Below are positions 1 through 48,625 of a stretch of 48,625 nucleotides of DNA, piece after piece. The stretch lies in NCBI RefSeq assembly GCF_030684675.1, contig NZ_JAUXXZ010000026.1, positions 1 to 48,625 of the forward strand. Reading direction: 5' to 3'. Origin of the DNA: Daejeonella sp. GTDB taxonomy: Bacteria; Bacteroidota; Bacteroidia; Sphingobacteriales; Sphingobacteriaceae. Each line of letters starts with the position of its first letter. The stretch's first letter is position 1. A program made the translations under genes and the position numbers. The notes under the pieces were generated by a model that saw only the letters and a list, made by a program, of their open reading frames with translations, searched no databases and was not told the origin of the DNA.

Positions 1-1
1 A

Positions 2-140
2 AAAGAAAAAAGAAGCAAAAAAGAAAAAAACTGTGGAAATATGGAAAACTCTATCGAGTTTACCACATTCCCACAGTTACAACAATAATAATAACAGGTT
101 TGTATACCTTTTAAAAGTCAACCTTATTCAGGCACGGACA
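2..140. repeat. Left copy of 139-bp inverted repeat that bounds the window
   Basis: Positions 2-140 are the reverse complement of 48487-48625, with one mismatch (T at 112 against 48515). Inside it, 31-76 forms a long imperfect hairpin: 21-nt arms around the loop TATC at about 52-55. The three arm mismatches would be G.U wobbles if the minus strand were transcribed, and the minus strand then runs into a T-rich tract (1-30), so it looks like a terminator or structured RNA read leftwards. A short TAA-type triplet run (about 80-93) follows. The meaning is open: a dispersed repeat on which the assembly broke, or a real inverted pair. Confidence 0.9.
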
Positions 141-189
141 AGTGATTTACTGATAACAGATAACTGACAACAGATAACACATTTACTCG

Positions 190-273
190 TGCCCGAAGAG
201 AGACTCGAACTCTCAAGGATTGTACTCCAACGGCTTCTGAGACCGCAACGTTTACCAATTTCGCCATCCGGGC
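190..273 (-). tRNA. tRNA-Leu (anticodon CAG)
   Basis: On the minus strand the sequence folds as a class II tRNA of 84 nt. The acceptor stem pairs GCCCGGA with TTCGGGC and is followed by discriminator A. The D arm is GGCGAAATTGGTAAAC, and the anticodon stem GCGGT/GCCGT encloses the loop CTCAGAA, giving anticodon CAG for the Leu codon CTG. A long variable arm precedes the T arm with GTTCGAGTC. CCA is not encoded. It stands alone, about 50 bp inside the left terminal repeat. Confidence 0.95.
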
Positions 274-515
274 AATGCTTTTTCTGCCATTAAAAGCCAG
301 TTTGTTGATTGTTGTGACGCTCAGTGACACTGACATGTTCATTAGAAAGGCATGCAAATATATAAGAATTCAGATAAAATTAAGAAGCGATTTTATATAT
401 TAAATTCATATCAAACTATACCTTAATTCCTACTTTATCTAATCCATCAATAAGATAATAGGTGAGGACTCAGGTTGGATAAAAATTCTTATTTTAGACA
501 GCTAAACAAGTATAA

Positions 516-806
516 ATGCATAAACTGAAGCTATTTTCTGTATTCTACAAAAGCACGCTAAGTTTAAGCATCGCATTTGCTACCCTAGTTGCAGCAATAG
601 GAGGGAGGCTGGGTTTTATTACAGTTTTCGGGATTGCATTTATGACGGGTGGATGGATTTTAAGCCTTTTTTATAAAGAGCAAACCCGCAAAAATGAATA
701 CTTCTATTATCAGAATATGGGTATAACTAAAACTGCTTTAGTAATTTTCTGTATTCTTCTGAATGTTTTAATTGGATCATTCCTCATTCTCTTTGATCGT
801 GCTTGA
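516..806 (+). CDS. Small three-span membrane protein next to an ABC ATPase
   Basis: This is a 96-residue protein with three hydrophobic stretches at about residues 13-30, 33-52 and 71-92, separated by a charged loop with the run KEQTRKNE. I recognise no named family. Its stop codon overlaps the likely start of the following ABC ATP-binding gene by 8 nt, so the two are probably translated from one message. The simplest inference is that it is the membrane partner, or part of it, of that ATPase. It is much smaller than ordinary ABC permeases, so it could instead be an accessory subunit. No signal peptide separate from the first membrane span is visible. Confidence 0.7.
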   Translation: MHKLKLFSVFYKSTLSLSIAFATLVAAIGGRLGFITVFGIAFMTGGWILSLFYKEQTRKNEYFYYQNMGITKTALVIFCILLNVLIGSFLILFDRA

Positions 807-1458
807 TGTTTTGGAAGTCGATAGTCTTGCCAAAAGGTATTCTGAACGGGTAATCTTAAGCGATGTTTATTTAAAATGCTTTACCGGAGATATTGTGGGT
901 CTATTTGGTAGAAACGGGACCGGAAAATCAACCCTGATGAAGATCGTGTTTGGAATAGAAAAGGCAGATAACAAATTTGTCAGAGTGAATGATAAGGTAT
1001 TGGTAAGCCAGTCCCAACTGATACAGGAAATTTCTTATTTATCTCAGGACACCTTTTTACCCAATAATTCAACTGTACTAGAACTAATCAGGCTTACCTT
1101 AAATAATCAGAATGTGAATAGCTTTGTGAATGATGCTATCCTGAGTCCCTTTCTGAACACTAAAGTAAATTCACTTTCTGGAGGGGAGCTTCGCTATCTG
1201 GAAATTAAGGTTTTATTGAACCTGCCTTCAAAGTTTGTACTGCTTGATGAGCCCTTCAATGGTCTTTCCCCAATTATCGTAAAAGCGGTAAGTGAACTGA
1301 TTAAATCTCATTCGAAATCAAAAGGGATTATTCTAACCGATCATGATTATCATAGCGTTCTGGATATCGCAAACAGGTTTTATCTGTTGAGTGATGGCTA
1401 CCTGAAATCAATCTCAGGAAGAAGTGATTTGGTAAGGTTGGGATATTTGAATCGTTAA
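799..1458 (+). CDS. ABC transporter ATP-binding protein
   Basis: This is a complete ATPase of about 220 residues. It has Walker A GRNGTGKST near residue 33, the signature LSGGE, Walker B with FVLLDEP, and an H-loop histidine in TDHD. These fix it as an ABC nucleotide-binding subunit; the transported substrate cannot be read from the sequence. The start is uncertain: TTG at 772, GTG at 799 and TTG at 811 are all in frame. Family members usually begin just before the LEVDSLAKRY segment, so GTG 799 is preferred, overlapping the upstream membrane gene by 8 nt. The frame stays open to 1458. It resembles the single-subunit ATPases of small Bacteroidota exporters more than an importer, since no binding protein gene is nearby. 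Confidence 0.85.
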   Translation: MLDVLEVDSLAKRYSERVILSDVYLKCFTGDIVGLFGRNGTGKSTLMKIVFGIEKADNKFVRVNDKVLVSQSQLIQEISYLSQDTFLPNNSTVLELIRLTLNNQNVNSFVNDAILSPFLNTKVNSLSGGELRYLEIKVLLNLPSKFVLLDEPFNGLSPIIVKAVSELIKSHSKSKGIILTDHDYHSVLDIANRFYLLSDGYLKSISGRSDLVRLGYLNR

Positions 1459-1511
1459 AATTTTCGATTTTATTCCCGATTTCTTATTCTCCATTCTCCA
1501 CTCTCAATTGC

Positions 1512-2455
1512 CTACTCCTTAATCCTCAACCCGATCTTATAAATTTTGCTATTCCCATTTTCACTTTCCGAAAGATATTGATTGAGCCCTGCAATACTTT
1601 CAAATTTTCTGGGTTGAATGCTATTCCTTTTGCTGGTAAAGTATAAGGTTTCATTGACTTCATCATAGAAAGGGCAGTATTCCATGAATTTTGTGTTGAT
1701 GGTATTTCCCATGTTTTCTGCCCTGCTCCATTGATTGGCTTTGTCTTTTTTAGAAATGTACAAATCGCCGCTACCCAGGCCTCCTTCGCTGTTGTATTTT
1801 GTGTAAATCAGAAAATCTTCATTTTTAGAGATGAAGGCATTGAATTCGTAGCCGGTACTATTGATTTCTGGTCCCAATAGTTTAGCTTCCTGATAAGTGC
1901 CATTGCGGTACTCGCATAAATAAATATCGTCCTGCCCGATACCACCCGGAGCGTCGGATGTGAAATACAAATTATTATTTGCTGAAACAGAGGGGTAGAA
2001 TTCGTCGTTTTTGGAATTTATTGGCTTGCCCATATTGATCAGGGCAGACCATGGACTGTTTTTGTTTTCTCTTTTGACATACCAGATATCATAATCTTTT
2101 GCAGTACTTGCAGAATCGTTCAGAGGTCTGTTTGAAGCAAAATAAAGTTTGGTCTGGTCAGGGGAAAGAAATGGCTCCATATCGGAGAATTTATTGGAGA
2201 ATGACATTAATTTGGGTCTGACCATTTCCCATTCAACTTTTTCATGGATACAATTTGTGAAATCTCCTGAAAAGGGCTTTGCAGCGTAAAATAGATTTCG
2301 TCATTATTCTGAGAAATGCAGAAATCCCTTATATTTTGAAACTGGTTTAGCTTTTCGTTTACAATTTCTACTTTCCCGATGATCTGGCTAAAACCAGTGA
2401 TTGTACAGCAAATAATTACTGAAACAAGGAAGGAAATTCTAAGTGCTGCTTTCAT
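1512..2455 (-). pseudogene. PD40/WD40-like beta-propeller secreted protein, frameshifted
   Basis: Two overlapping reading frames together make one secreted beta-propeller protein. The first (2455 to 2207) has a signal peptide ending near GFSQ and stops after NGKWSDPN. The second (2225 to 1512) carries PD40-type blades such as LSPDQTKLYFASNRP and NNLYFTSDAPGG, followed by the aspartate typical of these blades. Adding one A to the AAA run at 2210-2212 (TTT on the plus strand) would join them smoothly as WSDPKLMSFSNKF. It is therefore a one-base deletion in a homopolymer, real or from sequencing. Relatives are periplasmic or surface lipoprotein-like propellers, often fused to OmpA domains; no OmpA domain is present here. 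Confidence 0.8.
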
Positions 2456-2703
2456 TTTTTAGGATTGTATGGTCTGCTGTATTTGAAAAATAAGCCTTGA
2501 TACACAATTTGAATGATTTCTTAATTCGTTTTCCGGATAAGCATAAACTCAGGTATTGGAATAGCTTTGTTTAAATATGCTAAATATCTGTTACAGGTTC
2601 TAATTTAATAATGCTCTCTTCAGGAGCAGGAAATCCTGGGTATAATTCTTCCATCTTATCAAATCATAATCACATTCCATCGTCCAAATTCCCATAAAAA
2701 AAT

Positions 2704-2711
2704 TAACTTTG
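2704..2711 (+). promoter_or_regulatory. Candidate Bacteroidota -7 box for purL
   Basis: TAACTTTG fits TAnnTTTG and ends 34 nt before the purL ATG. A TTTG -33 element at 19-nt spacing is not visible, so this is only a partial match. Confidence 0.45.
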
Positions 2712-2745
2712 CAATTCTAATACAGGTACCCAAAGAAAACGTTCA

Positions 2746-5700
2746 ATGATCCATTTTTTTGTCTCCCCAATAAACAAAGTTTTTGCTGTTCAAACACCTG
2801 CTGAGATCGCTCAGGAAGATATAAAGAGACTAAACTGGCTCTTTGGGGAAGCACATAAATCAGATCAATTGGTGATGCCAGGCTATCATGTGGGTCCGAG
2901 GGCTGCAATGATTACACCTTGGAGTACCAATGCGGTCGAGATCACACAGAACATGGGTATTTCAGGCATTATCCGTATCGAGGAATTTGAAAAGGTTCCG
3001 GCTGATTTTAATGCTTTTGATCCGATGCTTTCGCAGAAGTATTCAGAACTGAATCAGGAGATCTATACGATTCATATCAAACCTGAGCCTATTCTGGATA
3101 TCAGCGATATAGCGGCTTATAATCAATCCGAAGGACTGGCCTTAAGCGTTGAGGAAGTTGATTATTTGAATAATCTGTCTGCCAAGCTGGGCAGGAAATT
3201 AACGGATTCTGAGATTTTCGCCTTCTCACAGGCCAATTCAGAGCATTGCCGTCATAAGATCTTCAACGGTACTTTTGTGATTGATGGGGAAGAAAAACCG
3301 ACTTCACTATTCAAACTGATCCGTAAAACCTCTGAAACGAATCCCAACGATATTGTTTCGGCCTATAAAGATAATGTGGCCTTTGTAAAAGGCCCTAAGC
3401 TGGTGCAATTTGCACCTAAAACTGCCGATAAGGCTGATTTCTACGAAGAGAAGGAATTTGATTCTGTTCTTTCCCTTAAAGCCGAAACCCATAATTTCCC
3501 TACAACCGTTGAACCTTTTAATGGCGCAGCAACCGGTTCGGGAGGGGAGATCCGCGACCGGCTGGCCGGGGGACAAGGTTCATTGCCGCTCGCAGGGACG
3601 GCTGTTTATATGACCGCCTACTCTCGCTTGGAGCAGGAGCATGCTGATTACCAGCACTCTAGTCACCCCGATGAAAATCGGGGGCATCAGGGTGACACCG
3701 CACAAAGCAACCGCACCTGGGAGAACGCCATGTCCGAACGCCCATGGCTCTACCAAACCCCTATGGATATCCTGATCAAAGCTTCCAATGGTGCTTCAGA
3801 TTTTGGAAATAAATTCGGTCAGCCTTTAATTACGGGTTCTGTATTGACCTTTGAGCATGAGGAAAGCGGTCGTAAAACCGGCTATGATAAAGTAATTATG
3901 CAGGCGGGTGGTGTTGGATATGGTAAGCTGGATCAGGCGATTAAACATAGTCCGAAAGCAGGAGATAAAATTGTGATCCTTGGCGGAGAGAACTACCGCA
4001 TTGGAATGGGTGGTGCTGCGGTTTCTTCTGCAGATACCGGTGCTTTTGGTTCAGGAATTGAGTTGAATGCGATTCAGCGTTCCAATCCTGAAATGCAGAA
4101 GCGTGCAGCCAATGCGATTCGTGCTTTTGTTGAAAGCGATCATAACCCGATCGTTTCCATTCACGATCATGGCGCAGGAGGACATTTAAACTGTCTTTCG
4201 GAGCTGGTGGAAGCTACCGGTGGACTTATTGATCTGGATAAATTGCCTGTTGGCGATCCAACTTTATCAGCAAAAGAAATTATTGGTAACGAGTCACAGG
4301 AACGTATGGGTCTGGTGATCGGCCAGAAAGATATAGATACCTTAAAACGCATTGCCGAGCGTGAGCGTTCACCAATGTACGAGGTGGGAGATGTAACCAA
4401 TGATCATCGTTTTACCTTCGAGTCGAAATCAACAGGCTTAAAGCCAATGGATTATGCTTTGGAAGATTTCTTTGGAAGTTCTCCTAAAACCATTATGGCG
4501 GATAAAACAGTTCAGCGGAATTATGCTGATCTGACTTATAATACTTCAGATATTCCAGCTTACCTCAATCAGGTATTGCAATTGGAAGCCGTGGCCTGTA
4601 AAGATTGGCTGACCAATAAAGTTGACCGTTGTGTTGGTGGCAGGGTTGCTAAACAGCAATGTGCCGGACCGTTACAATTGCCATTAAACAATGCAGGTGT
4701 AATGGCGCTGGATTTTAAAGGAAAGGAGGGTATTGCGACTTCCATCGGGCATTCACCGGTATCCGCATTGATTGATCCGGGAGCGGGTTCTCGGACTGCC
4801 ATCGGGGAGGCACTCTCAAATATAGTCTGGGCTCCTTTAAAGGATGGTCTAGCTTCGGTTTCACTTTCAGCAAACTGGATGTGGGCTTGTAAGAATGAAG
4901 GTGAGGATGCCCGTTTATATGAAGCTGTAAAGGCATGTTCAGATTTTGCTATTGAACTGGGAATCAATATCCCGACAGGGAAAGATTCGCTGTCAATGAA
5001 GCAGAAATACCCGAATGATGAGGTTATTGCCCCTGGTACTGTTATTATCTCGGCAGCCGGCAATTGCTCTAATATCACTAAGGTTGTTGAGCCGGTTCTG
5101 AAGCGTAATGGCGGAAACATTTATTATCTTAATTTATCTCAGGATACATTCAAGCTGGGTGGTTCTTCTTTTGCTCAGATTCTAAATAAGGTTGGAACAG
5201 AAGTCCCAACAATTAAGGATTCAGCTTATTTCAAAAAGGCTTTTAATGTATTGCAGGATCTGATTAAAGACCGCAACATCAATGCCGGGCATGATGTGGG
5301 CAGCGGTGGTTTGATCACTACTTTGCTGGAATTGAGCTTTGCGGAGGTTAATCTGGGTGCTGATTATGATCTGAGTTCATTAAATGAACAGGATACGGTA
5401 AAAGCATTCTTTAACGAGAACATTGCAGTAGTTTTCCAGGCTGATGCATCTGTGGAAGCTATCTTTGCTCAGAATGGGATTGAAATCTTTAAAATAGGTA
5501 GGGTTGCCGAAGGTAATTCAATAAGCATTAAGAATAACAGCGATTCATTCACTTTCAATGTGTCTGAAACAAGAGATACCTGGTACAAAACCTCATTCCT
5601 CCTGGATTCTAAGCAATCGAAAAACGGAATGGCGCAGGAGCGTTATCACAATTATAAGAAACAGCCTTTACAATTTACTTTCCCTGCAAATTTTGACGGT

Positions 5701-6495
5701 AAATTACCTGTCATAGCCAAGGGAGCAGTAAGACCAAAAGCAGCGATCATTCGTGAGAAAGGAAGTAATTCTGAACGCGAAATGGCGAATGCGATGTATC
5801 TGGCCGGTTTTGATGTGAAAGATATCCACATGACCGATCTGATTTCGGGAAGGGAAAATTTAGAGGATATTCAGTTTATCGGGGCTGTCGGAGGATTCTC
5901 CAATTCGGATGTTTTGGGTTCGGCAAAAGGCTGGGCAGGTGCATTTTTATACAATGAAAAGGCTAATACAGTCCTGAAGAACTTTTTTAAGCGTGATGAT
6001 ACTTTATCTGCGGGTATTTGTAATGGCTGCCAGCTGTTTATGGAGCTTGAACTGATCAATCCTGATCATGAAGTTCATGGAAAGCTGCATCATAACACTT
6101 CTCACAAGCATGAAAGCGGGTTCACATCCGTAAAAATCCAGAAAAACAATTCGGTGATGCTTTCTTCGCTTGAAGGCACTACTTTGGGGGTCTGGATTTC
6201 ACATGGAGAGGGTAAATTCAATTTGCCTTATGCCGAAGAGCAGTATAATATTGTCGCTAAATACGGCTATGAAAGCTATCCTGCAAATCCGAATGGTTCA
6301 GATTTCAATACTGCTATGATGTGTGATGCAACAGGAAGACATTTGGTAATGATGCCGCATATTGAGCGCTCAACTTTTCCATGGAACTGGGCGAATTACC
6401 CTGACAGAGGCCAAAAGGACGAAGTTTCTCCGTGGTTGGAGGCATTTGTGAATGCGAGAAAATGGGTTGAGGGGAGCTTAAAGCTAAAAGCTTAA
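2746..6495 (+). CDS. purL: Phosphoribosylformylglycinamidine synthase (single-chain FGAM synthase)
   Basis: This 1249-residue enzyme converts FGAR, ATP and glutamine to FGAM, the fourth step of de novo purine synthesis. The length is that of the large one-chain form. An N-terminal PurS-like part is followed by the synthase core (NSEHCRHKIFNG, LKAETHNFPTTVEPFNGAATG, GNKFGQPLI, IHDHGAGG, GKDSLSMK). A class I glutamine amidotransferase domain ends the chain, with nucleophile Cys1092 in AGICNGCQL and the His/Glu pair in MPHIERSTFPWNW. Residues about 295-322 (around positions 3630-3715) hold an unusual hydrophilic stretch that contains a perfect palindrome at 3662-3696; see findings. The last codons and stop fall inside a short repeat, AAGCTTAAAGC-like. 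The gene stands alone. Confidence 0.97.
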   Translation: MIHFFVSPINKVFAVQTPAEIAQEDIKRLNWLFGEAHKSDQLVMPGYHVGPRAAMITPWSTNAVEITQNMGISGIIRIEEFEKVPADFNAFDPMLSQKYSELNQEIYTIHIKPEPILDISDIAAYNQSEGLALSVEEVDYLNNLSAKLGRKLTDSEIFAFSQANSEHCRHKIFNGTFVIDGEEKPTSLFKLIRKTSETNPNDIVSAYKDNVAFVKGPKLVQFAPKTADKADFYEEKEFDSVLSLKAETHNFPTTVEPFNGAATGSGGEIRDRLAGGQGSLPLAGTAVYMTAYSRLEQEHADYQHSSHPDENRGHQGDTAQSNRTWENAMSERPWLYQTPMDILIKASNGASDFGNKFGQPLITGSVLTFEHEESGRKTGYDKVIMQAGGVGYGKLDQAIKHSPKAGDKIVILGGENYRIGMGGAAVSSADTGAFGSGIELNAIQRSNPEMQKRAANAIRAFVESDHNPIVSIHDHGAGGHLNCLSELVEATGGLIDLDKLPVGDPTLSAKEIIGNESQERMGLVIGQKDIDTLKRIAERERSPMYEVGDVTNDHRFTFESKSTGLKPMDYALEDFFGSSPKTIMADKTVQRNYADLTYNTSDIPAYLNQVLQLEAVACKDWLTNKVDRCVGGRVAKQQCAGPLQLPLNNAGVMALDFKGKEGIATSIGHSPVSALIDPGAGSRTAIGEALSNIVWAPLKDGLASVSLSANWMWACKNEGEDARLYEAVKACSDFAIELGINIPTGKDSLSMKQKYPNDEVIAPGTVIISAAGNCSNITKVVEPVLKRNGGNIYYLNLSQDTFKLGGSSFAQILNKVGTEVPTIKDSAYFKKAFNVLQDLIKDRNINAGHDVGSGGLITTLLELSFAEVNLGADYDLSSLNEQDTVKAFFNENIAVVFQADASVEAIFAQNGIEIFKIGRVAEGNSISIKNNSDSFTFNVSETRDTWYKTSFLLDSKQSKNGMAQERYHNYKKQPLQFTFPANFDGKLPVIAKGAVRPKAAIIREKGSNSEREMANAMYLAGFDVKDIHMTDLISGRENLEDIQFIGAVGGFSNSDVLGSAKGWAGAFLYNEKANTVLKNFFKRDDTLSAGICNGCQLFMELELINPDHEVHGKLHHNTSHKHESGFTSVKIQKNNSVMLSSLEGTTLGVWISHGEGKFNLPYAEEQYNIVAKYGYESYPANPNGSDFNTAMMCDATGRHLVMMPHIERSTFPWNWANYPDRGQKDEVSPWLEAFVNARKWVEGSLKLKA
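3662..3696. repeat. Palindromic element inside purL
   Basis: GTCACCC (3662-3668) pairs with GGGTGAC (3690-3696). Inside it CCCCGAT (3666-3672) pairs with ATCGGGG (3677-3683) around a GAAA loop. It lies within the purL frame without breaking it, encoding roughly HPDENRGHQGD. The flanking synthase motifs are intact, so this looks like an inserted repeat tolerated in a surface loop. The same CCC-GAT-GAAA-ATC-GGG design recurs in the rpmA terminator at 21210-21238. Confidence 0.8.
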
Positions 6496-7045
6496 AGTTG
6501 AAAGCTGGGATTGGGGTTCAATGCATAACAGGTAATCTTAAGCACTTTCCTAATCCTACTAATCACCTTAATCCTACTAATCCTAGTCCATACCGGCCTC
6601 CCCCCAGCCCCCTCCGAAGGAGAGGGAGGCATGATGGCTAGAAATTTTAGTTCAATGGAAATGGTTATTCTTAAGCACTATTCCTAATCATACGAATCAG
6701 CTTAATCATACGAATCACAGTTCAGACAATATTGCAAGTAGTTATTCTTGAGTACTATTTCTATGCGCCCAGTATCCCCCGCAGGCGGGGGAATAAAAGG
6801 GGGAGGCTGGAAGAATGATTATGATTTTAACCTCCCCCTGCAACCGCACCAATCCGATGCACCCCCTCCAAAGGGGGATAGCATGATACCTAAAAATTTG
6901 AGTTCAATGGAAATGGTTGTTCTTGAGTATTTTCGTAATCATAAGAATTGCCAAAATCACAGTTCAGACAAATTGAATAAGCAAATAGTTGTTCTTAAGC
7001 ACTATTCCCAATCCTACGAATCACCTTAATCCTAATATTCCTAGC
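6482..7045. repeat. Spacer filled with diverged repeats and C/G-rich inverted repeats
   Basis: The approximately 630-nt gap after purL holds no convincing gene. At least three diverged copies of one unit are visible, starting near 6519, 6648 and 6899. Each has TTCAATGGAAATGGTT-like sequence, then TCTTAAGCAC, then serial CCTAATC/ACGAATC motifs. Between them lie C-rich inverted repeats: CCTCCC...GGGAGG (6599-6629), CCCCCGCAGGCGGGGG near 6777-6792, and GGGGGAGG...CCTCCCCC (about 6801-6838). The block CCTCCCCCTGCAACCGCA reappears after the M19 gene at about 11479. An open frame at 6748-7029 is made of these repeats and is not called as a gene. Confidence 0.8.
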
Positions 7046-7123
7046 TCCCATTGATTTTTATTCCCCCTTTACCTAGTTAATTTGAAATTATCCATATTTT
7101 TATAGCTAATCAATTAGCTAACC

Positions 7124-7555
7124 ATGCAGAAATATCTTTTTATCGTTCTGCTGCTTTTTTGCAGTATGAATGGCTTTTCGCAAAATAAAGATCTGATCCT
7201 TGGGAAATGGCTTAATGCGACCGGAGAGGCACATATTCAGATTTACGCCAATGGAAACAAATTCTTTGGCAAGCTGGCCTGGCTTAAAGAGCCATTTGAT
7301 GCGAATGGGAAACCTAAATTGGATAAGGAAAATCCGCACAATGATTTGAATAAACGTCCGATTCTGGGACTGGTTTTTCTTAAAGATTTTATCTACAAAG
7401 AAGGAATCTGGGAGGGGGGCACTATTTACGATCCTAAAACAGGCAAAACTTATAGCTGTAAAATCAGTGCAGATGGTAAGAATAAAATCAATGTACGCGG
7501 TTTTGTGGGCTTTTCATTGCTCGGGCGCACAGAAACCTGGACCCGGGTGGAATGA
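7124..7555 (+). CDS. DUF2147 family secreted protein
   Basis: This 143-residue protein has a signal peptide (residues 1-19, ending GFSQ). A DUF2147 domain follows, recognised from ILGKWLNATGEAHIQIY near the N-terminus, a central KPILGL-like segment, GGTIYDPKTGKTY and the C-terminal GRTETWTR. DUF2147 proteins are small lipocalin-like beta proteins of the periplasm or outer membrane with no assigned reaction. The stop overlaps the start of the next gene by 4 nt (ATGA, 7552-7555), so the two are translationally coupled and may act together at the cell envelope. Confidence 0.88.
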   Translation: MQKYLFIVLLLFCSMNGFSQNKDLILGKWLNATGEAHIQIYANGNKFFGKLAWLKEPFDANGKPKLDKENPHNDLNKRPILGLVFLKDFIYKEGIWEGGTIYDPKTGKTYSCKISADGKNKINVRGFVGFSLLGRTETWTRVE

Positions 7556-8568
7556 GGTATTTTATTAGTTTGATTTTTATTATCATTCTTTCCGTTTCCG
7601 GATTGAGTGCCCAATCTATACAGCTTTTACAGAAAGGTAAGGATACCAGTTTGCGGGGATTATCTGTTATGGATGATTCTGTTGTCTGGGTAAGTGGCAG
7701 CAAAGGCTGGACTGCAGTCAGTAAAGATGGGGGCAAAAACTGGGGCTGGAAGCAAATAAAAGGCTATGAAAGCCTCGATTTCAGGGATATTGAGGGCTTT
7801 TCGGAAAGCAAAGCTATTATAGTGAGTGCTGGCACACCTGCTGTGATCCTGTTAACAATAGATGGCGGCAAAAGCTGGAAGGAAGTCTACCGGAACGAAT
7901 CTAAGGATATCTTTCTGGACGGCATGGATTTCTGGGATGCTGATAGAGGGATTATTTATGGTGATCCGATTAAGGAACAGATGGTCTTATTGGAAACAAG
8001 GGACAGGGGAATGAGCTGGCAGAATATCAGTGCTCAGAATAAAATTCCTTTGATAAATGGAGAAGCAAGTTTCGCGGCAAGCGGGACAAATATTCGCACG
8101 GGAAAGGGAGGCAAGGTCTGGATTGCAACGGGTGGCTTGCAATCAAGAATATTCAGATCGAATGATTATGGATTAAACTGGGAAGCCACACAATTGCCGA
8201 TTATCCAGGGTAAAAATAGTACCGGGCCATTTTCAATTGCATTTTATAAGAATAAAGCAGGTGTAGCAGCCGGGGGTGATTTTCTTTCGGATACTTCCAG
8301 GGTAAATAATTTGGTACTGACAAAAAATGGGGGTCAGGGCTGGACAAAGCCTCAGGTTACATTATTCGGTTATCGCTCTGCTATAGAATATTTATCAAAA
8401 AATGAATTAATTGCTACGGGGCCTAAGGGTACTGACAGTTCTGCAGATGGCGGTAAAACCTGGATGAAACTTTCTGATCAGGGTTTTCATACGGTCAGAA
8501 AGGCAAAAGCAGGCGATCTGGTATTACTGACAGGTGGAAACGGGCGTATTGCTATTTATCAGAAATGA
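7552..8568 (+). CDS. Secreted Ycf48/BNR-type beta-propeller protein
   Basis: The 338-residue product begins with a signal peptide (cleavage near GLSAQ). It then carries repeated blades with the BNR/Ycf48 pattern, for example SKDGGKNWGW, TIDGGKSWKEV, RDRGMSWQN, SNDYGLNWEA, NGGQGWTKP and ADGGKTWMK. About six to seven blades fit a whole propeller. In Bacteroidota such proteins are often annotated as oxidoreductase or photosystem II stability factor-like, but nothing here supports photosynthesis or a particular enzyme. It shares an ATGA overlap with the DUF2147 gene and is followed after 38 nt by a carboxylase gene that is probably unrelated in function. Confidence 0.85.
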   Translation: MRYFISLIFIIILSVSGLSAQSIQLLQKGKDTSLRGLSVMDDSVVWVSGSKGWTAVSKDGGKNWGWKQIKGYESLDFRDIEGFSESKAIIVSAGTPAVILLTIDGGKSWKEVYRNESKDIFLDGMDFWDADRGIIYGDPIKEQMVLLETRDRGMSWQNISAQNKIPLINGEASFAASGTNIRTGKGGKVWIATGGLQSRIFRSNDYGLNWEATQLPIIQGKNSTGPFSIAFYKNKAGVAAGGDFLSDTSRVNNLVLTKNGGQGWTKPQVTLFGYRSAIEYLSKNELIATGPKGTDSSADGGKTWMKLSDQGFHTVRKAKAGDLVLLTGGNGRIAIYQK

Positions 8569-8606
8569 GGGATTTTGCCATTCAATTTTAAGACTTAAAT
8601 GCTACT

Positions 8607-10235
8607 ATGAATCTTGAATTCAATAAAAATGAGGACAGCAATAAGCAGCTAGTCTATGAGGTGAAAACCCGCTTAAAGAAAATTTATGCCGGTGGTGGTG
8701 AAAAGGCTGCTGCGAAGCAGAAGGAGAAGGGAAAGATGCTGGCACGTGAGCGGATTAGTTATTTACTCGATCCGGATAGCCAATGGTTGGAGATCGGGGC
8801 TTTTGCCGCTGAAGATATGTATCAGGATGTTGGCGGCTGCCCTTCGGCGGGAGTGGTTACGGGCATAGGTTATGTTTCGGGCAGGCAGTGTATGATTGTT
8901 GCGAACGATGCGACTGTAAAGGCTGGTGCCTGGTTCCCGATGACGGCTAAAAAGAACCTCAGGGCGCAGGAGATTGCGATGGAGAACCGTTTACCTGTGA
9001 TCTACCTGGTTGATTCGGCAGGGGTGTTTTTACCAATGCAGGATGAGATATTTCCGGATAAGGAGCATTTCGGGAGGATTTTTCGCAATAATGCGATCAT
9101 GAGTGGCATGGGAATCGTACAGATTTCTGCAATTATGGGATCTTGTGTTGCCGGAGGGGCTTATTTGCCTATTATGAGCGACGAAGCAATGATTGTTGAA
9201 GGTACCGGCTCGGTATTTCTGGCAGGAAGCTACCTTGTTAAATCAGCCATCGGAGAAGACATTGATAATGAAACCCTGGGTGGTGCGAGCACGCATTGTG
9301 AAATATCCGGCGTGACCGATTATAAACACCCCAATGATGCGGCTTGTCTGGATTCGATTCGTAAGGTCATGAGCATGTTAGGGAGTCCAAAGAACGCTGG
9401 TTTTGACCGGATTAAGCCTGCTGCACCTAAATTGAATGAAGAGGAGATCTACGGATTGCTGCCTGAAAGCAGGGAGAATCCCTACGATATGCGGGAGATC
9501 ATTCTTCGCCTGCTGGACAATTCAGAGTTTGAAGAGTACAAAGCTTTATACGGACAGAGTATTATTTGCGGATTAGGGCGGATTGATGGCTGGGCGGTCG
9601 GTATTGTGGCCAATCAGCGTAAGGTGGTGAAGAGTAAAAAGGGTGAAATGCAGTTCGGCGGGGTGATTTACTCGGATTCGGCTGATAAGTCTGCTCGATT
9701 CATCATGAATTGCAACCAGAAGAAGATACCCCTGGTGTTTTTGCAGGATGTGACCGGTTTCATGGTTGGGAGTCGCTCGGAGCAGGGTGGAATCATCAAG
9801 GATGGTGCTAAAATGGTGAATGTAGTTGCCAATTCGGTGGTTCCGAAGTTTACCATAGTGATTGGAAACTCCTATGGTGCAGGTAATTATGCGATGTGTG
9901 GTAAGGCCTACGATCCGCGCTTGATCTATGCCTGGCCTTCTGCGAAGATCGCGGTGATGGGTGGTCAGCAGGCGGCTAAAGTATTGCTTCAAATTCAGGA
10001 AGCATCTTTAAAAGCAAAAGGGGAGGTAATAACTCAGGAGAAGGAAGATGAATTGTTAAATGAGATTAAAGATCGTTATGATGCTCAAACCACACCGTAT
10101 TATGCGGCATCCCGTTTATGGGTCGATGGAATTATAGATCCCCTGGAGACCCGGAAGGTGATTTCGATGGGGATTGAGGCAGCGAACCAGTCGCCCATAG
10201 AGAAGTCCTTTAACGCAGGTATTTTACAGACCTAA
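8607..10235 (+). CDS. Acyl-CoA carboxylase beta subunit (biotin-dependent carboxyltransferase)
   Basis: The 542-residue length and two crotonase-like carboxyltransferase halves identify a biotin-dependent acyl-CoA carboxyltransferase. N-terminal landmarks are KGKMLARERISYLLDP, GIGYVSGRQCMIVANDATVKAG and GSCVAGGAYLP. C-terminal landmarks are FLQDVTGFMVG, GNSYGAGNYAMCGKAYDPR and AVMGGQQAAKVL. It transfers CO2 from carboxybiotin to an acyl-CoA. Length and the C-terminal signature are closest to the methylcrotonyl-CoA carboxylase group (leucine breakdown), but propionyl-CoA or related substrates cannot be excluded. The biotin carboxylase/carrier partner is not in this window. The M19 dipeptidase gene starts 9 nt later. 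Confidence 0.93.
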   Translation: MNLEFNKNEDSNKQLVYEVKTRLKKIYAGGGEKAAAKQKEKGKMLARERISYLLDPDSQWLEIGAFAAEDMYQDVGGCPSAGVVTGIGYVSGRQCMIVANDATVKAGAWFPMTAKKNLRAQEIAMENRLPVIYLVDSAGVFLPMQDEIFPDKEHFGRIFRNNAIMSGMGIVQISAIMGSCVAGGAYLPIMSDEAMIVEGTGSVFLAGSYLVKSAIGEDIDNETLGGASTHCEISGVTDYKHPNDAACLDSIRKVMSMLGSPKNAGFDRIKPAAPKLNEEEIYGLLPESRENPYDMREIILRLLDNSEFEEYKALYGQSIICGLGRIDGWAVGIVANQRKVVKSKKGEMQFGGVIYSDSADKSARFIMNCNQKKIPLVFLQDVTGFMVGSRSEQGGIIKDGAKMVNVVANSVVPKFTIVIGNSYGAGNYAMCGKAYDPRLIYAWPSAKIAVMGGQQAAKVLLQIQEASLKAKGEVITQEKEDELLNEIKDRYDAQTTPYYAASRLWVDGIIDPLETRKVISMGIEAANQSPIEKSFNAGILQT

Positions 10236-10244
10236 AGAAAACAG

Positions 10245-11405
10245 ATGAAGCATTTATTTCTCGGCATATTTTTATTGGGGGCGCTTGGTGCCAGTGCCCA
10301 AACCGGGGCAAAACTCCATAAAAAAGCTATTGTAGTGGATACCCACGGAGATATTTTATCCGATCAAATCAAAACGGGTATTGATGTTGGTGTACGGCAG
10401 AAGAGTGGAAATTTTGATCTGGTACGTGCTAAAGAAGGTGGATTGGATGTACAGGTTTTTTCGGTCTGGAGTGATTATACCGGAGGATTCGCATTGGCAA
10501 ACAGGCAGATTGATTCGCTGGATGCACTGATCAGACGTCACCCGGATAAGATTGCTAAGGTAAGAACTGCTTCAGAATTGAAATCAGCAGTGAAACAAGG
10601 GAAAATGGCGGCTTTGTTTGGTGTAGAGGGCGGACATATGATCGAGAACAAGATCGAAAACCTGGAAGCGCTTGCCAAACGCGGGATGATTTATATGACC
10701 CTGACCTGGAATAATAGTACCCCATGGTCGAGTTCGGCATATGAAGAAACTTTTTAAAAAGATAGTTTAAAGCAAATCGGTCTCAGTGATCTGGGAAAGC
10801 AGATCATCAAACGCATGAACGAGCTGGGGGTAATTGTAGATCTTTCGCATGTGGGTGAGACTACTTTTTACGATGCGATTAAGGCTTCTACGAAGCCTGT
10901 AATGGCCTCACACAGCTCTGCTTATGTGTTTAATGCACATCAGCGTAATTTAAAGGATGATCAGATCAGGGCCATTGCTAAAACAGGAGGGGTGGTTTTT
11001 GTGAACTTCTTTTCCCTTTTTTTGGATAGTACTTACAGCGGTAAGCAAAATCAGTATAATGACAGGCATAAAGATGAACTGAGTGCTTTGACAGCGAAAT
11101 ATAATAGTCGGTCAAGAGCTTCTGAGGAGATTAATAACAAATACCGTCAGGAAATAGAGGATATGCGTGCTCCATTGTCTTTGCTTATTGATCATATTGA
11201 TCATATGGTCAAGCTTGTTGGTGCAGATCATGTTGGTTTAGGCGCTGATTATGACGGCGCAGAATCCTACCCCAAAGGCCTTGATGATGTTTCCAAATAC
11301 CCGCTGATTACTGAAGCGTTACTTCAAAGGGGGTATTTAGGGAAGGATGTGAGGAAGATATTGGGAGGGAATTTTATCAGACTCCTTCTTAGAGCTAAAA
11401 GTTGA
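10245..11405 (+). pseudogene. Membrane dipeptidase (peptidase M19) interrupted by an in-frame TAA
   Basis: A renal-dipeptidase-type metallopeptidase would be encoded by one frame from 10245 to 11405, about 386 residues, except for a TAA at 10755-10757. Both sides are well conserved and in the same frame. The first half has a signal peptide (GASAQ), the zinc ligands in DTHGD, and GVEGGH. The second half begins at once after the stop with KDSLKQIGLSDLGKQ and holds DLSHVGE, SHSSAY and GLGADYDG. All zinc-binding residues survive, so the loss is recent, or the stop is a sequencing error or is read through. If separate proteins are made, the second would start at ATG 10815. The 3' end runs into an AAAGCT-type repeat that supplies the stop. 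Confidence 0.85.
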
Positions 11406-11753
11406 AAGCTTAAAGCTAAAAGCTGAAAGCAGGAATTTGAGTTAAGATTCAAGATGAATTTGAACTCTAAAGTAAATCCTCCCCCTGCAACCGCAATGGC
11501 TTAGGCACCCCCCTCCGAAGGGGGACATGAACGATCCTTTTGAAGAAAAAGTCAATCTCTCAGCTCTAATTTTTTCTCATTTTCAACTATCAATTAAAAT
11601 TCTCCATCAGATAGCTATCGGGTCTCAATTAAACAGATCTCTTCTCGCGGAAAAATCAACTTTAATAAAATTTATTTTCGCTCGTCGAGATGACAACGGT
11701 CAACTCTCCATTCTCCTCATGTTGTCAACTGTCAATTATCAATTGTCAACTAA
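11388..11753. repeat. Repeat-rich spacer after the M19 gene
   Basis: About 350 nt without a gene. From left to right it holds AGCTAAAAG/TTGAAAGC repeats overlapping the M19 stop, the block CCTCCCCCTGCAACCGCA with the inverted repeat CCCCCTCCGAAGGGGG (about 11479-11524), and at 11719-11752 a run of GTCAACTGTCAATT-like direct and inverted repeats. The last resemble the TGACAAC/GATAACAG strings beside both terminal repeats. An open frame at 11527-11826 crosses these and is rejected. Confidence 0.7.
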
Positions 11754-14000
11754 TCAAATGTTCCACCAATACGTCATCTTCAGCACAAGGAACCTGTTCT
11801 TGACAGAAAAGGGTGTTGGCAGGTAATTGTCGGTATACACGATAAAGATGTCGGAGGCGGGCTTATAACGCCATTGTACCCGGGTATTTACATTGATATT
11901 ATCGCTTTGCTCATTGTACTGTACAAACCCTGTGAAAAAGAGCTTATTGGTCATGGTAACATCCAGACGCGGGCCAACCAGCCAGAATTTGCGGTTGTTC
12001 CATGGATTGGGTAGTTTGATGTCGTTATAACTTGAACTGAGAGCAAAACTGACATAGGGCTGGAATCGGTAACCAAACTCCGTTGTAATATTCAAACGGG
12101 TTCCATCAGCATAATATCCGCCATAGCGCGTTGAAAAAGAGAAAGTGTAGAGACTTTGAGGCCGGGAAACGAATTCTGTACCAAATGAGTTCCAGCTATG
12201 CTTGCTTCCGGTAGGTAAAGTTGCAATTCCAGCATTGGTTGGATCAAAGGGTTGTAGAAGTTTCACATAATCATGGGCAGTCCAGGCGGTAAATGTTGCC
12301 CTGGTTCTAAAATTCAGGCTATAAGCAACATAGTTGGTATTATCAGTCGGTTTAAATGATTCGTTAAAGTAATTGCTGCTGAAGAATTTTGGTCCGTGGC
12401 TAACCAGTTTGCCCGCTTTTGGAAAAAAGAGATAGGAAGCAGAAGGGTTCAGATGGACATAGCCTCGTCTGGGAACATAACCGACTTCTGCATTGTAATT
12501 TATTCCAACATATTCATGCTGCCAGTTCAGATCCCAGTTTCCAGTCCAGTAACGAAGGTTTGCTGCCTGCATCATATCCTTACCGCGTTTATTCGGACTG
12601 AAGGATTTCATGCTCACTGCCTTGCCTGTCCAGGTGTTATTGGCCGAGGCCAGATTATACTCTAATCCTGCCACCCGATTGTATCTTGAAACCCCAACGG
12701 CTGCATTGGCTGCACTAAAATTCAGGGACTGCTTATTGATTACAATGGCACTGATGCTGGATCTTGCAAACACTCTTCTCTGTAATGCAATTACCCCGAA
12801 ATTCTGAGCAGGGTCACTTGCACCAGTATTTTCGGTCTGCATATTCATTACACTGATTCTCAGGTCTTTATTTAGTTTTCCACTGAGGCGTGCGCCATAC
12901 TGAATCGGTACTCCTAATCCAATACGTCTGGAGAAAAAGGGACGGATATTCTGATAGCCGAAATTGGCAAAAAGGTCACCGTTTTCAAGGAAATATTGTC
13001 TTCGTTCCGGGAAGAAAAGTTCAAAGCGGTCCAGGTTTGGAACCTGCCTGTCGACTTCAACTTGTGAATAATCTGGGTTTACAGTCAGATCCAGATTTAA
13101 TGAAGAATTGATGGCTACTTTAATATCCCCACCAATCTCACCACGATAATCCCTATGAATGGGGGAAGTCAGATGATTATTTGAAATGCCGCCCAGCACA
13201 TAAGGGATCACTGAAATATTCTGTCCTGGTACAGGCGGTGGCTGATCCCAGACCAAAGATCCGGTATAGGCCAGGGAAGCGGTTGCAAACTGTCTTGGAA
13301 TAGGGGTCCAGCTTGATTTTTCGCTCGATTTAAGGTCCATACGACTGAAATTGATCCCCCAGCGGGTGATTCCAGGTTTATAGCGGATGGATTTGAAGGG
13401 TATGGCAGCTTCAAAAACATAGCGATCAGGGTAATTTTTTACCGCTGAAGTCCATTTATTATCCCAACTAAGGTCTACTTTACTGCCTTCATACATAATA
13501 CCATCCCATTGAGCGCCGGCTGCATTTGTTCCGAATGAAAATCCATTGGTCAGGTCATTGAATGGATCCATAAACATCAGGAAGTTGTCGTTCTTTCCAA
13601 ATGCAAAATCCCTTCTTAAAGATTCTACGAAATAAGGACCTGGTTCGTGATAACAAATAGCAATAATGTAGAGATGATCCTTGTCATAAGTCATTTTTAC
13701 ATCTGTTCTCAACTTTGCAAAGCTCGTATCCATGGGTTGTACCATGAAGAAATTACTCGCTAGTTCAGCATCATTCCATGCCTGCTCACTCACATCTCCA
13801 TCAATTTTGATTTCAGAAGTCGCGGGTTTGATATTCAGTTCGTATTTGGAATTTATCTTTTGAGCAAGGGCATTTATACTCAGCAAACTGAGAAAAATAA
13901 AGATAATGTACTTAAACACTGATTTAGATCTTTGATTAGAGTGATTAGGCAGTATTGAATTGGGGTTGTTCAGATCTCCTGATTTTAAAGGATTGGGCAT
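11754..14000 (-). CDS. DUF5916 outer-membrane beta-barrel protein with CBM9-like domain
   Basis: This long protein (748 residues from the ATG) has a carbohydrate-binding family 9-like domain after the signal peptide (KIDGDVSEQAWNDAE, LYIIAICYHEP). A DUF5916 region follows (NPDYSQVEVDRQVPNLDRFELFFPERR is split across its conserved core), ending in aromatic beta strands and the C-terminal TYWWNI expected of an outer-membrane barrel. The function is unknown; a role in binding or passing glycans is inferred. The first 27 residues before SVFKYIIFIFLSLLSINALAQ are hydrophilic and derive from CCTAATC-type filler repeat. GTG at 13917-13919 may be the true start, giving a perfect signal peptide and about 721 residues. 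It is transcribed divergently from trxB. Confidence 0.85.
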   Translation of the reverse strand: MPNPLKSGDLNNPNSILPNHSNQRSKSVFKYIIFIFLSLLSINALAQKINSKYELNIKPATSEIKIDGDVSEQAWNDAELASNFFMVQPMDTSFAKLRTDVKMTYDKDHLYIIAICYHEPGPYFVESLRRDFAFGKNDNFLMFMDPFNDLTNGFSFGTNAAGAQWDGIMYEGSKVDLSWDNKWTSAVKNYPDRYVFEAAIPFKSIRYKPGITRWGINFSRMDLKSSEKSSWTPIPRQFATASLAYTGSLVWDQPPPVPGQNISVIPYVLGGISNNHLTSPIHRDYRGEIGGDIKVAINSSLNLDLTVNPDYSQVEVDRQVPNLDRFELFFPERRQYFLENGDLFANFGYQNIRPFFSRRIGLGVPIQYGARLSGKLNKDLRISVMNMQTENTGASDPAQNFGVIALQRRVFARSSISAIVINKQSLNFSAANAAVGVSRYNRVAGLEYNLASANNTWTGKAVSMKSFSPNKRGKDMMQAANLRYWTGNWDLNWQHEYVGINYNAEVGYVPRRGYVHLNPSASYLFFPKAGKLVSHGPKFFSSNYFNESFKPTDNTNYVAYSLNFRTRATFTAWTAHDYVKLLQPFDPTNAGIATLPTGSKHSWNSFGTEFVSRPQSLYTFSFSTRYGGYYADGTRLNITTEFGYRFQPYVSFALSSSYNDIKLPNPWNNRKFWLVGPRLDVTMTNKLFFTGFVQYNEQSDNINVNTRVQWRYKPASDIFIVYTDNYLPTPFSVKNRFLVLKMTYWWNI

Positions 14001-14151
14001 AACAAAACGTAGCTGGTATTTGTTTGTAATAATAACAACAATGGATGAGTTTATTTTAAATAAATATATTTTAATGCGATGTCATTGTTCGCCTATAGTG
14101 AATTGTGATGATACCTTTGTTAGGATAGTATTTTTAGTTGACATTTCCATG

Positions 14152-14181
14152 TTGTCCATCCGCCGCCAAAAGCCTAAATTT
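14152..14181 (+). promoter_or_regulatory. Promoter of trxB (Bacteroidota type)
   Basis: TAAATTTG at 14174-14181 is an exact TAnnTTTG -7 box. A GTTG lies about 20 nt upstream, near the expected -33 position. The box ends 19 nt before the chosen trxB ATG at 14201, which supports that start over the longer open frame from 14138. Confidence 0.65.
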
Positions 14182-14200
14182 GTATAAATTAATTACAGAA

Positions 14201-15154
14201 ATGTCTCAAGATACTGAACATGTACAATGTCTGATCATAGGATCAGGTCCCGCAGGTTATACTGCAGCTATTTATGCAGCCCGTGCTGATTTGAAACCGG
14301 TAATGTATACCGGAATGGTTCCCGGAGGACAACTGACTCAAACTACTGATGTGGAAAATTTCCCTGGTTATCCCGATGGAATTATGGGTCCTGAGATGAT
14401 GGAGGATTTCAGAAAACAGGCTGAACGTTTCGGAACTCAGATCCGCTTTGGATATGTAACTAAAGTCGATTTTTCTTCAACTCCACATAAAGTAATTATT
14501 GATGAAGAAAAGACAATAACTGCTGATACAGTAATTATTGCTACGGGTGCAAGTGCTAAATGGCTCGGACTGGAAAGCGAACAAAAATATAACGGTTTTG
14601 GCGTTTCTGCCTGTGCAGTATGCGATGGCTTCTTTTTTAAGGGTCAGGATGTTGCAATAGTAGGGGCAGGCGATACAGCAGCAGAAGAGGCGACCTATCT
14701 GGCCAAGCTTTGTAAGAAGGTGCACATGCTTGTAAGAAGGGATGAATTCAGAGCTTCCAAGGCAATGCAAAACAGGGTTTTAAATACCCCAAATATCGAG
14801 ATCCATTACAATACAGATACAGAAGAAATTCTTGGTGACGGTAAGAATGTTACCGGTATAAGAGTCTCAAATAACCTGACCAAAGAAAAAAAGGTGCTGG
14901 ATGTAACGGGATTTTTTGTTGCAATCGGCCATAATCCAAACACAGAGATATTCAAAGGAATACTGGATATGGATGAAACAGGATACCTGATTACGGAAGC
15001 AGATAGCACTAAGACAAATATTCCTGGTGTATTCGCTTGTGGCGATGCTCAGGATAAGTTATGGCGGCAGGCGGTAACTGCGGCAGGAACTGGCTGTATG
15101 GCAGCACTGGAGGCTGAAAGATACCTGGCAGCTGCAGAACATGGTAGTCATTGA
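14201..15154 (+). CDS. trxB: Thioredoxin-disulfide reductase
   Basis: This 317-residue flavoenzyme passes electrons from NADPH through FAD and a redox disulfide to thioredoxin in the cytoplasm. It shows the FAD-binding GSGPAGYTAAIYAARA, the redox pair Cys138/Cys141 in ACAVCDGFF, the NADPH site GAGDTAAEEATYLAKL with HMLVRRDEFRAS, and the C-terminal FAD motif GVFACGDAQD. The open frame continues upstream to 14138, but ATG 14201 gives the usual family N-terminus and follows a good promoter; the extra 21 codons would overlap it. A strong terminator lies 21 nt after the stop, so the gene is monocistronic. Confidence 0.97.
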   Translation: MSQDTEHVQCLIIGSGPAGYTAAIYAARADLKPVMYTGMVPGGQLTQTTDVENFPGYPDGIMGPEMMEDFRKQAERFGTQIRFGYVTKVDFSSTPHKVIIDEEKTITADTVIIATGASAKWLGLESEQKYNGFGVSACAVCDGFFFKGQDVAIVGAGDTAAEEATYLAKLCKKVHMLVRRDEFRASKAMQNRVLNTPNIEIHYNTDTEEILGDGKNVTGIRVSNNLTKEKKVLDVTGFFVAIGHNPNTEIFKGILDMDETGYLITEADSTKTNIPGVFACGDAQDKLWRQAVTAAGTGCMAALEAERYLAAAEHGSH

Positions 15155-15175
15155 TTATCGGATAAATAAGACATT

Positions 15176-15206
15176 AAAGCCTCCCTCATACGGAGGCTTT
15201 TTTTTT
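15176..15206 (+). terminator. Rho-independent terminator of trxB
   Basis: AAGCCTCC and GGAGGCTT form an 8-bp stem with a 7-nt loop (CTCATAC), followed by a run of nine or more T. It lies directly after trxB. Confidence 0.93.
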
Positions 15207-15285
15207 GTTTCTGATCGTGTACACTACAAGATCAGACGCATAATATATTGTTAATCAAGCTTATGAAATGCCTGTATTTATTTAT

Positions 15286-15293
15286 TAAATTTG
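15286..15293 (+). promoter_or_regulatory. Candidate -7 box upstream of the lipoprotein gene
   Basis: TAAATTTG fits TAnnTTTG and ends 47 nt before the ATG at 15341. No clear -33 TTTG is seen at 19-nt spacing. Confidence 0.4.
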
Positions 15294-15340
15294 AAATGAG
15301 CAAACAATTCTAATTACACCTTTATTGAGAATTTCCTGAT

Positions 15341-15979
15341 ATGAATAGTTTTAAATTTATTTCTGTGCTTTGTTTAACGGGTTTATTAATTTCTTGCGGA
15401 GCGGAAGAGGAAAAGCAGGTAATGCCAGTCAAGCAGGAAGCGAAGAAGACAGCGGAGCCTTTTCGTTTTCACAAAGCAATAGAAGTAAAACCGGGATTGA
15501 CTCTGGATATTGTTAGCTGGGGCAGGGGATCAGATTCCATTGGAGGCTATCTTATTTTAAGATCAGACTCTACTCATTTAAGTTATCGCTCTGTTTCCGA
15601 TGAACTAAAAGGTCAGGTGGTAGATGCCTGGAATATGGATCTCGATACCGACGGGAATCCGGAGTTGTACATACAGTCGGTAGGGCAGGAAAAGGATTCT
15701 TATCTGAATATGTATATCTACGAATTTGGGGATAGCGGATCCAGCCAGCAAATTCGTTTTCCGGATCTGAATTCATCCTTAAAGGAGGGGTATCAGGGGA
15801 AAGATTCAATTTATGTTAAAGATAGAAAGCTATTCCGTGAATTCCCTTTTCATGCAGTAAAGGATTCTTCATCAAATGTTAAACCCGCGATCAGGAAGTT
15901 AGAGTATACACTCAAAAACAATAGCTTGCAATTTAAAGAGATAAAGGAAGAAACTGAGGGGGAAGCTAAAAAGCCTTAG
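15341..15979 (+). CDS. Hypothetical lipoprotein
   Basis: The 212-residue product is a lipoprotein. A hydrophobic signal runs to a lipobox (Leu16-Ile17-Ser18-Cys19), followed by an acidic, lysine-rich linker that should reach out from the membrane. The remaining 170 residues are soluble. A stretch with DLDTDGNPELYIQSVG resembles calcium-type or FG-GAP-like aspartate loops, hinting at a small beta-rich domain. No family is recognised. The short gap after the trxB terminator and its own -7 box suggest separate transcription. It is convergent with the sigma-factor operon, whose last gene ends only 2 nt away. Confidence 0.75.
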   Translation: MNSFKFISVLCLTGLLISCGAEEEKQVMPVKQEAKKTAEPFRFHKAIEVKPGLTLDIVSWGRGSDSIGGYLILRSDSTHLSYRSVSDELKGQVVDAWNMDLDTDGNPELYIQSVGQEKDSYLNMYIYEFGDSGSSQQIRFPDLNSSLKEGYQGKDSIYVKDRKLFREFPFHAVKDSSSNVKPAIRKLEYTLKNNSLQFKEIKEETEGEAKKP

Positions 15980-15981
15980 GA

Positions 15982-16584
15982 TTATTGATCGGTATCTTCG
16001 AACTGTTTATGCAGCCTTTCGAGATTTTGGATCATTTCTTCCAGTTTTGCTTCCTCGCGTTTAATATAGATTCGCATCAATACAAAGTAGCATAATGCGA
16101 TCCAAAGGAAAGTGAATAAAATTCCCATAACCGTAATCCATAGGGAAGTCATAAAAGAAATCTCAATAAAATAGAGTATAAATCCGGCGGTAAAGAAAAT
16201 TGAATACACTTTATACTTTCTGGTATTGAAAATATAACGGTCGTGTTTATATTTTTTGAGGTGATTGATATAACATTCAGGCTTGTCCAGCAGCTTATCA
16301 TAATTTATTCTGCGGTAATTGCTGATCATTGCCAGTATATAGTAAATACAACAACAAATAAATATGATCATTGCCAGATGGGTGGTCCACATTGTAAACG
16401 GACTCGCTATCCAAACGTAGATGAGTACTGCAGCGGCAATCCCCATGCCTATCATTTCGATTAATAGTTTACTTGCAAGACCATTCCTGGTCTTTCGCAG
16501 GTTCTTCAATACATCTTCGTGACTGACTTTCGGCAGTGCAACCTGGTCGTGCCAGATACTCTTCAATGCTTCAAAATCTTTCAT
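15982..16584 (-). CDS. Four-span membrane protein, candidate regulator of the upstream sigma factor
   Basis: The 200-residue protein has a soluble N-terminus of about 40 residues and four hydrophobic segments in two pairs, about 43-62, 68-87, 130-148 and 150-168. A charged coiled-coil-like tail (KREEAKLEEMIQNLERLHKQ) ends it. Its start overlaps the end of the ECF sigma gene by 14 nt, so the two are co-translated. By position it may hold the sigma factor at the membrane like an anti-sigma factor. It lacks the canonical zinc-binding HxxxCxxC motif, so that role is an inference from context only. Confidence 0.75.
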   Translation of the reverse strand: MKDFEALKSIWHDQVALPKVSHEDVLKNLRKTRNGLASKLLIEMIGMGIAAAVLIYVWIASPFTMWTTHLAMIIFICCCIYYILAMISNYRRINYDKLLDKPECYINHLKKYKHDRYIFNTRKYKVYSIFFTAGFILYFIEISFMTSLWITVMGILFTFLWIALCYFVLMRIYIKREEAKLEEMIQNLERLHKQFEDTDQ

Positions 16585-17065
16585 GTCTGTTATATAATTC
16601 AGTCAGTTTTTGTTTAATTCGATGAATTTTTACTCTCAAATTCCCTTCCGAGATACCCGATATTTCTGCTATTTCGACATAGGGTAATTCATCCAGCACC
16701 ATGGTGATTATGATACGTTCATTTTCTTCAAGCTGGGCGATACATTTATAAAGAGTTGAAACCTGCTCGTTCTTCTCCGAGATCTCTTCGCCTCTGGTTT
16801 CAATAATGGTGTCGGTAAGCTCATCTTTTGCCTGCCGCTTTTCCACTCTCAGATAGGATAAACAGGTATTGACAGCAATCCGATAGATCCAGGTAGATAT
16901 TAAAGCCTGATTTCTGAATTTATCAAGATTTTGCCAGACTTTCATGAAAGTCTCCTGCATCAAGTCGTTCGCGGTTTCATCATCCCCGGTATAACCATAA
17001 CACAAATGGTAGATCTTTTTAGAATTGGCCTGGAAAATTTCCTTGAATTGCGCTTCCTTGCTCAA
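16571..17065 (-). CDS. ECF-type RNA polymerase sigma-70 factor
   Basis: This 164-residue group 4 sigma factor has region 2 (YHLCYGYTGDDETANDLMQETFMKVW split over about residues 19-45, then FRNQALISTWIYRIAVN) and region 4 with ELPYVEIAEISGISEGNLRVKIHRI, the helix-turn-helix for -35 recognition. It would direct RNA polymerase to a stress or envelope regulon. The start is TTG: an in-frame TGA lies 9 nt upstream and no ATG fits, so a weak initiation codon may keep the factor scarce. It is co-translated with a four-span membrane protein that may control it. Confidence 0.92.
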   Translation of the reverse strand: MSKEAQFKEIFQANSKKIYHLCYGYTGDDETANDLMQETFMKVWQNLDKFRNQALISTWIYRIAVNTCLSYLRVEKRQAKDELTDTIIETRGEEISEKNEQVSTLYKCIAQLEENERIIITMVLDELPYVEIAEISGISEGNLRVKIHRIKQKLTELYNRHERF

Positions 17066-17109
17066 AAGTAATCAGTTTAGGTTTTTTTGACTTTGCTATT
17101 GCTGAATTG

Positions 17110-17628
17110 TTACAAATATTGGCTTTTGTTAATCCATCGGGTTTGCTCGGAGGCATTAATTACAAGAGATTCGAATTCCTTTTGATAATCAAACTGAAGG
17201 TCTTCATGCAGTTTTGGTAATAATTTAATGATTTTTTCAAATTGCCGGGTAAGCAATCCCTGCAGCGGTTTATGGCTGGTTCTTAAATCCGCATATTTTA
17301 AAAAATTAATACAAAACCAAAGTGCAAGCTCGGTTTCTACCTCCTTTGATCCGGTATATTTAGCATAACGGTTAATCAGGCGGATAATTTTGCGCATACT
17401 TTTAGTACTATAGTAATAATGCTTCTGCATCGTTTTAAAATCCTCAAGCAGGAAATTTTTTACCTCTTCGGCATACTTCATCGGGTCATCCGCATCAAAA
17501 AGGAGATAGGCAAGTAACTCTTTGTTTTCCTTTTTGTATTTGGCCAGCCGGAGGCAGATGTCCGTTAATTCGTGCACAGAAAGCCCTGACAACTCTTTTT
17601 TTAGATCACTTAGTTTCTCTGGCTTCAT
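17110..17628 (-). CDS. DUF6155-like cytoplasmic helical protein
   Basis: The 172-residue product is soluble, all-helical by appearance and rich in Lys, Glu and Leu. The opening SDLKKELSGLSVHELTDICL and RLAKYKKENKELLAYLLF segments match my memory of the DUF6155 family, whose role is not known. No catalytic motif, signal peptide or membrane span is visible. It lies 44 nt upstream of the sigma-factor gene on the same strand and could be cotranscribed with it. It is divergent from the symporter gene, with a 65-nt gap that holds the symporter promoter. Confidence 0.75.
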   Translation of the reverse strand: MKPEKLSDLKKELSGLSVHELTDICLRLAKYKKENKELLAYLLFDADDPMKYAEEVKNFLLEDFKTMQKHYYYSTKSMRKIIRLINRYAKYTGSKEVETELALWFCINFLKYADLRTSHKPLQGLLTRQFEKIIKLLPKLHEDLQFDYQKEFESLVINASEQTRWINKSQYL

Positions 17629-17640
17629 CTTATGCTTTCA

Positions 17641-17671
17641 TTTGCTTGGTAAATCTAATTAATTACTTTTG
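17641..17671 (+). promoter_or_regulatory. Bacteroidota consensus promoter of the symporter gene
   Basis: TTTG (17641-17644), a 19-nt spacer and TACTTTTG (17664-17671) match TTTG-N19-TAnnTTTG exactly. The box ends 22 nt before the ATG at 17694. It is the cleanest promoter in the window. Confidence 0.85.
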
Positions 17672-17693
17672 TTCGATAGACTAACCAGCATTT

Positions 17694-19109
17694 ATGAAGT
17701 TTTCAAATCTCGGAATTATCGCTATCATAGTGATTTCATTTTCTGCCTTGCTCACTTTTTTGGATCATTATAGCTTATTGAATGTTCCAGAATTGGTATT
17801 GATGTTTTCGAGGTGGCTGGCCATCGCCGGATTGTTTATGTACGGGTTTAAAAAGAAATCACTTACTACCTGGATTTTGATCTCTATGGTAGTCGGAGCA
17901 GAAATCGGGCATGATTTTCCGGAGATAGGAATTAAACTGCAGGTATTAAGCAAGGTCTTCTTAAAGATGATCAAGACTATTATTGCCCCATTACTTTTTG
18001 CGACACTGGTATTTGGTATTGCCGGTCATTCTGATTTGAAACAGGTAGGTAGAATGGGATGGAAGTCAATCCTGTATTTTGAAGTGGTTACTACCGTTGC
18101 TCTTTTTATCGGACTTGCAGCAATCAATATTTCGAAGGCTGGTATGGGGATTTCAATGCCAACAGGGGCTCATGAAGAACTTGAGAAAGTTCCACCCCAA
18201 ACCCTGAATGATATAATCCTTCATATTTTTCCTGAGAATATTGCCAAATCTATAGCCGAGGGTCAGGTTTTACAGATCGTGGTTTTCAGTATTATTTTCG
18301 GGATTGCACTTGCAATGGTTCGTGAAGATAAGCGTCAGCCTATGCTGCGTGCGACAGAGAGCCTTTCGGAAGTGATGTTTAAATTCACCAATATTATCAT
18401 GTATTTTGCTCCGATAGGAGTAGGAGCGGCCATAGCTTATACTGTGGGGCATATGGGACTTGGGATTCTGGTGAATCTCTTTCAGTTGCTTCTTACTTTA
18501 TACGTAGCCTTATTGGTATTTCTTCTCGGAGTTTTGCTTCCGATCGCTTTTTTTGTGGGTGTTCCGATCAAAAAATTCCTGCAGGCCATTGCCGAGCCTG
18601 TCTCAATCGCCTTTGCAACTACCAGTTCAGAAGCTGCTCTTCCTAGGGCAATGGAAGCAATGGAACGCATTGGTGTGCCGCGTAAAATCGTAGCTTTTGT
18701 AATGCCAACCGGATACAGCTTTAATCTGGACGGAACTACTTTATATTTATCACTTGCCGCGATATTTGTCGCCCAGGCGGCTGGAATGCCCATGACCTTT
18801 GGTCAGCAATTGCTGATCGTATTCACCCTGATGTTAACCAGTAAGGGTGTTGCAGGAGTGCCAAGGGCTTCTTTGGTCATTTTGCTGGGTACTGCAGCAT
18901 CTTTTGGTATGCCGGTATGGCCCATATTTATAATACTGGGTATCGATGAACTGATGGACATGGCAAGAACATCGGTCAATGTAATTGGGAATTGCCTGGC
19001 TACTGTAGTTATTGCTAAATGGGAGGGAGAATTTAATCCTCCGGCAGAATTAAGTGCTCCGGATGAGAACCGGATTCATAATCTGGAAGATCAGGCATCA
19101 AAACATTAA
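17694..19109 (+). CDS. Dicarboxylate/amino acid:cation symporter (DAACS family)
   Basis: The 471-residue inner-membrane protein is a GltP/DctA-type sodium- or proton-coupled carrier for glutamate, aspartate or C4-dicarboxylates. Diagnostic pieces are FLKMIKTIIAPLLFATLVFGI, the first hairpin loop FATTSSEAALPRAME, the NLDGTTLYLSLAAIFVAQAAG segment (the NMDGT sodium site, here NLDGT), and TSKGVAGVPRAS with GIDELMDMARTSVNVIGN near the C-terminus, which holds the substrate-binding Asp and Asn. The Met-to-Leu change in NMDGT and an N-terminal extension with an extra hydrophobic pair are mild oddities. Exact substrate not determined. The hypothetical gene at 19156 follows after 46 nt. Confidence 0.93.
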   Translation: MKFSNLGIIAIIVISFSALLTFLDHYSLLNVPELVLMFSRWLAIAGLFMYGFKKKSLTTWILISMVVGAEIGHDFPEIGIKLQVLSKVFLKMIKTIIAPLLFATLVFGIAGHSDLKQVGRMGWKSILYFEVVTTVALFIGLAAINISKAGMGISMPTGAHEELEKVPPQTLNDIILHIFPENIAKSIAEGQVLQIVVFSIIFGIALAMVREDKRQPMLRATESLSEVMFKFTNIIMYFAPIGVGAAIAYTVGHMGLGILVNLFQLLLTLYVALLVFLLGVLLPIAFFVGVPIKKFLQAIAEPVSIAFATTSSEAALPRAMEAMERIGVPRKIVAFVMPTGYSFNLDGTTLYLSLAAIFVAQAAGMPMTFGQQLLIVFTLMLTSKGVAGVPRASLVILLGTAASFGMPVWPIFIILGIDELMDMARTSVNVIGNCLATVVIAKWEGEFNPPAELSAPDENRIHNLEDQASKH

Positions 19110-19155
19110 TGAAATTTAATTTTAACAGACACATGTCTTTAAATGCGTCAAATTT

Positions 19156-19662
19156 ATGAGTGATAGAGGTAAAAAGATATTTTTAGCGATTTGTATAATA
19201 ACCCCATTTCTGTTATACACTGTTTATTATTATTCGATAATGGTGAAGAATGCCCCTTACCGGTTTTCTGATTTTGAATCCATTACTTTTAAATACGGAC
19301 TTGGGGATAGTATGGTCAATCAGTATTATTCCAAAACAGGTGATTTTCAATATGTTAATCAGGATGATTCCCTGATTAAGACAAAAGTTAAAATGCGTAA
19401 GGATGATCTGTTGTATCTGCACCGCAAAGCAGCAGAACTCGGATTCTGGAACTTTCCCGATGAACTTAAAGGGGATGTAGGGTCAGCTAAAGGCAGAAAT
19501 TCTCCGACTTATTATATTGAATTCAGATATAAGGACAAGAGTAAACATGTGCTGTATGACATCAGCTATGATAAGGAACCTAAGCTGGCAGGTGCTGCAA
19601 AATCATTGATTACCGAGATCAGTAATATGATATCGGATGTGAGGGATAGGGATAAGGATTGA
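19156..19662 (+). CDS. Hypothetical protein with N-terminal membrane anchor
   Basis: The 168-residue product has one hydrophobic segment at about residues 8-28 that serves as an uncleaved anchor or signal, then a soluble domain. That domain has a beta-rich start (DFESITFKYGLGDSMVNQYY), a helix RKAAELGFWNFPDEL, and a strand pair TYYIEFRYKDKSKHVLYDISYD. The pattern of 'residues compared with a lowered threshold' seen in DUF6438-like proteins comes to mind, but I cannot claim the family. It may be cotranscribed with the symporter. After it the sequence turns into a 660-nt noncoding stretch. Confidence 0.7.
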   Translation: MSDRGKKIFLAICIITPFLLYTVYYYSIMVKNAPYRFSDFESITFKYGLGDSMVNQYYSKTGDFQYVNQDDSLIKTKVKMRKDDLLYLHRKAAELGFWNFPDELKGDVGSAKGRNSPTYYIEFRYKDKSKHVLYDISYDKEPKLAGAAKSLITEISNMISDVRDRDKD

Positions 19663-19766
19663 TTTTTAGGTTTTAATCTGGTAGAATGCCTATTCGAAGA
19701 TGAATTGTCATTATCAAGGCTTTTTTCAATCTTGATTATTGCAATCCAGATTGGAATTTTTTCTAA

Positions 19767-19926
19767 TGACCCAGAATGGGTCAAATGTTTATAGCAAAAT
19801 TTCACAAGGAAATCCCGCCCGTCCAGGGCGGGCGCATGTACTTCAAATTATCACATACGACCCCTTCAGGGTCGGGAACCAAGATATTAAGGTGTTTCTA
19901 TAAACATTCGACCACCTTCGGGGTCG
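19767..19926. repeat. Series of GACCC/GGGTC and G/C-rich hairpins
   Basis: Four small hairpins follow in a row within an AT-rich spacer: TGACCC/GGGTCA (19767-19783), CCCGCCC/GGGCGGG (19814-19832), CGACCC/GGGTCG (19858-19874) and CGACC/GGTCG (19909-19926). The last two share flanking CAT and GGGTCGG and look like copies of one unit. They precede the structured element at 19954. They resemble REP-type intergenic palindromes. Confidence 0.75.
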
Positions 19927-19953
19927 GCTGAGCAAGCAATGTTGAACACTGCA

Positions 19954-20154
19954 GGGCTGCAATTCCCAATGAAATACAGCCCCTGGTAAAATAAACCTTG
20001 CCGGAGGAGGTAGCTTCCGGCTAATGGAAATTTGAAATAGAACGCGATTTCATGCCGGATAACTCCGAAGGAAAGGGCTGAGCCAGCCTATAACACACAG
20101 GTATTGATTTACAAAATCAAACCATTGTGGGTCAAGAGCCATACCTGACCAATT
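19954..20154 (+). repeat. Structured repeat element, copy A (candidate noncoding RNA)
   Basis: About 200 nt closely matches 43560-43762 in the same strand sense. Strong pairings are: CCTT (19996-19999) plus CGGAG (20002-20006) with CTCCGAAGG (20063-20071); TCCGGC (20016-20021) with GCCGGA (20054-20059); GAAAT with ATTTC around the invariant loop AGAACGCG; hairpin GGCTG-AGC-CAGCC (20076-20088); and CAGGTAT (20098-20104) with ATACCTG (20141-20147). The other copy differs in sequence at several of these sites but still pairs. No open frame is conserved. The class is not recognised; it could be a structured RNA or a small nonautonomous mobile repeat. Confidence 0.7.
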
Positions 20155-20263
20155 AAAACCCTAATATTTAAAATTTTTCTTTTATCGGACTCAAGTTAAA
20201 TCAGGGATTATAGCATGGACAGAACATGGGGTATTCTCTTCCAGACTAATTATTCCAAATTAG

Positions 20264-20295
20264 TTTTTCTTTCAAAAGAAATATTCTTATATTTG
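20264..20295 (+). promoter_or_regulatory. Promoter of the rplU-rpmA operon
   Basis: TATATTTG at 20288-20295 is an exact TAnnTTTG box. A TTTT at 20265-20268 sits at the 19-nt spacing expected for the -33 TTTG. It lies 26 nt before the rplU ATG and downstream of structured element A, so the main rplU message need not include that element. Confidence 0.7.
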
Positions 20296-20321
20296 CACCT
20301 CATTTAAAAAATATATTAATA

Positions 20322-20633
20322 ATGTACGCAATAGTAAATATAGCCGGACAGCAATTTAAAGTTGTTAAAGACCAATATCTTTTTGTACACCGTTTACAGG
20401 GAGAAGAAGGCGCTAGTATTGAATTTGACAACGTATTATTAGCTGAAAACAATGGTAAATTCTCAATCGGTGCTGATGCATTGAAGGGAGCCAAAGTAAG
20501 TGCTAAAATACTGTCTCATTTAAAGGGTGAAAAAGTAATCGTTTTCAAGAAGAAACGTCGTAAGGGTTACAAGAAGAAAAACGGACACCGTCAGATGTTC
20601 ACTAAGATTGAGATTACAGGCATTTCTTTATAA
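20322..20633 (+). CDS. rplU: 50S ribosomal protein L21
   Basis: The 103-residue protein begins MYAIVNIAGQQFKVVKDQ and ends with the basic KKKRRKGYKKKNGHRQMFTKI segment split around the L21 signature. L21 binds 23S rRNA domain V and L20 in the large subunit. Length is normal for the family. It is first in the usual rplU-rpmA operon; rpmA starts 104 nt later with no terminator between. A good Bacteroidota promoter lies just upstream. Confidence 0.98.
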   Translation: MYAIVNIAGQQFKVVKDQYLFVHRLQGEEGASIEFDNVLLAENNGKFSIGADALKGAKVSAKILSHLKGEKVIVFKKKRRKGYKKKNGHRQMFTKIEITGISL

Positions 20634-20737
20634 GTAATAAGTAATAAGTTTTAACTTTTACTCTTAACTCAAAACGATTACAATTAGTTTAAGTTTAAAA
20701 TCCTGAATTGTTTACAATTCATAAATTATAAAATAAC

Positions 20738-21181
20738 ATGGCACATAAAAAAGGAGCCGGTAGTTCCAGAAACGGTCGCGAATCACATAGCAAGCGTTTA
20801 GGTATTAAGATCTTCGGTGGTCAGGCAGCAATTGCAGGAAATATTATCGTGCGTCAGCGCGGTACTCAGCATCATCCAGACAGAAATGTTGGTATTGGTA
20901 AAGACCATACCCTTTTTGCACTGATTGATGGTACAGTAATTTTCAGAAAGAGATATGATAATAAATCATATGTTTCTATTCTTCCAAGAGAAGCTGCGGT
21001 AGTAGTTGAAGATGCTGCTCCAAAAGCAAAGAAAGCAGCAGCTCCTAAAGCAGCTGTAATCGATGAAGCAGTAGAAGTTGCAGCTAAACCAGCAGCAAAA
21101 AAGCCTGCAGCCAAAAAAGAACCAGTAGCTAAGAAAGCGCCTGCAAAGAAAGAAGCATCTGATGATGCTGCAGAAGCTTAA
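20738..21181 (+). CDS. rpmA: 50S ribosomal protein L27 with long Lys/Ala/Pro-rich C-terminal tail
   Basis: Residues 1 to about 87 are a standard L27: [59 protein letters not shown]27's N-terminal tail reaches the peptidyl-transferase centre; here it starts directly with MAHKKG, with no cleavable leader. The chain then continues about 60 residues as a low-complexity tail of Lys, Ala and Pro ([17 protein letters not shown]) ending in acidic residues, giving 147 residues where about 85-90 is usual. The tail resembles histone H1-like or nucleoid protein tails. A terminator follows directly. Confidence 0.97.
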
Positions 21182-21209
21182 TTTTAGAATAAAGAAATAT
21201 TAATTTATG

Positions 21210-21238
21210 AAAGCCCTGATGAAAATCAGGGCTTTTTT
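21210..21238 (+). terminator. Rho-independent terminator of rplU-rpmA
   Basis: AAAGCCCTGAT and ATCAGGGCTTT form a perfect stem of about 10-11 bp with a GAAA tetraloop, followed by six T. It overlaps the stop codon of the convergent prenyl synthase gene. Confidence 0.93.
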
Positions 21239-22211
21239 AATGCTCTCTGATCAGTAATTGCTCCGCAAATCCTCTGAGGAGTTCTTTCCTTGAATTTTCC
21301 ACAGTGATTTTATCCAGGGCATTTAGTGCTTTCCTGACGTAATTTTCCATTTCAGCTTCCGCAAGCTTGCGTACTCCCAGTGAATCATAGATAGAAGTGA
21401 TGGCATTCACCTTATTTTTGGGTAAGACATCAGAATTGTTCAGCCATCTATCAAGTTCTGATGCGTTTTCTTCATTAGCTAGTTCCCTGGCTTTGATTAG
21501 CAGAAAGGTTTTTTTATCAGCGAGAATATCTCCTCCAACCTGTTTTCCGAATTTTTCAGGATCACCATATACATCGAGGATATCGTCCTGAAGCTGAAAG
21601 GCAAGCCCCAGATTTTCGCCAAATTCATATAATAAATCGGCCTGCTCTTTTTCAGCCCCTCCAATCAAAGCTCCGATCTGCATACTTCCTGCAAGTAATA
21701 CCGCAGTTTTAAGCCTGATCATTTCAATATATTCTTTAAGGCTTACCTGATCCCTTTTCTCGAAATTCATATCAGCCTGCTGCCCCTGACAAACTCCCGA
21801 TGCGGTATCAGAGAATATATCCAGAACTTTCCTTAGTATCGAATCATCTACCCGGATCATGAGTTTGTAGGCCTCTACAAACATTACATCACCCGATAAA
21901 ATCGCTGCGCTTTCATTCCATTTTACATGGACTGTTGGGTTCCCTCTTCTGAGGGGAGCTTTATCCATAATATCATCATGCATCAGCGTGAAATTATGAA
22001 ACAGCTCAATGCCTATCGCAGCATCCAATGCTTTTGAAACATTCCCTCTGAATAGTTCAGTTGAAACAAGAACCAGAACCGGCCTCATTCGTTTACCACC
22101 CAATTGCATCAGGTAGCTGATTGGCTTGTATAATTCTGCAGGTTTTGCGGTGTATTTGGTTTCGGCTATAGCCTTATTAATGATGTTTTGAAGCTGTTCT
22201 ATCGAATGCAT
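21237..22211 (-). CDS. Polyprenyl (geranylgeranyl/farnesyl-type) diphosphate synthase
   Basis: This 324-residue all-trans prenyltransferase condenses isopentenyl diphosphate with allylic diphosphates in isoprenoid synthesis. It has both aspartate-rich motifs: the first is DDIMD at residues 79-83 followed by KAPLRRGNPTVH, the second DDILD in LAFQLQDDILDVYGD. GGKRMRP near residue 38 binds the substrate diphosphate. The residues before the first motif (FTLMH) suggest a product longer than farnesyl, such as an octaprenyl or geranylgeranyl chain for menaquinone, but chain length cannot be set from this. It is probably transcribed from CAAAATTA (minus-strand TAATTTTG) at 22235-22242. Confidence 0.93.
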   Translation of the reverse strand: MHSIEQLQNIINKAIAETKYTAKPAELYKPISYLMQLGGKRMRPVLVLVSTELFRGNVSKALDAAIGIELFHNFTLMHDDIMDKAPLRRGNPTVHVKWNESAAILSGDVMFVEAYKLMIRVDDSILRKVLDIFSDTASGVCQGQQADMNFEKRDQVSLKEYIEMIRLKTAVLLAGSMQIGALIGGAEKEQADLLYEFGENLGLAFQLQDDILDVYGDPEKFGKQVGGDILADKKTFLLIKARELANEENASELDRWLNNSDVLPKNKVNAITSIYDSLGVRKLAEAEMENYVRKALNALDKITVENSRKELLRGFAEQLLIREH

Positions 22212-22234
22212 TTAATTTAAACTATGGCTTGAAG

Positions 22235-22242
22235 CAAAATTA
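22235..22242 (-). promoter_or_regulatory. Candidate -7 box for the prenyl synthase gene
   Basis: Reads TAATTTTG on the minus strand, matching TAnnTTTG, 24 nt before the ATG. The -33 element is not obvious. Confidence 0.45.
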
Positions 22243-22292
22243 GCAAAACTGATTAATTCAGACTCTGTTTAATTCCCCCGGTTATCTTAATT

Positions 22293-24422
22293 TTATTTTA
22301 CTAAGGTGAAATCTATCTGACGCTTACCCAAATCTACTTTTTTGACCATGATGGTCACCTCATCTCCCAGTTGATACTTCTTTTTACGGCGCTGACCAAT
22401 GATGCAGTAGTTCTTCTCGTCTAAAACGTAAAAATCATCGTTAAGATCGCGTAATCGAATCATACCCTCGCATTTATTGGCTATAATTTCAACATACATA
22501 CCCCATTCAGTCAATCCGGAAATAATTCCACTGAATTCTTCCCCAATATTATTCTGAAGGTATTCTGCCTGCTTGTATTTTACTGAAGCACGTTCAGCAT
22601 CGGCAGCTTTTTTCTCCATCTGGGAGGAGTGAATTGACATTTTTTCATATTCCTCTTCATTTACAGATTTTCCGTCCGCCAGATATAGTTCGAGTAAACG
22701 GTGAACCATCACATCAGGATATCTGCGGATAGGAGAGGTGAAATGGGTATAATAATCGAATGCCAGTCCGTAGTGACTATGTTTTTTAGTCGTATAAACA
22801 GCTTTAGCCATTGATCGGATTGCGAGCTGGGTCAATACATTCTGCTCTTTCTTTCCTTCCACATCAGCCATTAAGAAATTAAGTGAGCGGGCAGTTTCAC
22901 GTCCCGAACTCATATCAATCTTATAGCCAAACTTTGATGCAAACTGTGAGAAACTCAATAAAGCATCCTCTTTGGGTGAATCATGTGAACGATAGACAAA
23001 AGTCAATTTCTGCTTTCCTTTGCCTTTTTTTGCAATAAATTCAGCTACTTTTTTGTTAGCCAGGAGCATGAAATCCTCAATCAGTTTATGGGCATCCTTA
23101 CGCTCTTTGACATAAACCCCAAGTGGTTTACCCTGATCATCAAGACGAAATTTAATCTCTACACTTTCAAAGCTGATTGCGCCATGTTTAAACTTACGTT
23201 CTCTCAGTTTATAGGCAATCTCATTCAACTTTAAAAGCTCCTCGCTATGTTTACCGCTTTTATTTTCGAGTACTTCCTGCGCATCTTCATAACTGAAGCG
23301 GGTATCAGAATGGATAATTGTCCGTCCAAACCATTGTTCAACGACATTGGCATCATTATCGAGCTCAAATACGGCCGAGAAGCATAGTTTATCTTCATTA
23401 GGCCTTAGTGAGCATAAACCATTAGATAATCGCTCAGGAAGCATGGGAATCACTCTGTCGACCAGGTAAACAGATGTTCCCCTCTCAAAAGCTTCTTTAT
23501 CAAGTGCTGATCCAGGTTTAACGTAATGCGAAACATCGGCAATATGTACACCTACTTCAATATTTCCATTTTTTAATTTTTGGAATGAAATGGCATCATC
23601 AAAATCTTTGGCATCCGCCGGATCAATAGTAAAGGTCAGTACCTGTCTAAAATCCTTCCGTTTGGCGATTTCTTCTTCGGTGATCTCTTCCTTTATTAAT
23701 TCAGCCTGTTTTTCTACTTCATCAGGGAAAGCCAGAGGAAAACCATAATCAGCTAAAATGGCATTCATTTCAGCATTATTCTCACCCTGTTTACCAAGCA
23801 CATGGGTAATCTCACCAATCGGGTTTTTGGCATCTTCAGGCCAGTCAACAATCTTTGCTATGGCTTTATAACCATCTTTAGCACCATTGAGTCTGTCTAA
23901 AGGAATAAAAATATCATGCAGCATCTTCCGGTCATCCGGTACAAAAAAGGCAAAGCGATCAGAAAGCTTGATAATTCCTGTAAAGTCCATTTTGGCCCTT
24001 TGCAGGATCTCGACAACTTCTCCGTCTTTTTTACGGCCCTTGTTCTTGGCATAGACATACACCTTAACAATATCACCGTGCAGGGCATTGCGCAGTTTAC
24101 GTGGTGCTACGTAAATATCTTCCTCAAATTCATCATCACTGACAATATAGGCCGAACCGTCACTGGTCATATCGACTTTGCCGGTTACGAACGTTTTAAG
24201 CTGTTTTAATATGAATTTGCCTTTTTCAGGCTCCTGAAGAATTCCTTTTCTGGTTTCTTCCTTTAAAACCTCCAGTATTAAGACTCTGGTTTCATCATCA
24301 TGGAGGTTAAGTTTTGATGCAACCTGTTTATAATTTAATGGCTTATTACCTGATTTTTCAAACACATCAGTAATGAGTTTGGTAAGGACCAGGTTAAAGT
24401 TATTTGATTTCTTTTTTGACAT
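22293..24422 (-). CDS. rnr: Ribonuclease R (3'-5' exoribonuclease, RNB family)
   Basis: The 709-residue product degrades structured RNA from the 3' end in a processive way and takes part in mRNA decay and rRNA quality control. Domains in order are an N-terminal winged-helix region (residues about 1-70), cold-shock OB folds (about 70-220), the RNB catalytic core with DPADAKDFDDAIS (metal-binding aspartates), RVIPMLPERLSNGLCSL and SPIRRYPDVMVHRL, and a C-terminal S1 domain (GIISGLTEWGMYVEI). The last segment is a short basic-free end at FTLVK. It heads a run of minus-strand housekeeping genes, with the exonuclease gene 91 nt upstream. Confidence 0.97.
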   Translation of the reverse strand: MSKKKSNNFNLVLTKLITDVFEKSGNKPLNYKQVASKLNLHDDETRVLILEVLKEETRKGILQEPEKGKFILKQLKTFVTGKVDMTSDGSAYIVSDDEFEEDIYVAPRKLRNALHGDIVKVYVYAKNKGRKKDGEVVEILQRAKMDFTGIIKLSDRFAFFVPDDRKMLHDIFIPLDRLNGAKDGYKAIAKIVDWPEDAKNPIGEITHVLGKQGENNAEMNAILADYGFPLAFPDEVEKQAELIKEEITEEEIAKRKDFRQVLTFTIDPADAKDFDDAISFQKLKNGNIEVGVHIADVSHYVKPGSALDKEAFERGTSVYLVDRVIPMLPERLSNGLCSLRPNEDKLCFSAVFELDNDANVVEQWFGRTIIHSDTRFSYEDAQEVLENKSGKHSEELLKLNEIAYKLRERKFKHGAISFESVEIKFRLDDQGKPLGVYVKERKDAHKLIEDFMLLANKKVAEFIAKKGKGKQKLTFVYRSHDSPKEDALLSFSQFASKFGYKIDMSSGRETARSLNFLMADVEGKKEQNVLTQLAIRSMAKAVYTTKKHSHYGLAFDYYTHFTSPIRRYPDVMVHRLLELYLADGKSVNEEEYEKMSIHSSQMEKKAADAERASVKYKQAEYLQNNIGEEFSGIISGLTEWGMYVEIIANKCEGMIRLRDLNDDFYVLDEKNYCIIGQRRKKKYQLGDEVTIMVKKVDLGKRQIDFTLVK

Positions 24423-24513
24423 TTTTTACTAATTTCCCCTAAGGTAAGGCTTAAGCAGCTAATAATAAGCTTCTTTACCATTTGATAACATTCAAATGAT
24501 CATTGAAATGCCT

Positions 24514-25230
24514 TCAGGGCTCCACAATAGTAATCTGATCTGAGGATAAGGCAGCTAAAGATTTAAATTTTAGCAGGATTTGTGCAGTAGTAATCACATC
24601 TTTTTCACAATATATCCTGATACGTTCAAGGTCATTATCTTCCCAATAAACCTTATGAACCATACTGCCGTCAATATCGTCTTTCGGACTTGGTATATTG
24701 AATACCGCAGCAAGCAGGTTCAGCGAGGTATAGTTTTTATAATCCCCGAATTTCCATAGATCCATCGTATCCAGATGCATGATCTCCCAGGGCTTTTTTC
24801 CATGAATATTCAATTGAACGGGTATTTGTAGTCCATTGATCAGCATCCTGCGGCATAAATAGGGAAAATCAAATTCCTTGCCATTGTGGGCACATAAAAC
24901 AAGGGAATCCGACTGTTTGTTTAATAGATCAATAAATGACTGAATCACCTCCTTTTCTTCATCTCCATAGAAGGATTTTACCCGCAGGGAAAGTGTTTCT
25001 GTTTTTTTTGAGAAGATTCCAACCGAAATGCAAATGATTTTTCCAAATTCTGCCAGTATTCCTCCTCTGGAATAAAATTCAGCTGCTGTTTCGCCATCAC
25101 GCCGTTGAAAACGGGTCTTTTGATCCCATAATGACTGATAATCTGCAGGTAATTCGTTAAAAGAAGGGTATTGGGGAACGGTTTCAACATCGAGTACTAA
25201 AACCTGTTGAAGATCAATGCTTTCTAACAT
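24514..25230 (-). CDS. Predicted 3'-5' exonuclease, PolB-proofreading-like (DEDDy)
   Basis: This is a stand-alone 238-residue nuclease of the RNase H fold. Catalytic acidic residues are Asp14 and Glu16 in LVLDVETVP, the aspartate in CAHNGKEFDFPYL, and the Tyr/Asp pair in RIYCEKDVITTAQ (the DEDDy form). It matches the family of predicted exonucleases related to the proofreading domain of DNA polymerase B (COG3298 type). The natural substrate is not known. A conserved insert with W-E-I-M-H-L-D-T-M-D-L-W positions the metal site. It lies between rnr and yceH on the same strand. Confidence 0.88.
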   Translation of the reverse strand: MLESIDLQQVLVLDVETVPQYPSFNELPADYQSLWDQKTRFQRRDGETAAEFYSRGGILAEFGKIICISVGIFSKKTETLSLRVKSFYGDEEKEVIQSFIDLLNKQSDSLVLCAHNGKEFDFPYLCRRMLINGLQIPVQLNIHGKKPWEIMHLDTMDLWKFGDYKNYTSLNLLAAVFNIPSPKDDIDGSMVHKVYWEDNDLERIRIYCEKDVITTAQILLKFKSLAALSSDQITIVEP

Positions 25231-25300
25231 ATATGAATCTTTATCAGTATTAGAAAATTACACATTATAAACCTTTTATAAAAATAAGCTTAGAAAACGG

Positions 25301-25948
25301 CTAAGTTAATTCAGACAGGAGTTTATTGAATGCCTCTTTTAATTCTGAAAGTTCTTTCTCAAGGATTTCAACCCGGGCACTAAGCTGATCGGCAGATGCA
25401 GGGTTTATACCTGATTGATAATCACTAGTGTCTTCGACGCTGTCTCCAAGCAGGTGCACATAACGCACTTCTTTTTGTCCGGGGCGACGTTCAAGTGCTT
25501 TTACAAAACCTCTTTTAGAAAGATCCTGCAAGGTGCTCTGAACTTCTTCAATGCTTTCAAATTCATATAACCTTCCGGAGTTTGTATTCAGTTCGCCAGG
25601 TGTTTGGGGACCTCTGAGGAGGAGCAAACCGATTAAAGCAAGTTCTGCCGGAACCAGCGGGTAGACAATTCCAAGGTTATGTTTGTATTTAACTACCCGG
25701 CTGGAACCACCTGTTGCAGTGGATATTAAACTTTTTTTCTTTAATGAATTTAAGGTCTCAACAATGGTTTCTTCATCATACTGTACAATAGGAGATCTTG
25801 AAGTTTTTTGGTTACACGCAGACTGGAGACCGTTAATTGACATAGGGTAATAATCGGGAGTGGTTCTGCTTTTTTCAATGAGAGAACCCAGAACACGTTG
25901 TTCTTCTGCGTTGAGCTGGGCTAAGGTTTGATTCGAATCCATTCCCAA
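25301..25948 (-). CDS. YceH family protein (DUF480)
   Basis: The 215-residue protein has two winged-helix domains. The family signature is plain: LNAEEQRVLGSLIEKSRTTP followed by YYPMSINGLQSACNQK, NSLKKKSLI, then LLLRGPQTPGELNTNSGRLY and LEKRPGQKEVRYVHLL-like sequence in the second half. The C-terminus is a coiled coil (SARVEILEKELSELKEAFNKL, residues about 190-212). YceH proteins are widespread and presumed to bind nucleic acid, but no process is firmly assigned. ATG at residue 3 is an alternative start. Confidence 0.92.
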   Translation of the reverse strand: MGMDSNQTLAQLNAEEQRVLGSLIEKSRTTPDYYPMSINGLQSACNQKTSRSPIVQYDEETIVETLNSLKKKSLISTATGGSSRVVKYKHNLGIVYPLVPAELALIGLLLLRGPQTPGELNTNSGRLYEFESIEEVQSTLQDLSKRGFVKALERRPGQKEVRYVHLLGDSVEDTSDYQSGINPASADQLSARVEILEKELSELKEAFNKLLSELT

Positions 25949-26002
25949 AGATAAGGTTCTATTTTATTTGCGGGATATGAGGTTTTGATTTAGGTAAATT
26001 GA

Positions 26003-26407
26003 CTAACCAATCATGACCCCAGGCATGTTCACCAGCGGAATTCTGCTTAGATTGGTATCAATGATACTTTCAGGTACAAAGATGAATTTCTTGTCAAAAA
26101 TCTGTCCGCCGATATAATAACTAAGCCAATATTCATTAGTTAGGCCGAGAACCTGTTCATCAATCAGCTCAATGGCCACATAATCCCGGGCAGCTACCAT
26201 ACCTATTGAATGACGTAAAACAGATGTTTTTACCTGTTTCCCATTTTTTTCACCATATCCCTTAGAACTTACAAGGACGGTTTCAATAGGCTCATCCTTG
26301 AGGTTCAGCAGATAAACCTTCCAGTTTTTAACTTCTGGCGTAGAGGATTCCAGAACGACAGCTATTGCTACGTTTTCGACTATGTTTTCAGGCAAATCTT
26401 TTTTCAT
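26003..26407 (-). CDS. Conserved hypothetical protein beside topA
   Basis: The 134-residue product has no signal peptide or membrane span. Beta strands alternate with short turns (NVAIAVVLE, NWKVYLLNL, ETVLVSSKGYG, DYVAIELID, YWLSYYIGGQIFDKKFIFV), which suggests a small beta-barrel or beta-sandwich. No family or catalytic motif is recognised. It starts 32 nt downstream of topA on the same strand and is probably in the same transcript, so a link with DNA topology or with translation-related genes of this block is possible but unproven. Confidence 0.75.
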   Translation of the reverse strand: MKKDLPENIVENVAIAVVLESSTPEVKNWKVYLLNLKDEPIETVLVSSKGYGEKNGKQVKTSVLRHSIGMVAARDYVAIELIDEQVLGLTNEYWLSYYIGGQIFDKKFIFVPESIIDTNLSRIPLVNMPGVMIG

Positions 26408-26439
26408 GAGGTATATAACCTTATTTCCTATCCCTTCGC

Positions 26440-29022
26440 CTATTTTTTAACTAGCTTTTTGGTGCTTTTCTTAACTGCTACTTTCTTCACAACCTTCTTA
26501 GCTTTCGCTGCAAATGCATCGGGAACCTGTTCTTCGATTAGCTTTTTAACGGCCTCGAGAGAAAGTGAAGCCAGTTCTTCAGGACTGTATTTGTCGTTGT
26601 TGCTTTTGTTCTTTCCAAGCTTTAGCATTTGCTTGCCAAAACGAATGAAAGGTCCCCATCTTCCATTTTCAAGTGCTATTTTTTCAGATGGCCAGGCTTG
26701 TATAAATCGGTTGGACTCTTTTTCGACTTTATTACTGATTAATTCATTGATTTCTGTCTGACCTAACTGCTCAAAATTATAGCGCACTGGGACATTGATA
26801 TAGAGGTTATTCCACTTTATAAATGGACCGAAACGACCTTTACCTTTAGTTACAGGCAGGTTTTCATATTGGGCAATAGGAGCTTCAGCGATATTTTTTT
26901 GATCGATAAGTTCAATAGCGCGATCCATATTCACTGAAAGTGGATCTTCACCCTTGGGTAAGGAGATGAAACTTTCACCCCATTTGATATAGGGTCCGAA
27001 ACGACCTAATCCCACGCTAAGTTCCTTACCCTGGTAATCTTCCAGCTGGAAGGGGAGCTTAAAGAGATCAAGAGCCTCTGGTAAAGTGATGGTTTCGATC
27101 ATTTGTCCGGCACGAAGGCTCGCATAACGTGGTTTTTCATCCTCCTCATTTTCCTGCGATTCACCAATCTGAACAAAAGGTCCATATCTTCCAATGCGCA
27201 CAGATATTTTCTTCCCGCTTTCAGGGTCCTTACCAAGCTCCCTTTCGCCGCTGGCTCTATTCGCAGTTTGCAGGGTGTTTTCCACCTCAGTATGGAAAGG
27301 ATTGTAAAAGGAGCGGAGCATTTCTGTCCAGTTTTTTAATCCTTGTGCAATTTCATCAAACTCTTTTTCAACTTTGGCTGTAAAGTTGAAATCAACAATG
27401 CCCTTGAAATGTTCTACCAGAAAATCATTTACTACAGCACCAATATCTGTGGGGAATAGTTTATTTTTTTCTGCTCCGGTATTTTCTGATTTTGTTGCTG
27501 AACTAATCTTCCCATCTTTCAGGCTAATTACCTGAAAATCACGCTTTTTACCTTCACGTTCTTCTTTGACAACATATCCCCGGTTCTGTATAGTGGAAAT
27601 GGTAGGAGCATAAGTAGATGGCCGGCCAATACCCAATTCTTCGAGTTTCTTAACAAGACTGGCTTCAGTATAGCGTGCCGGTGGTCTTGAATAACGCTCA
27701 GTAGCGTTCATTTCACGTAAATTCAGTTTCTGACCTTTGCTTAAAGGGGGCAGAATCGAGTTTTCGTTTTCTTCATCGAGGTTGATTTCAACTTCTTCCT
27801 CATCTTTAGATTCAAAGTAAACCTTAAGGAATCCGTCAAATTTCATTACCTCCCCATTAGCCACAAATTCTTCAGGACGGGTTGAAATATTAATTCTGGC
27901 GGTAGTTTTTTCGAAGTTTGCATCCGACATTTGGGAAGCAATTGAACGCTTCCAGATCAGTTCGTACAAACGTTGTTCTGATGAATCACCGCTGATTCTA
28001 TGCTGCTCGAAGTAGGTAGGTCTTATCGCTTCGTGAGCTTCCTGTGCACCTGCAGATTTAGTTTTAAATTTTCTTAAATTATGATATTTTTCTCCATATG
28101 CAGATCTGATCTCATCTGCAGCAGCATTCAGTGCAGTATCTGACAGGTTAACCGAGTCGGTACGCATATACGTGATTTTACCGCTTTCGTATAGTTTCTG
28201 AGCTACCGACATGGTTCTGGCAACTGAAAAACCTAATTTTCTGCTGGCTTCCTGTTGCAGAGTGGAGGTGGTAAAAGGTGGAGCCGGACTTCTTTTTGTG
28301 GGTCTGGTTTCCAGGCTATTTACGGTATAGACTGCATTAATACAATCCTTCAGAAAATTCTCAGCTTCAGGTGCTTTTTCAAAGCGCTCAGGCAATTCAG
28401 CCCTGAAAATTTCTTTTTGATTATCGGTAGAAAATACAGCTACAACACGAAATGCGGCAGTGGCGGTGAATTTGTTTACTTCACGTTCACGGTCCACGAT
28501 TAATCGTACTGCAACTGATTGTACGCGTCCTGCAGAAAGGGAAGGTTTTACCTTTTTCCACAATACCGGTGATAGTTCAAAACCAACCAGACGGTCTAAA
28601 ACTCTTCGTGCCTGCTGAGCATAAACTAAATTATAATCAATCTTTCGGGGTGTTTCAATTGCTTTGAGAATGGCTGTCTTAGTTATTTCATGGAAGACGA
28701 TGCGCTTAGTTTTATCTTCTTTCAGACCCAAAGTCTCAAATAGATGCCATGAAATTGCTTCTCCCTCGCGGTCCTCATCCGATGCAAGCCATACCATTTC
28801 TGCATCCTTAGCCAATTTCTTTAATTCATTAACTACGGCTTTTTTATCTGAAGGAACTTCATAGCGCTGTTCAAAATTGTTGTTCACATTAATTGCATCA
28901 TCGGTCTTGATCAGGTCGCGGATATGACCATAGCTTGATTTGACTAGAAAATCTTTTCCAAGATATCCTTCGATGGTTTTGGCTTTTGCCGGTGACTCAA
29001 CAATAAGTAAATTTTTGGCCAT
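26440..29022 (-). CDS. topA: DNA topoisomerase I (type IA)
   Basis: The 860-residue enzyme relaxes negative supercoils through a 5'-phosphotyrosine. It opens with the Toprim domain (LLIVESPAKAKTIEGYLG; acidic DEDREGEAISWH), followed by the type IA core with active-site Tyr in GKITYMRTDSVNLS and the LGIGRPSTYAPTISTIQNRGYV block. Instead of zinc fingers the C-terminus has about four glycine-rich repeats (RIGRYGPFVQIGE, GRFGPYIKWGE, GRFGPFIKWNN, GRWGPFIRFGK), then a lysine-rich tail (KKVVKKVAVKKSTKKLVKK). This build is usual for Bacteroidota. It leads a probable operon with the hypothetical gene at 26003. Confidence 0.97.
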   Translation of the reverse strand: MAKNLLIVESPAKAKTIEGYLGKDFLVKSSYGHIRDLIKTDDAINVNNNFEQRYEVPSDKKAVVNELKKLAKDAEMVWLASDEDREGEAISWHLFETLGLKEDKTKRIVFHEITKTAILKAIETPRKIDYNLVYAQQARRVLDRLVGFELSPVLWKKVKPSLSAGRVQSVAVRLIVDREREVNKFTATAAFRVVAVFSTDNQKEIFRAELPERFEKAPEAENFLKDCINAVYTVNSLETRPTKRSPAPPFTTSTLQQEASRKLGFSVARTMSVAQKLYESGKITYMRTDSVNLSDTALNAAADEIRSAYGEKYHNLRKFKTKSAGAQEAHEAIRPTYFEQHRISGDSSEQRLYELIWKRSIASQMSDANFEKTTARINISTRPEEFVANGEVMKFDGFLKVYFESKDEEEVEINLDEENENSILPPLSKGQKLNLREMNATERYSRPPARYTEASLVKKLEELGIGRPSTYAPTISTIQNRGYVVKEEREGKKRDFQVISLKDGKISSATKSENTGAEKNKLFPTDIGAVVNDFLVEHFKGIVDFNFTAKVEKEFDEIAQGLKNWTEMLRSFYNPFHTEVENTLQTANRASGERELGKDPESGKKISVRIGRYGPFVQIGESQENEEDEKPRYASLRAGQMIETITLPEALDLFKLPFQLEDYQGKELSVGLGRFGPYIKWGESFISLPKGEDPLSVNMDRAIELIDQKNIAEAPIAQYENLPVTKGKGRFGPFIKWNNLYINVPVRYNFEQLGQTEINELISNKVEKESNRFIQAWPSEKIALENGRWGPFIRFGKQMLKLGKNKSNNDKYSPEELASLSLEAVKKLIEEQVPDAFAAKAKKVVKKVAVKKSTKKLVKK

Positions 29023-29162
29023 TAAATTCTTTGATATTCTGCAAATAAAGGGATTATAAAAGGGAAAGACAAATAAGCGTCCAGCAGAATTGATTTTCCG
29101 GACTAAAAAAGGATAGAATTATCGAAAATTTTAAAAAGAATTGGATTCAATTAAGGATCAGG

Positions 29163-30251
29163 TCAGACCAGAAATCCACCACCAATCAAATCATTTCCTT
29201 CATAGAAAACTGCCGATTGACCCGGTGCAATTCCCGATACTGAATGATGGAAATTAATCCGGATCATTTCGCCTTCCTGCGTCAGGGTACTCATTGCACC
29301 CGAATCTTTATATCTGATCTTGCTTATAGCTTCGATTGGTTCCGGTATGCTGTCATATTTTACCAGATTGATATTTCTTACCAGAGCTTCAGATTTCTCG
29401 AGTTCATCGATCGTACCCAGCATGACTGTGTTGCTTTCGGGAAGTATGCGTGTTACAAACATAGGGTGGCCAAAGGCTACACCCAATCCTTTACGCTGTC
29501 CGATAGTATAATAAGGATAACCCAGGTGTTTTCCCGCGATGCTGCCATCGCTGAGCATAAAGTTTCCCGGACCGATACGCTCATCGAGATCCTGAACCTT
29601 ATTTCTTAGAAAAGCACGGTAGTCATTATCTGGAACAAAGCAAATCTCATAACTTTCAGATTTATTGGCCAGTTCGAATTGTCCCATATCCTTAGCCATC
29701 TGTCTGATCTCTGATTTTGCAAAGCTTCCCAAAGGAAACTGTGTACGGGCTAAATTTTCCTGAGATACCCCCCAAAGCACATAAGACTGATCTTTATGTT
29801 CATCCTTTCCTTTAGAGATCACATACCTGCCATTATCCTGTAAACGGATATTGGCGTAATGTCCGGTAGCAATAAACTCACAATCCAGCTTATCAGCACG
29901 TTTTAAGAGGGCTTCCCATTTGATATGCGTATTACATAAAACACAGGGATTAGGGGTTCTGCCTGCAATATATTCATCAACAAAATTGTCGATCACAAAA
30001 TCTCCAAACTCAGAACGGATATCCAGAATATAATGAGGAAAACCATAGGCAACTGCAAGGGCACGGGCATCATTGATACTATCCAGACTGCAGCAACCCG
30101 TTTCTTTTGATGAGCCCCCGGAAGAAGCATAATCCCAGGTTTTCATGGTCAGGCCGATTACTTCATAGCCCTGTTCATGCAGCATAACCGCAGCAACAGA
30201 ACTATCCACTCCACCACTCATTGCAACCAGTACTCTTCCTTTTTTGCTCAT
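29163..30251 (-). CDS. mnmA: tRNA-specific 2-thiouridylase
   Basis: The 362-residue enzyme makes the 2-thio group of 5-methylaminomethyl-2-thiouridine at the wobble base of Lys, Glu and Gln tRNAs. It has the PP-loop ATP site MSGGVDSSVAA (residues 11-21), the first catalytic cysteine in TPNPCVLCNTHIKW, the second in KSESYEICFVPDNDY, and the central TGHYA and KDQSYVLWG motifs. The C-terminal beta-barrel includes GIAPGQSAVFYEGNDLIGGG. Length is normal. A -7-like TATCTTTG lies on the minus strand at 30292-30299. Confidence 0.97.
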   Translation of the reverse strand: MSKKGRVLVAMSGGVDSSVAAVMLHEQGYEVIGLTMKTWDYASSGGSSKETGCCSLDSINDARALAVAYGFPHYILDIRSEFGDFVIDNFVDEYIAGRTPNPCVLCNTHIKWEALLKRADKLDCEFIATGHYANIRLQDNGRYVISKGKDEHKDQSYVLWGVSQENLARTQFPLGSFAKSEIRQMAKDMGQFELANKSESYEICFVPDNDYRAFLRNKVQDLDERIGPGNFMLSDGSIAGKHLGYPYYTIGQRKGLGVAFGHPMFVTRILPESNTVMLGTIDELEKSEALVRNINLVKYDSIPEPIEAISKIRYKDSGAMSTLTQEGEMIRINFHHSVSGIAPGQSAVFYEGNDLIGGGFLV

Positions 30252-30291
30252 TGAAATTTCAGGCCGTATACTGGCCTCTTGTAATTATTTG

Positions 30292-30299
30292 CAAAGATA
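30292..30299 (-). promoter_or_regulatory. Candidate -7 box for mnmA
   Basis: Reads TATCTTTG on the minus strand, matching TAnnTTTG, 41 nt upstream of the mnmA ATG. No -33 TTTG is seen at 19-nt spacing. Confidence 0.45.
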
Positions 30300-30341
30300 A
30301 GGGTTTTGCCTATTCAGATGGTCAGATTGGGGTAAATTATG

Positions 30342-30372
30342 GATGAGATATGAAATATGAGATATGAGATGG
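30342..30372. repeat. Short tandem ATGAGAT-type repeat
   Basis: Three or four imperfect units of (AT)GAGATATGA follow each other between mnmA and the glycoside hydrolase gene. It is simple-sequence filler with no gene. Confidence 0.6.
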
Positions 30373-30436
30373 ATGTTGTTAGAGGTAACTGATATTTTCC
30401 AATGCCTGATGTGTGCCCTCTTGGGAAAACTGAAGG

Positions 30437-31495
30437 TTATTTATTATTCAGTTTTTTGATGAGATCAGTTTCTTCCTTACGATATGGTCTTCCATCCGGC
30501 CAGAAAATGTCGTGAAACCACAATTCAGGCTGAGCACCATCCTGAATGGGTTTATCCCAGGCATAAATTGTATTTGTTTTTCCGGCTACCAGCCCCCAAT
30601 TAATTGCACCAATATTCTCCTTTTGCAACAGGGGCATCGTATTGGCGAAAGTACTGTTATTTGTCCTTGCCATATATTCAGTACAGATCAGGGGTCTGCC
30701 ATGTGTTTTTAAAACTTGCAAAACTCGTTTATGCCATTCAGCTGCTTCATAGTCATGATAGGTTATGATGTCGGAATTCAGGACCTGAAATGCATTCAGT
30801 TTTTCAAAATCCCACCTCCAGAGTCCGACTGATAATGGCTGATCAGGATTAACTTGTCTTGCCCATTCAAAAACCTTTGTTAACAAGGGCAGGGAAGTTT
30901 CCAGTTTGCCCGAATTGCCTGGCTCATTGTATAAATCCCATAAAAGAATGCGCTTATCCTTAGCAAAATGACGCATTACATCCTTGACATAGGTTTCAAG
31001 TGCAGAAAAGTTCTCAGTCTCCCTGTAATTCGGATCACCCGGATCCTGAACCCAGCCTGAATTATGTATGCCCGGTTTAGGAGAGGGTTGTTTCCCAATG
31101 ACTCCAATCTTATTCCAGCAATCGTCAAAAAACACGAAAATGGTTTTGATTTTATGTTTATCAGCAATACTGAGGTATTGATCGATCCTGCCTTTAAAGC
31201 CCACAGGATCTTGTTTATAGGCAAGACTGTGTAAATAAACGCGCATGGTATTAAAGCCGATTCCTTCAGCCCATCCCAATTCACGATCGATAGTTTGGGG
31301 ATCAAAACTGGGAGCCTGCCACATCTCCAGCTGGTTAATCGCGGTGCTTGGAATAAAATTGGCACCGTTGATCCAAGGATTCTCTTTTTGCCAGCTATTA
31401 GCTTTTTCTATACTCCATTTACCTGCAATTTGTGCACTTGCATCAAAAATTACAGTTATAAATAATGCAGCTAAAATGATGTATTTGATCTTCAT
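30437..31495 (-). CDS. Secreted glycoside hydrolase, GH5/cellulase-like clan A
   Basis: The 352-residue protein has a signal peptide (ending DASAQ) and a (beta/alpha)8 hydrolase domain. Conserved points are WINGANFIPSTAINQLEMW, GFNTMRVYLHSLAY, the acid/base glutamate in WDLYNEPGN (near residue 194), DIITYHDYE, and the nucleophile glutamate in PLICTEYMAR (near residue 275), then NWGLVAGKTNTIYAWD. Both catalytic glutamates are present, so it is likely active and retaining. The substrate (beta-mannan, glucan or another beta-glycan) cannot be fixed. The gene stands alone, with no SusC/SusD pair nearby. Confidence 0.85.
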   Translation of the reverse strand: MKIKYIILAALFITVIFDASAQIAGKWSIEKANSWQKENPWINGANFIPSTAINQLEMWQAPSFDPQTIDRELGWAEGIGFNTMRVYLHSLAYKQDPVGFKGRIDQYLSIADKHKIKTIFVFFDDCWNKIGVIGKQPSPKPGIHNSGWVQDPGDPNYRETENFSALETYVKDVMRHFAKDKRILLWDLYNEPGNSGKLETSLPLLTKVFEWARQVNPDQPLSVGLWRWDFEKLNAFQVLNSDIITYHDYEAAEWHKRVLQVLKTHGRPLICTEYMARTNNSTFANTMPLLQKENIGAINWGLVAGKTNTIYAWDKPIQDGAQPELWFHDIFWPDGRPYRKEETDLIKKLNNK

Positions 31496-31793
31496 CTTTA
31501 ATTATTGATTTTGCTTTCAATGAAATTGATCTGCCGCCTGATATTAATATTCAATACAGATTGGAAAATATGAATTTAATCCATTTGCTGGATAAATTAT
31601 GGAATATGGTAAAATTATAATGCAGGATCTAATTTAGCCGACCGGGTATTTATATTTTGATAATCTTTTCTCTATATTTTTAAATAATTTCCTCGAGGCA
31701 ATGTTCCTTAGATTGGAGCAAAGCAATTATTTCAGGAAGAATTAATCCCTGGACGATTTAGATAGTCATAAGGAAGAAATTCGGATAAACACT
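31496..31793. other. AT-rich spacer between divergent genes
   Basis: This stretch of about 300 nt separates the divergently read hydrolase and DUF1800 genes and must hold both promoters. No exact TTTG-N19-TAnnTTTG match, hairpin or repeat stood out, and no open frame is convincing. Confidence 0.5.
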
Positions 31794-33773
31794 ATGAAAA
31801 ATATTCTAAAATTTTTTTATCTGCCCATTTTTCTGGCTTTTTGCCTGATAGTCGGTTCATCATTCAAAATTTCTGAATCTGACAGGATCAAATTTCCCTA
31901 TAAAAAAGCTGGTTTGACCGAACGTCAGGCTGCTGCCCATTTATTGAATCGTTTTACATTCGGAGCCCGTCCCGGGGATATTGATGAGCTGGTTAACATT
32001 GGACTGGAGAAATGGTTTTCTCAACAATTGGCCGCCGGGCAGAAGGATGATGAGTTGAATAAAAGGCTTGCATCATATGATGCAATCAATCTTAGCAATA
32101 CGGAAGTGGTTAAACTCTTTCCCAAGAATGCACAGATTTTACGTTTGGCGATAAAAGACGGTCTGATTAACAAGGATTCAGTTAATCTGTCTGACATGAA
32201 GAAGTACCATGCAACTTTAGTAGAATATATGCGTGATAAGGGTTATAGACCGCAAGCAGAACTTTTCAGGCAACTTGTTAATCAAAAGATCTTAAGAGCT
32301 GTATACAGTAATAATCAGCTTCAGGAAGTTTTAACAGATTTCTGGTTCAACCATTTTAACGTTTCGATCACCAAAAATATTTGTGCTGAATATATCCCGG
32401 CCTATGAACGGGATGTGATCAGACCCAATGCGAATGGCAGGTTTGAAGATTTGCTCATTGCCACAGCTAAATCTCCCGCTATGCTCTTCTTCCTGGATAA
32501 TTTTAGCAGTTCGGGGACTAGTGAGAGTACTATAATGACTGTAAATGATAATGTCAGGAGTCAGGTTTTGGCAAAGGCAAGAATGCAAATGGCCGATACC
32601 AATTCTATGAGAGCTCAAGCTTTGAAAAAAGTACAGCAGAACAGAAAAAATCAAGGCTTGAATGAAAATTACGCACGCGAATTGATGGAGTTGCACACTA
32701 TGGGAGTGGATGGAGGTTATACCCAGTCGGATGTAACTCAGGCCGCGCAGGTTCTTACCGGCTGGTCGGTTTACCCGATGGACAATGCTTATGGAAATCC
32801 ATTGAGAAATATGATTGAAAAAGCAGGAGTAGAGAACTTGAAGAAAAGAGGCTTTGTAATAGAGGGAGATTTCCTTTTTGCTGCAAATCGGCATGACAGA
32901 GGCGAAAAAGTGGTTCTGGGTAAAGCTTTTCCTGCAAATGGTGGTTATGAAGAGGGTTTTGAACTTTTAAAAATGCTTGCTAATCATACTTCAACCGCGA
33001 AATTCATCTCCCGTAAACTAGCGGTACGATTTGTTAATGATAATCCATCTGAAACTTTGATTGAAAAGATGGCAGAAACGTTTAAGCAAAAGGATGGTGA
33101 TATTTCAGCGATCCTGATGCGTATGGTATCTTCCACTGAATTCTGGTCGGCTGAGTCTATACGTGAGAAGACAAAATCTCCTTTTGAACTGGCTATAAGT
33201 GCTGTCAGAGGCTTGAATGCAGATGTCAATCAACCATTTCAGTTGAACAGCTGGATCAGTAGAATGGGTCAGAAAATGTATTTTTATCAGGCTCCGACCG
33301 GTTTTCCGGATAAAGGACAATACTGGATTAATACAGGTTCTTTGCTGAACAGGATGAATTTCGGTTTGGCACTTGCTGCTCAGCGGATTCCTGGTGTCAT
33401 GTTGAACTTGCTTGCTTTGAATAAAAACAGAGAACCTGAAAGTTCTGAATCTGCTTTGCATCAGTATAGCGAATTAATTCTTCCTGAACGGGATCTCGAA
33501 AAAACGATCTCACGTTTAATTCCTATGTTAAATGATCCTGAGCTTATTAAAAAGGTTGAAAGGGCTGCATCACTCAATGTGGTGCAACAACCAAAGGCAA
33601 TAATGGTAAATGAAGATGCCCGGCAGATGAGTGATGGAACAGAACCAAAAATAAGTAAAACCATTTCGGGAAATAGGTTAAACAGTCAGGGACAAACACA
33701 AAATGCCGATAATTTGATGCTTGCACAGGTAGTTGGGGTGATTTTGGGTTCTCCGGAGTTTCAAAGGAAGTGA
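31794..33773 (+). CDS. DUF1800 domain protein
   Basis: The 659-residue exported protein has a hydrophobic leader (residues about 1-25). The DUF1800 hallmark opening is GLTERQAAAHLLNRFTFG, with later motifs DFWFNHFNV, NENYARELMELHTMG, VTQAAQVLTGWS, KFISRKLAVRFV and a GFPDKGQYW-like segment near the C-terminus. DUF1800 genes almost always sit next to a DUF1501 gene, as here (17-nt gap). The pair is widespread in environmental and marine bacteria. A joint role at the cell surface or in export of a product is commonly supposed, but no reaction is known. The C-terminal approximately 100 residues are low in motif content. Confidence 0.93.
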   Translation: MKNILKFFYLPIFLAFCLIVGSSFKISESDRIKFPYKKAGLTERQAAAHLLNRFTFGARPGDIDELVNIGLEKWFSQQLAAGQKDDELNKRLASYDAINLSNTEVVKLFPKNAQILRLAIKDGLINKDSVNLSDMKKYHATLVEYMRDKGYRPQAELFRQLVNQKILRAVYSNNQLQEVLTDFWFNHFNVSITKNICAEYIPAYERDVIRPNANGRFEDLLIATAKSPAMLFFLDNFSSSGTSESTIMTVNDNVRSQVLAKARMQMADTNSMRAQALKKVQQNRKNQGLNENYARELMELHTMGVDGGYTQSDVTQAAQVLTGWSVYPMDNAYGNPLRNMIEKAGVENLKKRGFVIEGDFLFAANRHDRGEKVVLGKAFPANGGYEEGFELLKMLANHTSTAKFISRKLAVRFVNDNPSETLIEKMAETFKQKDGDISAILMRMVSSTEFWSAESIREKTKSPFELAISAVRGLNADVNQPFQLNSWISRMGQKMYFYQAPTGFPDKGQYWINTGSLLNRMNFGLALAAQRIPGVMLNLLALNKNREPESSESALHQYSELILPERDLEKTISRLIPMLNDPELIKKVERAASLNVVQQPKAIMVNEDARQMSDGTEPKISKTISGNRLNSQGQTQNADNLMLAQVVGVILGSPEFQRK

Positions 33774-33790
33774 TATAAAATTACGAGATC

Positions 33791-35053
33791 ATGATATCAA
33801 GAAAAGCATTTTTAAAAGCAGGAGGTCTCACACTTTTTGGGATTGGGATTGGCGGAATACCCGCTTTTATAGCTCAGGCAGCCAATCTTGTGCAGGAACC
33901 AGCACTTTTCAAGAGAAAGAAAATTCTGGTGAGCATATTTCAGCGTGGGGCTATGGATGGCTTGATGGCTGTTAGCCCTTTTAATGATCAATTTCTGAAA
34001 GCCGCGAGACCCGGTTTATTTATGCAGGCAGTTAAGAGCGGGAATATTCCTTCATTAATTGATCTTGATGGACGATTCGGTTTACATCCTGCAATGCAGG
34101 CATTTGAATCAGTGTTTCGCGAAAAACGTCTGGCAATCGTTCATGGAATGGGTTCACCCAATAATACGCGTTCACATTTTGATGCCCAGGATTATATGGA
34201 ATCGGGAACACCTTTTAATAAAGGAACATCCAGTGGCTGGTTGAACAGGGCTGTTGGTCTGCTCGGACATGAAGCAACACCATTTCAGGCTGTAAGTCTG
34301 ACTTCATCAATGCCTCGTTCATTTTATGGGGAAATGCCTGCTTTGGCAATCAGCAATCTGCAGGATTTTTCAATCCAACTACGGGGTAATCAAATGACCG
34401 CCAATCGTATTTCGAAAAGCTTTGAAGAGCTTTATGACCAAACTGCTTCAGGATTATTAAAAAACACAGGTAAAGAAAGTTTTGACGCAGTTAAAATGCT
34501 TCAGAAAACTGATGTAAGAAATTATAAACCTGCTAATGATGTGGTTTATCCAAGCAGTCCGCTTGGCAATTCTTTGAAACAGATCGCTCAACTGATAAAA
34601 ATGGATGTGGGACTCGAAGTTGCATTTGCTGAGTCAGGAGGTTGGGATACCCATTTTAATCAGGGTGCAGCAAATGGGATATTTGCCAGGATTGTGACTG
34701 ATCTGAGTCAGAGTATCATGGCTTTCTGGAAGGATCTGGAAGTTTATCAGGATGATCTGACTGTAATGACCATGACCGAATTTGGGAGAACGGTGAAGCA
34801 AAACGGTACTGGTGGTACTGACCATGGTCGTGCATCCTGTAATTTTATACTGGGGACTGATGTGAACGGAGGAATTGTACATGGAAAAGTGGATACCCTT
34901 GCACCAGAAAATCTGGAAGATGGAAGGGATCTGGCTGTTACTACTGATTTCAGGAGTATTTTCTCGGAGTTAGCTGAACGACATCTTCAGATCGCAGACA
35001 AGCAACTATTGTTTCCAGATTTTGAAGGCGGGAGCATAGGAGTAATGAAGTAA
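33791..35053 (+). CDS. DUF1501 domain protein
   Basis: The 420-residue protein starts with SRKAFLKAGGLTLFGIGIGG, an export signal like a Tat signal but with Arg-Lys in place of Arg-Arg. The core is an alkaline-phosphatase/sulfatase-like fold by family: GAMDGLMAVSPF, the NNTRSHFDAQDYMESG segment, ESGGWDTHFNQG, and TMTEFGRTVKQNGTGGTDHGRA, which hold likely metal-binding His and Asp residues. It is cotranscribed with the DUF1800 gene upstream. Enzyme activity is unproven for the family; a hydrolase role at the envelope is plausible. Confidence 0.93.
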   Translation: MISRKAFLKAGGLTLFGIGIGGIPAFIAQAANLVQEPALFKRKKILVSIFQRGAMDGLMAVSPFNDQFLKAARPGLFMQAVKSGNIPSLIDLDGRFGLHPAMQAFESVFREKRLAIVHGMGSPNNTRSHFDAQDYMESGTPFNKGTSSGWLNRAVGLLGHEATPFQAVSLTSSMPRSFYGEMPALAISNLQDFSIQLRGNQMTANRISKSFEELYDQTASGLLKNTGKESFDAVKMLQKTDVRNYKPANDVVYPSSPLGNSLKQIAQLIKMDVGLEVAFAESGGWDTHFNQGAANGIFARIVTDLSQSIMAFWKDLEVYQDDLTVMTMTEFGRTVKQNGTGGTDHGRASCNFILGTDVNGGIVHGKVDTLAPENLEDGRDLAVTTDFRSIFSELAERHLQIADKQLLFPDFEGGSIGVMK

Positions 35054-35374
35054 TCATATCTAAAGATTTTCTTTCTTTAATTTCAGGTGTATAAAGTATC
35101 AGATCACATATTACATTATTATAAAGACTACACTATTTCCACTATAATGAGCAATTCATTTAATTAGAACAGTCGGATAATCGATTTAAATTCAAGTCAA
35201 GACTATTAATTAAAAGTTTAAAATTTTATCTAATTAGATTTTTTATTTCTTAATTGTAGATTTTTCGACTAATTAATCCTGCTAATTTTCCTAAATAAGC
35301 TTTTTCGGATACCCCTGTTTTGCATTTTATAAGACCTTAATTAACGGGGCACTCCCTTTGCTTTAGTAAGGTCG
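35054..35374. other. AT-rich spacer before the AraC-type regulator
   Basis: About 320 nt with very high A+T and many ATTAAT, TTTTATC and TAATTAG words from 35150 to 35290. No open frame, promoter match or strong hairpin is seen. It may contain the regulator's own control region. Confidence 0.5.
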
Positions 35375-35935
35375 ATGGAGATCTTTATAAAAAACATGGT
35401 TTGCACCCGCTGCAAAATGCTAGTAAAACTCGAGCTTGAAAAACTTGGAATTTATTGTCATGAAATTGAGCTGGGAAGGGTTAAAACAATTAACACTCCA
35501 AGCATTGAGCAACTCCATGATTTCAGGCTTGCATTAGAAAGTGCCGGACTTGAATTAATCGATAACAAAAAGATTATACTCGTAGAAAAAATTAAGCATA
35601 CCATTATTGAATTGGTTTATAAGTTTGATGCTCCGCTTAGAACGAATTTTTCGGATTATTTAAGTAATAAGCTTGATTTTGATTACACCTATCTCGCAAA
35701 TATATTTTCTGAAACCACCGGTTCCACCATTGAACAATTTATTATTAGAATCAGAATCGACCGTGTAAAAGAAATGATTTTGTACAATGAGTTAACCTTA
35801 ACTCAAATTTCCTGGAAACTGCACTTCAGCAGTGTGGCGCATCTCTCGTCACAGTTCAAAAAAATAACCGGAATGACCCCCTCCCAATATAAAAATATTA
35901 CTGTTATCAGTCCTATGCTGCGACAGAATGTGTGA
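35375..35935 (+). CDS. AraC-family transcription regulator with N-terminal metal-binding-like domain
   Basis: The 186-residue protein joins two parts. Residues 1-70 resemble a heavy-metal-associated fold: MEIFIKNMVCTRCKMLV with Cys10 and Cys13, then a second beta strand after HEIELGRVKT. Residues about 95-180 form a double helix-turn-helix of the AraC type (YLANIFSETTGSTIEQFIIR and LTLTQISWKLHFSSVAHLSSQFKKITGMTPSQYK). The short length and this first domain are typical of one Bacteroidota group. It lies upstream of the ice-binding gene on the same strand with a 124-nt gap, so it may or may not control that gene. The ligand is not known. Confidence 0.88.
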   Translation: MEIFIKNMVCTRCKMLVKLELEKLGIYCHEIELGRVKTINTPSIEQLHDFRLALESAGLELIDNKKIILVEKIKHTIIELVYKFDAPLRTNFSDYLSNKLDFDYTYLANIFSETTGSTIEQFIIRIRIDRVKEMILYNELTLTQISWKLHFSSVAHLSSQFKKITGMTPSQYKNITVISPMLRQNV

Positions 35936-35987
35936 ATTATGTAATCTTTTTCCAGAATAGTATAAGATTCAGAATGGCTTTCTTAGG

Positions 35988-35995
35988 TAGGTTTG
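35988..35995 (+). promoter_or_regulatory. Candidate -7 box for the ice-binding gene
   Basis: TAGGTTTG fits TAnnTTTG and ends 64 nt before the ATG at 36060. No matching -33 element. Confidence 0.4.
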
Positions 35996-36059
35996 TTATG
36001 GTCCTATGGTCTGTTGAATTCATGCTGTGGGACTATAAAGAACCTATAAAAAATATATT

Positions 36060-38327
36060 ATGAACAAAAAAATTACTGTTTTTAATAATAGCTCTCAAAC
36101 GCGTAAAAGCAACGGCTATTATACAATCAGCAAATCCATAGCTTTTATGGCTTTACTCTTTGTGGCCTTTCTTGCAGGATGTAAGAAGGATGACTTTACA
36201 GGAGAGGTTGTTGGCCTTTGTCCGACTGTTACCACCGATCCGATTGATAAGTCTGTTAATGTGCCGCTTAATAAGGTAATAACAGCAACATTTAATACCG
36301 TAATGAAGGGATCTACCGTTAACAATTCAACATTTGTTATTAGGCAGGGAACAACCCAAATTTCAGGAAAAATAGCACCAACAGCTGATGCTGCTGTTTT
36401 TACATTTGATCCGGATGTGGATCTTTTACCATTTACAACCTATACCGGAACAATAAGTAAATCTGTTACAGATACATTACGTACTGCGATGGTTGCTGAT
36501 TATGTATGGACATTTACTACAATTCCGGTTCTTTCTGTATCAGCAGATCCAATTGCTGGGGGAACAGTAACAGGAGGCGGAGCATTTGCTCAAAGTTCTG
36601 TGGTAACAGTAAATGCAGTCCCTGCTGCTGGATATACTTTCCTTAACTGGACTGAGTCTGATAATGGTCCGGCAGTTTCTACAAGTGCGAGTTACCAGTT
36701 CACTATGAATGGAAACCGAACACTTATCGCGAATTTTGAACCTATTCCAATCGGTAAATTTGCTGTGGTATTGTCAGCTAATCCAACTGCAGGCGGAACA
36801 ACAATTGGAGCCGGTTCTTTTGATGCCGGTTCAAGTGTAACCGTATCAGCAAGAGTAAACGCAGGTTATACCTTCGTCGACTGGACAGAAAATGGTGTAA
36901 GGGTTTCTACAAGCTCGAACATTCAATTCACTTTAAATGCGAATAGAAACTTTGTTGCCAATTTCAGGGCAATACCGGCCTCACAATTTGCAGTTCTTTT
37001 AACATCGAGTCCTGCTGCAGGTGGAACAACAGATGGTGAAGGTGCATATGCAGCCGGGACATCAGTTACCATAACTTCAGTAGCAAATACAGGTTATACC
37101 TTTACAAACTGGACAGATCTGGCAAGTGGAGCGGTAGTTTCTGCAAGTCCGAACTATACGTTCGCTTTGACTGCTAACAGAACTTTGGTTGCAAATTTCT
37201 TATTAAATACCTACACGCTGACTGTTACTGCAGTAAATGGTACAGTTTCAAAAGCACCTGATCAGGCGACTTACAATCACGGAAGTAATGTGGTTCTAAC
37301 AGCAACACCTGCTGCAGGCTATGTATTCTCCTCCTGGAGTGGTGATGCTACAGGTACAACGAATCCACTTACTGTAAACATGACCAGTAATAAAAATATC
37401 ACAGCTAATTTCACTGCGATACCTGCTAATCAGTATACTCTTACAGTTAATGCAGTGAATGGTTCGGTTGCAAAAGTTGCCAATCAGCCAACTTATACCA
37501 GTGGAAGTACGGTGGTACTTACTGCTACACCTGCTGCAGGTTATACCTTCTCATCATGGAGCGGAGACGCTACAGGTTCGGTGAATCCTTTAACTGTGAC
37601 CATGAATGCCAATAAGAATATCACTGCTAATTTCACACCACTTGCTGCAGTTGGACCTACAGCTGTAAATCTTGGAACAGCAGGTGATTTCGCTATCTTA
37701 TCGAAAGCAGGGATCTCAACCACTGGTGTTACTGCCATTACAGGTGATATTGGCGTTAGTCCAATGGCTGCCACCGGGATGACAGGATTTGGTTTGATTA
37801 TGCATTCCAGCGGACAGTATTCCACCACTCCAATTGTAAGTGGAAGAGCCTATGCTTCTGATTATGCAGCTCCAACTCCTTCTAAAATGTCAACGGCTGT
37901 AAGTGATATGGAAACTGCATTTACCACTGCAAATGGTTTAACAACTCCAGCGCCAATTGTTGGCCTATATGCCGGTGATATAAGCGGAAGAATTCTTCCT
38001 CCGGGACTTTACAAATGGAGTACGGGTGTATTAGTAACCAGTGCTGGTGTAACACTTACTGGTGGTCCAAATGATACATGGGTATTCCAGATTGCACAGA
38101 ACCTGACCATTAATAATAATGCGAAAATTACATTATTAGGTGGAGCGCAAGCTAAAAACATCTTCTGGGTGGTATCAGGACAGGCAACCATCGGTTCAAA
38201 CGCAAATGTTAGTGGAAATATCCTGAGTAAAACTCTTGTTTCAATGAATACTGGTTCAACAATTACAGGAAGGTTATTGGCACAAACTGCTGTGACATTG
38301 AACGCAAGTACAGTAATTAAGCCATAA
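36060..38327 (+). CDS. Ice-binding lipoprotein (DUF3494) with Ig-like domain and five B-repeat domains
   Basis: The 755-residue chain has a long n-region and a lipobox (Leu38-Ala39-Gly40-Cys41), so it is a lipoprotein. An SbsA-type Ig-like domain (about 55-155: PTVTTDPIDKSVNVPLNKVI, SGTIS-like end) is followed by five InlB-type B-repeats with the pattern YTF-x-x-W...NRTLVANF, starting near residues 158, 232, 305, 378 and 455. The last ~215 residues are a DUF3494 ice-binding domain: LGTAGDFAILSKAGIS, TAITGDIGVSP, LPPGLYKWSTG, WVFQIAQNLTINNNAKI, NIFWVVSGQATIGSNANVSGNIL. Such proteins adsorb to ice or shape it at the cell surface. It is followed by an OmpA-family gene, with a hairpin between. 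Confidence 0.93.
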   Translation: MNKKITVFNNSSQTRKSNGYYTISKSIAFMALLFVAFLAGCKKDDFTGEVVGLCPTVTTDPIDKSVNVPLNKVITATFNTVMKGSTVNNSTFVIRQGTTQISGKIAPTADAAVFTFDPDVDLLPFTTYTGTISKSVTDTLRTAMVADYVWTFTTIPVLSVSADPIAGGTVTGGGAFAQSSVVTVNAVPAAGYTFLNWTESDNGPAVSTSASYQFTMNGNRTLIANFEPIPIGKFAVVLSANPTAGGTTIGAGSFDAGSSVTVSARVNAGYTFVDWTENGVRVSTSSNIQFTLNANRNFVANFRAIPASQFAVLLTSSPAAGGTTDGEGAYAAGTSVTITSVANTGYTFTNWTDLASGAVVSASPNYTFALTANRTLVANFLLNTYTLTVTAVNGTVSKAPDQATYNHGSNVVLTATPAAGYVFSSWSGDATGTTNPLTVNMTSNKNITANFTAIPANQYTLTVNAVNGSVAKVANQPTYTSGSTVVLTATPAAGYTFSSWSGDATGSVNPLTVTMNANKNITANFTPLAAVGPTAVNLGTAGDFAILSKAGISTTGVTAITGDIGVSPMAATGMTGFGLIMHSSGQYSTTPIVSGRAYASDYAAPTPSKMSTAVSDMETAFTTANGLTTPAPIVGLYAGDISGRILPPGLYKWSTGVLVTSAGVTLTGGPNDTWVFQIAQNLTINNNAKITLLGGAQAKNIFWVVSGQATIGSNANVSGNILSKTLVSMNTGSTITGRLLAQTAVTLNASTVIKP

Positions 38328-38340
38328 CAAATTCAATGAA

Positions 38341-38368
38341 TCTTCCCCGGCCATGCCGGGGAGATTTT
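38341..38368 (+). terminator. Hairpin after the ice-binding gene, probable terminator
   Basis: CCCCGGC (38345-38351), loop CAT, GCCGGGG (38355-38361), followed by AGATTTT. The stem is strong and the T tract weak, so some read-through into the OmpA gene is possible. Confidence 0.6.
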
Positions 38369-38409
38369 AAAAGGAATATTATTTACACAAAATATTAAAG
38401 AGAAATCTC

Positions 38410-40347
38410 ATGTTAACAATAAATAAAATAATGCAGCGATGGGTCATCTTAGTTTTGATGATCATGTTTGCTCAAAGCAAGGCTGAGGCACAGACCTCAC
38501 AGCCAACCTGGTGGTTTGGACTATCGGGAGCGGCCAATTTCAATTTTTATAGCGGAACAACCCAAAGATTGAATAATTCCTTATTTGTTCCGACAGCATT
38601 TCACAAGGGTGAAGGTATTAAGCCATTTGGATCATTCCTGATGGAATATCGCCCCGGACCATATTGGGGAGGAATGCTGAATATAGGCTATGATGGCCGT
38701 GGTGGACAGTTTAATGATGTGATCGCACCGTGTAACTGCCCGGCTACACTTGAAACCAATCTGAGTTATATAACTGTTGAACCCAGTATACGTCTTGGTT
38801 CGCCGATTTCAAATCTTTACTTTTTTGCAGGTCCGCGCGTAGCATTCAATTTAGGTAAAGACTTTTCATATACCCAGGAAAAGCAGCCGGATACGGATGG
38901 AGAATTAAGTGCAATGCGTAACACACTATTGTCTGGTCAGGTTGGTGTAGGTTATGAATTCCAGCTTTCTCCTGCAAGCAATGAAAATAAAGTAGTATTA
39001 TCTCCTTTTGTTTCCTATCATCCTTATTTTGGACAGGATACCCGTACGATTGAAAGCTGGTCGGTTTCTACACTTAGAACTGGTGTTGCATTAAAGTTTG
39101 GAAAAGGTAAAGCCACTGCAGTTATACCTGAAGCACCTCAGGTTGTAGTGCCTGTACGCGATGTTACTTTTTCAGTTCGCGCGCCTAAATACGTACCGAT
39201 AAAACGTCAGGTAAGTGAAACCCTTCCTTTGCGTAATTATGTATTTTTTGATGAAGGATCTTCCCAAATACCGAATCGTTATGTCATGCTGAGCAAAGAC
39301 CAGGCAAGTTCATTCAGAGAAGTACAATTACAAAGTGTTCAAACTGAAAGTATGACCGGACGTTCTGCCAGACAGATGAATGTTTACCATAACATTTTGA
39401 ATATTATCGGTGATCGCATGCGATCAAATCCCGGAAGCAGCATTTCTTTAAGTGGTGCTTCATTAAAAGGACCGAAAGAAGGTAAAGAATTTGCAGAAGC
39501 TATCAAATACTATCTTGTTGATAAATTTGGCATTGACGCGAACAGAATAACCACAGATGGTCGTACCAAACCTTTAATTCCTTCAGAACAACCGGGTGGT
39601 AAAAAAGAACTTACACTTCTTCGCGAGGGAGATCGTCGTGTAGATATTGTTAGTTCTTCACCAGAATTGATGCTTGAAGTTGGTGGTGGTATGATGAAGC
39701 CGGTTAATATAGATGCAGTTCAGGTCGATCCAATGGATAGCCATGTTGTATTTCAGGTAGGAGGAGCTAAAGAAATTCTGAAAACCTGGTCAATGGATAT
39801 TTCAAATGATCAGGGTAACACACAACATCTGGGTCCTTTTACAAGAGATGTAGTGAGTGTACCGGGTAATAATATCCTTGGTGATCGTGCTGAAGGCAAT
39901 TATAAAGTAGTGATGACTGGTGAGACCAAAAATGGTTTAACTGTCAGGAAAGAAAGCATGGTTCGTTTGGAGCGTCAAACCGAGACATTAGAAAAAGCAT
40001 ATCGCTTTAGTATTTTATTCGATTTCGATAAAGCAAAAACCATTGATTCTTATGAAAAATTCCTTGTCGAAACAGTTGTTCCCCTGATTCCAGATGGTTC
40101 AAGAGTGATTATTCATGGGCATACCGACATCATCGGATCTGATGAATATAACAATACATTGTCTGAAAGCAGAGCTATGCAAACTCAAAAAATAATTGAG
40201 CGTGCTTTGAACGCTGCAGGCAAGAGAAATGTACGTTATGAAACCATTGGTTATGGAGAAGATATCAATCAATCACCATTTGATAACAACACTCCTGAAG
40301 AGCGTTTCTATAACAGAACAGTAATTATCGATATTGTTCCTAATTAA
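38410..40347 (+). CDS. OmpA-family outer-membrane protein
   Basis: The 645-residue product has a signal peptide (cleavage near KAEAQT) and an N-terminal region of about 230 residues rich in aromatic beta strands (WWFGLSGAANFNFY, GGMLNIGYDGRGG, LYFFAGPRVAFNLG), which looks like an eight-strand barrel. A middle region with VYHNILNIIGDRMRSNPGSS and a first OmpA-like fold follows. The C-terminal OmpA/MotB domain has ILFDFDKAKTIDSYEKFL, VIIHGHTDIIGSDEYN and LSESRAMQTQKII, which binds peptidoglycan. It should tie the outer membrane to the cell wall. It may work with the ice-binding lipoprotein upstream, but only position suggests this. A strong terminator follows. Confidence 0.93.
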   Translation: MLTINKIMQRWVILVLMIMFAQSKAEAQTSQPTWWFGLSGAANFNFYSGTTQRLNNSLFVPTAFHKGEGIKPFGSFLMEYRPGPYWGGMLNIGYDGRGGQFNDVIAPCNCPATLETNLSYITVEPSIRLGSPISNLYFFAGPRVAFNLGKDFSYTQEKQPDTDGELSAMRNTLLSGQVGVGYEFQLSPASNENKVVLSPFVSYHPYFGQDTRTIESWSVSTLRTGVALKFGKGKATAVIPEAPQVVVPVRDVTFSVRAPKYVPIKRQVSETLPLRNYVFFDEGSSQIPNRYVMLSKDQASSFREVQLQSVQTESMTGRSARQMNVYHNILNIIGDRMRSNPGSSISLSGASLKGPKEGKEFAEAIKYYLVDKFGIDANRITTDGRTKPLIPSEQPGGKKELTLLREGDRRVDIVSSSPELMLEVGGGMMKPVNIDAVQVDPMDSHVVFQVGGAKEILKTWSMDISNDQGNTQHLGPFTRDVVSVPGNNILGDRAEGNYKVVMTGETKNGLTVRKESMVRLERQTETLEKAYRFSILFDFDKAKTIDSYEKFLVETVVPLIPDGSRVIIHGHTDIIGSDEYNNTLSESRAMQTQKIIERALNAAGKRNVRYETIGYGEDINQSPFDNNTPEERFYNRTVIIDIVPN

Positions 40348-40371
40348 AGTACAAAAATCTTTTTTTGTTTT

Positions 40372-40402
40372 CAAAGGACGGGAGAAATCCCGTCCTTTTT
40401 TG
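40372..40402 (+). terminator. Rho-independent terminator of the OmpA-family gene
   Basis: AAAGGACGGGA and TCCCGTCCTTT pair around GAAA, followed by a T run. It lies 25 nt after the stop codon. Confidence 0.93.
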
Positions 40403-40579
40403 TTAATAAAAATAAAATCACCTCTTCTCCAAGATTCGCTTTCAATTGGGAGGATAATAAAAAACTAATTGATTGAACTAGAGCGTATTCCTGATTTCAG
40501 TTGTTCAATACTGATTTTATATCCATTTATCTATTTATCTTGAGGGATTTGATAATAAACGGAGCGTTTTGATTTAAAC

Positions 40580-41257
40580 ATGAAAGAGGCCGAAAATTTC
40601 ACAGATTTTAAGCAGCAAATAGCACAAATTGCATCGGTAGAGCACCTGATACCCACAGTGGTGATTATTCATGATCTTCAGGGTAGGGTGATGTGGATGT
40701 CGAAGATGGGATTGGAACAGCTGGAAATCAGTATGGAAGAAATTTTGAACAGCTCAGCAGAAGATTATTATTCCCGGTATTTTAATGAATCAGATGCAAA
40801 AGATTATGTTCCGAAAATCTTAGGCTTACTTGAAAGAAATAACGATGATGAGATCATTACCTATTTTCAGCAGGTGAGATACCGTGAGCATTTGGATTGG
40901 ACCTGGCATATGAGCAGCACGAGGATATTCTATCGTGATGAGCAAAGCAGACCATTGTATACCATTACGATGTCATTTCCGATAGATGCGATGCATCATA
41001 TGGTCAACAAGGCAGGCAAACTTCTGGATGAAAATAATTTTCTCAGGCACAATTATAATCGTTTTTGCAGACTAAGTAAAAGAGAACGGGAAGTACTTAA
41101 GTATATGGCATTGGGAAAATCATCTGCCGAAACTGCTTCAGAGCTTTTTATCTCAATAGGAACAGTAGATACCCATCGTAAGAATATCAGAAAGAAGCTG
41201 GAAACAAAATCCTATTTTGAGTTAAGTCAGTATGCGCGTTCATTTGACCTGATTTGA
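40580..41257 (+). CDS. PAS-like/LuxR-type transcription regulator
   Basis: The 225-residue protein has an N-terminal PAS-like sensor (about residues 18-140: HLIPTVVIIHDLQGRVMWMS, YYSRYFNESDAKDYV, WTWHMSSTRIFYRD) and a C-terminal LuxR helix-turn-helix (about 162-210: LSKREREVLKYMALGKSSAE, then ISIGTVDTHRKNIRKKL). It is a one-component DNA-binding regulator with no receiver domain. It stands 125 nt upstream of the arsenosugar-type operon on the same strand; control of that operon is possible but not shown. Confidence 0.88.
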   Translation: MKEAENFTDFKQQIAQIASVEHLIPTVVIIHDLQGRVMWMSKMGLEQLEISMEEILNSSAEDYYSRYFNESDAKDYVPKILGLLERNNDDEIITYFQQVRYREHLDWTWHMSSTRIFYRDEQSRPLYTITMSFPIDAMHHMVNKAGKLLDENNFLRHNYNRFCRLSKREREVLKYMALGKSSAETASELFISIGTVDTHRKNIRKKLETKSYFELSQYARSFDLI

Positions 41258-41335
41258 GAACGATTGCTTATACCTGATCAAAATATGAGATTTGGTTATT
41301 AAGCCGTTTAGTTCCTATTATTTAAAGCCAAAAAC

Positions 41336-41343
41336 TAGTTTTG
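41336..41343 (+). promoter_or_regulatory. Candidate -7 box of the arsenosugar-type operon
   Basis: TAGTTTTG matches TAnnTTTG and ends 39 nt before the ATG at 41383. The -33 region does not match TTTG well. Confidence 0.45.
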
Positions 41344-41382
41344 CACGTAAATAAAGCAAACCGATATTAAAAATTATAAAAG

Positions 41383-41718
41383 ATGGAAAATCATTATTAC
41401 AAGGCCAGTGATCTTGGAAAATTTCGTAATATCGCTGAATACCAGAAAGAACTGGCCGATAAATTTTTTTCTTACTATGGTGAGGTATTTAAGGACAGCC
41501 ATTTGACAGCAAAAGAAAAATCACTGATTGCATTAGCAGTTGCGCATGCTGTACAATGTCCATATTGCATTGATGCTTATAGTAGTGATGCCTTTGAAAA
41601 GGGCTATAGTGAGGCCCAGATGATGGAAGCCGTCCATGTGGCCTCTGCAATAAAAGGTGGTGCGGTTCTTGTTCATGGTGTACAGATGATGAACAAAGTC
41701 AAAGAAATTGGAATGTAA
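41383..41718 (+). CDS. Arsenosugar biosynthesis-associated peroxidase-like protein (carboxymuconolactone decarboxylase fold)
   Basis: This 111-residue AhpD-like protein has the CxxC pair Cys59 and Cys62 in AVQCPYCIDAYSSDAF, the family's redox site, within the helical CMD fold. Its position six bases before a radical SAM gene of the ArsS type identifies it as the small peroxidase-like member of arsenosugar gene clusters. It would act in the cytoplasm; its exact reaction is not known. It is the first gene of a three-gene operon. Confidence 0.9.
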   Translation: MENHYYKASDLGKFRNIAEYQKELADKFFSYYGEVFKDSHLTAKEKSLIALAVAHAVQCPYCIDAYSSDAFEKGYSEAQMMEAVHVASAIKGGAVLVHGVQMMNKVKEIGM

Positions 41719-41724
41719 TAGTGT

Positions 41725-42774
41725 ATGATTAAATCATTAAAAGTTTTGCATCATCCTTTAGCGGATTCGGAAAATCAGCTTGAGGTGCTTGAAAATTCCC
41801 TTGGGAGTATTCATCTGACCTTTAGTGAAAAACTAGCGTTTAGCGGAATATATCCATTAAAGGCCTCAGGCATCGACATCATGCAGTTGAACCTTGGAAA
41901 AATGTGCAACCAAACCTGCAAGCATTGTCATGTAGACGCTGGACCTGACCGAAAGGAAATGATGAGCCGCATCACGATGCAATTATGCCTGGATGCGCTT
42001 AAAAACTCGAATATTGATGTAGTTGACCTAACAGGAGGTGCTCCTGAACTTAATCCTGATTTTCGCTGGTTGGTAGAGCAGATAAAGAAACTTGGAAAGC
42101 ATGTTATGGTGAGATGCAATCTGACTATCATACTCGCAAATAAACGCTTCCATGATTTACCGGAATTCTTTAAGCATCATCAGGTGGAAGTAGTTTCTTC
42201 ACTTCCCGGTTTTACACAGGATCGTACAGACAGACAACGTGGTAATGGTGTTTTTGAAGACTCTATCAAGGCCCTTCAAATGCTTAATCACGTGGGTTAC
42301 GGACAGGAGGGAAGCGGATTGGTTCTGAACCTGGTTTACAATCCGGCCGGAGCTTTTCTTCCTCCATCACAGGTAGCGCTTGAAAAAGAATATAAAATGG
42401 AACTCGCTTCAAGATATGACATCGTTTTTAACCAGCTTTTCGCGATTACAAATATGCCAATAAGCCGCTATCTCGATTATTTATTGAGCTCTGGAAACTA
42501 TAGCAGATATATGGATAAACTGATATCAGCTTTTAATCCTGCGTCAGTTCAAAATCTCATGTGCCGCAATACACTTTCTGTGGGTTGGGATGGATCTTTG
42601 TATGATTGCGATTTTAATCAAATGCTTGATCTTAAAGTAAGCGCTTCAGATAGCCAGCATATCTCAGATTTTGATTTTGAGATACTGAATAACAGGAATA
42701 TTGTTGTAAAGCAGCATTGTTTTGGATGTACCGCAGGCGAAGGATCCAGTTGTGGAGGAAGCCTTACAATTTAA
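41725..42774 (+). CDS. arsS: Arsenosugar biosynthesis radical SAM protein ArsS
   Basis: The 349-residue enzyme has the radical SAM cluster motif CNQTCKHC (Cys61, Cys65, Cys68), which binds a 4Fe-4S cluster and SAM, with DLTGGAPELNPDFRWL after it. A DUF3641-type C-terminal half follows, ending in a cysteine-rich tail HCFGCTAGEGSSCGG that probably binds further clusters. ArsS is thought to join the 5'-deoxyadenosyl group of SAM to dimethylarsenite. Some relatives use selenocysteine in the tail; here it is encoded with cysteine only. It lies between the peroxidase-like and glycosyltransferase-like genes; the stop directly abuts the next ATG. Confidence 0.93.
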   Translation: MIKSLKVLHHPLADSENQLEVLENSLGSIHLTFSEKLAFSGIYPLKASGIDIMQLNLGKMCNQTCKHCHVDAGPDRKEMMSRITMQLCLDALKNSNIDVVDLTGGAPELNPDFRWLVEQIKKLGKHVMVRCNLTIILANKRFHDLPEFFKHHQVEVVSSLPGFTQDRTDRQRGNGVFEDSIKALQMLNHVGYGQEGSGLVLNLVYNPAGAFLPPSQVALEKEYKMELASRYDIVFNQLFAITNMPISRYLDYLLSSGNYSRYMDKLISAFNPASVQNLMCRNTLSVGWDGSLYDCDFNQMLDLKVSASDSQHISDFDFEILNNRNIVVKQHCFGCTAGEGSSCGGSLTI

Positions 42775-43380
42775 ATGACCATGCTCAGCACCACCGCTTT
42801 AGTGATTTTTGTTAGAAACCCAATCTCAGGACAGGTAAAAACACGTCTGGCAAAAGATATTGGTGATGAACGGACTCTTGCAATTTATCTTCAATTACTT
42901 CAGCATACCCTTGAAATTACCAGAGGCTTAAGTTTCAGAAAGTTTATTTATTATGCTGATGAAGTTAGTGATTATGACCTTTGGAGCGTTCCCGGTTATA
43001 CTAAAAGAAAACAAAATGGAAATCATCTCGGAGAACGAATGCATAATTCTTTTAAAGAGCTTTTTGATCAGGGTTTTACCCGGATTATCATTATTGGGAG
43101 TGATTGTTTTCAGTTAAAAACTGAAACTCTGGAGGAGGCGGTTGCTTTACTCGAATCTAATGCAGCTGTTATTGGTCCTGCAAGTGATGGTGGCTATTAT
43201 CTGCTTGGACTAACTAAATTTTATCCAGAAGTATTTATCGATAAGCCCTGGAGTACGAATCAGGTTTTTGAAAAAACAATCAAAGATTTCATTAATCAGG
43301 GTATTTCATATGCCTTACTCGAAGAGCTCAGTGATATTGATGATATCACAGATCTTAAGGAAAATGGAATTTCAATTTAG
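42775..43380 (+). CDS. TIGR04282-type glycosyltransferase of arsenosugar clusters
   Basis: The 201-residue protein is a GT-A fold nucleotidyl/glycosyltransferase-like enzyme. The signature opening is LVIFVRNPISGQVKTRLAKDIG, followed by IIIIGSDCFQLKTETLEEA (the DxD-like metal site is GSDC) and VIGPASDGGYYLLGL with WSTNQVFEKT, all as in the TIGR04282 family that goes with ArsS. It may modify the sugar part of the arsenosugar. The start ATG 42775 directly follows the arsS stop; ATG 42781 is an alternative. No arsM-type methyltransferase gene follows. Confidence 0.9.
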   Translation: MTMLSTTALVIFVRNPISGQVKTRLAKDIGDERTLAIYLQLLQHTLEITRGLSFRKFIYYADEVSDYDLWSVPGYTKRKQNGNHLGERMHNSFKELFDQGFTRIIIIGSDCFQLKTETLEEAVALLESNAAVIGPASDGGYYLLGLTKFYPEVFIDKPWSTNQVFEKTIKDFINQGISYALLEELSDIDDITDLKENGISI

Positions 43381-43509
43381 ATAAGGCCGGTACTCATCAG
43401 AAGCTCAATTCATTTAGGGTGAGTTCGTTATAAAATCTTGCTGAGGTAAGTATAAATTGCATAATTTTCTCTTGTTTTATAAAGCAGGGTCTGTGCCTCT
43501 TCGGTTCTG

Positions 43510-43548
43510 CCTTTGCTGGAACGCGCGGCACGCGCGCACCAGCAAAGG
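43510..43548. repeat. Strong GC-rich hairpin (REP-like)
   Basis: CCTTTGCTGG (43510-43519) pairs perfectly with CCAGCAAAGG (43539-43548). Inside it CGCGCG (43522-43527) pairs with CGCGCG (43531-43536) around GCA. Its very high G+C contrasts with the AT-rich surroundings. It lies 12 nt before structured element B; element A is likewise preceded by hairpins. Confidence 0.85.
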
Positions 43549-43559
43549 GTCCTTTTGCC

Positions 43560-43762
43560 GGGCTACCCGTCCCAATGAAAAACAGCAATGGGTAAAATAA
43601 ACCTTGCCGGAGGATGTAGCTTCCCGCTATTGGTAATTTGAAATAGAACGCGATTTCCTACCGGAACTACACCGGAGGAAAGGGCTGAACCAGCCTATAA
43701 CACACAGGTATTGGTTTCCATAATAAAAGTATTTTTGCTCCGGATCCTTATCTGGCCAATTG
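43560..43762 (+). repeat. Structured repeat element, copy B (candidate noncoding RNA)
   Basis: This is the second copy of the element at 19954-20154. Pairings kept or replaced are: CCT-CCGG (43602-43610) with CCGGAGG (43672-43678); TGTAG (43615-43619) with CTACA (43667-43671); TTCC with GGAA; GGTA with TACC; GAAAT with ATTTC around AGAACGCG; GGCTG-AAC-CAGCC (43683-43695); and CAGGTA (43705-43710) with TATCTG (43749-43754), where a G.U pair replaces the G-C of copy A. It ends about 60 nt before rlmF. The 43381-43822 gap holds no gene otherwise. Confidence 0.7.
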
Positions 43763-43822
43763 TAACTGTATTATTTTACCCTTCTTTATATCGAATTCAG
43801 GTTATTTAGATAATTTAGCTGA

Positions 43823-44740
43823 ATGCCCAAAAAGAAATCAATACCTGTAGAAAAAGATAGTTTTCATCCCCGAAACAGGCACAGGCATCGATATAATTTC
43901 CCGGAATTAATTATAGCCTGCCCTGAACTGGCAGAATATGTTTCGCCAAACCAATTTCAGGATCTTTCTATTGATTTTACAGATCCAAATGCGGTTAAGG
44001 CACTGAATAAAGCCTTATTAAAGCAGTTTTATAGTGTTGATTTATGGGATATTCCGGAAGGATTCCTATGTCCGCCTATACCCGGAAGAGCTGATTATAT
44101 TCATTATGCAGCAGATTTACTGATTGGAGCGGATGGAAAGCTTCCCAAGGGCAAACATATTAAAGTTCTGGATATTGGGGTTGGGGCGAATTGTATTTAT
44201 CCACTGATTGGCCATTATGAATACGGTTGGACCTTTGTGGGCTCTGAGACCGATCAGCTTGCCAGTCGTTCTGCAACAAATATTATTGAAGCTAATGGAC
44301 TTTCAAAATTCATAAGTATCCGGAGGCAACGTAATGCAGATCAGATATTTACAGATATCATTAACCCGGGAGAAAAATTCAGTTTAAGTATTTGTAATCC
44401 TCCTTTTCATTCCTCAATGAAGGAAGCCGCTGAAGGAACTGCACGAAAATGGAAAAATCTTGGTAAAGATAAAAAGGAAGGAATCGACCTGAATTTTGGC
44501 GGTAAAAATGCAGAATTATGGTGTGAGGGTGGGGAGGAACGTTTTCTTCTGAGGATGATTGAAGAGAGTGCCCGTTATGCCCAATCAGTTCGGTGGTATA
44601 CTTCTCTGGTCTCAAAAAAAGAAACTTTAACTGCATGTTATAAGGCCCTGGAAAGGTTGGGTGCAAAAGAGGTTAGAACGGTTGATATGAAACAGGGACA
44701 GAAGTCGAGCAGGATGCTGGCATGGACTTTTGTGGAATAA
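43823..44740 (+). CDS. rlmF: 23S rRNA (adenine(1618)-N(6))-methyltransferase
   Basis: The 305-residue SAM-dependent enzyme methylates N6 of A1618 in 23S rRNA. It shows HPRNRHRHRYNFPELI near the start, the SAM-binding loop VLDIGVGANCIYPLIG, and the N6-adenine catalytic motif SICNPPFHSS (NPPF), followed by FGGKNAELWCEGGEERFLLRM and SLVSKKETL. The length fits the family. The gene is single and convergent with the dehydrogenase pair, whose last stop lies 20 nt away. Confidence 0.95.
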   Translation: MPKKKSIPVEKDSFHPRNRHRHRYNFPELIIACPELAEYVSPNQFQDLSIDFTDPNAVKALNKALLKQFYSVDLWDIPEGFLCPPIPGRADYIHYAADLLIGADGKLPKGKHIKVLDIGVGANCIYPLIGHYEYGWTFVGSETDQLASRSATNIIEANGLSKFISIRRQRNADQIFTDIINPGEKFSLSICNPPFHSSMKEAAEGTARKWKNLGKDKKEGIDLNFGGKNAELWCEGGEERFLLRMIEESARYAQSVRWYTSLVSKKETLTACYKALERLGAKEVRTVDMKQGQKSSRMLAWTFVE

Positions 44741-44760
44741 GTATGTCAATGATTTATCTA

Positions 44761-46530
44761 CTATCTTAATGCCTCAATCTCAGCCTTAGTCACAGCATCA
44801 GAATTATTCCCCCAGCTTTTACGAACGTAGGTCAGCACCTCTGCGATCTGTTCATCGTTGAGGAAACTGCCATGTGCAGGCATGATTTCGCTGTATGGTA
44901 TGCCTTTAACTGTTATTGGTCCCGATAAACCATTCAACACAATTCTGATCAGCCTGCTTTTATCGCCATTTACCCATTCTGAACCTTCAAGAGGGGGAAA
45001 GCGGGCTCCATCTCCTTTGCCATCCTTCTGGTGGCATGTACCGCAGTACATCGTATAAACAGCCGATGCAACAACAGGTTTACCCAGTTCAAGATTGTCT
45101 TTTATCGGATCAGGATCTTTGATATTGCTGGCAGTTTTCTTCCTGATAGCCATTTTAGCTAATTGGGTAGTCCCGAATTTAGATTTATCACCTTTAAATA
45201 TCACCCTCCAGATCTTTCCTTTTTCTGTCTCACTGATATACAAAGAACCATCCGGCCCTTCGGCAATTCCCATCGGACGGTAACCAGCTGAATTGGCAGT
45301 TACTACAGGATCTGTTTGTATAAATCCATCAGCAAAAACTTCCCAAGGACCGGTAACTACACCTTTTACCATTGGAACAAAGGCCACAAAATAACCACCC
45401 TGAGGGTATGGCTGGCGGATTGTAGACCCATGGAGGACAACAAATGCTCCATTTTTGTATCGTGCTGGCAGCTGATTTCCTTTATAAAATAAAAGATCAT
45501 TTGGTGCAAAATGTCCGGGGAATCCTACCAGAGGCTTCACTAATTTGGCTCCATTTCCTTCTTTGATCTTATCCCCTCCATATTCCGCGTTTAAGAGTTT
45601 TTTTCCTTTTATCTGATCATAATAATAATAAGGCCATCCGCCATCAATTCCCTGATCTACCTTGAATAACTCATCAGCAGGCAGTACAGCACTTTCCCAG
45701 GGAGAAAATAGTTTTGGCCAAAGCATGTGCAAATAATCCCTGCCATGGACTACTGCAAAGAGTGAATTCGTGGTTTTATCCCAGTCCATTCCGATCACAC
45801 TTCTCATTCCATTAGCATATTTCAGACCCTGGGATTGAACCTGATTCAATTTATTTTCATCAAATTTCCAGATACCGCCATGATCGATCAGATGCGGGCA
45901 GCCTTCACCCGGAATTACAGCATCTGGTTTACCCTGACCTTTGGAACCCGGAGTTCCGTCAGCACAGACATCAGATCCGGCTCCCCAGCCTACAAACATG
46001 TATCCTTTGCCGTCAAAAGCAATGGATTTTCCCTGATGGATATGAGCCGGGGGATTATCAATCACGATTGTGTCGATTCTTTTTTCGGGGAGGAGCTGTC
46101 CGGGAATCAGCTTCTGCCGAAATACCATCAGGTTTGAGCTGAAATACAGATATCCATTGTGGATTTTCATTGCAGTTCCAAATGGACCGCTTTCATATTT
46201 TGAGAAATGTGTAATGATATCTGCTTTGCCATCATTATCGGTGTCACGCAAAGCCACATTTCCATATCCCTCAGTACGGGCATGAAAGCGTGTTTTGACA
46301 TAAATATCGCCATTGCTGTTTACCGAAAGTTGTCTTGCGCTACCTTTTAAACTATCCACTACGACTAAGGCTTCAAAGCCATCAGGCAAATAGAGTCCGG
46401 CATTATTGGGCTCACCAACAGGTAAAGCGGGCTGCCGGTAATGGCTAAATCCAAAGATTGTCAAAATGCCTGCAAATACTGCAGCACCATAATACAGTGA
46501 CTTCTTTCGATTGAGAGAAATTTTCAGCAC
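44761..46530 (-). CDS. GSDH-type beta-propeller dehydrogenase fused to cytochrome c (paralogue 2)
   Basis: The 589-residue protein has an N-terminal membrane anchor (about residues 10-28) and a six-bladed sorbosone/glucose dehydrogenase-like propeller (about 40-470: NAGLYLPDGFEALVV, RDTDNDGKADIITHF, VGWGAGSDVC, GMRSVIGMDWD, GPDGSLYISETEKGKIWRV). A C-terminal cytochrome c domain has haem-binding CGTCH in MYCGTCHQKDGKGDG and an axial Met in EIMPAHGSF. It probably oxidises a sugar or alcohol in the periplasm using PQQ and passes electrons to the haem. It is nearly the same throughout as the gene 25 nt upstream, a tandem duplication. Confidence 0.9.
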   Translation of the reverse strand: MLKISLNRKKSLYYGAAVFAGILTIFGFSHYRQPALPVGEPNNAGLYLPDGFEALVVVDSLKGSARQLSVNSNGDIYVKTRFHARTEGYGNVALRDTDNDGKADIITHFSKYESGPFGTAMKIHNGYLYFSSNLMVFRQKLIPGQLLPEKRIDTIVIDNPPAHIHQGKSIAFDGKGYMFVGWGAGSDVCADGTPGSKGQGKPDAVIPGEGCPHLIDHGGIWKFDENKLNQVQSQGLKYANGMRSVIGMDWDKTTNSLFAVVHGRDYLHMLWPKLFSPWESAVLPADELFKVDQGIDGGWPYYYYDQIKGKKLLNAEYGGDKIKEGNGAKLVKPLVGFPGHFAPNDLLFYKGNQLPARYKNGAFVVLHGSTIRQPYPQGGYFVAFVPMVKGVVTGPWEVFADGFIQTDPVVTANSAGYRPMGIAEGPDGSLYISETEKGKIWRVIFKGDKSKFGTTQLAKMAIRKKTASNIKDPDPIKDNLELGKPVVASAVYTMYCGTCHQKDGKGDGARFPPLEGSEWVNGDKSRLIRIVLNGLSGPITVKGIPYSEIMPAHGSFLNDEQIAEVLTYVRKSWGNNSDAVTKAEIEALR

Positions 46531-46555
46531 AATGTCTAAGATCTATCTAAAACCA

Positions 46556-48346
46556 TTAATTCCCTGATCGTCTGACTGCTGCAACTTCTTCACGGCTTAT
46601 TGCATCCGAATTGTTTCCCCAGCTTTTGCGGACATAGGTCAATACCTCTGCTACCTGATCATCATTCAGGAAGCTGCCATGTGCGGGCATGGCTTCACTG
46701 TATGGCAATCCTTTAACAGTAATTGGACCGGACAAACCTTTAAGAACTACATTAATTAGTCTGGTCTTATCTCCATTTACCCATTCAGATTCATTTAAAG
46801 GAGGGAATCTTCCGCCATCACCTTTTCCATCACGCTGATGACAGGCACCGCAATACATCGTGTAAACTGCTGATGCAACCACTGGTTTACCGCGGTCAAG
46901 ATCATCCTTTATCGGATCAGGATCTTTGATATTGCTGGCAGTTTTCTTCCTGAGCACCATTTTTGCCAATTGAGCAGCTCCGAATTTTGTTTTATCTCCT
47001 TTAAACATTACCCTCCAGATCTTTCCTTTCTCTGTCTCACTGATATACAAAGAACCATCCGGACCTTCGGTAATTCCCATTGGACGGTAACCTGCTGAAT
47101 TTGCAGTTAATACCGGATCAGTTTGAATAAATCCATCTGCAAATACTTCCCACGGACCGGTAACGACTCCGTTTACCATTGGAACGAATGCAACAAAATA
47201 TCCCCCCTGAGGGTATGGCTGGCGGATTGTAGAGCCATGCAGGACTACAAATGCACCTTTTTTATATCTGGCCGGAAGTTGGTTACCTTTGTAAAAAAGA
47301 ATATCGTTTGGAGCAAAATGACCAGGGAAACCCATAACCGGCTTGGTTAATTTAGCACCATTACCTTCTTTCATCTTATCGCCGCCATATTCAGGATTAA
47401 GTAATTTCTTTCCTTTCATATGGTCATAATAGTAGTATGGCCAGCCACCGTCTATACCCTGGTGGACTTTAAACAGCTCTTCAGATGGCAGAACTGCACT
47501 TTCCCATGGAGTATACATTCCCGGCCAAAGCATTCTGAAATTATCTCTTCCATGAACCACTGCATAAAGGGAGTTACTGGCTTTATCCCAGTCCATTCCA
47601 ACAATACTGCGCATGCCTGTCGCATATCTTAAACCTTGTTCCTGTTTTTGATTCAGTTTATTCTCATCAAATTTCCAGATTCCACCATGGTCAATTAACT
47701 GAGGACAGCCTTCACCTGGTATAACTGCATCCGGTTTTCCAGCGCCCATAGATCCCGGACGACCGTTGGTACAAACATCAGAACCTGCTCCCCAACCCAC
47801 ATACATATAACCCTTACCATCAAATGCCAGAGGTTTTGTTTGGTGGGAATGCCCTGGTGGGTTATCGATAACAATCGTATCTACCTTACTGTCAGGTACT
47901 AACTGACCTGGTTTTAGTTTCTGACGGTAAACAATGAGGTTGGAACTGTAATAGAGATATCCATTATGGATTTTCATTGCAGTACCATACTGCCCGCTTT
48001 CATATTTGTTGAAATGAGTAATGATATCAGCTTTGCCATCACCATCAGTATCTCTTAAAGCCACATTGCCATAACCTTCGGTAAGTGCATGCAAACGGGT
48101 TTTTACATAGATATCACCATTGCTGTTTACTGCGAGATGCCTTGCATCACCCTTCAGGCTATCAACCACTGCCAGGGCTTCAAATCCATCGGGCAGAACC
48201 AGTCCTGCATTATTCGGATCACCCGGAGGCAATTTAGGTGTTTGGTAAAGTGTAAATCCATACACAATGAAAAACACAGCTAATAATGCTATGACATAGA
48301 GTTTTGAAATTTTTTGTTGGCGAACAGATTGTAGTATTTTATTCAT
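46556..48346 (-). CDS. GSDH-type beta-propeller dehydrogenase fused to cytochrome c (paralogue 1)
   Basis: The 596-residue protein is the upstream partner of the tandem pair. Layout: a membrane anchor at residues about 15-33 (LYVIALLAVFFIVYGFTLY), a propeller with RDTDGDGKADIITHF, VGWGAGSDVC, HGRDNFRMLWPGMYTPWESA and PDGSLYISETEKGK, and a cytochrome c domain with CGACH in MYCGACHQRDGKGDG and a Met ligand in EAMPAHGSF. It is the first gene of a two-gene operon; the next starts 25 nt after it ends. Differences from its paralogue are spread along the chain but concentrate in the anchor, the linker and short loops, so both copies seem functional. The substrate is not known. Confidence 0.9.
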   Translation of the reverse strand: MNKILQSVRQQKISKLYVIALLAVFFIVYGFTLYQTPKLPPGDPNNAGLVLPDGFEALAVVDSLKGDARHLAVNSNGDIYVKTRLHALTEGYGNVALRDTDGDGKADIITHFNKYESGQYGTAMKIHNGYLYYSSNLIVYRQKLKPGQLVPDSKVDTIVIDNPPGHSHQTKPLAFDGKGYMYVGWGAGSDVCTNGRPGSMGAGKPDAVIPGEGCPQLIDHGGIWKFDENKLNQKQEQGLRYATGMRSIVGMDWDKASNSLYAVVHGRDNFRMLWPGMYTPWESAVLPSEELFKVHQGIDGGWPYYYYDHMKGKKLLNPEYGGDKMKEGNGAKLTKPVMGFPGHFAPNDILFYKGNQLPARYKKGAFVVLHGSTIRQPYPQGGYFVAFVPMVNGVVTGPWEVFADGFIQTDPVLTANSAGYRPMGITEGPDGSLYISETEKGKIWRVMFKGDKTKFGAAQLAKMVLRKKTASNIKDPDPIKDDLDRGKPVVASAVYTMYCGACHQRDGKGDGGRFPPLNESEWVNGDKTRLINVVLKGLSGPITVKGLPYSEAMPAHGSFLNDDQVAEVLTYVRKSWGNNSDAISREEVAAVRRSGN

Positions 48347-48486
48347 TTCAAATGGTTTTATCGTCTAAAAAGAAGGTGCTGAAAATCCTGCAATACAAGT
48401 CTATTGAAAAGAAATTGTATTGGAGGTTTCTATCTTATTTTTTACAGAGTAGTTAGTTGTCTGTTACCTGTTATCAGTTGTCAGCA

Positions 48487-48625
48487 TGTCCGTGCCTGAA
48501 TAAGGTTGACTTTTTAAAGGTATACAAACCTGTTATTATTATTGTTGTAACTGTGGGAATGTGGTAAACTCGATAGAGTTTTCCATATTTCCACAGTTTT
48601 TTTCTTTTTTGCTTCTTTTTTCTTT
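48487..48625. repeat. Right copy of the 139-bp inverted repeat
   Basis: This is the reverse complement of 2-140 with one difference (48515). The hairpin and T-rich tract lie in mirror order, so reading outward each end passes the GTCAAC-type filler, the TAA-type run, the hairpin and the pyrimidine tract. The adjoining 48440-48486 holds GTTATCAGTTGTCAG-type short repeats like those beside the left copy. No gene follows the dehydrogenase start at 48346. Confidence 0.9.

Follow-up and report, generated by a model that had tools for sequence, protein, structure and literature searches.

The repeat that occurs twice in the 48,625-nt stretch of Daejeonella DNA analysed here (the window) is best explained as a unit of the Flavo-1 superfamily that is carried by a MITE, is selected in place and may have a role at transcript ends, a combined reading to which we assign a probability of about 0.6. 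The parts of this reading differ in firmness: identity, carriage and selection, taken together, are very likely correct, and the function at transcript ends is a best guess that we put forward tentatively from sequence data. In the genus, the Flavo-1-superfamily unit rides, usually as an inverted pair, in an IS982-type MITE with 7-bp duplications. The plus-strand unit stays under purifying selection even at loci where the terminal inverted repeats (TIRs) have decayed, whereas the partner unit and the TIRs drift. An earlier note on this DNA, which saw in the repeat a two-copy structured element and a candidate undescribed RNA, is partly supported as a whole.

Copy number and transposon anatomy

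A repeat search of the window returned two ungapped blocks in register, 19950-20059 with 43556-43665 (110 nt, 85%) and 20062-20169 with 43669-43776 (108 nt, 79%), and copy A and copy B match over about 210 nt at 79-85%. The earlier note had reported a same-sense match of about 200 nt with invariant blocks, and both the match and the quoted blocks are present; the repeat is real, and the match is far above chance. It is not a two-copy repeat: a search with a 211-nt stretch found at least 40 copies in the same genome at E ≤ 0.001 (53 candidates, 40 of them scored), the scored copies being 79-89% identical to the query, with the query itself excluded. Copies are present in 11 of 20 genomes of the genus; seven genomes have at least 37 scored copies (the best 38 per genome were scored), four have 1-5 and the remaining nine are without any. 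The contig itself is bounded by a 170-nt inverted repeat with 94% complementarity (window 2-171 and 48456-48625), a sign that the assembly may have stopped at a repeated element.

Alignment of 40 oriented loci shows a full-length element of about 450 nt with TIRs ACSTGAGTTCGATATAA. The 211-nt stretch is its 3' part, so that what had been taken for the whole element is just a portion of it, and copy B keeps both ends (Table 1). With one mismatch allowed, the TIR core has 14+18 matches in the window's own genome versus 1+1 for the reversed pattern. For the 45 copies with both ends, the 7-bp flanks agree at a mean of 4.51 of 7 positions versus 3.61 in shuffled flanks (z 6.4, higher than all 2000 shuffles), and flank lengths of 5, 6, 8 and 9 give z values of only -0.3 to 0.9, as for a 7-bp target duplication. 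The 7-mers flanking copy B, TCATTTA and TATTTAG, form no clean duplication.

Near-identical TIRs, ACCTGAGTTCGATTAAT or ACGTGAGTTCGGGATAA, are found at both ends of 9 of 30 IS982 loci of the same bacterial family, and five more have one clear end. The exact TIR core adjoins an IS982 fragment in genome G013 (L080), and intact IS982 genes are present in G013 and G019 of the genus; a search of the window's own genome found no complete IS982 gene, the single match scoring 21.1 bits against a cut-off of 130. Because the element has IS982-like TIRs and a 7-bp target duplication and is without a transposase, we classify it as a non-autonomous IS982-type MITE. It resembles IS982 insertion sequences and MITEs in its TIRs and its TA-rich target duplication, but differs in having no transposase and in its cargo, a pair of Flavo-1-like units. 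The earlier suggestion of a mobile-element RNA therefore holds for the mobile part, the unit lying inside such a MITE, while action as RNA is a candidate role. No transposase is present at the lone-TIR loci L072, L075 and L077, for which ORFs were listed, and an autonomous element around lone TIRs was rejected on these three, the 17 others of the 20 loci having been scanned for motifs alone. In genome G006, TGAGTTCGATATTA, which differs from the TIR by one letter, occurs on its own at many sites, and this suggests a second MITE family with related ends there.

The full-length element consists of two inverted copies of a 160-nt folded unit with their 3' ends outward, the left one diverged. Units were located with covariance model R1, built from 36 copies, and with its successor R2, built from 46 units; R2 finds both units, for example, in L231 (428-587 on the plus strand, 149.7 bits; 281-440 on the minus strand, 83.1 bits) and in L011 (1503-1662 plus, 159.9 bits; 1354-1515 minus, 62.3 bits). 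In copy A a single plus-strand unit is left, its TIR decayed and its 5' half, with the left partner, replaced by other palindromes; this replacement is common to G018, and the left part is kept in G006, G016 and G019. In copy B both TIRs are still present, the left unit survives as a remnant, and a GC-rich palindrome lies in the middle.

Several further repeats lie in or beside these copies. The palindrome at the centre of copy B (window 43510-43548) reads CCTTTGCTGG...CCAGCAAAGG, and similar GCGCGC-rich centres are seen in L019, L025, L033, L036 and L038. At the place of copy A's left unit, window 19761-19930 holds a different palindromic repeat with matches at several places in G014 (32 there in all) and also in G013 and G019. 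The copy A locus of G016 and G019 (L057 and L150) carries an insert of about 200 nt within the element's 5' part, bounded by AAACCACATA...TATGTGGTTAAA, that looks like another small mobile repeat. Two other candidate features were dropped: a closing helix P1 pairing GGAAAGCA at the element's 5' end with TGCTTTCC at its 3' end, as a second unit, on the opposite strand, makes up the 5' part, and a mini-ORF ATGAAA(A/T)ACAGCnnCGGGTAA, the last codons of which vary freely among copies.

Table 1. Features of the two window copies. Copy A (L001) and copy B (L022) are themselves among the sequences behind R1, the ancestor of R2.
Feature	Position	Strand	Basis
Copy A folded unit (Flavo-1-like), plus-strand copy	19952..20110	+	R2 match 139.4 bits, E 7.9e-33
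Copy A outer helix 5' strand, CCTT-G-CC with an internal G.A mismatch	19996..20002	+	covariation, homologous columns
Copy A outer helix 3' strand, GG-A-AAGG	20070..20076	+	covariation as for 5' strand
Copy A main helix 5' strand GGAGGTAGCTTCCGGC	20006..20021	+	covariation, broad-alignment columns 55-56 and 65-70; genus pair 72-120
Copy A main helix 3' strand GCCGGATAACTCC (the family form, GCCGGAACTACTCC, is longer)	20054..20066	+	
Copy A 3' hairpin GCCTATAACACACAGGT	20086..20102	+	weak support: across genera 60.7% of cells pair
Copy A right TIR remnant, TTATCGGACTCAAGT on + strand	20182..20196	-	alignment of copies
Copy B whole element, TIR to TIR, 386 nt	43417..43802	+	fuzzy TIR search (L022)
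Copy B left TIR GGGTGAGTTCGTTATAA	43417..43433	+	TIR core at 43420-43433
Copy B right TIR, TTATATCGAATTCAGGT on + strand	43786..43802	-	TIR core at 43786-43799
Copy B remnant of inverted unit	43475..43509	-	HMM match of the element's left part, L022 1348-1458 = window 43403-43513
Copy B folded unit, plus-strand copy	43558..43717	+	R2 match 140.5 bits, E 4e-33

The folded unit and its link to Flavo-1

The alignments support one long hairpin, predicted to consist of an outer helix CCUU-G.A-CC, an internal loop, a main helix and a variable apical part. In the main helix GGAGGTAGCTTCCGGC pairs with GCCGGAACTACTCC, and copy A is without part of the CTAC arm (GCCGGATAACTCC). Within the genus, where 116 of 120 aligned copies cover the core, columns 72 and 120 are T-A in 54 copies, G-C in 51 and mismatched in 11 of 116, giving E=0 under an R-scape-like null and 0.08-0.12 under a null that keeps column rates. 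Most other helix positions hardly vary within the genus and are hence uninformative, and genus-only covariation appears to come down to this one strong pair. A first reading of the 72-120 covariation as kissing loops was dropped, as the alignment fold places the pair in one long helix.

A broader alignment of 70 units across genera was fitted to the structure, which favours the structure, and in it 83.5% of cells pair versus 59.5% when shuffled, with 510 double-change cells versus 177.7 shuffled and 61-137 slid. Under two tree-based nulls, 13 and 12 pairs covary at E ≤ 0.05, of which 10 and 9 fall within the proposed 30-pair structure; three covarying pairs outside it extend the outer helix and include an A.G to G.A exchange. 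The covarying outer-helix columns are 47-124, 48-123 (under one null alone), 49-122 (the A.G to G.A exchange), 50-121 and 51-120. This compensatory change across genera bears out the conserved fold that had been proposed, with 12-13 covarying pairs at that scale against one strong pair within the genus. The individual helices fared less evenly. In the first, CCTT/AAGG is re-paired in relatives as CCGG/CCGG, CCTG/CAGG or CCCG/CGGG, but the CGGAG/CTCCG register is not supported, column 63 being G 83, A 20, T 7 and C 3 opposite a nearly fixed partner column. At the outer position of the CAGGT helix, pairing within the genus remains standard (AT 49, GT 49 and GC 8 of 116), but among the 70 units from several genera just 60.7% of the helix's cells pair. 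Both flanking hairpins are weak across genera (75% paired on the 5' side, 60.7% on the 3' side), and the 5' hairpin, PB, was discarded: at about 75% paired, it has no covariation within the genus and its changes look unconstrained.

Relatives of the unit extend well beyond the genus. A covariance-model search of family genomes gave R1 matches in 27 of 151, and a second look found them in 16 of 21 chosen genomes. At the level of the order, 123 of 300 genomes have R2 matches, and all 123 belong to the window's family (8 of 17 genera). Among 395 genomes of the phylum there are 25 with matches: six from the window's family, 18 from g29, a genus of family f4, and one from g61 in f3. These family, order and phylum samples overlap, and the copy numbers are lower bounds, the best 19, 11 and 8 scored candidates per genome, respectively, having been taken under strict filters. 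A DNA pattern for the 3' motif matched 30 stretches, 29 of them from Pedobacter, and 27 of the 30 have an R2 match; the same pattern matched no viral contigs. At L385 2216-3530, a locus of Pedobacter zeae, inverted unit pairs are arrayed in tandem in an intergenic region, each repeat measuring about 295 nt.

When the window was compared with Rfam, tRNA alone matched; neither copy reaches the cut-off of Flavo-1 (RF01705; 42 bits), and a lax scan of copy A (L001) and three sister copies gave no Flavo-1 match. Outside the family, the R2 match at 16 of 20 loci coincides in strand and position with a Flavo-1 match of 49.7-81 bits, even though no Flavo-1 sequences from other families went into R2; at L447 a further, seventeenth Flavo-1 match (1951-2051) has no R2 counterpart. 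Intermediates were found in g14, g19 and the window's genus, where five of eight further loci (L332, L327, L431, L349 and L335) match Flavo-1 at 42 bits or more, L335 coming from G008, which belongs to the same genus as the window. Eight other distant loci, put through a lax scan earlier, yielded one sub-threshold match of 24.5 bits, to the minus-strand unit of L322. Because R2 hits coincide with Flavo-1 elsewhere and the window copies lie below the cut-off, the unit is homologous to Flavo-1, yet not a member by Rfam's test. The Rfam comparison is thus negative for the window copies and positive for their homologues, and the description of the repeat as undescribed has to be given up in view of the link through intermediates.

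The unit and Flavo-1 have the same internally looped hairpin, with the internal-loop pattern CCCGAU-G-AGCG on one side and CG-A-AGCGGGA on the other, the R2 and Flavo-1 matches coincide, and the outer and main helices covary. Like Flavo-1, the unit is standalone, occurs in Bacteroidetes and has no assigned function. It differs in being about twice as long (160 vs 76 positions), in its weaker flanking hairpins, in its conserved flanks (GTAAAATAAA before and ACACAGGTATTGCTTT after), and in being carried by a MITE in at least 40 copies, of which those in the window score below 42 bits. Flavo-1 was described by Weinberg et al. 2010 (PMC2864571), and the portions of the Flavo-1 literature available to us mention neither a function nor a link to mobile elements. 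Pedo-repair RNA (RF01715), a candidate RNA of Pedobacter, gave no match in the window or the scanned locus sets at the thresholds used. Our verdict is that the repeat is an extended, mobile-borne variant of Flavo-1 under selection.

Selection in place after insertion

Orthologous copies at the same locus diverge in a pattern set by the column. With column classes taken from 85 other copies, 14 ortholog pairs differ at 11/695, 59/830, 79/445 and 85/276 positions from the most to the least conserved class, and the six pairs that have lost their TIRs differ at 4/299 positions in the most conserved versus 47/120 in the least conserved columns. Summed by region over the same 14 pairs, divergence is 0.093 in the core, 0.216 in the outer part and 0.317 in the TIR; L001/L222, L001/L231 and L022/L249 were excluded from these sums so that each locus counts once. 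Four pairs taken alone run contrary to this trend, three being about equal (L002/L191, L004/L176 and L023/L184) and one reversed, with the core faster (L038/L204). Pairs whose link seemed due to other repeats or to a single short match in the flank were left out, for example L019/L205, L025/L205 and L027/L175, and likewise L036/L181, L030/L194, L034/L193 and L009/L232. Fitch counts among 40 full-length copies, averaged over 20-column blocks, show that columns change 1.2-2.4 times in the most conserved stretches of the plus-strand unit, versus 3.8-5.6 times for the left unit and 5.5-9.2 for the TIRs.

The copy A locus lies upstream of rplU (Pfam PF00829) in six genomes, and six others have a short gap without the element. 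Across six species the TIR and outer parts at this locus are scrambled, with the unit still standing. At the rplU locus copy A precedes a TATATTTG box, which we take to be a promoter motif. The interleaving of conserved and variable columns speaks against gene conversion as the source of the pattern. From these comparisons we conclude that the unit has been subject to purifying selection after insertion; the element, being kept by selection, probably brings the cell some benefit.

Placement and a possible role at transcript ends

Placement within the genus was assessed for the 99 of 100 loci with a usable copy, which form 70 clusters, two of them without a gene call on one side. Of the 68 classifiable clusters, 35 lie between convergent genes versus 6 of 69 background gaps; the others are tandem sense (18), tandem antisense (11) or divergent (4), and the background comprises 49 tandem gaps of both kinds and 14 divergent ones. 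No orientation bias to genes was found in the genus (tandem sense 18 vs antisense 11, p 0.26). Outside the MITE genus, where 7 of 113 blocks overlapping an ORF call and others without a gene call on one side were left out, we found neither convergent enrichment (14/77 and 3/18 vs 19/93 in the background) nor an orientation bias (single units in tandem gaps 20 sense and 20 antisense; 4 and 8 in families f4/f3). A sense-only 3' UTR element was rejected, as orientation is unbiased. Because no orientation bias towards genes was found, the function is one that we infer. One asymmetry among single units outside the MITE genus, noticed after the fact, is that a promoter-like box pair separates the unit from 13 of 39 gene starts that face its 3' side versus 1 of 45 that face its 5' side (Fisher 1.7e-4). 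As a lead, the unit may stop sense transcription, the genes beyond it needing their own promoter.

The route that we propose would start with an IS982-type transposase acting in trans, which would have mobilised the element, and the element would have come to lie mainly at gene ends and in gaps between convergent genes. Some of the insertions would then have been retained with the unit transcribed within 3' or intergenic RNA, where it could fold into the long internally looped hairpin and be bound by a conserved cellular partner acting on transcript ends, through insulation, termination or stability. In the part of the F. psychrophilum study available to us, Flavo-1 hits are said to fall without distinction on the sense or the antisense strand of transcribed regions, with many located outside such regions (PMC9723704), a pattern that weighs against a simple RNA role.

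The main rival, which we regard as unlikely, holds that it is the DNA of the unit that folds and acts, as a single-stranded hairpin or a cruciform recognised by a DNA enzyme, in the manner of REP/BIME or attC sequences. Inverted pairs, tandem arrays and the lack of orientation are the behaviour of such repeats, and inversion is seen in 45 of 57 neighbouring unit pairs outside the MITE genus, the 3' ends pointing outward in 27 and inward in 18; many of these pairs belong to tandem arrays and are not independent. That Flavo-1 hits are not tied to transcripts, as far as the accessible part of PMC9723704 goes, also fits folded DNA, as does the modest balance of helix changes within the genus, 20 to G.U versus 11 to A.C (p 0.15). 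Against slid pairs, however, which hold 25 G.U and 80 A.C, the G.U excess is larger, helices 2-4 of the broad set hold 32 G.U and 13 A.C cells, and one of the two inverted units suffices. Nor are Y1 transposase genes linked to the unit: just one of the 30 scanned Y1 loci has a convincing unit nearby (25.7 bits), and RAYT/REP mobilisation was rejected on this count of one in 30 above 20 bits, the 30 being the loci returned of a longer match list. REP and BIME sequences of the GTAG and CGTC families, as presented in the part of PMC3733652 available, share with the unit its extragenic location, inverted dimers, tandem clusters and many copies, and GT pairing in REP stems is noted there. REPs measure 20-40 bp according to the same portion of that source, whereas the unit here is about 160 nt, has no Y1/RAYT link in the 30 loci and, in this genus, moves inside IS982-type TIRs.

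It is quite improbable that each unit is an independent gene for a trans-acting small RNA. The orientation-free placement would suit such genes, and Rfam files Flavo-1 as 'Gene; sRNA', but single units show no enrichment of promoter boxes on their upstream side (12/85 in sense, 13/85 in antisense), on which ground an independent sRNA with its own promoter was rejected. In addition, the 5' ends of tail-out pairs are -39 to 49 nt apart in 25 of 27 cases, which leaves no room for separate upstream promoters, and 40 near-redundant trans RNAs would not each be retained. A separate RNA class that merely resembles Flavo-1 is very improbable: its appeal lies in window copies that score below the Flavo-1 cut-off and in a unit about twice the length of the Rfam model (160 vs 76 positions), but R2 hits in other families coincide with Flavo-1 at 16 of 20 loci, and intermediates match both models. 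Least credible of all is a plain decaying MITE with the fold as a palindrome by-product, which would account for the TIRs, target duplication, copy number and patchy presence, but which we rejected because in-place selection is strongest in the unit, not in the TIRs, and because covarying homologues exist in genomes without the MITE.

Returning to the Flavo-1-like unit selected in place with a possible role at transcript ends, its meaning lies partly in the history of Flavo-1, which has been in Rfam since 2010 without a function and is now tied to a longer, larger and far more abundant family. Here a DNA transposon carrying a Flavo-1-like unit comes together with column-by-column evidence for selection at single loci, and the role of Flavo-1, as RNA or DNA, can now be tested with conserved and decayed versions at the same site, empty sites and the Pedobacter relatives. 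A wider and more doubtful idea is that Flavo-1-like units are phylum-scale, dispersed, orientation-free folded elements, spread by any available mobile DNA (IS982-type MITEs here, inverted pairs and tandem arrays elsewhere) and domesticated locus by locus as transcript-end or insulator modules. If true, they would constitute a transposon-seeded regulon of cis elements, with dozens of selected insertions per genome.
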